A stretch of DNA of 64,000 bases, taken from Chaetoceros tenuissimus (Eukaryota; Bacillariophyta; Thalassiosirophyceae; Chaetocerotales; Chaetocerotaceae). Each line of letters starts with the position of its first letter. Position 1 is the stretch's first letter. Made by a program: the position numbers and the translations under genes. The notes beneath the pieces were generated by a model, which saw only the letters and a program-made list of their open reading frames with translations, did not search any database and had not been told where the DNA came from. The stretch is from the NCBI GenBank assembly GCA_021927905.1, contig BLLK01000069.1, forward strand, positions 806,001 to 870,000. Direction: 5' to 3'. This document shows, piece after piece, positions 1-64,000 of this stretch.

Positions 1-1491
1 CAATCTCCGAATCAATTTTGACAATTTGGTCGACTCGTTCGCAAATTCCTCTTGTGAAATTTTTCTTATCTGGACAATTTTGACAAATACCATAGTGACC
101 TTTTGATCTTTATAAGGTGCATCTAAGAATGCAGCAGAGAGTTGGCAAAATGTCCGTGGTACAGGAAATGTTCTTCCACAGGGGTATCTATCCTGAGGCA
201 CTTGTTCTCTCGAACATCTGAATGCACAGTAGTCAAACGCTAGTTGCCTTGGAACCAATTGTAGTAGCCGATGTGTTTCATTTGAACCACCATCTTTCAT
301 TTCCATTTCATGTTTACCCAAGTCCAAAATTTGAGGATTACCTAAATATCTCTCCGCCATGCCTGATATAACTCTCCAAGTCTCGACAGTTGTTATGATT
401 TGTCCACCATGCGAAGCGCGTTCTAATGCCTGTGCAACACTTAAAGGTCTCCCTTTGTAAAAAATTCTTTGTGTTGTTGGATGTATTTCCTTTTCACATG
501 CACCATGATGCACCCCCATTCGTACTCTAAGTCCCCTAATAGCTCTCATTTCATCGTCTCGTGCACTTCGAAGAGCTAAAATGTTATCTGGCCACGGTGC
601 ATCATTCAACTTCATTTGGCAGTCTAGGCAAAATGTAAAAGCATCCACGGGATGATGGAATGCCAAGTGGAAACTATCTCCTTCGGTAGTGATTTCATAA
701 CCTCCCTGTTTCGTATAACATCGTCGTATTATCGCATCGTGCATGTCTAGGGCAATTTTCATAGCTTGTGGATCTTCCTCCCACATTCGTGTACTACCCT
801 GTATATCCGTAATCACAAAAGTAACCTCACCATCTGGAATTTTCACAGCGGCCTTTAATTCATCTGATTTTTTACTAGTTGCAACTAATGAGGTCGCTAC
901 TGTAGCACAATCTTTTGCATTTGCCAAAGTTTTCTTTTTACCCCAAAATTCATCTCTCCTTTTGGATGCCCCTGCTGTTACATTCATCATACTTCGATGT
1001 TTAGGAAAATCTGGCCTGGGTTGACCCATTCTTGGACCTAATTCCATTGATAGTCTTTTGGAAGAATCTTGGGCTAATTTTGGCCGAGCATTACGTATAG
1101 GTGCTGAATGTGCAATCGATACATCGTCATCATCACCCCCAAAAGCAGTTGGGGCTGACATGATTGAAGGTGCTTTCAATCCCAACATCATCTCGACCCG
1201 TTTCCTTGTAGCCGGCGATATAGGCCTCGAACCTTTACTAGATGAGAGATTTTTCTCCGTTTGTGCTCGACTGAAGGTCGGTCTTTGTTGAGATATAGGT
1301 CTATTATTTTCTTCTATCTTCATATGTGCTATTGAAGCAACTGTAGGTATTTCAAGAGGGACTTCCAACATGCTGACTGACTTTTGTTTTTGTGGTTTCC
1401 TCGATCTACTAACAGGTGCAGACGCGGCATCTCGCCTACCGAATAGACCTCTTCTACCTCTCTTTTTCTCTTCTATTGCACCAGGTGGCAT
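1..1491 (-). CDS. Class III adenylate/guanylate cyclase-like protein (partial, 3' end outside window)
   Basis: A reading frame open from an ATG at 1491 to the window edge gives about 497 codons; the rest lies to the left. The first ~215 residues are basic, Ser/Pro-rich and look disordered. A class III nucleotide cyclase domain spans about residues 222-375. It has the first metal-binding aspartate in TFVITDIQGST, the second in TTEGDSFHLAF, then GLRVRMGVHHG and HPTTQR, a pattern close to fungal adenylyl cyclases. Positions that normally bind purine and stabilise the transition state look changed: Lys to Thr before TEGD, and the Asn/Arg pair of VNRAAR to Ser/Ala, by eye alignment. From about residue 462 the text VTMVFVKI may begin a second cyclase-like domain. 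No membrane segment is visible in this part. It may be a regulatory or inactive cyclase. Confidence 0.8.
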   Translation of the reverse strand, partial: MPPGAIEEKKRGRRGLFGRRDAASAPVSRSRKPQKQKSVSMLEVPLEIPTVASIAHMKIEENNRPISQQRPTFSRAQTEKNLSSSKGSRPISPATRKRVEMMLGLKAPSIMSAPTAFGGDDDDVSIAHSAPIRNARPKLAQDSSKRLSMELGPRMGQPRPDFPKHRSMMNVTAGASKRRDEFWGKKKTLANAKDCATVATSLVATSKKSDELKAAVKIPDGEVTFVITDIQGSTRMWEEDPQAMKIALDMHDAIIRRCYTKQGGYEITTEGDSFHLAFHHPVDAFTFCLDCQMKLNDAPWPDNILALRSARDDEMRAIRGLRVRMGVHHGACEKEIHPTTQRIFYKGRPLSVAQALERASHGGQIITTVETWRVISGMAERYLGNPQILDLGKHEMEMKDGGSNETHRLLQLVPRQLAFDYCAFRCSREQVPQDRYPCGRTFPVPRTFCQLSAAFLDAPYKDQKVTMVFVKIVQIRKISQEEFANESTKLSKLIRRL

Positions 1492-1971
1492 GTCGACTCT
1501 TCTCTAATTAATGCGTTGGGTTTCTTGAGCTGTTGTTAGTGTTGGGAAACTGGTGTGTGGTGTGTCAGTGATATCATCAGTGTTCAGTGTTCCGTTCCAC
1601 AAGTTGGTCGAGGAGCTTTTTGAAACAAATGTCCCATATAATGTCCGTCGGAGAAATAGACCTGAATGAGTAAGCATTAGGTACGTAGAACAATAGGATT
1701 CTTTACAATACTAATTATGCTTGACATTCCTCATGACAATGACTATTGTAGTGGTATGACATCTAGTCACGATTCTTCGTTAAATGGTCATTTGTCTTAT
1801 TAGCTTTTCTCCACACTATTTTCATACCTTTTCAATTCTGGAGGGAACAGACGAAAAGACATGTGTGATGAGAACTTCAAGAATCGATAATCAATAATTA
1901 TTTCATGATGGTTAGCTCTGAAATTTACACAAAGTATTGGTCTAAATCATCGTAAATGAAAAAGATTATTA
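1492..1971. other. Intergenic region upstream of the cyclase-like gene
   Basis: This stretch holds the promoter side of the cyclase-like gene and the 3' flank of the aldehyde dehydrogenase gene. It is AT-rich and I see no coding signal or repeat. Confidence 0.6.
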
Positions 1972-3722
1972 TTATGGGTTCAAATATATATACTTTGTCT
2001 CTGTGTATTCGGCAATGCCGATGGTACTTCCTTCACGGCCTAATCCTGATTCTTTCACTCCACCAAATGGAGCACTGGCTGTGCTAATGACACCTTCATT
2101 TACCCCCACAAGACCATTTTCTAATTGCTCCGAAACCCTTAGAATCCGTGCCAAGTCCTTGGTGCAAAAGTAAGATGCCAAACCAAGTGGCGAGTCATTG
2201 GCTCGATTCACTGCATCCTCTTCGTTCCTAAAAGTTGAAATAGCTACAACTGGACCAAAAGTTTCTGTCTTCCAAATTGAAGATGATTGATCGACATTGC
2301 GTAGTATGGTTGGCTGGAAAAAGTTGGGCCCAAGATCTAATGCCATGTCTCCACCAATGACACATTCTGCACCTTCCTCAATGGCTTCATCTACTTTGCG
2401 TTTAACTTCCACTGCAGCCTTTGCTTGAATCAATGGTCCCATAGTTGTCTCTTCCTTGAGCCCATGTCCAATTTTGAATTCTTTTACTTTCTCACATAAT
2501 CTATGGATAAATTCTTGCTCAATATCTTCATGAATCAAGAATCTATCAGCACACACACATGTCTGACCGCTGTTTCGAAACTTTGATGAAATGGCTGCGT
2601 TCACAGCTTGGTCCATATCTGCATCATCAAATATTATAAAGGGGGCATTGCCTCCTAGTTCTAATGAAAGGCGTTTCACGTCATCACTACTCATTTTCAT
2701 CAAAAGTTTTCCAACAGCTGTGCTTCCAGTAAATGAAATCTTCTTCACGATTTTATTCTTGCAAAATTCCTCTCCTACATCTGGTGTCGTTTCCGTGTCC
2801 GCGATTCTAATGATATCATGATATATGAAAATAATATTAGCATACATCATAGCAATTTGTCAAAATAAATGATAAGACTTACACTAGCTGAAATACATCG
2901 TCTGGTATTCCAGCTTGCATAGCAAGATGCTTTATTGCAATGGCAGTCAGAGGAGTTAACTCAGATGGTTTCAATACAACAGTACACCCAGCAGCCAATG
3001 CAGGAGCAACTTTTCTCGTAATCATTGCTAGCGGAAAGTTCCATGGAGTAATCATTGCTACCACGCCCACTGGCTGTTGGATAGCCATGACTTTCCCTCT
3101 ATGAAAAGATATGATAATCATAATATTAGAAGATACAATCCATTGTAAATTCAATATTATGAAAATGCTCATGTATCCTAACTTACCTCGGAGATCCATC
3201 TACAGAAGCAAAAGGACTTGGTAATATTGTACCTCCACCCGTGGACGTCGATCTAATGGCTTCACCAGCATAGAAATCAATAAAGCTGGTCCCATATTTC
3301 ACTTCACCTATGCTTTCTCTGAGTGGTTTCCCAGACTCCAATGTCATGATCTTAGCCAAGTCATCCGCATTATCGCTGATCAAATTAGACCATTTGGTCA
3401 ACATTGCTGATCGATCCAAAGCTGTAGTTTGAAATCTGAACTTTGCAAATGCATCAGAAGCCTTTTGGATTGATTTCTTTGCATCTTTGCGATCCATAGC
3501 TTCTACTAATGCAATCACTGCCGAACCATCATTAATTTCCTTCTCCGAAGCAGCAGGATCGAACACTTGTAACGATTCGCGATGAAAAGTAACGGATGGT
3601 GCTCGAAGAAGAGTTGGGTCCTTCAGATTGATGGATGTTGTCAAACTTGATACCATTCGGAACCCTGTCAGCATCAATGCTGCTGGCTTTCTGAAAAGAA
3701 TAGATTTCATGTTGACGAGCAT
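1972..3722 (-). CDS. ALDH5A1: Succinate-semialdehyde dehydrogenase, mitochondrial (ALDH5 family)
   Basis: Three exons (3722-3187, 3098-2883, 2806-1972) with GTAAGT donors and introns of 88 and 76 bases join in phase to 528 residues. The enzyme oxidises succinate semialdehyde to succinate with NAD(P)+, the last step of the GABA shunt feeding the TCA cycle. Residues 1-30 form a basic, Ser-rich mitochondrial presequence. The middle reads [19 protein letters not shown], as in the family. The general base is Glu300 in LELGGNAP and the catalytic nucleophile is Cys334 in GQTCVCADR. Cys336, two residues on, matches the redox-switch partner known from human SSADH. The length suits the family. The start was chosen as the first ATG giving the presequence; Met5 is an alternative. 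It faces the FN3 surface-protein gene head to head. Confidence 0.93.
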
Positions 3723-4153
3723 TTACTTTGTTCCCTTGTTAGCACTGTATTTCTGGGAGGTTTGCATGAAACGACCGACACAAAAACTACTTATTGTATG
3801 AGAGTACAGTAGGATATCTACTATGTTGTACCTTACCTAATAGCTTCAATTGAAATTGGTGTTGGAGTGATCATCATCCATCATCTATCTTTCATCATGA
3901 TGGCAAGAGATTGCATCTCTATACGTACGTACATCCAGTATCCTACACTACAAACGGAACAATTAAATCTTTCTATCAGGGTTCGCATATCTTTCATGCA
4001 GATACTTCTATTCTTTGAATATCCACTCTTTCTAGAAGAATCAGAGCAAGAGGAATGCACATTCCATGTTCCCATAAATTACTGAGTATTGAGATTCATC
4101 TATTCTATCCGTCAGTCCATCTAAGCACTCCCTTTGAGCCTCTTCTAACTTCG
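3723..4153. other. Divergent promoter region, SSADH / FN3 surface protein
   Basis: This is 431 bases between two divergently transcribed genes. It contains overlapping acgt repeats near 3923 but no coding signal. Confidence 0.5.
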
Positions 4154-6736
4154 ATGGATTTCTTGAAGACATTTCTCCTTGTTGCCTTGCTTTCATGCAG
4201 TGTTTTAAGTTCTTCTGCAAATGCTTCCTTCATTGATAAAAATGAGAACACGAAGATCAAATCTGTAGAGGACTCCACAGGCAACAGAAAACTCTCAGAA
4301 TTACTTGAGCCTGCCAATATTACTGAGTACTCTGTGGAGGCAACATTTCTCTCGTTCGTCTCACTTGAAGCTGCAATAGATAGTGATACTCTTACCGCGA
4401 CTTTTTTTGAGCAAGCTCTAGAGAGCATGACACCATTCATTGCCCAAGGTGATGATAGTGCAATAATCTCCAACTGCACTTTCATCCGGACTCAATTTTT
4501 GGGTGGGAATAGTACAGCATCTTCACCTGTGATTCTAAGCTTCACCATGGAATACAAATCAACACTAGTTGATGTCTCAAACTATGATTCTGCTTTGAAA
4601 ACATGGATCGAAGAAAATCCGCTTGTGTATACATCTATTCTCAAAATGTATTTAGGCGTCAATGTCTCTGACTCAACCATGATTATTATTGAAGAAAAGA
4701 CTGACGGGCCTACCACCACACCTTCACCTTCCACACTTCCAACAAAAAACTCTACAAATCCTACACCTACAGCAGCACCAGTTATTGACATTCCTTCCTC
4801 TGCTCCGACAACAGCTTCCCCATCATCTTCAAGTAAACCAACAATGATGCCATCAAAGTCAAGAACGCCAACAATCACATCACCGTCAACTACACCAGCC
4901 TTTGCGCCAACGCCTCGACCAAGTCTCGCGAATGAATCTTCAAAAAGGTCCATGTTCATGCTGTTTGCGTCGATGGAAAATGAAATCCTTCCAGGTACAA
5001 CACTTGCTGAGAATTTCCAACTAGCTATGGAGAGCTTTACACCTGTGCTTGATAATGGAATACTTTCAAACAGAATATCTACCGACTGTGAACTTATCAA
5101 CTCCGTTCCAATATCTAGTTCCCCTGGTGACAACTTCATTTTGACATTCAGCATGGAATACAGATCTAAAACTACTGATGTCTCAAAGTATGACATCTTC
5201 TTGAAGAACTGGATTGAAGCAAATACTACTGAATTCTTTGATGTACTCGAAAATTTTCTTGGAACACCAATCAGTGCTGGCAATATACAAACCATTATCA
5301 TCTTGGAAAATTCAAATGTTCCAACAATCTCACCTACTTCTAGTTTTCCAACCACGGCCCCACCAACAATATTTCCTTCGGCTGATATTAACATGACACT
5401 TACCCCAACCTCTTCATACAATGTCCTTTATCTGACAGCTAGGGTTGGTAGACTAGGCATTGTCTTGAACTGGAACTCTACTATTGAGTCAACATACTCA
5501 ATTTATCGTAGAGAAAATTGGGATATGGTAGAATGGGAAGAGTCATGGAAGCTTGTCAATTCGACAGAGAATACTACTACTTTTGTGGATACAACAAATC
5601 TAGTCAGATGGTTGAAATATGACTATGTCGTTTTTGCAAATGAAGATCTTGAAGGAGAAATGACATCAAACATTGTCACTATTGAGCTCACACCTCCACA
5701 GGCTCCATATCGAGTAGTTGCAGAGGCTAAATCGGATAGCGAAATCATGGTTCAATGGAGTGAAGTTGACAATGCGTTAGAATACAAACTCTTGATATCT
5801 TTTGAAGGAGAAGTAGATGTAATTGAGACAAATGAAACAGTCTTTATGCATTATGATCTACCACAAAACACTACAGTTGCTTATCAAGTAATTGCAGTTG
5901 GTGCATATGGTCGATCAAATCTAACAAGACCAGTAGTAGCTACGACACATGTGAAAGAGATAGAGCTAGATATCGCCCCAGTCATTTACGAAGTCTTTGT
6001 CCCAGCCAAGTCTGATGAGGCAATGTTATGGTGGTACACTGTAGAAGGAGCAACTGAGTATGAAGTTCAAAGAAGCACAAATCCATTTGGAGATTGGGTT
6101 TCAATTGCTTTTGTTGTAGACACTTTCTACCGTGATACTTTGCTCAGTTTTGATACCGCCTACTACTACCGTATCAAGGCGCTCAATTCTTTCAGCGAAA
6201 GTGATTGGTCCAACATAAAGGATGCAACTACAGGTAATGAAAAAGTAGCTACACCACCAGTTCTCAGCATAGAAGTAGGTGAAAGTTCTATTATTCTTTA
6301 TTGGGAATCATACGATCATGTCATTCATGATTTGTACAATTCTACTGCATCCAATTACAAGATTACTGTTGAACGAAGAAGTACTTCTATGTCACATCAA
6401 TGGAAATGGATAGCTGATGTAGGAGCAGAGTTTGGAATGTTTCTCGACCCGACAATCCAGCAAGGAGTCCTTTACGAATACCGAATCTTCTTCCATGATG
6501 ACGAGAATCAGTGGCCTTACTCCAATATTGCGTTTTCAGGTCTGTCTCGCGAAAATAACTCAACGTATACTCCTGGACCTATGGAGAATGTTACAAACAC
6601 ATCTTCTTCTGACGAAGAAATCATGAACAGAACTGAATTGATGCCATTTGGAACAAGTGGATCAAGTGCATCAAGAGTTCTGAATAAATATTTCACTCTT
6701 GCGGTCGTATTTGGTTCCGTAATCCTTTTGTCGTAA
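4154..6736 (+). CDS. GPI-anchored cell-surface protein with duplicated N-terminal domain and FN3 repeats
   Basis: A single exon of 860 residues. An in-frame ATG exists at 4055, but the ATG at 4154 starts a clean signal peptide (MDFLKTFLLVALLSCSVL), so I chose it. Two related domains of about 120 residues follow (about 55-190 and 265-390). Each ends in a hydrophobic strand, then a similar pattern: SFTMEYKS...DVSNYD...WIEENP in the first and TFSMEYRS...DVSKYD...WIEANT in the second. Pro/Thr/Ser linkers separate them. Three or four fibronectin type III-like modules with W and Y core residues occupy about 430-815. Many N-glycosylation sites are present. The C terminus has a small-residue stretch and then a hydrophobic tail ending in VVFGSVILLS, as in GPI-anchor signals. 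A wall or membrane adhesin is an inference; the duplicated N-terminal domain is not one I recognise. Confidence 0.75.
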   Translation: MDFLKTFLLVALLSCSVLSSSANASFIDKNENTKIKSVEDSTGNRKLSELLEPANITEYSVEATFLSFVSLEAAIDSDTLTATFFEQALESMTPFIAQGDDSAIISNCTFIRTQFLGGNSTASSPVILSFTMEYKSTLVDVSNYDSALKTWIEENPLVYTSILKMYLGVNVSDSTMIIIEEKTDGPTTTPSPSTLPTKNSTNPTPTAAPVIDIPSSAPTTASPSSSSKPTMMPSKSRTPTITSPSTTPAFAPTPRPSLANESSKRSMFMLFASMENEILPGTTLAENFQLAMESFTPVLDNGILSNRISTDCELINSVPISSSPGDNFILTFSMEYRSKTTDVSKYDIFLKNWIEANTTEFFDVLENFLGTPISAGNIQTIIILENSNVPTISPTSSFPTTAPPTIFPSADINMTLTPTSSYNVLYLTARVGRLGIVLNWNSTIESTYSIYRRENWDMVEWEESWKLVNSTENTTTFVDTTNLVRWLKYDYVVFANEDLEGEMTSNIVTIELTPPQAPYRVVAEAKSDSEIMVQWSEVDNALEYKLLISFEGEVDVIETNETVFMHYDLPQNTTVAYQVIAVGAYGRSNLTRPVVATTHVKEIELDIAPVIYEVFVPAKSDEAMLWWYTVEGATEYEVQRSTNPFGDWVSIAFVVDTFYRDTLLSFDTAYYYRIKALNSFSESDWSNIKDATTGNEKVATPPVLSIEVGESSIILYWESYDHVIHDLYNSTASNYKITVERRSTSMSHQWKWIADVGAEFGMFLDPTIQQGVLYEYRIFFHDDENQWPYSNIAFSGLSRENNSTYTPGPMENVTNTSSSDEEIMNRTELMPFGTSGSSASRVLNKYFTLAVVFGSVILLS

Positions 6737-6885
6737 ATATGAATCTTGCAGCATTTGGGTAGTTGCATTTTGCATGGTAAATAATACTTATAAAAAATTG
6801 TTTAGGTTGTTATAATGATCATATGAATATACCTTAGTATTGAATGAAAATTTCAAATTAAAAAATAGCTAGACCATATATCAAT

Positions 6886-7968
6886 TTAACTTGATCCAGC
6901 CAAATCTATTACATTTGCGCTTCCATTTGCACTACTATCAATGGATCTATGTGTATCCAAGCCTTTTACAGGTGTAGTGGACTCATGAAAACTTCTTGGA
7001 GATTCTACATTTTGGGAATGATTTGCCTCTTCCATGTCTCCATCATTGCTATCAAATTTTTCTGCATAGGAATGATCATCGTTGCCCTTGGACGCATTAT
7101 CTTCTGCTTGTTCCATCTCCTGCTTCACAAGTTTTCGAATAGGATCACAAGGAATACAACAAGGAGTAGCTCCCATTCTCAAAATAAAAGCTTCCATTCC
7201 ATTTCCGGCAACTTGCAACTCTTCTGCTCTCTTTTCTCGAACTTGGTGAATAAACCTCATTTTTTCCCGATTCTTAGCAGCATCTTTCAAGATATATTGA
7301 TAGGTAGTAATCCCTTGTCGCATCAAACCAAGATGGAATACCAACAATTGCAACACCATGAACGCAGTAAAGGCGGTGAATACGAGAAAGGCAATGTTAA
7401 ACCCCACCAAAATGATACCTGCACCAGCACCATCAAACCAACTATTAGCTAGACTCTTGACTTCTTCATTTCCGATAAAGTAGAGTCCAAGTTGTAAACA
7501 GATGGAAGCAACATGAATCAGCACAAAGATTAAAGTCCAAAGCACCGTTAGAAAAAATGTCTTGTAGTTTGCTGACCCGATACATGTGTTGAGCCACATA
7601 CAATGATGATCGAAATTCGATACACACTTATCGCAATATTTACAGTGCATGGAATGATGACAGACATCTGTCTGACATACCCAGCAATATTTGGTTTCCT
7701 CTTCTGAGTCAGGTTTGGCATTAGGATGAGGTGAGCCGTTGAGGTGAAGGTAGAGTTTTTGGTCCATGGAATCTTTTTTGGTGGTGACTCCCCCAAAGAT
7801 TATAGCGAGTAAAGATGAGACACCAAAGGCGATTGTCAGAGGGGATGACAAATCCTTTGGCAGAGTAGGAGTTAGAAACATGAAGAAGTGAGTTAGCAAA
7901 AGTGGCAATAGGATCCATGTCGTTATTTGCATCCCATTGAATGGTCTCTGGAATCCGTTCCGTCTCAT
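6886..7968 (-). CDS. DHHC-type palmitoyltransferase
   Basis: A single exon of 360 residues. Protein S-acyltransferases of this family move palmitate from CoA onto cysteines of cytosolic or membrane proteins. Two membrane spans lie at about residues 16-36 and 43-62. The Cys-rich domain starts at YCWVC (about 94) and holds the DHHC motif at residues 120-123, followed by MWLNTCIGSANYKTF. Two more membrane spans follow (about 137-165 and 185-215). The NxC-xGxxNYxxF form resembles the ZDHHC1/11 group. The C-terminal ~130 residues are charged and cytosolic. All zinc ligands and the active-site Cys123 are present, so it should be active, probably at the Golgi or ER. It diverges from the metallopeptidase gene across 652 bases. 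Confidence 0.92.
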   Translation of the reverse strand: MRRNGFQRPFNGMQITTWILLPLLLTHFFMFLTPTLPKDLSSPLTIAFGVSSLLAIIFGGVTTKKDSMDQKLYLHLNGSPHPNAKPDSEEETKYCWVCQTDVCHHSMHCKYCDKCVSNFDHHCMWLNTCIGSANYKTFFLTVLWTLIFVLIHVASICLQLGLYFIGNEEVKSLANSWFDGAGAGIILVGFNIAFLVFTAFTAFMVLQLLVFHLGLMRQGITTYQYILKDAAKNREKMRFIHQVREKRAEELQVAGNGMEAFILRMGATPCCIPCDPIRKLVKQEMEQAEDNASKGNDDHSYAEKFDSNDGDMEEANHSQNVESPRSFHESTTPVKGLDTHRSIDSSANGSANVIDLAGSS

Positions 7969-8620
7969 TTTGTTTGTGTCAATGTAAAGATGGTATAGGT
8001 TGTTGATTTAATATATAGCCTCAAGATATTTGCTGAAAAATTGAAAAGAAATATTTCTCACACGAGTGCTTTTAATGTTTGTACGTAGTATGCTGCGATG
8101 TATAACTTTCGAGTAGGTACAAGGTAGTACAAGAAGTAGTACCAATACTTCGTGTTTCGTGTCCGTTCAAGCACAAGCCAGGCCCACCTACGGACCACCC
8201 CTCATTCCTTCCTCCCAAAAGTGGGAACAGTTTTGCCGTTGAATTGATTATTTGTTCATGGGATTCAAAGAAATGACATCTATATTACATCTATTTTAGA
8301 AAATCATTCATCGTTCTACGACAAAAGTTGTAAAGAAAAATATCAAATTGAAAAATCTAAAATGCGTAATATGTATTTTTTCTAGATAGAAATAAAGAAA
8401 ATGGGAAATACAAACATATAAATATAAACTTCAAAAATTTGCAAAATTATGGAGGACATGTCTCTACGTACCTGTGTCTTGTGTGCCTCAATAGCTTTTT
8501 CACTTGGATTTTGGCGCGCTCTTTTGAGAAGTCGACATGTAAGCCGCACAGTGCACATTGATTGAAGCTTAGAAAAGATCTCAGTGTTGAAAAGATTCTC
8601 TCTGTCCCAAACTATTTGTA
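7969..8620. other. Divergent promoter region, DHHC / VHL-metallopeptidase
   Basis: This is 652 bases of AT-rich DNA between divergent genes. Apart from an E2F-like site near 8510 I see no structure or coding signal. Confidence 0.5.
8510..8517 (+). promoter_or_regulatory. E2F-like site TTTGGCGC
   Basis: A perfect match to the E2F/DP core TTTGGCGC lies about 105 bases upstream of the metallopeptidase start codon. It is a single short match, so function is uncertain. Confidence 0.25.
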
Positions 8621-9970
8621 ATGAAGACTCTTGCTGGCATTTGTCTATTCCTATCTATATTACAAATCTCATCCTCTTCAACAGTGCCTTCTGCAATAGC
8701 ACACAAGCGAAAAACTATGCCAAAGAACAAGCGCAAACTCCTAGGAGATGTGTTTACTAACAAAAGCGCTGCAAAAGCCTTCAAGAAGAACCTCATCAAC
8801 TCCAAAGCACTCGATGACAGTTGTAGAATCAGAGTTGTTTTCATCAATGAACTAAAATATCCATTGAAATTGTGCTGGGTTGGTGAATCTGGAAGTCTCC
8901 ATCATTACTATACGCTTGAACCTTGTTCGCCAATCATTTCAGGTCTGAATAAGGATGGGATACAAATTCAAAAGAAGAATTCTCATTTAGAAAATACATT
9001 TACAGGTCATGCCTTTCTATTGGCTCACTGTCCTGATGATAGCGATACTGAGGCAAGGATAGGAAAGATTGTCGGTGGGTATCGACCTATGGAGACGACT
9101 TTGAAGGAGGAGGAAGAAGAACATTGTATACACATCATCACTGTGAAAGAACGTGATTCGAAACGGGGGTTTGGTATACGAAGAAAAAGAAAAATTCAAT
9201 TATGTGTAGAAGAATTCACGTTTGATTCTACTCCACTTGATACATCTGATAAGTTATACGACGATCTTTTGATAGCTGGTTGGAAATGTAAAGTAGAGAA
9301 AGGACTCTTTGATAATCTTGACAAGGATTCGAAAATTGCCAAAGTGAAGAAGCAACTCGAGCTTGATTTAGAAAATTGTTCCAAAAATTTGCCAGCCAAA
9401 GCTTGTAAGATGCTCAAGGAAAAGGTACCAATCTTTATAAACAAAAGTCAAAAATATGGACCAAAAGTAGCACCGGTTGTAGGGAAAGGAATGTGTTATC
9501 ACAATGATACTGACTATCTTAAAAGAAATGGGATGTCACTGGAGAAGGTAAAGAGTGTAGAATTATTTGAAGCAGGAAAATATCTTGATGACCACGACCT
9601 ATGGTACGGTGAAGGAGGAGTCATGATTCATGAAATGAGTCATGCCTACCATGATCTCTTTTGTAAGGATGGTTTTGAGAATGAAAATGTCAAGAATTGC
9701 TATGACTCTGCAATGAAAGAAAAACTTTATGACCTTGTCAAAGTCCATAGTTTGGATGGTGGGAAAGAGGAAGCGAAAGCATATGCATGTACTAATCAGA
9801 TGGAGTATTTTGCTGAGTTGTCGACTGCTTTCTTGGGAGGAGTAGGAGACGACAAAGAACTGGAATTCAATAAATGGTATCCATTCAACAGATCCCAAAT
9901 AAAAGAACATGACCCAAGAGCATTCAAGATGCTACGTGAGATATGGGAGGTTGACGAAGCTGAAGAATAA
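8621..9970 (+). CDS. Secreted protein: VHL-beta-like domain fused to an HExxH zinc metallopeptidase
   Basis: A single exon of 449 residues starting with a signal peptide (MKTLAGICLFLSILQISSSS). Residues about 67-178 read like the beta domain of von Hippel-Lindau protein: RVVFINELKYPLKLCWV, then YYTLEP, then NTFTGHAF. In VHL this small sandwich binds hydroxyproline peptides. The C-terminal half holds HEMSH at 337-341 (HExxH, His337, Glu338, His341) and EYFAE at 395-399, where Glu399 could be the third zinc ligand of a gluzincin. A basic, Lys/Cys-rich linker with a helical stretch (about 225-280) joins the two. An extracellular or endomembrane peptidase whose VHL-like part selects substrates is an inference. 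I know of no described protein with this order. Confidence 0.75.
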   Translation: MKTLAGICLFLSILQISSSSTVPSAIAHKRKTMPKNKRKLLGDVFTNKSAAKAFKKNLINSKALDDSCRIRVVFINELKYPLKLCWVGESGSLHHYYTLEPCSPIISGLNKDGIQIQKKNSHLENTFTGHAFLLAHCPDDSDTEARIGKIVGGYRPMETTLKEEEEEHCIHIITVKERDSKRGFGIRRKRKIQLCVEEFTFDSTPLDTSDKLYDDLLIAGWKCKVEKGLFDNLDKDSKIAKVKKQLELDLENCSKNLPAKACKMLKEKVPIFINKSQKYGPKVAPVVGKGMCYHNDTDYLKRNGMSLEKVKSVELFEAGKYLDDHDLWYGEGGVMIHEMSHAYHDLFCKDGFENENVKNCYDSAMKEKLYDLVKVHSLDGGKEEAKAYACTNQMEYFAELSTAFLGGVGDDKELEFNKWYPFNRSQIKEHDPRAFKMLREIWEVDEAEE

Positions 9971-10037
9971 TATTGAATTGCAATTCGTTAATTAAATAGC
10001 AAGTTTACACTGTACTTTTGGCATGCTGACATCAACT

Positions 10038-11030
10038 TTATACAGATGAAAGTTCTTGTGCTCTCTTGTTATCACCAACAGCTTCGGTAAGCTTGGTAAG
10101 ATTTTCTTTCATCTTTGGTGGCCAAGAAATCACATTGTCAAGATAGTCTTGATCCACATACTTTAATCGTGCTCTATCAGGGATCTCTAAAAATTTCCTC
10201 TGAGCAGTTTCTTGATCACCCTTTGCAAGCAACAGTACGGCTAGAGCTGCTCGCACTTCAGGTGCTTCGGGAAATTTATTCTCTACACGTCGCACAAGAT
10301 CAAGTGCTCCCAAGGAATCGCCCATTTGAAACTTGACCAGTGCACTACGCAACCAGAATGGGGCTACTTCATTGGATGTCATGGAAATTGCAACGGAGTA
10401 ATCTTTATCTGCAGGTCCAAACATACCATTCAGTTCTCTAGCTCTTGCCCTATTCTGAAGCAAAATTGCATCTGGCTTTCCTCTCAATCTATCCGCCATT
10501 TCTAAATCGCTCAATGCCTCCTTTGGTAGACGATTATTCAAACGTAACGAACCTCTATTTAAATATAAAAGATACAAATCATTACATCTTGCAACTCCAA
10601 ATCTCTCCTCTTCCTTATTACTTTCGACACATAGATCTATAGCTCTACTATAACTGCTTTCAGCAGGTGTTAAAGATCCCATAGCTACCTGTGTGTTTCC
10701 CAACGATGCCCAGCCATAGATAAACTTTGGAGATAGTTTGGTGACTTTATTGTAAAGTCTATTAGCTGCTGCTATATTTCCCTGTAGCTCAAGTGCTCTA
10801 CCTTCATTGAACAACTTCTTTATTTCTCCCGTTACGGCTACCACTACTTGCTCTTCGCCATCTTCTGCAAACACCTGAGTTGGATTTATAAGAAGTGTTG
10901 TTGCTGCTGATGGCAAGATTTTTGAAATCAACTCTCTTCTGTCAATGTTATTGTTCCTTAGAGATGGAGTCTGAAATGCAACGGCACTCCCCAAAAGAGG
11001 TACCAATGTAGCTGTAGATGATATTTTCAT
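10038..11030 (-). CDS. Thylakoid-lumen tetratricopeptide-repeat protein
   Basis: A single exon of 330 residues. The N terminus is a diatom bipartite plastid leader: an ER-type signal ending SAVAFQTP with the F at the cleavage motif, then a transit segment with a twin arginine (DRRELIS), a hydrophobic run and VFAED, which looks like a lumenal processing site. The mature part consists of helical TPR units from about residue 75, for example NRLYNKVTKLSPKFIYGWAS and ALSDLEMADRL. Such TPR proteins scaffold assembly or repair of photosystems, but the exact partner cannot be read here. A TGACGTCA palindrome lies about 140 bases upstream of the start. Confidence 0.8.
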   Translation of the reverse strand: MKISSTATLVPLLGSAVAFQTPSLRNNNIDRRELISKILPSAATTLLINPTQVFAEDGEEQVVVAVTGEIKKLFNEGRALELQGNIAAANRLYNKVTKLSPKFIYGWASLGNTQVAMGSLTPAESSYSRAIDLCVESNKEEERFGVARCNDLYLLYLNRGSLRLNNRLPKEALSDLEMADRLRGKPDAILLQNRARARELNGMFGPADKDYSVAISMTSNEVAPFWLRSALVKFQMGDSLGALDLVRRVENKFPEAPEVRAALAVLLLAKGDQETAQRKFLEIPDRARLKYVDQDYLDNVISWPPKMKENLTKLTEAVGDNKRAQELSSV

Positions 11031-11503
11031 AATATAAGTATTCGAAATAGAACCACTAGATCCAATGCATTATGCAATAAACTATTTCGCTCTCATCAAG
11101 TATCAAGTGAAAGTCAAAAATCGCAAATCTTTCACATCTTCAATAAACGTACGTACGCACATCAAAATGACGTCAATGACAGGAGTGAAAACTCAATAGT
11201 GCTCCTGTCATTGTTTTTGGATTACATACTTATTAAATACGTAGTAAATCTGTGCATATCTACACATCTCTCTACCAATAATTTGGTGAAAGTACACATA
11301 AAATGAAAGAGAACCTATCTACGTATATGAATATGTAGAGGTGACAAATTGAAAATACTTGATAACATATAAAATAATTCTATTTTTTATTTACGCCTTC
11401 TTGCTTGGCTGAACGTAGTCGTTGTTTTTGGCACTTCCAGGCATATTTCCGTGATCAAAGGCTTATTAAAATTTTCTCCCATTTTGTTTCTGTTCATCAT
11501 TGT
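11031..11503. other. Intergenic region with palindrome upstream of the TPR gene
   Basis: This 473-base stretch is the promoter of the TPR gene and the 3' flank of the next gene. It holds the CRE and inverted repeat listed separately. I see nothing coding. Confidence 0.5.
11168..11213. promoter_or_regulatory. CRE palindrome TGACGTCA overlapping a 12-bp inverted repeat
   Basis: A perfect bZIP/CRE palindrome at 11168-11175 overlaps the left arm of an inverted repeat: caatgacaggag at 11174-11185 and ctcctgtcattg at 11202-11213, with a 16-base loop. CRE-like TGACGT elements control CO2/cAMP-responsive plastid genes in diatoms. The site lies about 140 bases upstream of the lumenal TPR gene. Confidence 0.4.
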
Positions 11504-12653
11504 TTAAAACAAAGTCTTTGGAATATCTACATCTTCTGCAAAAGGCCAAGGTTGAAGGTCGATTGTAGCCTTCATAGTAGTCTTGACACGAAATCCATTG
11601 ATCTTCACCTTTCCATCTTCATCAATAGTCAAACCAGGAACGCAATCCTCCTCGCAATCTTTTCCAGTAAGTTCGTACACTACTTCTCCTCCCTTTGTCA
11701 CAGTGAAAACATTATCATCTCCCATAGTCATGACAGCAGGTTCACAAGTAGAGAACGGGGAAAGACTATTGAGTCCGCAGAATCCTCTGGATCTTCCAGG
11801 TGCTAAAGTGTTTCCAATAGTAAGTGGGGATGTGTAATGCACATGTACTTTCAAAATCAAATGTGCTACAATTGCAACTGCAACCAAAGAAAATACATTA
11901 AAGGAAGACTTCGCTGTTTCTTCTACTACTGGAGTTGGCTCTACTACTGGAGTTGGCTCTTCTTTTTTTTCTTCGACAGGTAATTCTTTAGGCTTAGGAG
12001 GCTCTGGTGCCTTCTTTTCTACAGGTTCAGGTAGATCTGCAATGTCAAGATCTGAATTAGCAAGCTATGATGGATGCAAATTCTGGGTAAGAAAAAGGCG
12101 AATAAAAGGCTATGAAGTGAAATATGTAAAGAAATCTACTCACCATTTTGTGAACCTTTGGATTTGTAAGAATTGGAGTAGCTAGCTTAGTGATTGCTTC
12201 TGGACTTTCTCCCGAAGAAGAAGGTACCGCGATAACAATCCCAGCAGAATCAATGTATGCACTAATAAGCTTCGAGTCGTCCAACTGCTCTGACTTCAAG
12301 TTGGTAAGTGAATTATATTCTTGACTCTTGAGTGTAATTTCAGTAGCAGATGCGTTGATTTGTCCATAAATATCAGACACCTTTGCAACAGAAGAATCGA
12401 ATTCTAGTTGCAAAAGCTCAAATCTACGAGTCTTAGGATCCATCAAGAGAAGGATAACATGAATAGGATCTCCAAGAGGAGTCTTTTCAGTTCCTAGCGA
12501 TGGCACAGCAGATTGTTTGGTGCTTGCATCAAAAGCTACAGAGTACACACTTTCTTCTCCATTGGGTGCATCTGCCTTTTTCTCCTTTTTGTTCTTCTTT
12601 CTCATTCCTCCTTTGAAAAAGGACTTTTTCTTCTTGGTAGGTGTCTCAGCCAT
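11504..12653 (-). CDS. Unknown single-pass membrane protein with Lys-rich N terminus
   Basis: Two exons (12653-12144 and 12064-11504), with a GTGAGT donor, a CATAG acceptor and a 79-base intron, join in phase to 356 residues. The acceptor was chosen because nearby AGs all give early stops. The N terminus is strongly basic (KKKKSFFKGGMRKKNKKEKK). A globular part of about 115 residues follows, beginning HVILLLMDPKTRRFELLQLE. Next comes a Pro/Glu/Lys-rich hinge with EPTPVV repeated twice (an 18-bp tandem repeat in the DNA at 11923-11958). One membrane span follows (VFSLVAVAIVAHLILKV), then a Cys-containing C-terminal domain with DCEEDCVPGLTI. I do not recognise the family. It lies head to head with the iron transporter. 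Confidence 0.7.
11923..11958. repeat. 18-bp tandem repeat, 2 copies, in coding sequence
   Basis: Two exact copies of ctactactggagttggct encode the repeated Pro-Thr-Pro-Val-Val-Glu units of the hinge in the membrane protein gene. Confidence 0.9.
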
Positions 12654-13131
12654 TTTGTTGGTTGTGTGCTATGAAGTATGTCTTTTTCAGTTCTTTCAAA
12701 CTATGAAGATGAATATGCGTTTAGGGCAAAAAGGAATGCTTATTTGATGATGTGTAAAAGAGATTACTACCATCTAATGTGACGTAATATTTCAATTCTA
12801 AAATTTCATGGATGGCACAGTTGTGCACATCATGGCACAGTTTTTTGTTGATGGATCCTCTGTGCTCGCCAACTGCAACTTAGCCCTGTGACGTCATCTA
12901 TACGTACATAGAAGAAAGATGAAAGTGTACATCATCTGATGTCAATAACGGTGTTTTACCCATTTTCATTTATCCTCATATTTTATTTTTTGACACAAGA
13001 GGAATTGTCATGTCATACGAAACCGAACCCATCAAAACAACTTTTCTTCGCCCTCATCGAGAATGATGCATAAAACACAGTGACCAGATACATAACACAT
13101 AAAAAATATAAAGAACTAAATTTAGTGACCC
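12654..13131. other. Divergent promoter region, unknown membrane protein / VIT1-like
   Basis: This is 478 bases between divergent genes, with a CRE palindrome at 12889-12896 and a TGACGTAA half-match near 12780. I see no coding signal. Confidence 0.5.
12889..12896. promoter_or_regulatory. CRE palindrome TGACGTCA
   Basis: A perfect 8-bp bZIP palindrome near the middle of the divergent promoter, about 236 bases from one start codon and 236 from the other. Confidence 0.35.
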
Positions 13132-14134
13132 ATGCAATCGGAACGACTAAACACGAGTAGACACAGAAGGAAGATTCAACTACAAAAGCACCTGGGGAAG
13201 TCACGTCAGTATTGGAGAGATATAATTTTGGGAGTCAATGATGGTCTAGTATCTACTTTCCTACTAGTAGCTGGAGTTGCAGGTGGAGGATTATCATCGA
13301 CAGATATTTTATTGACAGCCATCGCTGGTGCTATTGCAGGTGCGATAAGTATGGCTGCTGGAGAGTAAGTTTCTGGTCAAGATGTGAAGTATATTTATAT
13401 GTATGCACTAAGACTCAAACTTGGTATATTATTTCCATCTCAGATATGTAGCTACTAAATCACAGAATGAGGTCATGAGAGGGGAAATCAATTTAGAAGA
13501 AGATCATGTCAAGAATAATCTAGAAGAAGAAATGGAAGAGTTGAATGAACTCTTCGAAAAGATTGGGCTTACCCTAAATGAAGATGATAAAGCTGATGCT
13601 GAAAAAGAGCAGACAAACATAGCAGCAAAATTTCCTATCATAGAAAAAAGTCTTGATGATCAAGTCGCAGATGAAAATGAAGGCTTTGGCAAAGATAAAG
13701 ATACAGAACTTGATAAAGATGTTGAACAAGGATTGTATAGTATGCAAGACGTAAAAGAGTTACAATCAAACTTGAAAGAATTTTATAGAACAAATCCAAA
13801 AGCTCTCTTGAAGATAATGAAATCTCTTGAATTTGGAGTTGTAGATGAAGAGACGCGATCACCTATTCGAGCAGGAGCATTCTCGTGTGTATTATTTATA
13901 TTAGGAAGTCTTCCCAGTGTTCTCCCATTTCTATTTTCGGGGGATAGTCCAACAGTTGGGCTTATAGCAGCTGCCATAGGTACTATAATTTGTTTGATGC
14001 TTGTAGGAATGATCAAGACGTGGGCTACTCGAACGAAAATGTGGAGTGCAGCTATAGAAAACTTGGTGATTGCAGGGTTTGGCGGAGGGGCAGCATATGG
14101 CATAGGACTTATGTTTGAAACAATAATTAGATGA
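13132..14134 (+). CDS. VIT1: VIT1/CCC1-type vacuolar iron (Fe2+/Mn2+) transporter
   Basis: Two exons (13132-13364 and 13444-14134) with a 79-base intron splice in phase inside the family signature, giving MAAGEYVATKSQ; the protein is 307 residues. It exchanges protons for Fe2+ or Mn2+ to load a vacuole or similar store. The first span holds LGVNDGLVSTFLLVAGVAGG and the next ILLTAIAGAIAGAISMAAGE. A long acidic cytosolic loop rich in Glu follows (about 85-200), matching the metal-binding domain. The last three spans begin near IRAGAFSCVLFILGSLPSVL. The loop is longer and more charged than in the plant protein. A role in iron storage is well supported for the family; the compartment is inferred. 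Confidence 0.9.
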
Positions 14135-14568
14135 AGTGGTACGAAATAGATTGGAATTCCAAAAAGATGTACTTGTATAGGTAGATAGTAAAATCAAGCT
14201 TATGCGAAGAACATTTTCTTTCACACTTACTTCAACGAATGCAACTCTTGAAATTGCTTGTAATTTCCAATATTTTTCTGTGTGTACCTAAACCATAAAA
14301 CTAATTCTGATAGATTGTAATCAGATATTTAAAAGGATCATAGTACCAAGTGTTACATTTTTAAAAACCGAGGTATTGTCATTGTTTATTATAAAAATTG
14401 CGCAGCACGCAGCAGCACAGCCTGGCATCCAAAAATAGCTAGTAACCTTGCTATTTTGTATTTTTAACCAACACAAATTCAAAAAAAAACAAAAAACTTT
14501 CACATTTTGTCATCATCATACATAGTCTACCGAGTTTCAAAGTAAAAGACTTACGAGTACAAATTCAT
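14135..14568. other. Intergenic region
   Basis: This 434-base gap between two genes on the same strand serves as 3' flank and promoter. It is AT-rich, with a small cluster of agcagcac motifs near 14405. I see no gene. Confidence 0.5.
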
Positions 14569-15711
14569 ATGCCAAACATATCACTTAAAAATTTACTGGC
14601 AAGAACTGCAGTAGAAGAAAGCGTGAGCATGGAATGTGTACCAAAGACTTTTGCGGGGCTCCCTCTATATGGCCTCATACTAGTTGTCATTGGAGTGATC
14701 ATCCTACTCACGGTGCTTATCCTGGAACTAGTACTTCTACCAAAAAGACGGAAGCTCAGTAAGGAAATCAAGAAGAATCTCTTGACTCATGCCGTTGTCA
14801 CAGGTGGATCATCGGGTATTGGACTCGCAGTTGCAAAAGAGTTAGTGAAAAATGACTGTAAATACATTACTCTTATTGCACGGAATGAATCTAAGTTGAA
14901 TAAAGCAAAGGAAGAACTTGATGCATATGTAACAACGAATGACAAGAAAAGCATTATTCAAGTATATTCGGTGGATGTTGGTGTTGTAGACAAAGTTACC
15001 AAGGCAGCTGAGGATATCTGTACTTCAAGCGATGTTCCGTGTCCTACAATGTTGTTTAATGTAGCTGGAACTTCTTCGTCAGCTGCATTTGTATCTACAG
15101 ACTTTCAGGAGTTTGAACGACTCATGAATATCAACTATCTCGGTACTGCATATGTAACTAGAGCATTTTTACCATACATGATGAAAAAAGAAGGCACTGA
15201 CGAGAACCATCCAAGGTCCATAATGTTTACTTCTTCTCAAGCAGGGCAACTTGGAGTCTTTGGATATACAGCTTATTCTGCTTCGAAGTATGCATTAAAG
15301 GGATTTGCCGAAGCTTTGCAGATGGAAGTGGGTAGAGAGAATATTACGGTACAACTCTCGTTTCCGCCAGATACTGATACACCTGGGTTTGAAGAAGAGA
15401 ATAAGGATAAACCGGAAGAAACTCGTCTCATCAGTGAGACTAGTGGTTTATTTAGTGCTGAGCAAGTAGCATCAAAGATGGTGAAATCGGCATTACAAAA
15501 AAGACCTCCTTTCAATGTATATTTTGGACTTGAAGGTTGGATGTTGGCCAATTTGACAGCGGGTATGTCTCCAGTTCATAGTATTTTAGATGCAATTGTT
15601 CAGATCTTTTTCAAGGGGTTGCTTCGATTCATCAGTTTATTTTATTTGTTTGACTTTAGAAATATTGTTCACAAAGTTGGAAAGAAGCGCCGTGCAGAAA
15701 AATCTGAGTAA
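14569..15711 (+). CDS. KDSR: 3-ketodihydrosphingosine reductase (KDSR/TSC10)
   Basis: A single exon of 380 residues. This short-chain dehydrogenase reduces 3-ketosphinganine to sphinganine with NADPH, the second step of sphingolipid synthesis at the ER. An N-terminal membrane span lies at about 33-57, followed by the NADPH-binding TGGSSGIG at 78-85. The catalytic Ser lies in FTSSQAGQLG and the Tyr/Lys pair is Tyr236 and Lys240 (YSASK). The diagnostic KDSR stretches SSQAGQLGVFGYTAYSASK and FPPDTDTPG are present. The C terminus has a further hydrophobic segment (about 320-360) and a basic tail. Length and motifs fit the family, so activity is expected. Confidence 0.94.
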   Translation: MPNISLKNLLARTAVEESVSMECVPKTFAGLPLYGLILVVIGVIILLTVLILELVLLPKRRKLSKEIKKNLLTHAVVTGGSSGIGLAVAKELVKNDCKYITLIARNESKLNKAKEELDAYVTTNDKKSIIQVYSVDVGVVDKVTKAAEDICTSSDVPCPTMLFNVAGTSSSAAFVSTDFQEFERLMNINYLGTAYVTRAFLPYMMKKEGTDENHPRSIMFTSSQAGQLGVFGYTAYSASKYALKGFAEALQMEVGRENITVQLSFPPDTDTPGFEEENKDKPEETRLISETSGLFSAEQVASKMVKSALQKRPPFNVYFGLEGWMLANLTAGMSPVHSILDAIVQIFFKGLLRFISLFYLFDFRNIVHKVGKKRRAEKSE

Positions 15712-15830
15712 GTTGTTTCGAAGGGTACAGTAGGATACTAAGAAATAATAGAGCTGCTAGGTCTGAAGAACTACAATAAGAAATCTATCCACCAGCATGT
15801 AAACAAACATGAATTAATTATTCCTATACT

Positions 15831-16703
15831 TTAAACTTTTGCTGCATAGACAGGTTGAACTTGGAATGAATCCGCTATGTATTCCACAGTCTCTCTTTCT
15901 CTTCCCTTCTTATCAAATAAAACAGCATTACTTCCAGTCATGAGCATGTAGCACATCCCTTCAAACTCATAAATATCAACCAATCCTTTTCTTTCTACAG
16001 AAAAGTTGTTCCCAGTCAATGTAGTGTACTTGACCTTTAATCGTCTTCTAGCTAGTGCCTTCGATCCTTCTTCTGGTTCATTCAACATTTGAGATGATTG
16101 AACCTTGTGCTCTTCAATATTGTTTCCAGTCTTTACTAGTTCTCCTTTTGGGTTGAAGATAGCATCGCCGAAATATGCCTTCGGTACTTCCTTCAAATTA
16201 GCTACACCATCAGGCATCTGCACCTTTAGAACATATAATTTATCTCCATTGCGTTGATCAACGTATTGTACACCTCCTAGTATTCTATCAATTTGCAACC
16301 AGTCTGCGGGAAAATCGAAACTTGCAAATACATCTTTTCCAGGGGTACGCGATCCGTCGTTCGAGTAAAGAAATTGCTCTCCAAATCGTTGAAAGATACC
16401 ATACTTGTTTGGAGGTAAACTAGTAAGAGATGGAGGGACAGCCCCTGCACGACGGAGTGCAAACGTTGCAGCTACCGGTGACTCATCAGCAAATGCAACT
16501 TGTGGTTTTATAACCGATGAAGTAAGAAATGCGAATGCACTTGACGTCGATATTTTTAGAAACGATTGTCGATCCATTCCATTTTCATTTGCACTCATTT
16601 TTAGAGTTGGATTGGTTCTGCATGACGAATTTACTTGAAAGGCAGTTGACAAACTGAGGCAGCTGATGCTAGCCAAGACGAGAAAGGAAGATGCTTTATA
16701 CAT
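15831..16703 (-). CDS. PsbP-like thylakoid-lumen protein
   Basis: A single exon of 290 residues. A secretory-type leader ends at STAFQV, the diatom plastid motif. A transit stretch and a second hydrophobic segment then end at VAFADES, which looks like a lumenal cleavage site. The mature part has the PsbP fold pattern: VFASFDFPADWLQIDRI, then a strand with KLYVLKVQMP, and near the end VERKGLVDIYEFEGMCYML. PsbP relatives assist the oxygen-evolving complex or photosystem assembly; this is a PsbP-domain relative and not the standard PsbP. It diverges from the YqgF-like gene. Confidence 0.75.
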   Translation of the reverse strand: MYKASSFLVLASISCLSLSTAFQVNSSCRTNPTLKMSANENGMDRQSFLKISTSSAFAFLTSSVIKPQVAFADESPVAATFALRRAGAVPPSLTSLPPNKYGIFQRFGEQFLYSNDGSRTPGKDVFASFDFPADWLQIDRILGGVQYVDQRNGDKLYVLKVQMPDGVANLKEVPKAYFGDAIFNPKGELVKTGNNIEEHKVQSSQMLNEPEEGSKALARRRLKVKYTTLTGNNFSVERKGLVDIYEFEGMCYMLMTGSNAVLFDKKGRERETVEYIADSFQVQPVYAAKV

Positions 16704-17112
16704 TATAGTGAAGTGTGGGTATAAATGTAGTTCAGCAATGATTATTATGAACCTTAAAGTGTTGGAAATAGTGAAAAGTGAAATGAGTTCATTTTCAATC
16801 CAATGACTGTGATGTGTTTTTGGATAGGTGTCAGTATCCTGACTCGATATGATCTCCCATGTTGAAATGGTTTCAGTCGTGAAGATCTATACTCTCTTCT
16901 GATTTTGTACGTAAGTATGGATCTCTCTTTGTCTGTTGTCTGTTGTTTTGTTGTTTGTTGTTAGAACAAAAGTAAAAGGTATGTACCTTACCTTACTGAG
17001 TATAAAGCACCGTACGAGTTGGTTAGTGTTCTATGAGAATGTTTTGTTTGACCTACTATAATTCTTGGTTTTAGAGATAGCTGTAGCAGGTAGGAAAAAG
17101 ACCAGATGAATC
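16704..17112. other. Divergent promoter region, PsbP-like / YqgF-like
   Basis: This is 409 bases between divergent genes. It has a tgtctgttgt-type simple repeat near 16930-16965 and no coding signal. Confidence 0.5.
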
Positions 17113-17934
17113 ATGAAGTCTGCACTGCGTCAGAGTATCAACTTCGCATCAATACAGAGACGTACAGAAACACTATTATACACAAGAATTAAAGATGCAG
17201 CCCATAGACAACGTTTCATGAAGAATGACCTAAACGTAGTGAGGAGAGTTAGCAACGCCGCTTCCGTAGATGGAAATCGGTTCCTTGCAAAGCTTGATCC
17301 TATGAAAAGGATTCTATGTCTATGTCCCGTCCCTATTTCTTCCTGCAATGAAGATACAAAACAGAAAAGGGATACATCTACTCCCATACAGACGTGGAGC
17401 AAGTCTGATAAATTCCATATGAATATAGGTTTCGCTGTCAGTGATCCATATCTTGGATACGCAATTCCAGTCCAAACAGATAAATTTACTCCTTTAATTT
17501 CAATTGATGCAAATGGCAAAGTCAGTTTTCAATCTTTCCCAGAGTCAATAGAACATCTTTCCGAGTGTATTGATTATCATGATATCGGGTCTGTAATTAT
17601 TGGTCTTCCACTATACAATGGACAAGATGATATGAATAAAGATATTGCGAAAATGCAAAAGGTACAACACGTGTTACATCAGGAACTTGAGACCATCATT
17701 TCGAAACAAGAAAGTAGAACCGAATTGACTCATTCAAGGATAAATGATGTATTATCTATACATGATCGAAGTAGTTATACAAAAGTTTTAGAAATGGCAA
17801 TAGAAGAACCAGAAATGTGGGAGGAAATTGCCAAAAAAATGAATGGGGTCATTGAGCCAGAGGTGCATGCTGCAGCAGTATTGAATGTCTTTTTGTGGAA
17901 TCATACAGGTGGTTGGAGGAATACATTTGCTTGA
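17113..17934 (+). CDS. YqgF/RuvX-like RNase H-fold protein, probably organellar
   Basis: A single exon of 273 residues. The first ~60 residues are basic and lack acid, like a mitochondrial presequence. From about residue 97 the sequence follows YqgF/RuvX (bacterial pre-16S rRNA processing nuclease / resolvase fold). SDKFHMNIGFAVSDP puts Asp99 at the first catalytic aspartate. VIIGLPLYNGQ matches the VVGLPLNMDG motif, and IEPEVHAAAVLNVFLW matches the last helix (usually D-S-x-A-A). The final aspartate appears as Glu and the central DERLTT motif is not clear, so activity is doubtful. A role in organellar rRNA maturation is an inference. Another RNase H-fold family cannot be ruled out. Confidence 0.55.
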   Translation: MKSALRQSINFASIQRRTETLLYTRIKDAAHRQRFMKNDLNVVRRVSNAASVDGNRFLAKLDPMKRILCLCPVPISSCNEDTKQKRDTSTPIQTWSKSDKFHMNIGFAVSDPYLGYAIPVQTDKFTPLISIDANGKVSFQSFPESIEHLSECIDYHDIGSVIIGLPLYNGQDDMNKDIAKMQKVQHVLHQELETIISKQESRTELTHSRINDVLSIHDRSSYTKVLEMAIEEPEMWEEIAKKMNGVIEPEVHAAAVLNVFLWNHTGGWRNTFA

Positions 17935-18388
17935 TTCAACTGATGTATCATAGCTAATCTAAATCAAAAGTTTAGAAAAAGACATTATTTTGCTTTGGAA
18001 AAGTATATTGAATGATTATAAAAATAGAAAAGCAAAGTCAACAAATTGGAGAAATGGGGCTATCATTATAAAGTATAATGAATGAATTTTATTATAAAAC
18101 AGACCCGCTATATACCGGTGATTGCAAAGAAGTTAATGACTATCATAGTACGTAATACTTATTGAAATGCTTTTCAGCTGTTCGCAAACAAGATTAAAAA
18201 TTTCATATATTGACATGACCAAATTTAGCTAGAAATCTTATGAGCCTCCAAAAAAGCAAAACGCAGCACAAAAAGTGTGCAGAGCAGCCTCACGCATCAC
18301 ATCTCATATTTTTTTACACACATCTTCCAATACTGCTATTTCAACTCATTAACTCTATACATATAAAATATATCATAGTATCTCTACA
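17935..18388. other. Intergenic region upstream of RFC4
   Basis: This 454-base AT-rich gap holds the RFC4 promoter. It has an agcac-rich stretch near 18260-18300 but no recognisable gene. Confidence 0.5.
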
Positions 18389-19474
18389 ATGTCTCTATCA
18401 GAAGCAACTCCGTGGGTAGAAAAGTATCGTCCCAAAAAGCTGACGGAAGTCTCGCATCAAAATGAAGTCGTCTCCACTCTTCAAAATGCAGTTTCTACGA
18501 ACCGACTTCCTCATCTCCTCCTCTACGGACCTCCAGGAACAGGAAAGACAAGTGTCGCACTCGCACTATGCAAAACGCTATGGCATCCATCACAATATTC
18601 AAAGCGAGTCCTAGAACTCAATGCATCCGATGAAAGAGGAATCTCAGTAGTTCGTGAAAAGATTAAGCATTTTGCATCCCTAGCTGTCTCCAATGCTCCG
18701 AACCCAAATGCACGTAAAAACTTTTTCGGGAAACAGGATGTAGAAATGAAGGAACCAGATGAAGAGCCTGAAGATGAATACCCGAACCCACCCTTCAAAG
18801 TCATTATTCTAGACGAAGCTGATACAGTGACTCCAGATGCACAGGCGGCACTGAGAAGAATCATTGAAGCACATTCCAAAATTACCAGATTTATCCTCAT
18901 TTGTAACTATGTCACGAGAATTATTGAACCGCTTGCTTCTCGTTGTGCAAAGTTTAGATTTCAAAGTCTGCCTCCGCAAAGTATGCTCAATCGTCTCAAA
19001 TTTATTGGAGAAGCAGAGGGGGTACAGTATGCCAATGCGGATGAGGTTCTTGGTGAAATTCTGGATAAGGCACAGGGAGACATGAGAAGAGCAGTCACCA
19101 CTCTGCAATCGGCGCATATGCTTTCTGGAAAGAAAATAATTCAAAAAGATGATATTGCAGAAATGGCAGGATTGCCTCCTTCCAATGTATGTCAGGAATT
19201 GATGAATATTTTTCAAGATCCAAAATCGAACTTTGGGACCATGGAGAAGGCTGTTCAGAACTGTTTGATGGAAGGATATGCTGCGCAATATATCATGAAA
19301 GATTTGCTAAATAGAGTCATGGTTTTAGATGATAAGATTTTGAAAGAGTTGCACAAGGCAAACATTGCAATCAAAATTGCAGAAGCGGACAAGTGTCTAG
19401 TGGATAGTGCAGATGAAGGATTGCAATTACTAATGGTTTGTTCTTTGATTTTAAAATGTTTCAAGAATAATTAG
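18389..19474 (+). CDS. RFC4: Replication factor C small subunit (RFC4 type; yeast Rfc2)
   Basis: A single exon of 361 residues. RFC loads the PCNA clamp at primer ends during DNA replication and repair in the nucleus. The N terminus reads PWVEKYRPK, the RFC box. Walker A is GPPGTGKT at 47-54, Walker B is VIILDEAD ending at 145, sensor 1 follows (FILICNY) and the SRC arginine-finger motif is at 184-186. The lid and C-terminal collar helices follow, ending SADEGLQLLMVCSLIL as in human RFC4. An acidic insert of about 30 residues before Walker B (about 104-135) is longer than in human RFC4. All ATPase residues are present. Confidence 0.93.
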   Translation: MSLSEATPWVEKYRPKKLTEVSHQNEVVSTLQNAVSTNRLPHLLLYGPPGTGKTSVALALCKTLWHPSQYSKRVLELNASDERGISVVREKIKHFASLAVSNAPNPNARKNFFGKQDVEMKEPDEEPEDEYPNPPFKVIILDEADTVTPDAQAALRRIIEAHSKITRFILICNYVTRIIEPLASRCAKFRFQSLPPQSMLNRLKFIGEAEGVQYANADEVLGEILDKAQGDMRRAVTTLQSAHMLSGKKIIQKDDIAEMAGLPPSNVCQELMNIFQDPKSNFGTMEKAVQNCLMEGYAAQYIMKDLLNRVMVLDDKILKELHKANIAIKIAEADKCLVDSADEGLQLLMVCSLILKCFKNN

Positions 19475-19778
19475 TAAATGATATCATGGTATGGGGCATT
19501 TATGTTGGGCCTATTTTTGGAACAAGGCTTTATAAGTACGAATGTATGTTTACTAAGTGTAGACTACTTGCAACGAAAGTAGTACAGTTAAGGAATGAAA
19601 TTTATGCTCTGCAATTTTTATTACAATATCCAACACTAGAGTCCCTACAAAAGAGAGCTAGGTGTCTGCTCCTATAGGTGTGATTGAAAAAGATGGTGTT
19701 GCATGTAAAACCGCCATTAAAACTAATTCAATAGAAATAACGATGAAAACAAATCAATTCATTTTATGTATTTACAGT
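19475..19778. other. Convergent intergenic region
   Basis: This is 304 bases between the 3' ends of RFC4 and the giant gene; I see only AT-rich flank. Confidence 0.5.
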
Positions 19779-22700
19779 TTAACCTTCAACCTTAGCACGA
19801 TATTGTTGAGGACAGCTGATTGGACAAAAGTAAAAGAACTTCTGATCCTTTGGACATCTATTCACTGGATTTTTGGCTGCCCAAGCGCATCCCTTGATTA
19901 CTCCATCGCCTGCAATGTCACTGATCCAAGTCTTGTCATTCTCTCCATCGCCAGTGTTACATGCTCGAGGACATTTTGTTTTTGCTTCCTGGTCCAATTC
20001 ACATCTGTCATCTGGCTTCTTACCAAACCAACCGCATGATCCCTTGGTTTTAGTACTAAGCCAAGTTTCATCATCTTCGTTACACTCTAAACCGCAAGAA
20101 GACTTACAGTGTTCGGATGCGCCATCCTTTCCACAACGTTTACATCCTTCATTAATCTTTGTAGCATCACCCAAAGTCAGTCCCTCGATACAAGTAGTCT
20201 CTGCATTTTGAACATCAGTGAAAGGTTTGCCACCTACCCAGTCACAATTTTTAGAAGCGTCACCTTTGAACATCCATTCATTGTTTTTACATGGGCAACG
20301 ATTACAAGTTTTTCTACAGAATTCAAAGACAAACCTTCCATTTTTGGCTGTATCTGCTTTTGCGCAACGTGCTTCTAGGTTTTGTTCTGCCCACGAACAT
20401 GGTCTGCTATCATTTTCTTGGAACAAGTAGTCAGGATCATCAAAGCAAATATTGTCAAACTCAATTACCACTGGAGCAGATGAAGGTGCAACTGATTTTG
20501 TTGGCGAAAAGGTTCCTACGATTGGTGCTTTTGACGGAGAGGCTGACGGTTTTGCAGAAGGTCTGCTAGATGGTGCTGGAACAGGTGCCTTCGATGGAGT
20601 TGATGTAGGAACGCGTTCTTTTGTTGGTGCAGAAGTTGGATCTGGAGTCACTGGAGCAGGACTTGGTTGGGTAGTAGGACCTGGTGGAGGCACATTTCCA
20701 AACATGTCATCTACACCAAATGAGAACTCTGGAAAATTCTTCCTATTTGGCAAGACATAGTCAAGTTTGTTGTTCGGAACCCCAGCCCATGATGCTACGC
20801 CACTAAAGACGGCATCCCATGGTGTACTCGGAATCATACGACCACGACCTAATGTGAGTGGCCCATCGTCTGTCAAATTATCAGGATACTCTCCTAAAAT
20901 CTTTTTGCCTTTCACAGAACCACCAAATACCATGTAGTTTCCACCCCATGCATGGTCTGTTCCATCTCCTCCATTTGGATTCAATGTGCGTGCAAAGTCG
21001 GAGGTTTGAACCACAACAGTGTTCTCCCAAACACCTAGCTCTTTCAACGCTGCTGTAAAATCTCTGATTCCCTCGTTGACTCCAATAAATCTGTTGTTCA
21101 AGTTTGTCTCGATCATAGAATGAGTATCAAATCCACCAGTCTCTACGTAAAATGTATCTGTATCGGCTCCTCTAGAACTTCTTGTCTTGATCAACTTAGC
21201 AACGGTTTCAAATTGCCTTGCAAGATATGAGGTGCCAAACTGTGTATCGAGAGTAACTCCTTCCAGCTCAGATCTTAGAACTTCGTTGTTCCCAAGAGAT
21301 GTCATCAAGTTATCAGACCACATTTCTCCAAAGAATGGAGATTCAGGCTTTGTTTGATTATGCAACTTTGGTAAATATTCTTCAACATCTCCCAAGTATA
21401 CATCTGGAACTCCATTACGGTTTACAATCATGGGAGAGGAAGATTTTCCAGGAGCACCGACCAAGGCAACACTGTATCGGTCAACAGAAAAGGAACCCAC
21501 GTTATGACCTAGTTCAATCAATGTATCAGAGATTCTTCCAAGAATTCCTGTTCCACTATTTGTGTCATAAGGGTCGACACGCTTTGACTCTCTTTGCTGG
21601 TGATTATGGGCGAAGAGTTGAGTTTGTTCCAAGGTTCTATAATTTTGCTTATTCACAGGTCTACTCATCACTCCTGTATTTGCGAAGAAGATCAAGTCTT
21701 CGTCCATGTAAAGATCTCTGACTGATGGAAGGGCACTGTGAATACCAAATTCTTCACAAATCTGATTTTCAGCTGCTGGAATATTGAGCAAATCTTGTCT
21801 TCCTAACGCAACTTGTTGTCTTACGTCAACATATTCCTGATACAAATCCTTTCCTCGAGTACAAGTGTAAGGGGTAAGCATATTGAAACTGTCACAACCT
21901 CCACTAAACATCATGAATACTACTGCTCTGTAAGGTTTTCCTGTAGCTTCAGGGAATGTCACGTCTGGTCGAGGAGTATCTAAAGGCTTGACAATACTGG
22001 TGGAATGGAATTCAGATGTAGTAAAAATCAACTTTTGCGCCATTTTTAACCCATCATCAGCACTTCCAGCTTTATTGTATGCATCAACAATAATCTGCTT
22101 GTGTTCAGCATTCAGTCTACCACCCGTAAGAAGATATGACAGCTCTTCTACTACTGATTCCGAATAGTTCAACTGTCCTACAGGATTAGGCTTGGAATGA
22201 GCAGAAATACCACAAGAAGTTCCAGAACCAGTTGTAAGAACAATGTCATCAAAGTAAATATCATATGATGGATCGTTGCTCCTTTCCCCAAGCAAAATTC
22301 TGAACGAGCTCACAGTACTAGGAATTTCAAACTGACAGTATATCCATCTGTTTCGATCAGCAGATGACCAACCCAAGTTTTCTAGAGATGTGACTCTGTT
22401 TATCAAACGCAAATCAGTATCAGCATCGGTGTATCCTGCAAATCCTCGAGATGGAGAAGCTGCGTAATACCGAAGTTTTACAACGTTTCCACTTGAACGA
22501 GGGATAACAGGACTATAGAATCGGGCATGCCAATCAAAGGCAGGTCGGAAGACGTGGTTGGAGCTGTCCGTTGGATCTTGAATCACTCCTCCCCAGAATT
22601 TCCAATTATCACGTCCAAGCCATTTGTTATCCAATCCGCCAACCAACGACGGACCTTCAAAACTTTCAGCAGTGAAAGGTGTACTTGGTGAAATACCATA

Positions 22701-25700
22701 TTCCAACGTTCCTTCAGGGGCAGGAAGATTATTTGATCTATAGCCACGAGTTCCGAAACCACCATAATCTCTTGTCAATCCATAGTTGACTAGAGAGTGC
22801 AAACCATTTAAAAGACCCACCATTTTCGGCATATCTAACAAAGTGGCTTCTGGTGAAGAGAGAGTGGCGTCGCCTACTACTCCACTAGGTTTGAACTCAG
22901 GTACTGTTAATTAAATATCGTGGCGTTAGAGGTGAATTCAAGTAAAAAGCAAGAATGAACATATACACAAAAAACAACTTACGGAAAAAACTGAACACAG
23001 ATCCAAATGAATGTGAAGTCTGTCCAATCTTGTTTACCATTCCACTCATTCTCAGCACAGGACTATCAGAATTATAGCTCATGCTTCTCATCACAGCCAA
23101 CACTTTCAAGATTGGTTCCCTCAATTGTCCTTGGGAAGGATCAGCGTCAAGAACAACAGTACGGGCCTCTCTATCTAAGTAAATAGCAGCAAAGAATGCT
23201 TCGAGGTCACCATATTTACCAGAACCAAAAGTATACGAACCGACAGTGAAAGATCCGCTTCTGAAAGAGGATGCTACACTCTCGACATATCTTGGTGATG
23301 GATTCGATGATGCCAAACGCTGAATGAATCGCAAAGCAAGGAAAGGTGCAGTGTTGTCATGATAGAAATAGTGATCTAGAACTGCATCTGTCTCAAATTC
23401 GGCATCCCTATACAAGCAAAATGAAATGAGTAACAAAACATTTCTTTCACGAAAATATCTCAAATACATGACTTACCTCAGATTGGTCTCGCTTGGAGTG
23501 AAACTCATGAACTGTGGAGGATTGCGGAAGGCAGATCCTGTGTTTTCATTTGAGGTACCTCTCACCATGACAGTTTCTATGACATTCTTCAAGAAGTAGT
23601 GTCTACCTTTGTCATTGGTATATTCAAACACTGTGTCCATGTCAATTACACCATTCTTAGCATATGTAGTGATTCCTTGACTAGAAGATACAGTGTATGA
23701 TCCAGCATCATAAATAGTTGGATCAAGAGCCCCTACATGTAGAGAATCTAGATCACTTGTGGACTGAGGAGCACTTTTCAATGCTTGACCTTCAATCACA
23801 CGCACATTACAAAGACATTTGTCTCCGTCCACTACATCGCATACATTGCCACAATTATTTGATGATTTTGGCCAGCTATTTTGTCTTGTCGTCCATTGTA
23901 CTCGGAAATAGTTTTCGTTGCTTTCTTGGAGATGGCGGACAGTATTTGCAGAGTCCACAGTACGGTGGACAATGGTCAGATATCCATCTTTTCTGATTTT
24001 TACATGTAACGAACAACTGTCCGATGTCCAAAAGTACAAGGAGTTCTTGGTGCGATCACCATCCACTCTATAGAAGTCGCAAAGTTCTCGTGACACATTG
24101 GTACATCGCTCGTTTGCCTCGTCGAAAAGAACGCGCTCTCCGTCATATTTGGAATATCTTAGACCATTAATCTTGAATTGCTGACAACATGCCTCCGCTG
24201 CTTCTGGCAGCTTTGGATTTGCACACAATACTCCAATCCTGTCACGACTATCTCTTGGAGAGATTTTCTTCGGATCTTTGTAAAATGAAGTTTGTACACA
24301 AGGTTGTTGCACATATTCATAAAAAGCCCCGTCTGCAACTTGGACTACTCTGATATGATCAACGCCACATTCAGGTGATGAGTTACAGGTGGAAATACTA
24401 CTGTCTAGGACTACAGTATTCTCATATCGGCATTTTCCTTGACTATCTGCATTACAGAGTTTTTGTCGCAGCAGGGAGTTATTATCCAGGACTATTCTTT
24501 CAATGTTACTCATTGTTGCAAATCCATTTGGATCGGTCACGAGCTGTGGGAGTGGCGAACTAGAAGAAAAAACATGAGATTATTTCATTCGAAGCGAAAT
24601 ATGATGTGTTCGATACTGTGATACTTGAAATGAACAAGAGATGCTTACCTTCCTAGAAATCTAAACTTTGCATTCTTCTTCAAAAATGCCTTTGCAGGAA
24701 TATCTTCGCACTTTACATATCGATCTCCTATATAACCCCCTGTAGAGTCAGACTTGGGGAATCTATCTCTCCATAAAGGCTCGATTTTCATAGGATCGAG
24801 ACGATTGTCTCTACCTTCAATATTGGAACGCCTTGGCTGTAGATCAAACCCTGTCCAAGCTCTAGCAAATGATTCAATATCATCATTTGTGTATGCCAAA
24901 ACCATATTACCATTTTCGTTCAAGAATGGTGTTCCATCAAGGTTGAGTTTATTGATACCCATCGAAAATAATTGCATGATCTAAAGAAAGAAATGTCAGT
25001 TTTTATTTCAATCATGACAAAAGTCTAGTATTCAACTTCGAAAACTTACCTCTCTTGCAAAATTTTCATCGGCTTGGGTTTTCACATTATCTTTTTCCCA
25101 CAAGTACGCAGATGATTTACTACGCAAGAAAGAAAGATTTTCTGCCATGATGGGAGAAAATGAAATCTCTTTCAAAATATCGCGGTAATTACCAAACGCA
25201 TTTCGAACAAAAATATCGTAATAGTACAAAAACCATTCAGCATAGTTGAATCCATCACTGACGGCTTCGGTAACCACAACCAAAATCTTGGGAAAGGGAC
25301 TGGATTAGAGTTTCCAAACAAGATACAATCACCAAACTGAAATGGACCAAAACTTACCTGTGCCAAACTCCATGCAATTCTTTGTCTCATTTGATCAGGA
25401 GCTGAAAGAGTGAGCTGATACCAAACATTCATTTTGTCTTCCCCAGAACTATAAAATCCAGTACTATAGTCATCTCTCAAACCGTATACAAACTTCAACC
25501 CTTGGTCATTATCAATCTCGCCATGAGAACCGCACACGAGAATACCATTGTCATTATCATCAGGTGGATCGTAGTAGGATGTCACATTTTCTGTTCTGAA
25601 CTCATTAGGAAAGTCACGGATACGAATGTCATCTCCAAATCTTCCAACGTACGAAAATTTCAGTTTATTTTGTTCCCATCTGAGCATGTTGTGAGGTCTT

Positions 25701-28700
25701 GTAGGACTTTCGTTGGGGAAAATTAAGGTTGTACCATTATTTTCTGCCCACTTCATGATAGGTTCTGCCATTCCTGGATGCTTATCTAACCAATATGTCA
25801 TGTCATAAACACTCATATAGTCATCATGAACTCTCTTGTAGCAAGTAAGACTTCCATCTTCTTGATTATAGACTTCAATTTCAATGACTGGATTAGTGTC
25901 GGTACTATTGCATGTTCTACCTGCTTCAGGGAAATAAATATCCGTAATGTAAGGATTATCATCACCACTATTTTGCAAAAGATAGTGAAGAGTATCATTT
26001 GTTCCACTCAAGATTTCTGTGGCGTTACAAACGTCAATCTTTTCCCATCTAGACCTCATACCTGGAGTGCACGGATGAGGCAAGGAAGTAGGAAAGTCAC
26101 TATTTTTTTCTGTTTGGTCAATAACATTGACTCCCTTGATCTGGTATACGTAACGACCAGTCACTAGATAGTTCAGCTCACGAATGGTGGTGTTATCTAG
26201 AGTGACTCTCTTGGCAGAGTCTGCCGAAGTCGGACGACAAGCATTCGATGATAATTTACAACTATCTTCATTCAAGAAATTCCTTGCAACATTAGAACAG
26301 AGAGCCCTTCCACCTGAGGCAATCTTTTTGGTTTTTCCACCATCGGGGATTGGTGAATTCGGAGTATTTTTGTCAAGAACAATACGACTATCAAAAATTA
26401 GCCATGTTCCATCATTGACCTTTCCAAACACAGGTTTACCACCAAACTAGAAATGCATTAAAGTTAGACTATGACCGAGACACATGTAAAGGCAGAAGAA
26501 AACAGTTGAACATGATAAATCTTACCTCTTCTGGTACATCAGGGATACTGTTACAAATATTACTAGTGATTGCATTTGAATGGATGAGGATTTCTTCATT
26601 TGATATATATGTGTCAGTAACTGCAAGGTCGCCTGCATTCAAATTGATAATGTAATTAGAGAGGTTCTCCGCACCGTCAAGATTTACTTGAGGGTTCTCA
26701 GCCTCGACACAAGTTCCGTTTTCTAAGCGGAACCAAAACCTTCCATCGACTCTTTCATCCGTTTCTCGGCATATGTCGTAAACAAAGTCTGGATCGAAAG
26801 TGTAGTCTTGTCTATCCTTCCAGAAATCAGCTACACGAGTTCTGAAGACATTATCGAGGTACAAGTCAAAAGGTCCATTTCCTTTGACTTGTAGGTCCTT
26901 TGGAGCTCTCCACATCATGTCATTTCTTACAAAAGAAAACTTACGCCACTTGGAATTTGCATCACATGGATGATTCGGAGAACCAATCTGAGAAGCACTA
27001 GGAATTCTTTCACCGACCCTTTCTCTCCAATACTTTCTATGACTTGTTAAGGATGTTACACTCTTGTCAACCTGTTGACTGAACCAGGCTGCAATAGCAT
27101 TCAGGTTTCCATTTGAATTTGCAGAGTTAGTAAGATCGGTGAGTTCAGAAGAGGTCACACCAAAAGTACTAGTCTCCAAAAATCTTGCCATTTCACCCTT
27201 TGTATCGAGTGAGTGCGTGAAAGATGATAAACGATATTCTTCACCAGAGCTCAAGGGTGGGAGATCTATCTGACAGTATGAATCATTATTGTAACAAAGC
27301 ATGTCCGAAGGAATAAAACGACTTGCGATTTCTCCTGCAGCACGCTCCCACTTTCCTCCAGCATACGAACGTGCCATTGGAATAGTTTTGATTACTTCAC
27401 CTCCCACAATTGTCACTTTCGTAACAGTACATACTGAATCTGCTGAAGCTACTTGGATCTTCACGCTTTCGTGTTGAAGTTGCACTGAAGTATCGACTGG
27501 AGGACAGATAGCACTGACACTCGTGGTTGGTGATTCAGTGATGGCAACAGGCGCAGCTGTTGGAGGAGCTGGAATGGACTTTGTTGGATTGAATGTAGGT
27601 GTTGCTGTCGGACTCAAGGTACTACGGTATTTTCCATATAGATGAGAGAATTGTTCAAACAAAGAGAGAAAATGGAAAAAATAATTGACTTACGTTTTGT
27701 GACCAAACGAAACATCATCAATCAAAAGTACTTGGTCATTAATGGAATAAAGACCTAGACCAACGCGTACTCTCTCACAAGTGGACAAAGCTGCGTTTAC
27801 GCTGAAATCAAATGTGAATTTGTTGAAGGAATCTTTATTCCATGGCTCCTGTGACTCGTTCCATAGGTATTCCTCGATTCTTTGGCCAGTTTGATCATCA
27901 ATGGTACAGTCCTCACCACGCATGTAAATCAACGGACAGTGATCATTGTCCCAGTAATTACGCTCAGCAGTGTCACATGTCATTGTCGTCTGATCTGTTG
28001 CATTCAATAATTTAAATTGTGCCGTAATTTCTGTATTTCAAAGTAAACAGTTAGACATCAATAATATCACTTCGTGCTAGTAATACCCATGAACTTACCA
28101 AATACTTGTCCTTCCTCGAAACAACGAGCGTCTAGTTCTTGCCAGAAAAATGTACCACGATCTGATGTTACAAAGCGTAAAGCATACTCATCATTAGCTC
28201 CACCAGGAACAATAGTGAAGGTACTCGCACCACTCCATTGTCTCCAATAAGAGGAATCTCCAGCCTCAAATGAGCCATTTTGGAGCATATTGTTACAGAA
28301 GCGACTCAAAGGAGTCATTTTAACGTCATCTATTTGCACAACAGCATCTACATGGGTATCAAGGAATCGAAGATACATAGAACTATGACCTTCCGCTTTC
28401 TCAGATACAGTGTAAATACCAGCATATCTATCCCACCCATCATACAAACCTTCAGATATTGAAATTCCTGTCGAAATTTCCTCTCCGCTATGACCAACCT
28501 CACTACTATCAGTTCTCAAATACATCCTACCACACCTACTCAAATCTGAACTACCGGTTCCAGTTGTACATCTCACATGCCTTCCACTGCTGTTGATAAT
28601 GCGAAATTTTGCTTGGACTAAGAAGCGATCTCCCTGGGATATGCGAAACGGAAGCATAAGTCTTTTTCATTGTATCAATGATAATCTTCCTCGAAGAACT

Positions 28701-31700
28701 TGTTTCACCAACTTACCTTCTTAAAACAGTTTCTATCGGCATACAGATATTGCACAAGACCATGATCAGTTCTGTCTTTCTCCTTAAACTCAATAACATT
28801 ATTGTCGCCAATAGAGACAATGTTGTACTTGACGGTTCCATAATTTTGCCAGAACTTGGTATTTCCTGAATTGAATTTACCGTTTCTGATAAAGTTCCCT
28901 GTGCATGCTGCCTCCATTTTTGAGACCGAAAAGTCATCCACAATAATGTCTAGAGTTTTGTGCACATATTCGATGTAAATCCATGCACGACGCGTCTGAG
29001 AAATTCTCTCATTTACTTGAAAAACACCATGAATCATGTTAAAACCGGTAGGGTCGATAGGTTGCACGGTCTTACCATGATGGTCGTGATTCCAATCCCA
29101 TTTATCCTTTGTTTCAAAATCTGGATGAAAACCATTTTTCAGAGTAAGAATTGGACATTCAACCAAATTATCTATGTAAAATAAAAATAAATATCAGAAA
29201 AGCGGACTTGTAAATGTGCGCAACAAACATTGTAATACTCACTCCCAGAGTATGCATCGCACACGTGCTGTAATCCAGTTGTTTCATTAATTGACTTGAA
29301 CATTACGCTGATCTCATAGAATTCGTTTACATTGTCACGGAAGCATCGAACGTCAAGTGTTTGTCCGATCCCATCGTAAAAACTAGTTCTGTTGACATTC
29401 TTCAATGCAGGGGAATTGTCTACTCCACCATTTGCGAGTGCAATCACACCACCATTTCTGTGTCCCCAAAAGAGTGGGCCCTGACCCATATCTGAGTTTT
29501 TAATAAGCTCATTACATTCATTTTCACTCAATGGTGGCTCAACAAGAGTCACGTCAGTTCCGTTGGCATAACCATCACATTCTGGGATTCCTTCCCATAT
29601 CTCGTATGCAGATCCTGGCCAAACTACCTCATCCACATCAACAAATTCAAACTTGTAACTTCCCTGTGGGAGAGCAATATGAAATTTTCTCTCGTTATCT
29701 TCTGTGCGATATTTCTTAATATCTTCAGGTCCATCATAAGGGTAGTAACTAGCTGCATATGTAACTCTTTCTTCACCAAACTTGCTGTCGGAAGCTCTTG
29801 TAACCTTCAAATCAAACTCGCTGGTTTCGATTTGGTTCGCAAAGACAGTCACCCCTCGGTAACATGTATTTGGACAATAGGCCATACCAAGGGCTGAATA
29901 ACTTGTACAATCTGATGCGAATGCAGTGAGATGTTCCTTGTCGCTGACAAACACCGAAGCACTGCTCGATTGCTTAGCCGGATCAGAGCCTCCATCGGGA
30001 TCCACTACAACAACATCATGAACCCCGTCTTCATTTGCATTCGCAGTTTGCAAGTCGATAGTATTTGGTCCATCAAAAGTAACATCCTTGAAGGAAGAAA
30101 CATAGTTGAAATGATGATTGTCTCTTTTATCTGACGTGTTGATACCGATGGAAGTACTGTGGGAACAATGATACTTTTCCTCCAGGTTGAAGTATTGCCA
30201 CTCATCACTATGACCAAAGTCGTAGAAATCCACATTGCTCATGGACATTCCTCTGTTATTTTTACCATCATTGGAGAAGTCAGATCGATGAATTTGTGAC
30301 TGCATTCTATATCCCATTGGGTACGGCCAACGTGACTTGCAAGGTGAACTAAAATAAGGACGACGTGAAAGTTCTTCCATTTCTTGAGATAGGCCTCGGA
30401 TCACAGTATCAGATACTGACACATCATCGCTCCATCTCATTTCTACTCCGTATCCATTTCCAATCAAGTTACTATTACGCAAGGTTGCAAATCTTGCATT
30501 ATACATGTAGAATCCGTGGTAACGATTGTAGAAAGAGATGACATTATCAATACTGATGGCCTCATCTTGTTCATGATTGTCAAAACGCATTCCAAGTTCA
30601 AGATTACCGCCAGCAACATTACCAGAGAATCTTCCCATAGGAATACGTCTCATGTTTCCCGAAACATAAGTGTTGTTCTCAACTCTCAATCTCCAATCAT
30701 TGGAAAATCTGAAACCATCTCCTTGATTTCCAACAGCAATATTGGATATATAGTCATTGGGGCCATTAACGTTGACGATACCACTAGCTTGGTTATCGCT
30801 CTCACCAGGAATGTCCTCTTTATGGTGAATGTTTCTGCTATGGGAAACATAATTACCAGAAATTGTGTTATCACTAGCATTGTGACCAACAAAAATACAA
30901 TGTCCATAATTATTTGCAGCAACATTGTCAGACAAAGTGATGTTGGCAGTACCATCAATAACAATACAGCGCTGCTGAGAATCGTGGATCGAGTTCTTGG
31001 AGATCAAAGTTCCAGGTAAGCTCCCAGAGTATTGGATCTGGATAGGGAATTTGTCCTCTTCTCCACGACGTCCCATGTGTTCGAATTCAACACCAGAGAT
31101 CAATTGGTCTTGATTTGTTGTATGTAGTACTTGCAAGTACGCTCCTAAAGAGAAAGTAGACATTAGAAGGGTGAGAGACAAACTAGTGCGCTTTTTTTAT
31201 GAAAAAAGTGTTCACAATACGTACCTTTTCTGTTCTCTAGCTCATCTACATCACCTCCAATCTTCACATTTCTAGAAACTAAAGCAACTTGAGCAGCTAA
31301 CAATATGGAATCTTGTTGAGTGGTAATAGGTAAAGTTGGGATGTCTTTCAATTCAAGAACTCTATCACCACCGTTAGTTTGAATGTTGAGAATATCCGAG
31401 GTAAATGAATTGGGCAGTACTGATTGTGATTCACTAAAAAATACAGAAGTTCCAACTTGTACTTCAGCTCCTTCTCCCCAACAAACAGTATCATCATTGG
31501 ATACCACTAATCTATTGATAAATCCGCGTTTGCGCTTAATACTAATGTCGTCGTAATCAATACTGAATAGTTCATTGCTATCATTGATTTCAAAACGGAA
31601 TTCGACCTTCTTTGAGTCTGCAAGCTTGTGGTCAACCGTAAAGATTCCAGTACAAAGTACAAAACCATCACTATATGTTTGGAATGGACATTGTACAAGT

Positions 31701-33680
31701 GAACGATGGTAAGCACTTCCCTCATTTGGTTCTACTCTCACGTGCATGTATCCGCGTTGCTGAGACAAAGTGTGAAGCCTGATTCTTGCACTAACTTCAT
31801 ACTCGACACCTTTATCCATACACCTCGGATCAAGTCTTGTTTGGATTCCGTCCCATCTTCCCTTTCTATCAGAGTAATGGAAGTACTTGTTAGAGTTATT
31901 TGCATCACTTCGAACTTGAATGTAACCACCCCAAGAAATAGGGTAGAAAGGATAAGGATTGTAACCATTAGTCTCAGCATCACCGTTCCCAATGAGTTCA
32001 GAACAGACATCACTTGGATTCAAGTATGTGTCTTCTGAAGGAAGAGAAATCTCAAAGTCCTTCATACTCAGGTCCGCGCCAGCTTCAGTATCAACCAACT
32101 CAAGGACTACATTTGTTCAAAAAGTCAGGTTTAAATCTACACTTTCATTTTCAATGAGAAATATGTAAGCGCAATAAACGTACCTGTATAAGTGGTATTT
32201 GTCCAAAGGTGATCTTCTCTAAACTTGATTGTGGCTGTAAATTGGTACCATTCTCCATACTTTGGTGGAGCATTGGAACTGATGCGTCTAAGTTCAGTAT
32301 AACGTTCCCCCATACCTGGCCGCCCAGCATGGATATTCAATCTTGGACAGAGTCGCCTGTTTGGGTGTCAAGATTAGAAAATCTCCTTTGTAAAAGTTTC
32401 TTTCGAAAAATTATTTTCCATTTTCACTTACCAGCTTTTGGAGCAACGGGTATATTCGCCAACTTTTCCTTCAGGACTATCTATCTTCAATCTCACCGAG
32501 AAGAGGTAATCTCTATCAGGTTTTAAGCAAAGCTGAGGATTCAATTTGGTAATATCAAGCATAGGCCCAGTTTCATTTCTCTGACGATTCGTTACTTTCA
32601 GAGCTCCATCACTAACCTCAACATATGCACCCCATCCTCCTGTCCAATTACCTACATTTCCGTCGTCAAAAGTATAGCTTAGCAAAGTAGTTCCAGACTG
32701 TGGGCAAGTGTTTGGAAATTCCTCATACTTTGGAAAATCAGAAGAATCTTTTACAGGAACTGTGCGAAGAACGTTTTTGATTGGAGTATGAGTCTTGCAA
32801 GTGTTATCAGGGAAGGCATCAATGTTTAACTTTCCTCCAGCCACGAAGAAAGGTTTCGGACCGAGGTTACAGCTTCCATTAGGACATACATTTTTATTTG
32901 GGTTTTCAGTCATGAAGTTGGTGAACATGACATCAGATGTACCAGTGATGTTGAAAACCACAGCCTCGTTGATTGGGGCAATGTCTCTATCCGCCTTGAT
33001 TTTTAGCTAAGTATTTGTGTGGAAAGGGAGTAATCGGGATGAGTCATACATTCCTACACATGAAAAACATATCTTTTAATGGAACTTACCTCTCCTTGTA
33101 CAATCACAAACTTGGTTCTAATGGTCACTTTCCAGTTATTTGGAAACTTGAGCTTTCCAATAACGTTAATTCCTCCACTGATAGTCACATCGTCTCCAGG
33201 AACTCTCCAAGTCCTGCACTGACCACATGGAATGGTAAGAAGACTAGAACCGACAGAGGTGAGATCGGTCAAGGTGAGATCGGTACAAGTTGCAGAGTTG
33301 AGATTCTGGTTACATTCCAAAGGGTGGAAGGTTCCAATAGCTGCTGAGGTAGCTGAAAGCTGGCGCTTTTCATCAGCAAGGTTGAACATGGAAAGCAATC
33401 TCGATCCGGAAGAGCGGCGGTCTTTTTCATCCTCGTCAAATAAAGGGAGCATGAACTCCTCTTCATCCTCTCGGTTTGCAAAAACCTCCTCATGAGGTGG
33501 TACCTTGGGAAACTCGTTCTCTCGGTCCACATGGAATGGTGCCTCAGGGTTGAGAGCATCATCAAAGCTTGCTAGATTTCCAGCCGCGTCTAGAAATGTC
33601 TCCCCGACAGGGTCGACGTCAACTTTAGACGCTGCCTTACCTAGAGAGCCTAGAACGAAGAGAGTGCTGAACATCCTCAT
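19779..33680 (-). CDS. Giant secreted multidomain protein: G8, beta-helix, CBM-like modules, DUF1800, DUF1501, Cys-rich tail
   Basis: Fifteen exons joined by 14 introns of 68-89 bases, all in phase, encode about 4,278 residues. Exons run 33680-33090, 33006-32432, 32356-32184, 32106-31225, 31144-29243, 29171-28717, 28633-28099, 28030-27694, 27621-26526, 26446-25358, 25286-25050, 24980-24649, 24559-23477, 23407-22983, 22903-19779. Domains: signal peptide; G8 (~122-300, CRTWRVPGDDVTISGG); jelly-roll carbohydrate-binding-like modules (~300-640); right-handed beta-helix repeats (~670-1100); more CBM-like modules (~1250-1820); Pro/Thr linker; DUF1800 (~1961-3250; REIMQLFSMGINKLNLDG, YYDIFVRNAFGNYRDIL); a sandwich insert; the last DUF1800 helix; DUF1501 (~3560-3950; FMMFSGGCDSFN, TGGFDTH, GTDHAWGG), an alkaline-phosphatase-like fold; Pro/Ser linker; four or more Cys-rich W-C modules. 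A role on extracellular polysaccharide is inferred. Confidence 0.88.
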
Positions 33681-34429
33681 CTTTGTTAGGCTTGCAGTTG
33701 CGCGTAATGAAAGGTTACTTTTGTTTATACTTATTTGTTGTTTTCCCAATTCTAGAGGAAAAACACATCCACGTTGTTGTGTTTCTCCGGAGATGTGGTA
33801 ACCACTGATTTTTTTACAGGATTTGCGCGCTGTTTACTAAATTTTCAAATCATTGACACTAAGATAAGGCTTATTTACATAAATAAATTGAGCTAAAAAC
33901 GACTGACTATTGCCATTAATGTCCTCATATCGTTATGCCTCGTCAAGCGGGATATCGGTCATGATCTGAATTTTTAGTTTGTTCCTAAAAGCTGCTATAG
34001 ATGGGGAAATAACTCCATTTCTGGCAAAGATAAATGATGAAGTTCCATAGTTTTGTAGTGGTGAAAATAGAAATGATGTTTGTGTGTTATTTGACAACTT
34101 TGTGCAGTCATTGAACCTCCTCATTCATGTTCATAGTATTCCATCCGCGTCTCGGTTGTATTTTTCCGTCTTTTTGCTACCTACATACATTTGGTGTGGT
34201 TTACGTTACACAACTAACAGGACAATAATAATAATGACAAAATAGTTGATGCATTAGGAAGATTTGGTTCTCTCTAAAATTTGGATTCAACGCTATGGTG
34301 TCGGACGAAGTTGCTTTTGTAATACTTCATCGCTGTCTTTTATAATTGCTTTTAAAAATCCGTTACTACTGAACATTATTTTCATTGATGTTATACTTTA
34401 CTACTCATTCGTTAGTCAGAAGAATCTAA
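33681..34429. other. Intergenic region upstream of the giant gene
   Basis: This 749-base gap is the promoter of the giant gene and the 3' flank of the next gene on the same strand. Short open frames here have no recognisable protein. A TTTGCGCGC motif lies near 33825. Confidence 0.5.
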
Positions 34430-37396
34430 TCACAAATATATAATCGATTTGATACAATTTGTTGTCAGAGTTTGACCTTTCCTCTGAAAATTCCATGCGA
34501 CAATGTCTCGGATTGTGCAATCTTTGGCTTCTTTTGATAACAATAGAGTTGCTCGATATAGTGGATTATGAGGATCAGATAATAGTATGGAGCAAGTTTC
34601 AGGTTCGATGTGAAGTTGGGAGTGTTTCTGTCTTTCCATGTAGTTTCGTAATCTATACAAAGAAGATAATGTCAAACTTTCTTCTGCTTGTTTTCTGTGT
34701 CTATTTTCTTTCTGAATCTATCAAGAGTTAGTGATATTCACCTCTTCAATCTGTGCGAAAACAATACCACTTACCATTGGTATTACTGTTCTATTTTCCC
34801 AACTGAAAATATGACCTTTCAGTCTAGCCTGGAGAAGAAGTTGACTTTCTTTTGGGACACACTGAGGTAAAACAGTTCGATGAGACGGAGGAGTTTTGGA
34901 CGCAAATACTTCCAGAGCCAGCATTGCAGCAATTTTCACCATCGTGTATTTTTGAGATAGAAGTGATGAATGGATCGAGGCTATCACCTATAATACAAAT
35001 AGATTTGAATGAGATTCAAAAATGCGAGAAATGATTTGTAGATGTCATTTCCTTACCTGCTTATGGTTGCCTTCGTTTGATAAATACTTGTACAACTGGG
35101 AAGATAGAAGAGTACTACCAAATATATTGCCAGTACATGAGCATTTCTGGCTGAAACTCTTCAACTCTTGAATTATGCTTTTGTCGTCCCCGAGTAGCTG
35201 CGATTGCAAGTACTGAAACAGTGCTAATTTGTCTACGGTTTTGTCAACAGACAAAGATTTCATTACTACGTTCAGAGGAACCTGTACTGAAGCGACACGG
35301 AGGAAAGATGACACAATCGAAAAAAGAAGCGGTGCTTTGGATGTAAGGAACGAAACTCGCTCAAGTCTCATCACATTGTTCCCACTATTCAACAAGAGCA
35401 ATGCTGAAAAGTGACTGACAAGAGATTCTTTCATATGTACATCAAGTTTCGCCGCAAAGTTCGAAGAGTACATGATTCGCGATATAATTGTAAACACTAC
35501 ATCCATATTCGATGGGATTGACCATTCCACAAGAGAACTTCTTTTACGCTTCTTACTGCTGGAGTTTTCTTTCATTTGTACCAAAAGGTTAATGACTGCA
35601 TCTGAAAGCAAGTCTGCAATATTACTTTGTAACAATTGTAGCTCTTGAGATTCCAAATCCAAGAGTCTACTAAGAATAATGGCTACGTGCTGCCGCCCTA
35701 ATCTTCCAGTTGATTGGTGAAGGAGCATCTTTACAAGGAGCCTCATGAAAACATCACTCACAGAGAGGCCACTCCGAATCACATTATTTCTTGAATGAAA
35801 GTCTTGCTGGAACGACCGAATTACATGCATGTGAATCAAAGCTAAAGTGACTTCTCTACTAATGGGATGAATGGGGCCAATATTTCCATTCCCGCAGAGC
35901 CATTTGATCAACTGGCAGTGAAGCTTAGCCCGTGATGCAACTTTTACTGCAGACGTCATTGTTATGTTCATCCTTTCCAAAAGAATAAACAAGTTACAAA
36001 TTCCTCCGAGACTGAGTAAAATATTATTTGAAGCAGGCCCACGTGATGAAATATATCCATAACACATTGGCATTGTTTCCCATATCAGAGTCTCACATAG
36101 AATTAGGAATGATTTCAATTGCTGTTCTGATACAGAGTTTATTTGCTGTTCAAGAATCAAATTGTTGATATTTTCGACCATTGTTTGCAAAGTCAACCAT
36201 TTGCCAAACCAAAATGCATCAAAATCTTGAAACATTTCGTCGACACCCTTTCCTAGAAAGCATAGCATATACAATACTTTTGGAACCAAAATTGAATCCG
36301 AGGCTTCACTTGACGATTCCACGTTCATGACATTTGACCCAATTTGCATGAATTTCTGTAGACATGCCTCCACTTTATTCTCCAATCCTAATACAATCTC
36401 GTAAATGCCGCCATCTGTCTCCTGTCCCAACAAGCGAAATCCCCCTTTGAGATGGATAAATTGCGTCGTGTACAATTTCCACAACGTTTCTTTATCCTCA
36501 ATATATACAGATTGCAAAAGTGGAATGAGAGAAAGTAATCTCACCAAAAAGAATTTGACAAGTTTTCCCATTTTGTGAATTTGCATAGTATTACATGAAA
36601 TAGCCTCTTTGCCTTGTTGAATCAAAACAAGAATCCGATCTATACCAAGACACAAGAGTTTCTCAAATGATTGTAAATCAAGAAACGTTTCCTGTGGCAA
36701 TGTGGATAATGTAGTGGATAAATCAGAGATGGAACGCCATACACTTGCTGAAATTGCATTCAAGCCTGCAATTGGTTCAATCACTTTGAGTAACAGAGAT
36801 AAATATATTCTAATTTCTCTGGATCGTTTCGAGTTTTGCAAACATGTCAAATTATTTTGTAAAAGGTTTTGAGCCGTCAAGGTGACTTTTTGAGGATGGG
36901 TAGATTGTACCTTGATGAGCAGCGTCAAGAATCGTATCGATGCTATAATTTGTACTTGGCTCCATGATGATGTCATTTGTTCTTGTTGTACATCTTTATC
37001 ACTGCAACTACCATCTATTCCAAGTATTTTCAATTGATCCATATCATCCTTTGTAAATTCATCTGTGGAAAGTTTAGCGTTTAGAAATGAAATCGTTTGC
37101 TGTACCGGATCTTCATTGGTATTGACTCCATTTTGAAGACAAACAGTGAGTTCTTGCTCCAACTGCAATGACTTGTTGCCAATATTCTTGTACCAGTGAA
37201 TTTCCTTGTTGAGGGAACATGTGAGTGGGAATGGCGATAGGAGATGACAAAGGAATGAATTGGCTTGAATAGCATTTATCATGTCTCGTGTAGTCATTGC
37301 AACAGTTTCAGTAGTAGCCCAATAATCTCTTGTAACAGTTGAAGCTTTTTCTTGATTTGAAATGGCCTTGGCAGCCGGATCTATATTCTCTGCCAT
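34430..37396 (-). CDS. Large helical protein of unknown function
   Basis: Three exons (37396-35057, 34987-34775, 34711-34430) with introns of 69 and 63 bases join in phase 0 to 944 residues. The two short 3' exons were added because donor, acceptor and phase fit and because they extend a helical, Leu-rich sequence. The protein is almost wholly alpha-helical, with no signal peptide, no membrane span, and a basic KKRKRS patch at about residue 610 that could act as a nuclear signal. The general look (long ARM/HEAT-like helices, HNPLYRATLLL near the end) suggests a scaffold. A ribosome-biogenesis factor of the Urb2/Npa2 kind was considered but cannot be supported by motif. Head to head with the five-TM gene. 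Confidence 0.65.
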
Positions 37397-37755
37397 TATA
37401 TGGGCTCTAGCTTGACTACAAAGGGACTTGCTATTGAAATATAAACTTGTATATCTAATACTATGGTGGTAAAAGTTAGCTTAGTGGAAAGTTGTACGTA
37501 TTCATCGCATCATCTCACTCTCCTTCAGCATGAGAGGGGAGATGAATTGAAAATGAGGGGGAGAAAAGCGCCCAAAATTGAAAATTGACAGAGACTAAAT
37601 TAGTATGAAGAGAGAGACATTTTAAGCACGTGCAAAACCACACAAGCACTCAAAGGCTTTGGGATGCAAAACAAAAGCACAAGAGAAGTAAGAAACAAAG
37701 CAAAGTTTACCGTATGATAGAGTGTTGTGTACAATAGCAACCTCTCACAGCAATA
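37397..37755. other. Divergent promoter region
   Basis: This is 359 bases between the helical-protein gene and the five-TM gene, purine-rich near 37530-37565. I see no gene. Confidence 0.5.
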
Positions 37756-39843
37756 ATGACTACGAGCTTTGATCCGGTGAGTTGTTGGATATTTTATCAT
37801 TGCTATTTTCATGAACATGTACATGATTATCACTTACATCCATTGCTCGCATTCGAATACTACAGCCGCCGTTTCTAGCTGCGTTTCAACATGTCCCTAG
37901 ATTTGGAAATATCAAAGACCCCTTGGATATATTCGATGTTATTCGTTTTGATGAGGATAATTATAGGAGCTACATTAGAGGAACTTGGTTTATTGGTGCA
38001 TTCTTTACTGCAATCATGATTATTTGGTCAAGTATTTTTATAGGTGTGCATTGCTTCAAGATGTATGAGAAACGACGAAAAGAAGGGTCTAGAAAGTATT
38101 GTATTCGAATACCAGTCTTTACTTCTTGTTGGAAAAAGATACAATGTTCCACATGTGTATTGAATGAAAAATATCAAAGTTTTATAGTTTTGATTTCAAG
38201 TTTGGTGATTCTCATGACTGGATTACTCATGGCTACAATGGGATGGAAAAGCTATAACTCAACCACCTCAGATGTTGTAACTGGGGCGAATAGTTTAGTG
38301 AATATAACAAAATCTGTAGTTGAAGTGACTCAGGATTTGATTCATTTTGCAAATGATACAATTCCTCTGAGGCAAGAATTCATGACGGAATATGAGAATG
38401 GAATTTGCCAATCTGGTGCTGGTGGAACAGCTGATGATATCAACGCGGCGATTCTGAATATTATCGAATTGGTAGGATCTTTGCAAAATTATACAATGAC
38501 TGAAGTCTCAAAAGTACAAGAGATATTGATTGTACCATTGAATGACGTCGTCATTGCATTTCATCGACAAGCAGATGATGCAGAGAGTTGGAGTCTCTGG
38601 ATTCTTTTTCCATTAGTATTGATTCTGTTGATTGGAAGCTGGCTTTTTGTTCACGAATGTCAAAAGTTTGTACCATCTATGGCGATCTGCAAAAGGGTAC
38701 AAAGAGTTCAGTGTCTGAACCTTTGTACTCGTAGATTATCAAGACCATATTTTGTAATGAAGAAATGGATACTATTTCCTGTGGTGATTTCCATCATTAC
38801 TTTGGCAACAGTTGTAATTGCTTTTTCATCAGCTTTGATGACTATTGTTTCCGATACGTGCATTGTCGAAACAAATGAGAACCAGATAGGTCTCGCATTG
38901 TTGATCCAAGCTCTTGTGGAAAGAGGAGATCTCGGTGTTCATGTCGAAGAAGCTATTCAATACTATTTTTTGGATGTAAGTTGAATATTGCTTAGCTTTA
39001 GAATCATTTCGATGAGCGTCGCTCATACATTATTCTTACAATAAGGACTGCGCCATGGAATCTCCACACAATATCAAGATTGAGAGTTATTTTGACGACT
39101 TGCAAAGTATTTCTCAAGTAATAGAGTCGGTAGAAGCAGCATTGGAAGAGGACTCTGAGAGTATACAACAGCTTTGTGGATTGACAGAGATGGAATTGGA
39201 AGAGTTAAAGCCTCTTTTTACTGCGGCATTCACCGCGTTCGGTGAACTAAAGACAATCATTTCAAACTTTCGAACCATTACAGATTGTACATCATTCAAT
39301 TCTTCATTTTCTCATATGGCGAATGAAACTTTATGTAGATCTATTCCATGGACTTTGTTGTGGGCTTTTATTGCGAGTACATTGGTGTTCACATTTGGAA
39401 TACTAACTGTCTCTATCTCACCACTAGATTCGAATTCTATGTTGAGTATCCAGGAGGAGAAAATTAACAACGCAAAACTTCTGCCTTCGTGCTCAACGCA
39501 GTCTTTCAGTGATGACTCTGTCTCGAGCTGCTCCGAAGAGAGGTATTCAGATGAAGATGACTCATCTTCTAGCATTGTACAAATGACAGCAAAAAGCAAA
39601 ACGGAAACAAGTAGTCTCAAATCAACTTGTGATTTGGAATTTAATTTCGACGAAGTTGATATTCGTGAGAAGGCAAAGGAATTAATACAGCGCCTAAAAG
39701 AAAGACAGCATATTTCAGAAGAAAGTCAACATGAGATGAGTTTACTCGATATAGACTTTGATGGAGAGGGCATGAATACAATACCAAAACCAAAAGAACT
39801 TCGTATCCTTTTAGAGAAAAAGTGGAAGAGGCAAAGAAGATAG
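37756..39843 (+). CDS. Five-transmembrane protein, tweety/prominin-like topology
   Basis: Three exons (37756-37776, 37866-38975, 39046-39843) give 642 residues. The first exon is only seven codons (MTTSFDP) ending at a GTGAGT donor. It is needed because the long second exon has no ATG near its start, and it joins in phase to PPFLAAFQHVPR. Membrane spans lie at about 47-71, 110-134, 254-274, 312-339 and 477-502. Two large loops, between spans 2-3 and 4-5, carry several N-glycosylation sites and cysteines, so they are probably extracellular. The C-terminal ~140 residues are acidic, Ser-rich and cytosolic, with a helical end. This five-span layout matches tweety and prominin families, but I see no decisive motif, so a role in membrane curvature or anion flux is only a possibility. 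Confidence 0.7.
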
Positions 39844-40423
39844 AGTAATCTTATCTAAACAAAACCATAGGTACTACGAGTGAATATGCTAGTATTTGGT
39901 TAGAACGGAATAAAACTGAAATTTCAGGTTTCTCTTCTCTGACACAGGACGACAAACTGACATTAGACAGAAATTTCAGCCTTCTCTTCTATTGATTGAC
40001 ACAGATGACAAACTGACATTAGACAGGAATTTCAGAAGGCGTTCATACACTAGTGGTATTGAAATAGCCGAAAAGAGTTCCAAGTAATGGCTTCTCTTCT
40101 TGAGATCCACACTATCTCTGATGTACTCTATTTCTATATTTGATGATCCACGCTTCCACTTCATGCTTCCTCTTCAGCAAATCCTTCCGCAAAAACTCGC
40201 AACTTGTACTAGAATAGACAAGTCGAGAATAGAATGCAAATCTTCCAAACTTTTAGTATTAAAAAGTAAAATAACAAAGTTTAAAATAAAATATACGCAT
40301 ACAAAAAACTTCATTTTAAAAATGGTACACAACGTAGAAAATGATTATAAAATAGGATGATGATAAGAAAGCAAATTTGGAAAATATACAGTCATGAAGT
40401 CATGTCATACATAGTATTGTAGT
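39844..40423. other. Convergent intergenic region
   Basis: This is 580 bases between the 3' ends of the five-TM gene and the heat-shock factor. Apart from a short tandem repeat (listed separately) it is AT-rich with no gene. Confidence 0.5.
39918..40035. repeat. Imperfect tandem repeat, about 2.2 copies of 52-56 bp
   Basis: Units start at 39918, 39970 and 40026, each with g(a/g)aatttcag. Units one and two also share ttctcttct, gacacag and gacaaactgacattagaca. It lies in the convergent intergenic region and looks like a local duplication. Confidence 0.8.
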
Positions 40424-41407
40424 TCAATCGTCAATACCTTCCAACACCTCCCTCAAGTACAATGCAACTGCTTTTGTTGACATTGGTAAAGATTCTCCGA
40501 GATCTTCAATGGGTTCGATATCACGCTTCATGAAATCCAGTCCACAAATGTTCATGGACGGAGCGTAGCAATTAGGGTTCTTGTAGTAACGATGATGGGA
40601 GGGATTTGAATATAGATTCTCTTGTCCAGCCCATTCGCTATTGTTAGTAGCAGAGTAGTTTCTACTAGTACTGTAGGCATTGAAAGAGCTCTCAGTCTCT
40701 GTAGTAGTCTCACTCCAGAACAAAATAGGATTATGAGGAATACAGTAGGTACTCGCAGGTTTGGCAGGTTCATTCAATGGTGGGCATGGAGAGAGGCAGC
40801 AGTCTCGATCCTTGCATAGGTCTTCTATTAGTAGAGAAGTCACTGGAGATGATGTTCGAGGCTTCATTATCTCCATTATCCCTTGCTTTCTACGCTTACA
40901 TGATGATGCCTTGTTGTCTCTTGGCTTCCTCATCAGACGGCATCTGTACGGATCGTCTCGAACAAAATCAGGATGATAATACGATCCAACATCACTCTTA
41001 TCTTTACACCACTGAGAGTCACGTTTTACTCTCTTGAAGTTCCATAGATTCAGCTGGCGACGAAATGAAGTATACGAAGTTTGTGCGAAGAATCTTGGCT
41101 GGACCAGCTTTTCGAAGGATTCCTTGTCGTCGACCTTGAAGAACTTGCCATTTGGCTGCCAGGATACAATATCAGCTAGATCTGGTTCTTCGTTGTCAAT
41201 ATGGTTGAGTAGGTCCATGAGTTTCACAGGGAATGGCGCTTTCACACCACCTTTGGTGGAGATTTTTGGTACGTTCGTGTCTGCCATCACATTGACTCGA
41301 CTCACATCAAAGTTGGGAATAGCGTCGACCTGTGTCTGCTTTTGGTGATGGTATGACTGTAAAGCAAATCTTGATTTAGGATGTTTGGTAGATGATGTTA
41401 CATTCAT
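40424..41407 (-). CDS. Heat-shock-type transcription factor (HSF family)
   Basis: A single exon of 327 residues. The HSF DNA-binding domain spans about residues 58-155. It opens FPVKLMDLLNHIDNEEPDLADIV (split here as FPVKLMDLL and NEEPDLADIVSW), then WQPNGKFFKV. The recognition helix is SYTSFRRQLNLWNFKRV. After it come YYHPDFVRDDPYRCRLMRK and a basic patch (SCKRRKQG) that may be the nuclear signal. No clear heptad-repeat trimerisation domain is visible, as in many diatom HSF paralogues. Diatoms have an expanded HSF family, so stress regulation cannot be assumed. The C-terminal half is Ser/Asn/Tyr-rich and probably disordered. Confidence 0.92.
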   Translation of the reverse strand: MNVTSSTKHPKSRFALQSYHHQKQTQVDAIPNFDVSRVNVMADTNVPKISTKGGVKAPFPVKLMDLLNHIDNEEPDLADIVSWQPNGKFFKVDDKESFEKLVQPRFFAQTSYTSFRRQLNLWNFKRVKRDSQWCKDKSDVGSYYHPDFVRDDPYRCRLMRKPRDNKASSCKRRKQGIMEIMKPRTSSPVTSLLIEDLCKDRDCCLSPCPPLNEPAKPASTYCIPHNPILFWSETTTETESSFNAYSTSRNYSATNNSEWAGQENLYSNPSHHRYYKNPNCYAPSMNICGLDFMKRDIEPIEDLGESLPMSTKAVALYLREVLEGIDD

Positions 41408-42133
41408 CTGGAATCTGTGGTAAGTTGCTCAGCTGATTTGTGCTTAGGTTTTGATAATGTTGCCTTTTATACATAATCGTAGAAGAGGTAGGGTCTGCGA
41501 ACGACGCTTTCGCCTTCTTCATCCACCAGATGAAGATGATTGAACGAGAAGACCGAAGCCTGAACATCGGTGGGATTGTGAGATTTATTTCCGGGGAGGA
41601 ATCTGAGTTTTGATAAAAGAACACTTACAAAATAAAATACGTCGCTCGTAAGGCTGTAAGTTTCTTGCATTCGTGCGTCAGTGAGAGAGAAGTCTACAAA
41701 TCAGAAGCGCTTGAAGTACCTTAGTTCCTACTTATCTGGTATTCAGATCATCGGCAGACTTCAAAATATAAAAATTTTAGAAATGCTGACTTTAGAGTCT
41801 GCTTAGTAGTACCAAAGATTCATTTTGTACCAACTATTCATCATTTCATTTTTATATTATAAAAAATAGATAAGTGTTTTGTTTTCTAGCGGTTATTCGA
41901 TGGGTAAAATTTGTTTCCGTTGAGTCTCTCATTCGTATTGATAATGTCTGAAGATTACTTTTTTATTCTTCTTCAAGTTACCGTGCAACACTAGTGTGAC
42001 GTAGGAGGAACAGGGGAGAAAACAAAACAAAACAAAGAACAAAAGCCTTAGAAGAGCTTAGAGCGTTAGCCGAGAAACAAATAGGACATATAAAATTCTT
42101 ATAAAATTGATCTAAACGAAACCAACAATAGAT
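41408..42133. other. Divergent promoter region, HSF / C2-domain gene
   Basis: This is 726 bases between divergent genes. Short open frames on the minus strand have no protein-like composition and are likely 5' leader. There is an aaaac-type simple repeat near 42020. Confidence 0.45.
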
Positions 42134-42827
42134 ATGACTCTAATCACAAGAAACTCGGTTCCACTTTTCCTCATATTGGCACTTGCGTCCTTTGTGACTA
42201 TTGCGAATGGAATGACCTTGAATTTTTGGTCGGTATGGTGAGTCAACAGCAGATGATCCATGATAGCACAATAGTCAATATATTTTACGATCAGAAATTA
42301 GAGTGTTGAATTAGATGAGACATGCTCTATTGATCACATTGTTGATGTCTTTAAATATGCTAATATGAATATCATCTTTTTCTATACAATCAAGGCTCAA
42401 GAGACCTTATCGTGGACCCGAATGCGTAGTTGAAGTTGTAGGGGTTGACCTTGATGCAAAGGCCAATCGAGAATTCGACTTTTGGTCAAAGCCAGATGTA
42501 ATGGTGGAATGCAAACACTCGCGATGGGAACGCATTACACAAATTGAAGGGAATACATTGAATCCGAGGTTCGTATGGAAAGCCAAGATACCTCATAAGA
42601 AAAATAGAGGTTTCGTCTTCACTGTTTATGATGTGAATGTGATTGATAGAAATTATGTTATTGGGCGTGCTTTCCTTCCAGCTAATGAAGCGATGAAGTT
42701 GATGAATACGGAAGGTGGAGGCTATAGAGTGATGAGTCTAGGTGAGGGCATTGGGCAAATGAAAGTAAGGATTTCCAAAACTCCCAAGAATCTAAAGAAA
42801 GAAGTGACAAAGGAAATCGAACTATGA
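42134..42827 (+). CDS. Small secreted C2-domain-like protein (copy 1)
   Basis: Two exons (42134-42237 and 42395-42827) with a 157-base intron join in phase to 178 residues. The first exon encodes a signal peptide (MTLITRNSVPLFLILALA). The second encodes a beta-sandwich resembling a C2 domain: PECVVEVVGVDLD, then DVMVEC, ITQIEGNTLNPRFVWKAKIP, GFVFTVYDVNVIDRNYVIG. The NPxF and V-x-D-x-N-x-x-x-x-x-x-I-G pattern fits C2. Acidic calcium ligands are few, so calcium binding is uncertain. The next gene downstream is a paralogue. The intron is twice the usual length in this window and splits the codon before LKRPYRGPEC. Confidence 0.72.
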
Positions 42828-43304
42828 TTACAAAAATTGTCTTTTTTCTATATGATTGGTCCCTAATTTCATACGGTTAGTTTTGAGATTTTTGGATTGA
42901 TGAAATAATACTTAATTGTTTTTTTTAAACGAATGCACTGCATTTTCAGTAAACATGGTCATGACTCTTCTTGCGGAACTTTCCAAGAGAAAATCCAAAT
43001 TGAAAAATGATCAAGTTTTTTATTTGATGAAAAAGAAGACTTCTGTTTGACTGCATTATTTACTTCAACATTAATGAATAATCACCAAAAGTTATCATGA
43101 AAAGAAAGTTCAAAGAAAGGTTGCATGCAAATTAGCCAAACATGATACAACCCCGCGTGATTAATTCAGTCGTCATAGTCGCCCAACGGATGTGGTCGTA
43201 GTCGGAAATCCGAAATCGGAAAACGTATTGGTCGGAAAAATTACTCTGATGTTAAATGCATGCATGGTACATAGATCCCACAAACACATACATATCAATC
43301 CAAA
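42828..43304. other. Intergenic region between the C2 paralogues
   Basis: This is 477 bases of AT-rich DNA, the promoter of copy 2. It contains cggaaatccgaaatcgg-like short direct repeats near 43202. I see no gene. Confidence 0.45.
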
Positions 43305-44020
43305 ATGATAAAAACAAATCTAATTCTTTCATTGCTTCTGCTTTTGTTGGTATGTTCGGAGGCATGGGTTTCGAGTATTAAAAATTTAAAGTCTGTTGTA
43401 AGTCGTATTGCATACTTATATTAGAGTCGAGTCACACGGATTTAATCATATCGAAATGAAAGTCAAAACCTATTTGCACTCATCAATAGGCTTTGATGGA
43501 GTATGATGGTCCGAAGCTTTCATTCATATTTTTCATGTATTGGTCATTCTGATTCTTTCTTCTTCAATACCATTCCAAGTGGGTCAAAAGGCCCCACAAG
43601 GGACCTGAATGTGTTATTGAAATTGTCGGTGTTGATCTGGACATCAAGGCAAATCGTAGACTAGACTTTTTTACCAAGCCAGATTTAATGGTTGAGTGCA
43701 CACACTCACGATGGGAAAGAAAGACTCAAATTGAAGGAAATACTTTCAATCCAAGGTTTGCTTGGAAAGCTAAGATTCCACATAAGAAAAATAAAGGATT
43801 CACCTTCACAGTATATGATTGCAATGTTTTGGAAAAAAACGAAGTGGTTGGTAGAGTATTCCTCTCTCCAGACGAAGTAGAACAAATGCAAAGTGAAATA
43901 GATGATGGATCCAGGATTTTGAGCCTTGGACATGGCATTGGCCAAATGAAAGTTCGCATATCCCCCACTCCAGAGGATCTTGAACAAACCTACACAAACT
44001 CAACCGAGGATGTCATTTAA
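43305..44020 (+). CDS. Small secreted C2-domain-like protein (copy 2)
   Basis: Two exons (43305-43397 and 43580-44020) with a 182-base intron give 177 residues. Signal peptide MIKTNLILSLLLLLLVCS is followed by WVKRPHKGPECVIEIVGVD, then MVECTHSRWERKTQIEGNT and KAKIPHKKNKGFTFTVYD. It is clearly a tandem paralogue of the gene upstream (long identical stretches such as KAKIPHKKN and GIGQMKVRIS). The leaders differ far more than the mature domains. The intron here falls between codons (phase 0), while in copy 1 it is phase 2, at the same protein position. Tail to tail with the prolyl hydroxylase gene, only 40 bases away. Confidence 0.72.
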
Positions 44021-44060
44021 GAAAAGAAAAAATAATAGTTTTGCAAATAGAATGAGTAGT

Positions 44061-45374
44061 TTATATAAGATCGTCGCCTAAACTAGGAAGAAATTCTTCA
44101 TCATATCGAAAGTCTCCTTTAAAATGTTTCCATATCCAAGTTGTAAGAATCCATTTTTCATCTATTGCAACTCCACCTTGATGTTCTGTTCGTTCATCTT
44201 CCAACATGTCTAAATTCATGGGAAAGTGGACTACGCACATTCCTTTCTCAGGTTTGATATCTAGTCCAAGTTTGGTGAATATAGTCTTGCCTCCATTGTC
44301 GACGTCATTGAGATATGTGAAAACTGTTGCAATTCTTCCTGAATCTAGAAAACCGCATGCACTTGTCGCCCTCTCAAATCCATCAGTATGTGGTTTGAAT
44401 TCTTGACCCTTTTGGTAATTTAAAACTTGGAGAATTTCCACCTGTTCTGCATCACAGTTCGCAAGGTCAGTAATCTTTTCTATAATTGATGGAACTTCTC
44501 TCTTAGGGATATTTGCGTTGGTGCTTGTTCTAGACGGGTCCAATTCCACCTCTCCTGTTTGCTCATTTTTCACGAGACATGGTTGGATGCCCTGTCTTGA
44601 TTTCTCGATGAGACGATCACATTCTTCATCCGATAAAAAGTTTGGTATTGTGTAAATATCTGGATTGGAATGAATTTGTCGTAATTCCGGATAGCTTTTA
44701 TTGATTTTGTGAAAATTGTCCAACAATTTGACTGACTTTTTCGGCAAAGGTATATTGGCATAAGCCATTTCATTGAGGTAGGGCAGCAAATCTCCAATCT
44801 CATTTGCATATAGTTTACCCACAGTCATTGCCAACTCTAATGTTTTCTTTCGACCTATTTTGGTTTCTTGGATGGATTCACCTTGTGCAATGTCTCGAGT
44901 TGCAACTATAGCACACAAGGGAGCAATACTTGGTAAAGGAACAAATGCACAGTTTCCCTTGTTTTCCCTGTCCATCGGTATTTTATTTCCCAACCATCCT
45001 TGCCGTATGGAATCATTATCACTGAGTATACATAGATCTTGCTTTTCATTTCTCAAGTGTGGATATGGAAATCGTTCTGGATGCAATAAATCAACACATC
45101 GACCACATTCATGTATGCCAAACTCTACTCGATCAATTGGATACAAAGTAAGTACATCTCCAGCCTTGACATCGCAGCTAACAATAGGACCATTATCATT
45201 GTTGATATCTATACGATTGGCCCATTCTGTAGAATAAAGTGACGGATTTTGCAATTGTGTCACGATACCATTTAGATTTTGTAAGATGGCTTGCTTTTGA
45301 CTCGCAACAGTCGCAAATGCAGCAAGTGTACTGATTTGAGACAAGAATATAAAGGCAATGGCAAGTAGATACAT
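44061..45374 (-). CDS. Prolyl 4-hydroxylase-like 2-oxoglutarate/Fe(II) dioxygenase with extra N-terminal domain
   Basis: A single exon of 437 residues. The C-terminal ~200 residues form a P4H-type double-stranded beta-helix: DIYTIPNFLSDEECDRLI opens it, the iron ligands are His329 and Asp331 (FKPHTDGF) and His398 (ERTEHQGG), and Lys407 (AIDEKWILTTW) would bind 2-oxoglutarate. All four key residues are present, so it should hydroxylate prolines in secretory proteins. A signal sequence leads (MYLLAIAFIFLSQISTLAAF). The N-terminal region (about 55-200) has HECGRCVDLL and NCAFVPLPSIAPLCAIVATR then DIAQGESI, a pattern like the end of SET domains, though key SET residues are not clear. It diverges from FANCI over 370 bases. 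Confidence 0.88.
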   Translation of the reverse strand: MYLLAIAFIFLSQISTLAAFATVASQKQAILQNLNGIVTQLQNPSLYSTEWANRIDINNDNGPIVSCDVKAGDVLTLYPIDRVEFGIHECGRCVDLLHPERFPYPHLRNEKQDLCILSDNDSIRQGWLGNKIPMDRENKGNCAFVPLPSIAPLCAIVATRDIAQGESIQETKIGRKKTLELAMTVGKLYANEIGDLLPYLNEMAYANIPLPKKSVKLLDNFHKINKSYPELRQIHSNPDIYTIPNFLSDEECDRLIEKSRQGIQPCLVKNEQTGEVELDPSRTSTNANIPKREVPSIIEKITDLANCDAEQVEILQVLNYQKGQEFKPHTDGFERATSACGFLDSGRIATVFTYLNDVDNGGKTIFTKLGLDIKPEKGMCVVHFPMNLDMLEDERTEHQGGVAIDEKWILTTWIWKHFKGDFRYDEEFLPSLGDDLI

Positions 45375-45530
45375 TGGAGGTTAATCTAATAATGCACTAC
45401 CTAGGAGGTAGACTATTGCAATATTTGGTGTAGAGTCAGTGGAACAAGTTCATGTAGTCTATGAGTACATGTTTTCATGTTTTCCAAAAAATGAATGGTC
45501 AATCAAGGTCAATACAATGCTCAAGGAATA

Positions 45531-45538
45531 TGACGTCA
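45531..45538. promoter_or_regulatory. CRE palindrome TGACGTCA
   Basis: A perfect 8-bp bZIP palindrome about 207 bases upstream of the FANCI start codon and 157 bases from the prolyl hydroxylase start. Confidence 0.35.
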
Positions 45539-45594
45539 TTGACCCTAATCATCTAGCTGGATTAGGTCCTAGCCATTTTATTTAAAACGCGCTC

Positions 45595-45603
45595 GGCGGC
45601 AAA
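45595..45603. promoter_or_regulatory. E2F-like site GGCGGCAAA
   Basis: Read on the minus strand it is TTTGCCGCC, close to the E2F core. It lies 142 bases upstream of the FANCI start, fitting S-phase expression of a repair gene. It is a single short match. Confidence 0.25.
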
Positions 45604-45744
45604 TTCATCATCAAAAAAGCAGCAACACCACAGCACCACAGCTCTTGAATTATTATAAAGCTACCATAACCATACCTAGTTCAACTAACTTGAAATCATC
45701 AAAGCAACTCTAACCTTACAAACAACTAGATCAACACCGTCAGA

Positions 45745-48700
45745 ATGTCACTTGATGTGAAGGAAGCAGAGAGACTGATTCAATTGCTCAACTCGAGTGC
45801 AAACTCCAACACTGTCCTTTCAGCAGAGGACACAACCACATTGATTGCATTTTTCAACAGCAAAGCTACGAATGAAGCTGAACTCTCCAGACTCAAACAG
45901 ACGCTACTATCTGCACTCAAATATTCACTCTCAATAGCAGACACATCACTCGCACTTCAAAGAGCAGGTGGATCCAGTGATGGCACGACATTGGCGAAAA
46001 AGCTAATTCTAGAATTGCTCAATCATGACTCTTTGGAAGATGGATCCAGTTTCATTCATTCGGCATTGGACATCATCATTTCAAATTTAGAATTGACAGA
46101 GATGAAACTATCACCAAATACAAATTCTCTAGCGGTGGAACTTTTATTAGTGCCATTCATGTCACGTCTCGACTCGGACTTTATTCTTGAATTTCTGGAA
46201 CGAATTTGTGGTACTGCTGCTGTACAAGATGAAGCATCTCAGTCAGAGCAAGAAAGCAAACTTTTGAATCCACATGTAGCACCGGCTCTATTGCAAGAAA
46301 TACATGATTTGCAAAACATGACAAATCTATTGACCTCTAGACATTTAGCTAGTTTATCTACAAGAGTACTGGCAAGTTTGAATCTACTCGTTCAGGAAAA
46401 GGAGTTTGAATCTATACCACCTTTATTGTATCAACTCTGTGCTTTGACCAAACTTGCTTCTTCCAAGAAAAAGGGACCATTTGCCAAAGAGACAGAAGTG
46501 AGTTATCAAATTTTATACGGTGTTGCGGAATTTTTATCAACACTTATAGAGGGTCATGAAGTGATTTGTACTTGTTTGTCGCATATTGGACGGACTTTAC
46601 GGTCCAATCCTTCCCTGCCCAAAGTTTTGTTGAATATTCTCAAAGGGAAAAAGCCAGAATTGATACAGGGTGAAAAGCAGAGTTTAAGGTTTACAAGAAT
46701 GACTCCAATGCTTCTTGCAATGGGAATGACCATGGCTTCTTCTATTCCACGTATGAAAATTGTGGCATTGGAGGCTATTCGTGATTTAGTCCTAGAGGAG
46801 GAGATGGTGAGGAGTAAACGATACAGCTCCAAATTTGTGAATACTGCCATGGCATTTTTAATGAATAAGGAAAATATCCAACTACGAATGAATGAAGATG
46901 GAAACTTTGATGATAATGATGAACTTGTCAAGGAGGCTCAAGAGAGTGTTTTCAGTGACTTGAAGTATTATGCGGATAGTAAAGAATGTACCGACAAGGA
47001 CTTGATTGCAAATTCGGTTGTACTGAGTAATCTCAAAGTAGTTGTTTCATTGGTTCAAGGAAGATCCGCAGCTTCCGCGCATTCCAGTAACGAGGTTGAG
47101 TTTTCAAGTTTATTGCCTACTCTGATTTCACTAGGATTCATGCTAATTGATGCTGTCAAGAAGGACATTATTCCAAAAGAAAGCAAGAATCTTAGTGCAT
47201 ACCTGCTACCACCTATTCCTTCATGTCAAACCGAACTTGAAGGAAACAGTATGAGTACTATCCAACAAAAAGCTAATCAAAATACAGCCAAAGTTGGTAG
47301 AGCACTTCTCGTTTATCTGTTTTTGCATGGTAGCGGAAAGAAAGAAGATGAGGACGAAGACATTGTCACAAGTGCTTACAACACTGAGAATGTTGAGCCG
47401 CATTGTCGACTTATTTTGCAAAGTAGTTTTGAGAAGTTCTGCGGTATGAACCCCAACGCCTTTGAACATGCATTATTGTTGAGGGATTTGATTTCCAACG
47501 AGGACGGGAGTGAAACCAAATTTGAGAAAATTGAGACTATCAGCCAAGGTGCACACATGATGGAGGAGAGTTTCATACCAATGATTATTGATTTACTTGC
47601 CAATATCCCAAGTGGAGGAATGCCCGCTAGAGTTTCATCTGTAGTTTTTCCAGTTCTGAATGTTTTACTCAAAATTAATCTGTTGAAGGCAAAGCGAAGT
47701 CGAAGGAAACGAAATGCCCTTAGTGACCATATCGACCACTGTTTTCTGCTTGCTAAGAAGGCACTCTTTTGCACGGATGTTGCGAGAAGAAAGATTGCAG
47801 TCAATCTGCTCGTCATGATATTAAGTATAGCGATTGAAATCCCAAAAGATAGTGGTGCAATTATTGAAGAAGTTCGAGGCTACTTGCGGCGATGCATGAC
47901 CCAGTATCAATGCGAGGTTCGCCGCGAGGCGTATATATCATTGATTGCACTTTGTCCAGACTCCGAGTCTAATGTTGACATGAGTCAAAGCCAAAGTCAG
48001 AGTCAAGAACTTCTACTCGAGGATGATAATGAATCTATTTCTGATATTGAGGTGAATGTGATTCAAATACTTGCACAGCAACTGGATAGGTACATGGTGG
48101 TGGAAGAAGATGCATCTGCTTTGGAGGCACGAAGAAAAAGAGCATTAGCTCGAGGAACTCATCTGTCACAGCAAGTAGAGGGCACTAACTTGGAGGAGGG
48201 AATAGATTCATCCTCTTGTCCCCTCCGTATTGACTTGTGCATCGCAGCAGGTGGAGCACGCACGCAGACCGGAAGACAGCTTGGTGAAACTGTGTCTAAA
48301 AAGAAAGCAAAGAAACCTGATTTATTGGAAGAAGCCGTCGAGAGAGTAACAGAACCTATCTCGTTTCTACTTGCTTCGGTTATCTCTATTCTGGAGGCAA
48401 AGTCGTCGACTTCACAAGAATTTCCTCTAATAAATGCATTAAGGTCAAAGCTAGGCAAGCTTTCAAGAAGGATGGCTAATTCTGATCTTGAAGATTGTCT
48501 GAAAAGGTTGAAAGACAATTTCAGTAAAAATTCATCTCCGTATGAACGGCATGTGAAAACACTTTCTTTTTGCTTATTAATTGTAAGCACGTGTGAAGCC
48601 CTCATGAGTTTCTGCGATCTTTCCGATGATGATGAGATTGAAGTTGTCGCCAGACTGTTTCGTCTAAGACAGCAAGCTTTGACACATTCAGCATCTACGA

Positions 48701-51072
48701 TATTGAGTGCAAAAGTTCTCTCCACGAAGAAGAAGCCAGTCAAGAAAAAGAAAAAGAAACGAAAGGATAGTGATGCAGATGAAGAAGAGGACGAGAAACC
48801 TAACATTGTATCTGAAGAAAGTGAAAGCTCAGTATTGATGTCTACTAACTCCGTCAATGAAAAAGTTTTGGAAAAAATCAAAATGTCAGTGGAAGCTATC
48901 ATTCCACAATTAAGCCCCGCAGTTCACTTTTCTTTCCTGCAAGAAATGTTTGGCAAGTGTGGAATTCTGGGACAAACAAAGGCATCAGATGATGTGTTAC
49001 ATGATACACAGGATGACGACGAAGAAAATGATAGCTCTTTCAAATCAAAGCTCACAAGAAACGAAGCTTTCCGTCGTTTCCTTTTAGAGAAATCAAGACA
49101 GACAATATGTGGTGAAACTTTGATATTCAAACCTGGCTTCAGATTTGATATAATCCATGATCTTACCTCAAAGACTGACTTTCAATTTGTTTGTCCTATC
49201 TTCCAGCTCGCGCCAGCCCTTTTCACAGAATTCCTTTCTCACGTTCAGGACAGGCAATTTTCGTCATTGACCTCACAGACTGATTCTCCTTTATCAGCTT
49301 TAGCTTTGGATGGCTTAAAGGCATCGGCATACAGACTTTTATTGGTCCAAAACCAAATGTCTCCAATCATAAAGGTACGAACTATGATATCTACAATCCT
49401 TCTCAAAGCTTCTTCGCAGTTTCCATCCTTCGGAAAAGCTTGGGAAACTTGTTCATCGCTACCTTCGTCAATAAAAGAATGTTTTCCAAAAGAAGAGATT
49501 GATATTGTTCAAAAGCTTTTTCCCTTTGTAATGCCAGTTGCCACTACAGAAAAAGATGGTGGACCAAGATGTGGTCTGCTAGCAGAGTTGGTTCAAAATG
49601 GTTTGGAAACAGAAGCCTGCAGTCTTTGTGAAATTTTGAAATGTATCATAAGTGCACTCTCTCCTATATCCAGAAAAATTCTTGGCTTTATGATGATACA
49701 GTCATTTGAGAAATCAAGTGAATCTGATGCAGTGGGTGTAATAGGAATACAGGGGGATGATGATGAGGAGTGTGGAGAGTGCGCATTTCACGTTTTTGAA
49801 TCAATGATTTATTTCGATGGGATGATGAATGGCATTGCTAGAATACCAAAACTTTCCCAGTTCTCTTCTAATTCTTTACGTATGAATGCAGGACTGATGG
49901 AGCTGAAACCAGCAATCATAAATCAAATTTTAGAGAGAAACTTGGATTCCACCGAATTTCAACCATTGGATGGCGACTCAAAAATGAGTGCTCTGCAGGT
50001 GATGTCTTTAAGTCTTCAAGCAACTATTGATGTCAGTACAAATTTTCAGGAGAAGGTCAAAGATTTCAATGTATCTACATATAAGCTTGCATGTATCGAT
50101 GCAGTTGCAACTACTTTGGCTTCAAGTGATCTAGTTTCGAAACATCTCACTTCCTCCTCTTCTATTATCATCGCATCTTTAGAGAATGGTATTGCTGATG
50201 TTGAGTTTTTAAACAAGCTCATGTCGACTTTGATTGGGGAGCAAAGTGTCTTCGTTCAAAGGTTCATTACCAAAATGCTCTTTGCATTAGGTAAGATCCT
50301 CAGTGTGACGTCATTGTATGCGGCATCAATGGATGATAGCGGTAACTTCATGTCGAATCTAATGAAGATTAGCAAGCGCATCTATGCGAATTATACGAAA
50401 CTACTAGGTTTTCTTGCTGATAACCCTCATTGCATCAATCATGTGGAAAACAAAGTTTTTTTGAAGCTTCTTCGTGAAAAGCTTCAAAATAGAATCAGTG
50501 CATTATTGCTGACTTTGTCGGAGAAAACAAAGATGGGAAAGAAATCATTAGGGGAGGGCAAAATTGCAGCATATGGCAGAATCGCCGAGCAGCTTGTTTT
50601 CGAGATAGAGCGTTGTGACAATGCACTACTGAAACTAAGTTCGAAGCTGAAAAGTTCAGGCTTTGAAGAAGAAAGCACCTTACTTCTCGATACAATGGGG
50701 TCCGGTTCCTCTGATGTTGTACGTGGCTTTAAGCTTCAGGAAAATGTTCTGAAACAGCTTAGAGAAGAAGAGGAGCACAGCAAGACTTCTAAAAAGCGAA
50801 AGAAGAGTAAAGCGAAAAAAGGCAAATCTTCAAAACGACAAAAAGTTCCAAATGAAAGTGATGAAGGAAATGATAGCGATGAAGGTGAACAATTCATGAG
50901 CGATGATAACTCGTCAACTGCCGATCAGTCCATACAAGACAATGAGGATGAAGATAGTGAAAATGAAGACTCCGAATCTGACAATAGCGGTAGTGATGAT
51001 GACGATGAATCTCAAATAAACTTTGATCTGTCAATGGACGATGGTGATGAAACAGAGGATGAAATGGATTAG
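45745..51072 (+). CDS. FANCI: Fanconi anaemia group I protein (FANCI)
   Basis: A single exon of 1,775 residues (human FANCI has about 1,330). With FANCD2 it forms the clamp that is monoubiquitinated at DNA interstrand crosslinks. Matches by eye: ESIPPLLYQLCAL (human EIPPLVYQLLVL), LISLGFMLIDA (human LVELGFILMDS), and KKALFCTDVARRKIAVNLL (human RKAMFANQLDARKSAVAGF), which puts Lys683 at the human ubiquitination site Lys523. Near the C terminus LKSSGFEEESTLLLDTMG and VVRGFKLQENVL match the solenoid end. A KKRKKSKAKKGKSSK nuclear signal and a long acidic tail follow. Four SQ pairs lie at 747-754, after the LRRCMTQ helix instead of right after the lysine as in human. Extra length lies in charged loops. 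Confidence 0.85.
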   Translation: MSLDVKEAERLIQLLNSSANSNTVLSAEDTTTLIAFFNSKATNEAELSRLKQTLLSALKYSLSIADTSLALQRAGGSSDGTTLAKKLILELLNHDSLEDGSSFIHSALDIIISNLELTEMKLSPNTNSLAVELLLVPFMSRLDSDFILEFLERICGTAAVQDEASQSEQESKLLNPHVAPALLQEIHDLQNMTNLLTSRHLASLSTRVLASLNLLVQEKEFESIPPLLYQLCALTKLASSKKKGPFAKETEVSYQILYGVAEFLSTLIEGHEVICTCLSHIGRTLRSNPSLPKVLLNILKGKKPELIQGEKQSLRFTRMTPMLLAMGMTMASSIPRMKIVALEAIRDLVLEEEMVRSKRYSSKFVNTAMAFLMNKENIQLRMNEDGNFDDNDELVKEAQESVFSDLKYYADSKECTDKDLIANSVVLSNLKVVVSLVQGRSAASAHSSNEVEFSSLLPTLISLGFMLIDAVKKDIIPKESKNLSAYLLPPIPSCQTELEGNSMSTIQQKANQNTAKVGRALLVYLFLHGSGKKEDEDEDIVTSAYNTENVEPHCRLILQSSFEKFCGMNPNAFEHALLLRDLISNEDGSETKFEKIETISQGAHMMEESFIPMIIDLLANIPSGGMPARVSSVVFPVLNVLLKINLLKAKRSRRKRNALSDHIDHCFLLAKKALFCTDVARRKIAVNLLVMILSIAIEIPKDSGAIIEEVRGYLRRCMTQYQCEVRREAYISLIALCPDSESNVDMSQSQSQSQELLLEDDNESISDIEVNVIQILAQQLDRYMVVEEDASALEARRKRALARGTHLSQQVEGTNLEEGIDSSSCPLRIDLCIAAGGARTQTGRQLGETVSKKKAKKPDLLEEAVERVTEPISFLLASVISILEAKSSTSQEFPLINALRSKLGKLSRRMANSDLEDCLKRLKDNFSKNSSPYERHVKTLSFCLLIVSTCEALMSFCDLSDDDEIEVVARLFRLRQQALTHSASTILSAKVLSTKKKPVKKKKKKRKDSDADEEEDEKPNIVSEESESSVLMSTNSVNEKVLEKIKMSVEAIIPQLSPAVHFSFLQEMFGKCGILGQTKASDDVLHDTQDDDEENDSSFKSKLTRNEAFRRFLLEKSRQTICGETLIFKPGFRFDIIHDLTSKTDFQFVCPIFQLAPALFTEFLSHVQDRQFSSLTSQTDSPLSALALDGLKASAYRLLLVQNQMSPIIKVRTMISTILLKASSQFPSFGKAWETCSSLPSSIKECFPKEEIDIVQKLFPFVMPVATTEKDGGPRCGLLAELVQNGLETEACSLCEILKCIISALSPISRKILGFMMIQSFEKSSESDAVGVIGIQGDDDEECGECAFHVFESMIYFDGMMNGIARIPKLSQFSSNSLRMNAGLMELKPAIINQILERNLDSTEFQPLDGDSKMSALQVMSLSLQATIDVSTNFQEKVKDFNVSTYKLACIDAVATTLASSDLVSKHLTSSSSIIIASLENGIADVEFLNKLMSTLIGEQSVFVQRFITKMLFALGKILSVTSLYAASMDDSGNFMSNLMKISKRIYANYTKLLGFLADNPHCINHVENKVFLKLLREKLQNRISALLLTLSEKTKMGKKSLGEGKIAAYGRIAEQLVFEIERCDNALLKLSSKLKSSGFEEESTLLLDTMGSGSSDVVRGFKLQENVLKQLREEEEHSKTSKKRKKSKAKKGKSSKRQKVPNESDEGNDSDEGEQFMSDDNSSTADQSIQDNEDEDSENEDSESDNSGSDDDDESQINFDLSMDDGDETEDEMD

Positions 51073-51173
51073 ACTAAATTGGTGATGGCCTATGTTGTAA
51101 GATTTTTTCATAATGTAATTATTTGAACACAGATGTAAAATATAGTATGTATATAGAACAACGTGGGTTTGAC

Positions 51174-51999
51174 TTAGTGACGACGACTCCAGGAGTGATC
51201 GTCACAATAGTCATCCTCTTCGTCTTCTGGCACCAAGTAGCCACACGCAATCTTTTCACTTTCATCATCGCTGCTATCTTCATGTCCGTATAGTACGAGA
51301 ATTCTATGTGTTCTCAAAAATTAAGGCGATATTCGATAAAAATTGCAATAAACCATGTACTACCAAAAGCACTCACCTGCATTTGTGATCTTCGCCATCT
51401 TCTTCACTCTCAAGGTTGAACAGAGTACCAGCTGCACGACCACTGAAATTAGTGGTGAATCCTGCATCGTCCTTATCTACTAGGGTAGATCCCATATCAT
51501 CACATTTTCCTTTGCGAATCTTGAAGTAACACTCATCATCATCGCAGTGATCTTTCAAGTCGGCACCACTCTGATTACAGTTGTTGCATTATTGATTAGA
51601 ATCAACGATGAGAAGTTGTCATAATGATTCCTTTACTTACTCCAATATAATAGGAAAGGTCAAAAATATCTGAATCGTGATCATCGAATTCAATAAGAGC
51701 TTCTCCTACATCATCCTCCATGTCACCATCAAAGTCCTCGTACAGAGTCACTTTGAAGGTGTCAAGCTTCTTTGATTTGCTCTTCTTTGATGATTTGAGA
51801 TCCCTTTTTCTCAACTGAATCGTAGTTAGTGATTAGGCTTCTTTTTCTGAGTCTACAAACATTTTTTTCAAAGTCTCACCTTTCCTTTCTGTTGCGCGGA
51901 TAAAGTTTTACCTCTACGAGCTGAACTTGCTAGACTGGTATCCAATGCAAAAGCTTGAGCCAATAGAAATGAGAGTAGAGTGATAATCTTGAAGTTCAT
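51174..51999 (-). CDS. Secreted acidic protein, divergent Cu/Zn-SOD-like fold
   Basis: Four exons (51999-51880, 51814-51641, 51570-51377, 51303-51174) with introns of 65-73 bases join in phase to 205 residues. A signal peptide (MNFKIITLLSFLLAQAFA) is followed by a short basic stretch with KKSKSKK and a very acidic domain. The pattern FKVTLYEDF, DLSYYIG, CDDDECYFKIRKGKCDD, AGTLFNLE, then RILVLYGHED and KIACGYL follows the order of algal SOD-like domains, which end in a Gly-Cys-Gly-type strand. Where such domains carry the copper site H-I-H, this one has F-K-I, so it probably lacks the metal site. Metal or mineral binding through the acidic surface is possible. Family assignment is by eye. Confidence 0.6.
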
Positions 52000-52276
52000 T
52001 GTTGTTAGGATTCGTGTTTGGGATTGTTCTTTTAATGAGAGGCAAGAAGAAGCGTTCGGAAAGTGGAAAGAAATTTTCAGAGGTGAAAGTCTATGCAGTA
52101 ACAGACGTGACCATTAATTTTCAAAAAAGGAGTCACAAAAAAGAATGCTTTTGTTTAAATTGGGTCCAGTCAGGTCCCAATTAAGGCTTTTTTATACAAA
52201 TGATGAATGCGTTGAGCCCTTCTTTTTTTGGCCGATAAATATTTTGAAATAAGATTTTAAAGAAAGAAGAGAGGTG
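52000..52276. other. Intergenic region upstream of the SOD-like gene
   Basis: A promoter stretch, AT-rich, up to the left end of the MITE. I see nothing coding. Confidence 0.45.
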
Positions 52277-52885
52277 CTACGATATACTGGGTGACATCTG
52301 AACTGGGTTACACATAAGCTACTTTAGTTGATTCCCAGTAACCTAATTCTCAAGGGTTTGTCACCCATTTCACACCCAGGGGTCTCAGCCAGAGATTCAG
52401 GTGACTACATGTCAGAATTTGCAAATTACCTATTCACTAGAACTTTCCAGCACATATATGTTGCATGACTATTACAAATAAACATTATTTACTTTCAATC
52501 ATCTTTAATCGTGCTATTTTCTTTGTAATATGTTTGACTTGCATTGTACAACAGTGTACGAGAATAAGAATTGTATACATTCTTTTTCCTTTTGTGGTCT
52601 CGTTATGAGTAATTTAAAACGCCAATGATCAGTATTATATAATCTAGATACATTTAGTTAGATGTCTTCTGAAAAGAAAAGATTCTTGTTGATGTTGGGA
52701 GGGGGAGATGCGAACTACAAAAAACCAGCGTTTTTTCTTCAAATTCTGTCACCTGAATCATAGTGTCACCTGAACTACAAAATTCTTGACACGTGATTCA
52801 AACAATGAATTGGGTGACTTAGTCTTGTTTGTAGCTAAAGTAGCTTATGTGTAACCCAGTTCAGATGTCACCCAGTATATCGTAG
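52277..52885. mobile_element. Non-autonomous DNA transposon (MITE) with perfect 51-bp terminal inverted repeats
   Basis: The left end (52277-52327) begins ctacgatatactgggtgaca and the right end (52835-52885) is its exact reverse complement over 51 bases. Pairing stops at once on both sides. The 507-base interior has no open frame of note. Subterminal inverted motifs also occur: gattcaggtgac near 52395 and gtcacctgaatc near 52749. The flanks gaggtg and gagctg differ by one base and may be a 6-bp target duplication, but this is uncertain. The superfamily is not clear from the ends. Perfect ends suggest a young insertion. It sits between the SOD-like gene and the lipase. Confidence 0.88.
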
Positions 52886-53264
52886 GAGCTGGTGAGGAGG
52901 TTCGATTTCCCATGAGTAACTTGAAGAATCCGAACACCAATCTGCTGCCATCTGTTGGCCATTTGTTGGCCATTTGTTAGCCTTCATCTGCACCATCTCA
53001 CGACAAAGAATTGAAGTTGTATCTTTTTATTCTTTCAACTTTGCTTCAACCAAATAACTTACACTACCTAAGGTACTAGCTAGAAAAAAGATTGTTTATT
53101 TATTATACGTGTACGTTTCACATAACTTGTTAATGTAGTCTACCTTTTATCATCTTCATAACCGATGAAAGTAAAATGGGACAGTATATCATACTTCAAT
53201 TACGAGGCAGAGTAGACATTACTCTGACCACATTTTTCAAATAGTTAATCTTATTGTTTGGTGC
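52886..53264. other. Intergenic region
   Basis: This stretch runs from the right end of the MITE to the 3' end of the lipase. It has a short tandem run of tgttggccattt at 52955-52980 and no gene. Confidence 0.45.
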
Positions 53265-54776
53265 CTATTCTAGAGCAAACTTTGTTGCGTCTTTCACATC
53301 AGAAAGAGCTGGAGTTCTCCAAAATGTGGTTGAAGTCTGTTTCCCAAAAATCCAGCTGCTCTCCTTTTTGCCAGCATTGTCAATAGATTTTGGAACGTCC
53401 TTCTTCAAAATCATTTTCCCTTTTCCTTCATACATTTTATCACCTGCTCTTTCCCATTCTACTACTGCTCCCATTGAAGCTTTGTTCAGGTATTTCTTTG
53501 CCTTTTGCAAACAATCTTCCCATCCATCTACAGGAATAACATCACCAACATCATTTTTCCCATCTTGTAAGATAGCAACTTCATGCTGATAGTATAGTCG
53601 AGTAGACAAACCGCTGTTGCCCTCTGGAATATTATAAGCAAGTCCCGGTCCTCTTACAGTGAAATTATGGTCGTGTGTGATTTTCCCAACTACATCAGGA
53701 GTTTCTTCCCATTGAATATCACCAAAACGACCAATGCCTTGAATATTCTGCTCTTCTTTGGTGTAATCTCTGCAAATCATAGGAGGACTACTATCGTCCT
53801 GATACGAAATAATCTTTCCATAATGACGATAATTTCCGCAGGTTTTGAATAGTTCTTGTTGGGGTTTTTTCAATTTTTCTTCATACCCTGTAGTGACTTT
53901 ATCCGCAAAGCCTATGAGTTTGGCACCGAAACTTTGGAGAAAACCTTTATCTTTGATTGCACTTGAAGTGTCATCGATTAGTTCCTTAATAGAATCGTCA
54001 ACAAATTTTAAATGAGAAAATCCACGAGGAACAACATCTGTGCCATAAACAACGTTACAGGAGTTCTCGTCTATCTTCTTTAGAAACTGATTTAGTTTCA
54101 CATTTCCTGCATTTTTCTCCAAAGCGAAGTTGTACGCAATACTCTGTGGAGCAGAGAAACAAACTGCTTTTGTTCCAAACTTTGGAGTCTCATCGCTGAA
54201 TTTCTTCCAGATGGATCCGTCCTTTAGCATTTCAGCTTCAATAAAGACTTGTGCAACTTGAGCTAGGGCACCTCCGAGAGAATGGCCGGTAGTGACCAAG
54301 GTCGTAATGCCGTGCTCTTTCATAGCAGCAACAATGGCTTCCTCGTGGTTGGTGATATCATTTTCAATGATGGATTGAAAACCTGCATGGATTTTCAGAT
54401 CCTTACTAACATGAGAGAGTCTACCGTTCGAAATCGGAGTAAGAGCAAAATCAATAATAAAGTCCATCGTAGATGTAGATCCTTGCCAGCCCAATACCAA
54501 AGTCTGACCAGTCTTCACCATGGCAAAGTCAGGTGTCACAATTGAATTGTCACCATGTCTATCGAGAAGCAACACCTCCACATCTAACTCAGGAGTGGAT
54601 AGGTCAAAGTCCTCCTTCTCATCGGCTGAGTAGATCTGACCAGCTACTGACGCAGCCAATTTTAAGATAGGAAGATCAACTCCGGTATCTTCCTTACTTG
54701 GGAAGTGTTTCACCTTGAAGCCTAGGTGCATACCTTCATCCACTTGAACCTTTTCTGCTTGAATTACGTCTGCCAT
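53265..54776 (-). CDS. Class 3 lipase (Lipase_3 family)
   Basis: A single exon of 503 residues without a clear signal peptide or membrane span, so probably cytosolic or lipid-droplet associated. It hydrolyses acylglycerol or galactolipid esters. GWQGSTSTMDFIIDF opens the lid strand region, KIHAGFQS is the conserved x-H-x-G-F motif, and the nucleophile is Ser166 in TTGHSLGGAL. The acid is the Asp in VVYGTDVVPRGF. The catalytic His lies in the C-terminal part, probably in KITHDHNFT. Length and motifs suit the family, so it should be active. Head to head with the BspA-like LRR gene. Confidence 0.88.
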   Translation of the reverse strand: MADVIQAEKVQVDEGMHLGFKVKHFPSKEDTGVDLPILKLAASVAGQIYSADEKEDFDLSTPELDVEVLLLDRHGDNSIVTPDFAMVKTGQTLVLGWQGSTSTMDFIIDFALTPISNGRLSHVSKDLKIHAGFQSIIENDITNHEEAIVAAMKEHGITTLVTTGHSLGGALAQVAQVFIEAEMLKDGSIWKKFSDETPKFGTKAVCFSAPQSIAYNFALEKNAGNVKLNQFLKKIDENSCNVVYGTDVVPRGFSHLKFVDDSIKELIDDTSSAIKDKGFLQSFGAKLIGFADKVTTGYEEKLKKPQQELFKTCGNYRHYGKIISYQDDSSPPMICRDYTKEEQNIQGIGRFGDIQWEETPDVVGKITHDHNFTVRGPGLAYNIPEGNSGLSTRLYYQHEVAILQDGKNDVGDVIPVDGWEDCLQKAKKYLNKASMGAVVEWERAGDKMYEGKGKMILKKDVPKSIDNAGKKESSWIFGKQTSTTFWRTPALSDVKDATKFALE

Positions 54777-55319
54777 GATTGTGTTTATAGTGCTAAGTAT
54801 CTAATAGGATAATTATACGGTTATTGTACCAAAACTTGAATTTATGGAAGAGAGTATCTTATAGGGGTTGTGTATCTTCTTGCAAGTCTACTGATTGGGA
54901 TCTTTACTCGGATCACTCGTGAAAGGGGGAAGCGCGAAGCCTGCGAACGTATGGGACTTTTAGCCTTTTTTACGATTATTTTGTTCTTACAAGCATTAAG
55001 AATTTAATCTGATTGAGTATAAAAGAGGTCCTTTAGTCGTATTCCATGTACGTAGATGGTAGATGTCATTCATGTTTAGAAAGTGTACAAGACTGAAACC
55101 AAGCTAGCTGAAACTGTAGACTCCGCTGCTGCACCATCAATGCGTGATGATGGCCCAAGTTCTAAATCAGCAAAAGCTGTGCAAAACTTCAATCCGTAGC
55201 TCTCAGCTAGAATTCGATATCAGTACAGTGATAGCAGGACGACCTAGTCTCTTCGGGATGTGATCAAGAAAATTTAGAGATCCACAGAGATCCTATCTTA
55301 GACTTGCATCCAGATTAAG
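54777..55319. other. Divergent promoter region, lipase / BspA-like LRR
   Basis: This is 543 bases between divergent genes. A short coding-like stretch at about 55078-55199 (plus strand) has no start codon of its own and may be a remnant. The rest shows no signal. Confidence 0.45.
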
Positions 55320-56087
55320 ATGAGAATAGAGCTGGTTGACGGTCTAAAAACTGTCTTTTATGATGGCAGAAAGCTATGGCGAAATTCTAATGAGTGGAGT
55401 AATGGCGAAAGCTTATATCCAATTAAAGAGCGGGAGTCGTGGCAGCAAGTTATAGTCTTGCATGGGGTGAAAGTTATACCTCAAGCAACATTTGACGACT
55501 GTGTAAATATCACAAAGATTGTACTTGCCAGTACTGTCATAAGAATTGAGGAGAGTGCCTTTGAAACATGTTGTAGACTTGTGGATATTGCCTGGTCTGA
55601 GAATCTTGAATACATAGGTGAAGCCGCTTTCTCCGGCTGTATTTCTCTTGAAGCAGTTTTTCTTCCTTCAACTTGCTCGGAAGTGGATGCAGATGCTTTC
55701 CATAACTGTAGCAAGTTGAGATTGTTTGTATTTCCATCAGGTTGTGCTATAAGTAACTTTAGAGCACTAAGAGGAACAAAACTGGAAGAGCTTTCTCCTG
55801 TGATGAGAAATGATAATGACGAAGAAGAGGAATACGGAAATCGCTTTCATAATTGGCTCCGTGGACGACACGATGGCGAAGAATACTTGCTTCATAGAGT
55901 TTGTGCTAGTTACAATCCACGGTTGCAAGAAATCCTCCAAATACTGCAAGAGTACGGGTTTTCTATTTTCAAACAGGCTGATGAACTAGGAATAACTCCC
56001 TCACAATACTTGAATGTGAATACAACCAAAGAATTTGATGAAGTAAATATCATGAGATCTTGTATTTTGAAATTGATGGATTGCTAA
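55320..56087 (+). CDS. BspA-like leucine-rich-repeat protein (LRR_5)
   Basis: A single exon of 255 residues, no signal peptide. Repeats of about 23 residues follow the LRR_5 pattern: VKVIPQATFDDCVNITKIVL, then VIRIEESAFETCCRLVDIAW, YIGEAAFSGCISLEAVFLP and VDADAFHNCSKLRLFVFP. The C-terminal ~80 residues read LLHRVCASYNPRLQEILQIL and DELGITPSQYLN, a cap like an ankyrin unit that is common in diatom BspA paralogues. BspA-like genes are hugely expanded in some diatoms. A binding role is likely; the partner is unknown. Confidence 0.8.
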   Translation: MRIELVDGLKTVFYDGRKLWRNSNEWSNGESLYPIKERESWQQVIVLHGVKVIPQATFDDCVNITKIVLASTVIRIEESAFETCCRLVDIAWSENLEYIGEAAFSGCISLEAVFLPSTCSEVDADAFHNCSKLRLFVFPSGCAISNFRALRGTKLEELSPVMRNDNDEEEEYGNRFHNWLRGRHDGEEYLLHRVCASYNPRLQEILQILQEYGFSIFKQADELGITPSQYLNVNTTKEFDEVNIMRSCILKLMDC

Positions 56088-56210
56088 TGGACAGTTTGTG
56101 GAATTAGATTTGATTTGATAGTATTTTAAATTTGTCCATCAATTAATTCCATTCTAAGTTGGCTTTCTGTACATGATGAGGTACACGCACATGCTAGTTT
56201 GTGCTATTGT

Positions 56211-57502
56211 CTAGTTTGTAATACCGAGTAATCGGGAAAATTGACCAATCTCATTGTCATCCAGAATCTGCTCCCCATTTTGAATCCTCTCCATCAAAGC
56301 AACATCTTCCATCATATGTGCTTCATTTGTTGTTCCTGAAAGAGGAGTATGTCCTAGTTCCATCATGTAAGCGTACCTTTTACAAGTCATCGTGTCAGCA
56401 TCAATTCTCTTGGAAATGGTGTAAAACTACATATACTTATTACTTACATCAGTGTCTGTGGGGATAGTCCCTTTTCCTTCGCCATTTCCCTTATTTCAGG
56501 CTTCTGTAGATTACTATGGGTTGTTCTTGACGTGAGAGTCTGTCGTGAAAGAACAATCAAGTTAGAATGGTTCGTTTTAAAAAGTTATTGAAGCAGGTGA
56601 AAACATCGGACGTCAATACTTGAAAAAGAAGAAACTTTTTTGAAGCCCACCATCTATGTAACCTGTAAAAATATCGACATTCAATTTCTTTCTTATCATC
56701 AATATCGTTTTTTACTCACCCAAAAACTCTGATAAAGAATGGAATGATCACCACAAAAGCTACGCAGCTCGATATCGAAGCCACTATCGGAGTAAAAGCG
56801 ATTCTGAAGCACCGACGGTTTAACTTTTGCTTCTTCATAAATCCTTTTGAATTCATTAATATCGTAGCAATTGGAAATTCCAAGCTGGCCAATGATACCA
56901 TCCTCAACCTTTTTCTCCAACGCTCGCCATACTCTCATAGTCTGTTCATGTGTAGCTAGAGGTGAATGTAAAACCAATGAATCAATGTATTCAGTTCTCA
57001 AATTACGCAAAGAGACAGCAATGCTCTGTTCTACTTGATCTTCAAGTTCTGCTTTTGGGTCATATGGTATATTATTTGGGTCTTGACCTCCAAATGGTGT
57101 ATATTTTGTCTGAATAAACAAATCACTTCTTTGAAGACCCAACTTCTTCATTCCATTTACAATTCCCTCTCCAACACCAGGTTCATTGTAATGTCTCGGT
57201 TGGCATGCAGTATCAATGAAACGAAAGCCAGAAGTGATGGCCTGTTCTACAAGTGACGCGGTGTGTTCTTTCTTCCAAGCTGTTCCATAGAGAAGATATG
57301 GTTTGCCGCTTTTCAAAATTCTCGTCGCGGAAATTGCTGCAACAAAAATTGTCGGGCTATTGGTGGTTGAAGGAGCCATGTTATCTCTAGAAGATGTGTA
57401 TGTAAAGGTCCCTGTGAGACCGAGGACGAAAAGTAAAGCAAGCAGCCACTTTGAACCCAAGGTAATTTTAGATGCTCTTCTTCTTCTCTGGATGCGAACC
57501 AT
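56211..57502 (-). CDS. Membrane-anchored aldo-keto reductase
   Basis: Three exons (57502-56720, 56539-56448, 56376-56211) with introns of 180 and 71 bases join in phase to 346 residues. It reduces carbonyls with NADPH on an eight-stranded barrel. The N terminus is basic (RIQRRRRASK), then a membrane span (KWLLALLFVLGLTGTFTY), so the barrel is probably held at a membrane, lumenal side if type II. The catalytic set is complete: Asp in FRFIDTA, Tyr in RHYNEPGVG, Lys in FIQTKYTP and His in LVLHSP. YQSFWTLTS is joined across the first intron as in the family. The short last exon carries LGHTPLSGTTNEAHM. The 180-base intron is longer than most in the window. Confidence 0.85.
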
Positions 57503-57969
57503 TCTGTATCACGAGTGTGAGAAAAGATTTCTTCTGGCTTCTGGTGCAAGTGCGTGGATATCGCCTTTGACTTTGTTCTTTCGATAGATTTTCTATAGAA
57601 AGTAAAGGAGGAGGAGTAGAGCAAGTATGTTGTCCTCGAGAATGTTCTACTACCTCAATACTATTGAAGTTCCAGTGAACACTTAAGTGTGATAATTTGA
57701 TAATTTGGAGATTGATGCATGCGAATCATCATAGTTTCTGTTGTGTTGTTTGATGGATCTTCCTTTCTTGCTAATTGACTACTGTCAAAATATAAATTAT
57801 AGCTTTTTGCAGTCTTCACTTGGGACCAATGACGGAAGGAATTGAAAAGCTTTACCTTGACCGCGTTTTAAAGAAATCATTTATCGATATTTAACAACGT
57901 ATTGCCACTACAATACTCAACATGAATTAGTTACAGAAATTCTAATTAATTATCTCTAATGTCAAAATA
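57503..57969. other. Intergenic region
   Basis: This is 467 bases, 5' flank of the aldo-keto reductase and 3' flank of the TIR receptor gene. AT-rich and without a gene. Confidence 0.45.
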
Positions 57970-60900
57970 TTACTTCACAAAACTTGAGAGTAATGCTTCT
58001 ACGATTGCATTCAGGCTTACTTCTCGGTACTCTTTTCGTTTGTAGAGAGGAATGGCAATATCTGCAAAGATTTCATCTGCAAAGGATCCAGGTACTTGAT
58101 TGAAGAACAATTCAAAGCCGCAAGCACCTCTTTCAATATCCTTCTCATGAACTAATATAATTGGAATATTGGCATCCTTTATTTCTCGTATCTCGTCCAA
58201 GATAGTCTCAGAGGATTGAAATGTATCTTTGTTCAAGTATAAAACAACAGCGTTAACGTGGCGTCTCTCCATATCCTTCTCGAAGAAACGGGATCCTTTC
58301 TTCTCTTTCATCACCCAACTTCGATCAAGTCCATGCAAAGAGCGTAAAGAAACGGGGTTTGTTGGAACTTCTTCATACCCTGTTCTTAATGTAACCTTCC
58401 CTTCGAAACCATTGTCGATGAATATAGATGAATCTTCTGAGCGATAACTCAAAAAGGACTGTGAGTCGCTCAACGAGTCTTTCTCAAGTCCTTCTTCATT
58501 GGTTGGGTCAGTATATGACTTTTTCAAGCTTTGGGTATCTGAAGGAACATTTATTGGAAATGCTGTATTCTCTATCTCTCTCTGAATACTTATGTTGGGG
58601 CAGATTCTTTTCAAGCTTTCCATTAGGTCCACTTGTACATCATTGTTGCTGCATCCAAGAATCCTTAACATGATAGATACGTTTTGCGTAAAAGTCAATA
58701 GATTTCTCATCCTTTTTCTACATGCAGAATCATTGGGGAGATCAATACCAGCATCTAGAAGTTGCCTACGATCTTCGCTTGAATAGTATGGTAGTTTTTT
58801 CAAGAGATGTAAGTAAATCAGCTTCAGCGACTCAGAGGAATATTGACCTTCCTTTAACCATTGGAGAGAAAGCACATCGAAAGAGGCTGAGTCGGTGCAG
58901 AACACTTCATTAGTCTCAGTCTTCTCCCCTGTGCACTTTGATATAAAAGTTTCCACGTGAGACTTGATTTTGATTATGGTATACGTCATGGAAGCTTCGG
59001 CATTTACAAGTTGTCTTTTATTCAAAATATTTTCCTCATCTGATGCAACAGTAAAACCAGTAATCTCAGTCTCACATGCAAACCTTTTCTGAACATATTC
59101 TCGAATAATAGTTTCATCTAATGCAAACTCTTTACATTCCTGCACCAGACTCAATAGTTTATCATCATCACCGTCATAAAGGACAATAATTGGTTTCTTC
59201 AACAAAATAGCATGGAAGAACTCTCTTCTGCAGTTTTTCGAACGAAAATATCCTGGACTGTATACAATAACAATAACAACAGACTGTTCAATAAACTTTT
59301 CAAGGTCTCCAGTACTGAGAAGATTATCCACATCGAGCCATATTTGTAACGATGGCAAATGCAGTTTCATTTTCCTTGTTATGGCATGAGTTATATCTTG
59401 CGCACCATCCCAACGATGGCTCATAAAAACATGAAATGAATTTTTTGTAGGCATCTCAAGATTTGGAGGATATTTTGTCTTTCGCAACCTTGATATTGGA
59501 ACTTTTTGTGACATAGCAAATAATATCGCAACAGTTGTAACTAACATTACAAAGGCACTAATAGCGACCATTGTAGATGCTTTTTCCTCCGTCCATGCTC
59601 CATGGACAAATTCCTCACATTTACCTTCAGAGCCTTGACCACATATATTCAATGGAATGCTCAAGAAAAAGGTTGCTGTCACAATGACATTTGAAACAGT
59701 ACTAAGCAATTGGTCGTCCCCCCTTTGATATGGTTTTACATAAATATTTGCTGAAGTCATTAACAAAGATATAAGCCCTCCAAAAACCAGTCGAAGGATT
59801 CGACCTCTCCCTGCCTTTGTATCAAGGTAGTTCATGAACCAGTTAAAAATATACGCCGCAAAATTTCAAAGAATTCCCACATAATTGTCCAATCAGATCT
59901 TTTATCGTAGTCTCGCCACAAGAAGCTACATGAAAGAGCTAACGAAGAGGGCCTATACAATCTAATCGACTTCTTAATCCGGAGTAAGAGTTGTAGAAAG
60001 AATAGTGGCACCACGATCGACCAAACAACAAAGAGAACATTAGATGCAACCAATAGTTGCATATAATTCGAGTCATGCTTTTCATCACACTTGATGTTCA
60101 TATCCATGCGCAGAAATGAAACAAAATTAGGTACAGGCACTGTATCGTCTATGTCAAATGGTTGACATTCACGGACTTCAAAAACTCTGTATCATTAATC
60201 ATTAGATTCAGCTTTGGATACATGAATAAAAATTAACGCAAGTAACTTACTTCTGGACTATGGAGGGAAAAGTAAAATAGAGGATTACGACTCCGACTTG
60301 TCTTGCATTTACCTTCTGGATGAAAGCAAGTGACTTCCAACTATCCTTGATGCATCTTTTGAAAACAGATAACATTGTAATTATACTTCCAAGAATAAAA
60401 AAGGGCCATACACAATGACAGATGTATATAAAACGAGTTGACATCCTGAAACATGAAGGAGCAAAAAGAAATCTTGTAAAAAGCAATTCGATATCAAAAG
60501 ATATGATTCTCAAGGCTGTGTTGAGAAAACTCATATCTTCGTGCAGTTGTGCTCCATATACATTTGTAAACGAAGACAGAACCTGTATGAAGCCGACTAA
60601 TATCTTTGCTTTCGCAATAATACTGAGGCTTAATAAAATCTCCACGAGACCATCAAACCTCTGCACAAGAAACCATCCCAGAAGCACCATCACTAAACAA
60701 GCAATGGACGCAGCCACAACAACAATTGCAATACTTCCCGAGCTTGGACAATGTTCACACTGCCCTTCCTGCTCATCAAAGTACATGTTTTTCTCTTCAC
60801 AAAGACGACAAAGTGGTCCTTGATGACCGTCTGAGCAATATCTGGAATAGTCTCCCGGGTCCTCGTGATCACATGCGGGCCCATCAAGGCATTCATAAAT

Positions 60901-63900
60901 TCTGGTAGTTGTAGGTGATGCCCGCCAAAAGCCATTTTTTATTTTCATGCTGTATATGGAGGTATTCTCTTTGCAAGTTGCATCTTTTGGACACGGTTTA
61001 CAAAACTTGTTTGGTTCGGCAAATAAGTCAGACATAGACACGTTGAGCTTTGTAGCATTTTCAGTCATGTAGAAACCTTCCTTACAAAAACTGCATTCGC
61101 TACTGTTTTGATTGGAACTCAAGGGGGATGGGCAACGTTGACATTTGTTTGTGGGGATGAACTCATTGCTGTTTGCAAAGCTTCCACCTTCACATACAGC
61201 ACATCTCTCCATATCCCAGGTGCTAGTATCATTCTCATATCTTGTAAAGCTGTTGTAAAATGTGCCAGATTGACAAGTAGTACATTCATCTTCACCGAAT
61301 TTTCTTTGGCCAAGTTGACAAGAGTTGATACAACGCCCAAACTCTTGCATAATGTCAGGAAGACATTCTTCACATCCAGTGGCAAATGATGAACCTGACT
61401 TCTTTCCCATGAATGATGGGCATCTAAAGCACCAACTGGTTGGATGAATCTGACTCCCACCATGAGGACATGGTTCAAATGGAACAATATAATTTCTGCC
61501 TTTGTTACTTGAGAGCACAATATCATCCCAACCATCTGCTGTAACATCTGATACTACTATGGAGGTTGTAAAAAGATCTTTTGGTGTCTGCAGCACAGTT
61601 TCTACAGTGGTAAATCCACGCATGCTATTCCTGAGCAGAACAATGTCGCTATCACCCTGACAAGTTGTGTACTGTGAGAGAGCAGTCATCAAACAAATAT
61701 CTAGATGGAGTGTTTAAATAAAAACTCACCGAACCGATTATAATATCAGGTAAGTTGTCATGGGTTATATCAGCCACAGCGATGGCTTTGGTTCCAATTT
61801 CTTTTAAATCAATGTCTACATCTTTGTCAAAACCATCACCAGAATAATTTTTAAAAATGCTTAAAAGTGTGGAATCCTTGGTTGTCACATTTCGCAAACC
61901 TATCAAGACATCATTGTCTCAGTCATTATTAATATCAGAAAGAACAAAACTTTCAATGATACAATTTGTCGGTGGCAAGTAGACTTCATCTGGGTCGTAG
62001 GAATAAGACCAATCATTAAAATCTGTATTTCTCAACATTATAATTTTCTCAGCAGATGCAACCATGATGAGAGGCCTATGATGAAATGAGGATGCCAATG
62101 AGGCTGAATGAAAGTACAATATGTCCAGGTTGGAAAACATTATTCCAAAATTACTTACCCATTCATAAAATTTTCTCTATCTGGAAGAGTTTGAATCGCA
62201 ATGGTTGACCAGTTCGCTTCTGGTAGGAAAATCTTTTTCGGAGTTTCCAAAGTATCCACTAAAGAAAAAACCTCCAGGAAATTAGCCGATTCAAAGCCAA
62301 ATACAACACTAACATCATCACCCTTTTCGACAATTACAGAAGCAGAAGTCCTGTAGATATTTGGGAAGGTAATATTTCTTAAAGATTCAATGTTTGTTCC
62401 ATTTTGAGTAACATTGTAGTAGACCTCATGATCCTGTTCTCTATTTCCAAACACAATGGCACGAGTATCACCAATGTCTGAAACGATTACTGTTGAGCAA
62501 TTGTAAATAGACGAAAATTCGGTAGATTCAAAGTCGATACCAGCTTTGTTGAATGCTATGCTATTTGACATTTCATTGCATGAGATCAAGTCCACATATC
62601 CATCTTGGTCCACATCCTTTGCTACCATCATGTTCGTTTTCCCTGTTGAACCGACCATGGGAACTTCATCCTTAAAATATACTTTTAAAGCATTTAGGAA
62701 CACATTGATTTTGTTCTGGGCCCAGAAAGATGCGAAAAGAGTTTTTAGACAAACTTGAAATGAGAAATCTGTGTATTTGCAAAACAATCAACACACCTTG
62801 TTGTATGAGATGAAAGACGGGATTTTGTCACCGTTAGGGTCTCCAAGAAACAGTTTCGAGGTACCATCATGAAGGATGTGTTCGTTAATGGGTTGAAAAG
62901 TAGGCTCAGTAAATATCGCACCTCCAATGTTGAAATGTACCCAAACTCTATCAGAACTTTTTCCAAAAATATCCAAAGTGCCATCTTCACAGCTGGTTAG
63001 AGAAGGACTCAGATGTAAACGAGATAGCGAAAACATGATGGACAGTTTAAAACTCACCTCCATTAACATCTCCAACTCCTTCCAATTCTAGGTTTCCCTG
63101 AAGAACAATATTGTCTTTTTCATATACACCCGAAGGTCCATCCTCATTTCCAAGTACGACTCTGTTGTCTCCATCGTCGCCTTGTACGATTAGGTCAATG
63201 AAGGAATCTCCATTCACATCACCTACGCAACAAATTTCACTAATGCCATTAATTTCATTGCATTCAGCAGTCATTACATTCTTAGCATCCTTCTTTGTCT
63301 TACAAAGTTTTGGTGGAGCGGTGTCGTTAGGAATGATGAAATCACTGTAATTGTTATGGTCGACATCGCCTAAAATGAGAATTTTATCTGAATAGGTTTC
63401 TCTATCATCCCTCAGCGTCGGTCCTTGTGTGATCTCAACTGCAGACCTAAAACTTGAGGTTTCATTTGAAGACTCATTCAATGCATTCGCGAGAAATATG
63501 TATGATGTAAATTCTGTTGAATTTGTACTCTTCATAGCAACACCAACTAGGATATCAAGGAAACCAGAATCATCCAGATCTGCAACTTCCATAGTCATAA
63601 ATTCAAGGATCTCAATGTCATCACGGATATCTAATGACTCACGAATCATATCAGTTTCCAAGAGAATCATTTCTCCAAATGTTTCATCCCGTTTATTACT
63701 GTAAAGAAGAAGATATTCCTTTTCTAGAATCAAAACATCAACGTAATCATCATTGTTGAAGTCAGCCACTTTCATATCTTTTGCTGCGATAGTTCTGTTT
63801 TGATTGAGATATCCTTTGAAACCGCGCATGTAGAAAATCTCATTAGGTAAATCAGGACCTGTCCCTACAATGATATCATTCCTTCCATCCCTATCTAAGT

Positions 63901-64000
63901 CACCCAGAGCCACTACTTTCACATCTTTCAAGTTTCTGCCACCTTTGTAAAACTCATACACCTCCATGACATCATCAGACGAAAAGCCACTACTTTGAGG
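57970..64000 (-). CDS. Receptor-like protein: VCBS/FG-GAP ectodomain, Cys-rich repeats, multi-TM, cytoplasmic TIR (partial; frame interrupted)
   Basis: The 5' end lies outside the window. Exons: 64000-63058, 62984-62797, 62715-62159, 62075-61730, 61656-60251 and 60186-57970, with introns of 64-83 bases in phase. Order: VCBS/FG-GAP calcium-loop repeats (ALGDLDRDGRNDIIVG, ADLDDSGFLDILVG, VDQDGYVDLIS); Cys-rich repeats like GCC2/GCC3; five or more membrane spans with WEFFEILRRIFLTG between them; then a TIR domain opening FHVFMSHRWDGAQDI, with QIWLDVDNLL, VVIVIVYSPGYF and SKNCRREFFHA, whose Glu fits the TIR NADase position. A C-terminal stretch (AVVLYLNKDTF) looks like a second half-TIR. Two problems: an in-frame TGA at 61921-61919 where a VCBS loop expects Gly, and a one-base frame change near 59832-59836. 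It could be a damaged allele, a new pseudogene or assembly error. Confidence 0.75.

Follow-up and report, generated by a model that had tools for sequence, protein, structure and literature searches.

The window, by which we mean the whole 64,000-nt stretch of Chaetoceros tenuissimus DNA that was analysed, carries on its minus strand a gene of 15 exons between positions 33680 and 19779. Once spliced, the exons form a single open frame of 12,837 nt (4,278 aa) that starts with ATG at 33680 and contains a sole, terminal stop at 19779. All 14 introns have GT-AG ends, and their lengths, taken from the exon coordinates, are 68-89 nt. The splice junctions of this final model were read from the sequence; a 16-exon model obtained by automatic splicing was dropped, containing several false introns.

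Exons 1-5, minus strand: 33680-33090, 33006-32432, 32356-32184, 32106-31225, 31144-29243
Exons 6-10, minus strand: 29171-28717, 28633-28099, 28030-27694, 27621-26526, 26446-25358
Exons 11-15, minus strand: 25286-25050, 24980-24649, 24559-23477, 23407-22983, 22903-19779

The 4,278-aa frame bears out the original prediction of fifteen exons with matching phases encoding one protein with both DUF1800 and DUF1501. The predicted order, DUF1800 followed by DUF1501, was also recovered: the end of DUF1800 and the entire DUF1501 lie in exon 15, within an uninterrupted frame of 1,043 codons (a simple model of base composition puts the chance of such a stop-free run at about 10^-30.5). Since the end of DUF1800 and DUF1501 share this one frame, the fusion is independent of splicing. 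Homology to bacterial DUF1800 extends across three of the 14 splice junctions. The motifs TGGFDTH, GTDHAWGG and REIMQLFSMGINKLN, previously described as intact, are all present in the spliced protein, the last spanning splice junction 11/12. Because the two halves of the protein share no above-cut-off Pfam domain, one might suspect two adjacent genes that were falsely joined, one with the beta-helix and CBM modules (exons 1-8) and another with DUF1800 and DUF1501 (exons 9-15). We consider this very improbable, as exons 8 and 9 are separated by only 72 nt with GT-AG ends and matching phases, and exon 9 opens within a proline/threonine linker, its first in-frame Met lying at about aa 1899, where reading shows no signal peptide. 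Moreover, the DUF1800-DUF1501 join itself sits inside a single exon. We thus describe the locus as one gene, with the following features outside DUF1800 and DUF1501.

33630..33680, minus strand: start codon and hydrophobic N-terminus (aa 1-17), a possible signal peptide, read from the sequence
32941..33176, minus strand: G8-like stretch (aa 169-219; PF10162 14.0 bits, E 0.048, sub-threshold)
32473..32685, minus strand: CBM_4_9 beta-sandwich (aa 305-375; PF02018 5.2e-6)
31577..31999, minus strand: CBM_4_9 beta-sandwich (aa 483-623; PF02018 5.5e-19), the best-matching stretch of the N-terminal half
30588..31225, minus strand: CEMIP/TMEM2-type beta-helix (Pfam match aa 741-926; PF24606 7.4e-24)
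28014..28896, minus strand: two weak CBM_4_9-like modules (aa 1467-1535 and 1640-1710; E 0.011 and 0.032, sub-threshold)
19782..20687, minus strand: proline/threonine-rich linker and Cys-rich C-terminal tail (aa 3977-4278), from the sequence

The Pfam scan agreed with the beta-helix and CBM modules of the original prediction, returning CEMIP_beta-hel, Beta_helix (4.2e-10) and CBM_4_9, while its G8 domain stayed below threshold (14.0 bits, cut-off 22.9) and is suggestive at most. The CBM_4_9 module of aa 305-375 is placed between this G8-like stretch and the beta-helix, and the beta-helix region matches the TMEM2 crystal structure 8c6i (E 2.5e-6). In the C-terminal linker and tail, a PT repeat match (E 2.7e-4) remained below cut-off. 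The protein is probably secreted, and the predicted CBM_4_9 and CEMIP modules support a carbohydrate link.

DUF1800 was matched by Pfam (PF08811) at 1.5e-44 and 153.3 bits (cut-off 26.1) and by our own profile of 76 GTDB rows at 336 bits over four colinear pieces. The domain is discontinuous, with inserts of 466, 405 and 205 aa between the pieces.

26916..27218, minus strand: DUF1800 piece 1 (aa 1952-2052; 13.0 bits, profile positions 55-138), weak, colinear
25439..26915, minus strand: insert 1 in DUF1800 (aa 2053-2518, 466 aa), from profile match gaps
25673..25882, minus strand: cytochrome-b5-like stretch in insert 1 (about aa 2371-2440; PF00173, sub-threshold)
24774..25438, minus strand: DUF1800 piece 2 (aa 2519-2693; 171.2 bits), including DENFAREIMQLFSMG
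23401..24773, minus strand: insert 2 in DUF1800 (aa 2694-3098, 405 aa), from profile match gaps
22779..23400, minus strand: DUF1800 piece 3 (aa 3099-3279; 135.7 bits)
22164..22778, minus strand: insert 3 in DUF1800 (aa 3280-3484, 205 aa), possibly a jelly-roll (MAM E 0.017, sub-threshold)
22005..22163, minus strand: DUF1800 piece 4, the C-terminal end (aa 3485-3537; 10.6 bits), colinear
20727..21947, minus strand: DUF1501 (aa 3557-3963; 312.2 bits with our own profile)

The four colinear pieces and the sub-threshold cytochrome-b5-like stretch in the first insert are new here; the original prediction did not mention the discontinuity. Together the pieces make up a complete colinear domain, in which pieces 1 and 4 are weak; they span profile positions 55-581 of 585 and leave 304-324 and 499-526 uncovered. 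Among the columns conserved in at least 95% of the 76 bacterial rows, 36 of 44 are retained. The alignment, uncertain this close to insert 2, did not recover H305 and K310 (76/76 each in bacteria). An internal insert of at least 40 aa occurs in 1/76 of these rows, the same rows from which the profile was built; the set omits L078 (no DUF1800) as well as L015, L018 and L033 (incomplete). For insert 2, the Pfam scan gave no credible match. The DUF1800 model had no PDB match by Foldseek (best E 0.92); the viral structure library yielded one viral DUF1800 protein (E 2.0e-19), demonstrating that the search can work. By sequence, no solved relative was found for DUF1800 or DUF1501. PF08811 is listed as "2 of 10" for a gene set of Emiliania huxleyi (PMC7563939), and DUF1800 in an alga is therefore not new.

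DUF1501 follows DUF1800 after about 20 aa in the same exon and matches Pfam PF07394 at 3.5e-22 (79.5 bits, cut-off 27); our own profile was built from 80 GTDB and 6 viral-collection rows. Of 58 columns conserved in at least 95% of the 80 bacterial rows, 45 are retained, including D3575, N3578, H3670, D3830, H3832, R3876, D3887 and H3888. Three of the 13 columns not kept belong to the leader, outside the query; real changes include Q to D3820, A to E3783 and S to A3669 (80/80 each in bacteria), and the SHxDQ motif (S 80/80, D 78/80) reads AHNHQ here. The AlphaFold2 model of DUF1501 (pLDDT 88.3) gave sulfatases as top PDB matches in Foldseek (best E 3.9e-7), with TM-scores of 0.25-0.47 and rmsd of 8-21 A among the 50 matches listed. 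Modelling thus supports, at low TM-scores, the predicted sulfatase/alkaline-phosphatase superfamily fold. CxPSR is the defining nucleophile motif of sulfatases. No motif of this type was seen among the conserved DUF1501 columns, and a sulfatase-type nucleophile was not located by hhalign: the local profile alignment with sulfatases is a short, weak match (47 columns, P 0.0019, probability 14%) that stops short of the CxPSR region.

These substitutions, together with the unrecovered H305 and K310 of DUF1800, its three large inserts (rare in the bacterial rows, as given above), the proline/threonine linkers and the Cys-rich tail would also suit a structural or adhesive matrix protein, whose fused pair is no longer catalytic and acts as a folded scaffold amid the carbohydrate-binding modules. 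For TMEM2, the beta-helix relative with a solved structure, the authors report that they detected no hyaluronidase activity (PMC10206443). Against this, DUF1501 retains its putative metal-binding residues and other invariant positions, for which a dead scaffold has no use, and we regard this explanation as rather unlikely, if the most serious of the competing ones.

In bacteria, the two families are neighbours with great regularity. A Pfam match counted as downstream or upstream if it shared strand and contig and lay no more than 2.5 kb away (a rule used for both the DUF1501-DUF1800 and the DUF1501-PSD1 counts). In genomes drawn evenly from Pseudomonadota and Bacteroidota, 87 of 88 DUF1800 places above cut-off have DUF1501 downstream, the lone exception (in G012) beginning at base 2 of its contig. 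These samples include G002, plus G003 and G004 taken from the DUF1501 scan, and the count omits one sub-cut-off DUF1800 row (Pseudomonadota) and two sub-cut-off DUF1501 rows (Bacteroidota). In eight chosen genomes the figure was 22/23 (exception G008:C151), with four DUF1501 rows omitted, three of them sub-cut-off and one (G006:C77:5127) marked over cut-off with its neighbours. Seen from DUF1501, DUF1800 was directly upstream in 79/80 GTDB loci (exception L078, at a contig edge), 7/7 plasmid loci and 15/18 viral-collection loci. Two loci labelled reversed from overlapping ORF starts (L083, L098) were counted as having DUF1800 upstream; L100 and L101 are close to the ends of their contigs, and L102 is without DUF1800. 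Six-frame translation of 105 loci gave 2,556 ORFs of 100 aa or longer, none of them a DUF1800-DUF1501 fusion.

The survey thus found separate adjacent genes in the bacteria sampled, and the fusion retains their order. Fusion and bacterial pairing together support the Rosetta-stone argument made from the sequence, namely that DUF1800 and DUF1501 work together. The pairing is already in print: the accessible part of PMC5122149 describes chitin-synthase-linked bacterial DUF1800/DUF1501 operons and proposes the pair as functionally linked. The papers found give no characterised function for either family. Neither did the open-licence literature on these families yield a report of the fusion, which is no proof of absence; it is not mentioned in the available portions of PMC5122149, PMC7563939, PMC6653060, PMC4452313, PMC4960237 and PMC5615132.

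Gene order in bacteria also supports a carbohydrate link for the pair. The downstream neighbours of the bacterial pair, 50 co-directional ORFs out of 69 within 500 bp, include 28 with an F5/8-type-C domain (E 0.001 or better). Among 93 controls there is at most 1, the bound being 1 because F5/8 was not among the control families with two or more members. The controls are 93 of 100 ORFs drawn from 131 candidates at loci L008-L069, seven having been left out by no rule. The Fisher value of 4.9e-15 assumes 1/93 for the control and ignores locus relatedness, many loci being Bacteroidota. In a wider set including upstream neighbours, 26 of 78 had an F5/8 match. The tie to carbohydrate that had been proposed for this protein therefore stands on CBM_4_9 and CEMIP in the protein itself and on the F5/8 domains beside its bacterial counterparts.

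Both families occur in several bacterial phyla. Chloroflexota, searched with alignment A2, gave a match in 27/61 genomes, and viral_contigs, searched with alignment A1, gave 18 relatives; the exon-15 frame had no match in phages or in viral_contigs. In a DUF1501 tree (quick method, 81 rows), the branch of the protein described here measured 3.11 against a median of 0.37, a length because of which we name no transfer donor.

A second class of DUF1501 has a different partner, PSD1, which lay upstream in 34/35 places in four genomes and beside none of 12 weak-class DUF1501 places (G007 left out). The strong class was defined by E below 1e-60, a limit set after the scores were seen; above-cut-off scores reach 159.1 bits in the weak class and are 239.6 or more in the strong one. 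With 79.5 bits, DUF1800 directly before it and a G[TS]DHxW motif, the DUF1501 here belongs to the DUF1800-paired class as defined in this analysis. All 28 distinct PSD1 genes found by profile in 30 loci (42 PSD1 matches listed) carry a CxxCH c-heme motif, as do 22/22 PSD1 ORFs selected by motif filter; many PSD1 reading frames are truncated where the locus ends. A comparison of DUF1800 with 18 PSD1 rows was not significant (best E 0.034-0.057), albeit slightly better than three controls (E 0.26-0.77).

The b5-like stretch in insert 1 scored 19.6 bits with PF00173 (cut-off 23.7; E 9.2e-4, or 0.0066 in a longer query) and aligned with cytochrome b5 chain 1cxy (E 0.015) at an HPG and a later PH, positions which we take to be the heme His ligands of 1cxy. 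Such a stretch, taken with the c-heme motif of PSD1 beside the other DUF1501 class and the carbohydrate role suggested for PSCyt/PSD proteins in the accessible part of PMC5615132, could indicate a heme-linked oxidoreductase in which the insert supplies electrons to a DUF1800-DUF1501 core acting on polysaccharide. We hold this to be improbable, given that the b5 match is under the Pfam cut-off, that CxxCH occurs in 0/76 bacterial DUF1800 rows and only 4/50 downstream neighbours, and that DUF1800-PSD1 homology is not significant. Slightly more doubtful still is the broader speculation that DUF1501 forms the common core of parallel secreted systems of two kinds, partnered by DUF1800 or by heme-motif PSD1, both for redox-assisted polysaccharide chemistry, the DUF1800 type being rebuilt here as one self-contained b5-carrying extracellular enzyme.

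Our preferred reading, to which we give an even chance, is one large, probably secreted protein that carries the bacterial-type DUF1800-DUF1501 pair as a single chain behind a TMEM2/CEMIP-like beta-helix and carbohydrate-binding beta-sandwiches, with a putative polysaccharide-acting DUF1501 and DUF1800 as its partner. The beta-helix and CBM modules would hold an extracellular polysaccharide, while DUF1501, which probably has the alkaline-phosphatase/sulfatase fold and depends on metal, would act on the polysaccharide or an attached ester group. DUF1800 would be a dedicated partner of DUF1501 that builds or positions the active unit, at a ratio that the fusion would fix at 1:1. Export would proceed via the ER, since the DUF1800-DUF1501 join is without a twin-arginine leader. 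A sulfated or phosphorylated polysaccharide is a plausible target. With its bacterial gene order, the fusion offers a single-chain target for testing the pair as one functional unit, its carbohydrate modules hint at which substrates deserve first trial, and the split into DUF1800-paired and PSD1-paired DUF1501 provides a simple frame for both classes.

Among known systems, TMEM2/CEMIP (8c6i; PMC10206443) resembles the N-terminal half, with its sub-threshold G8-like start, beta-helix and beta-sandwich material in between; the sequence match is restricted to about 120 residues, and the TMEM2 domains described in the available sections include neither DUF1800 nor DUF1501, both present here. S1 sulfatases and other alkaline-phosphatase-superfamily enzymes share the overall fold of the DUF1501 model, but at 8-15% identity among the matches listed, at low TM-scores and with a CxPSR-type nucleophile motif that was not located in DUF1501. 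Planctomycete-type DUF1501-PSD1 (DUF1553) pairs likewise place a partner upstream of DUF1501, although of a family different from DUF1800 and without significant homology to it. The chitin-synthase-linked operons, as far as the accessible text of PMC5122149 describes them, contain the same DUF1800/DUF1501 pair. The bacterial operon pair in general comprises the same families in the same order, and its conserved residues are largely retained here. In bacteria, however, it consists of two ORFs, whereas the diatom protein is one chain with no twin-arginine leader before DUF1501, with DUF1800 split by three inserts and with beta-helix and CBM modules in front. The fusion is thus a new form of an already known bacterial pair and strengthens the case that both families cooperate.

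The gene lies on the minus strand (33680-19779) and its 15 exons join into a single frame of 4,278 amino acids. Its 14 introns are short (68-89 nt from the exon coordinates) and GT-AG in every case (14/14). Three splice junctions fall within stretches of DUF1800 homologous to bacterial proteins, so the homology continues across these junctions. Furthermore, a 1,043-codon open frame that includes exon 15 holds the end of DUF1800 and the whole of DUF1501. The fusion of both domains in one protein, as claimed in the original prediction, is real.

Pfam matches above cut-off were obtained for a CEMIP beta-helix, CBM_4_9, DUF1800 (PF08811) and DUF1501 (PF07394), while a piecewise scan yielded, below cut-off, a G8-like stretch, two more CBM_4_9-like modules, a MAM-like jelly-roll and a cytochrome-b5-like stretch. 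Of the domains expected at the outset, G8 was thus recovered only as a sub-threshold likeness. A profile of 76 bacterial relatives revealed that DUF1800 is discontinuous, with four colinear pieces separated by 466, 405 and 205 aa:

aa 1952-2052, minus-strand gene, DUF1800 piece 1 (weak alone)
aa 2519-2693, minus-strand gene, DUF1800 piece 2
aa 3099-3279, minus-strand gene, DUF1800 piece 3
aa 3485-3537, minus-strand gene, DUF1800 piece 4 (weak alone)

Among the 76 bacterial rows, a single one (locus L046, 96 aa) carries an internal insert of at least 40 aa. The first insert contains the cytochrome-b5-like stretch, in which HPG and a later PH align with cytochrome b5 chain 1cxy (E 0.015), whose HPG and PH histidines are presumably heme ligands. 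This sequence match is suggestive only; the boldest reading would make the fused protein a candidate heme-linked enzyme.

The two domains are regular neighbours in bacteria, and their proximity in operons has already been described (PMC5122149). DUF1800 was found directly upstream of DUF1501 in 79 of 80 GTDB loci, the top 80 among at least 575 found with a DUF1501 alignment (the exception, L078, lies at a contig edge), in 7/7 plasmid loci and in 15/18 viral-collection loci; none of the 2,556 ORFs in these 105 loci contained both domains. As the loci had been picked by similarity to the window, evenly drawn genomes of two phyla were used as well (120 Pseudomonadota, 99 Bacteroidota). Here, DUF1501 lay at most 2.5 kb downstream, on the same strand, at 87 of 88 above-cut-off DUF1800 places, the remaining one starting at base 2 of its contig. 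Eight chosen genomes gave 22/23. The functional-partnership argument, originally put forward as a Rosetta-stone link, is strong. By tblastn, the window DUF1501 also matched five places on a Vibrio maritimus plasmid (NZ_CP090440.1) with the diatom Skeletonema costatum as stated source.

Directly downstream of the bacterial pair, 28 of 50 co-directional ORFs contained an F5/8-type-C domain and 22 did not, while 19/50 carried a secretion tail (both E ≤0.001); many of these loci are related Bacteroidota, so that independent events are fewer than counted. The control gave an F5/8 match in at most 1/93 ORFs of the same locus set. A single CxxCH motif occurred in four of the 50 neighbours.

Sorting DUF1501 by Pfam E-value at 1e-60, a split set after the scores were seen, gave a weak-score class (E ≥1e-60) paired with DUF1800 in 87/90 cases and a strong-score class paired in 0/13 (drawn genomes). 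PSD1 (DUF1553) lay upstream of strong-class DUF1501 in 34/35 places (four genomes searched) and of weak-class DUF1501 in 0/12 places in the genomes searched for PSD1; all 28 distinct PSD1 genes read contained CxxCH. PSCyt2 and PSCyt3 genes usually adjoin genes from two unknown families (PMC5615132). With 79.5 bits, the window DUF1501 falls inside the weak, DUF1800-paired range (≤159.1) and under the strong class (≥239.6). The pair most naturally reads as bacterial in origin, but with a branch length of 3.11 for the window row in the DUF1501 tree no donor can be named.

The window DUF1501 retains 45 of 58 highly conserved bacterial columns, including the D, H and R residues in motifs GGxD, DxH, S[DE]FxR and GxDH. 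Of the 13 columns not retained, three lie in the leader, which the query sequence did not cover. This leader bears a twin arginine in 79/80 bacterial rows, and none was seen between the DUF1800 end and DUF1501 in the predicted window protein. True changes include D3820 (Q in bacteria), E3783 (A in bacteria) and part of the SHxDQ motif. With a best E of 3.9e-7, the DUF1501 model (pLDDT 88.3) matched PDB structures of sulfatases, lipoteichoic-acid synthases and a phosphoethanolamine transferase; TM-scores were 0.25-0.47 among the 50 rows shown. Profile comparison with sulfatases aligned SDF to SDN (47 columns, P 0.0019, probability 14%), and no nucleophile motif was found in this alignment or among the conserved columns. 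The AlphaFold2 model of a Vibrio coralliilyticus DUF1800 protein (L020:6084-7856) was confident (pLDDT 91.1); Foldseek returned no PDB match (best E 0.92) and, from a viral structure library, a DUF1800 protein (E 2.0e-19). Judged from this model, DUF1800 may represent a candidate new fold, within Foldseek's reach. Our first choice for the fused protein is a predicted polysaccharide-directed, metal-dependent enzyme, a scaffold being the second.

Elsewhere in the window, a possible receptor-like gene was noticed:

57970-64000, minus strand, FG-GAP repeats (PF13517, 4.7e-9), a Cys-rich, hydrophobic-looking stretch (judged by eye) and TIR_2 (PF13676, 7e-7), in that order

The front half of the fused protein resembles TMEM2 (PDB 8c6i; E 2.5e-6 across ~120 residues). 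The plan is similar too: two CBM_4_9-type sandwiches follow the G8-like stretch and precede the beta-helix, and TMEM2 likewise has beta-sandwich material in this position.
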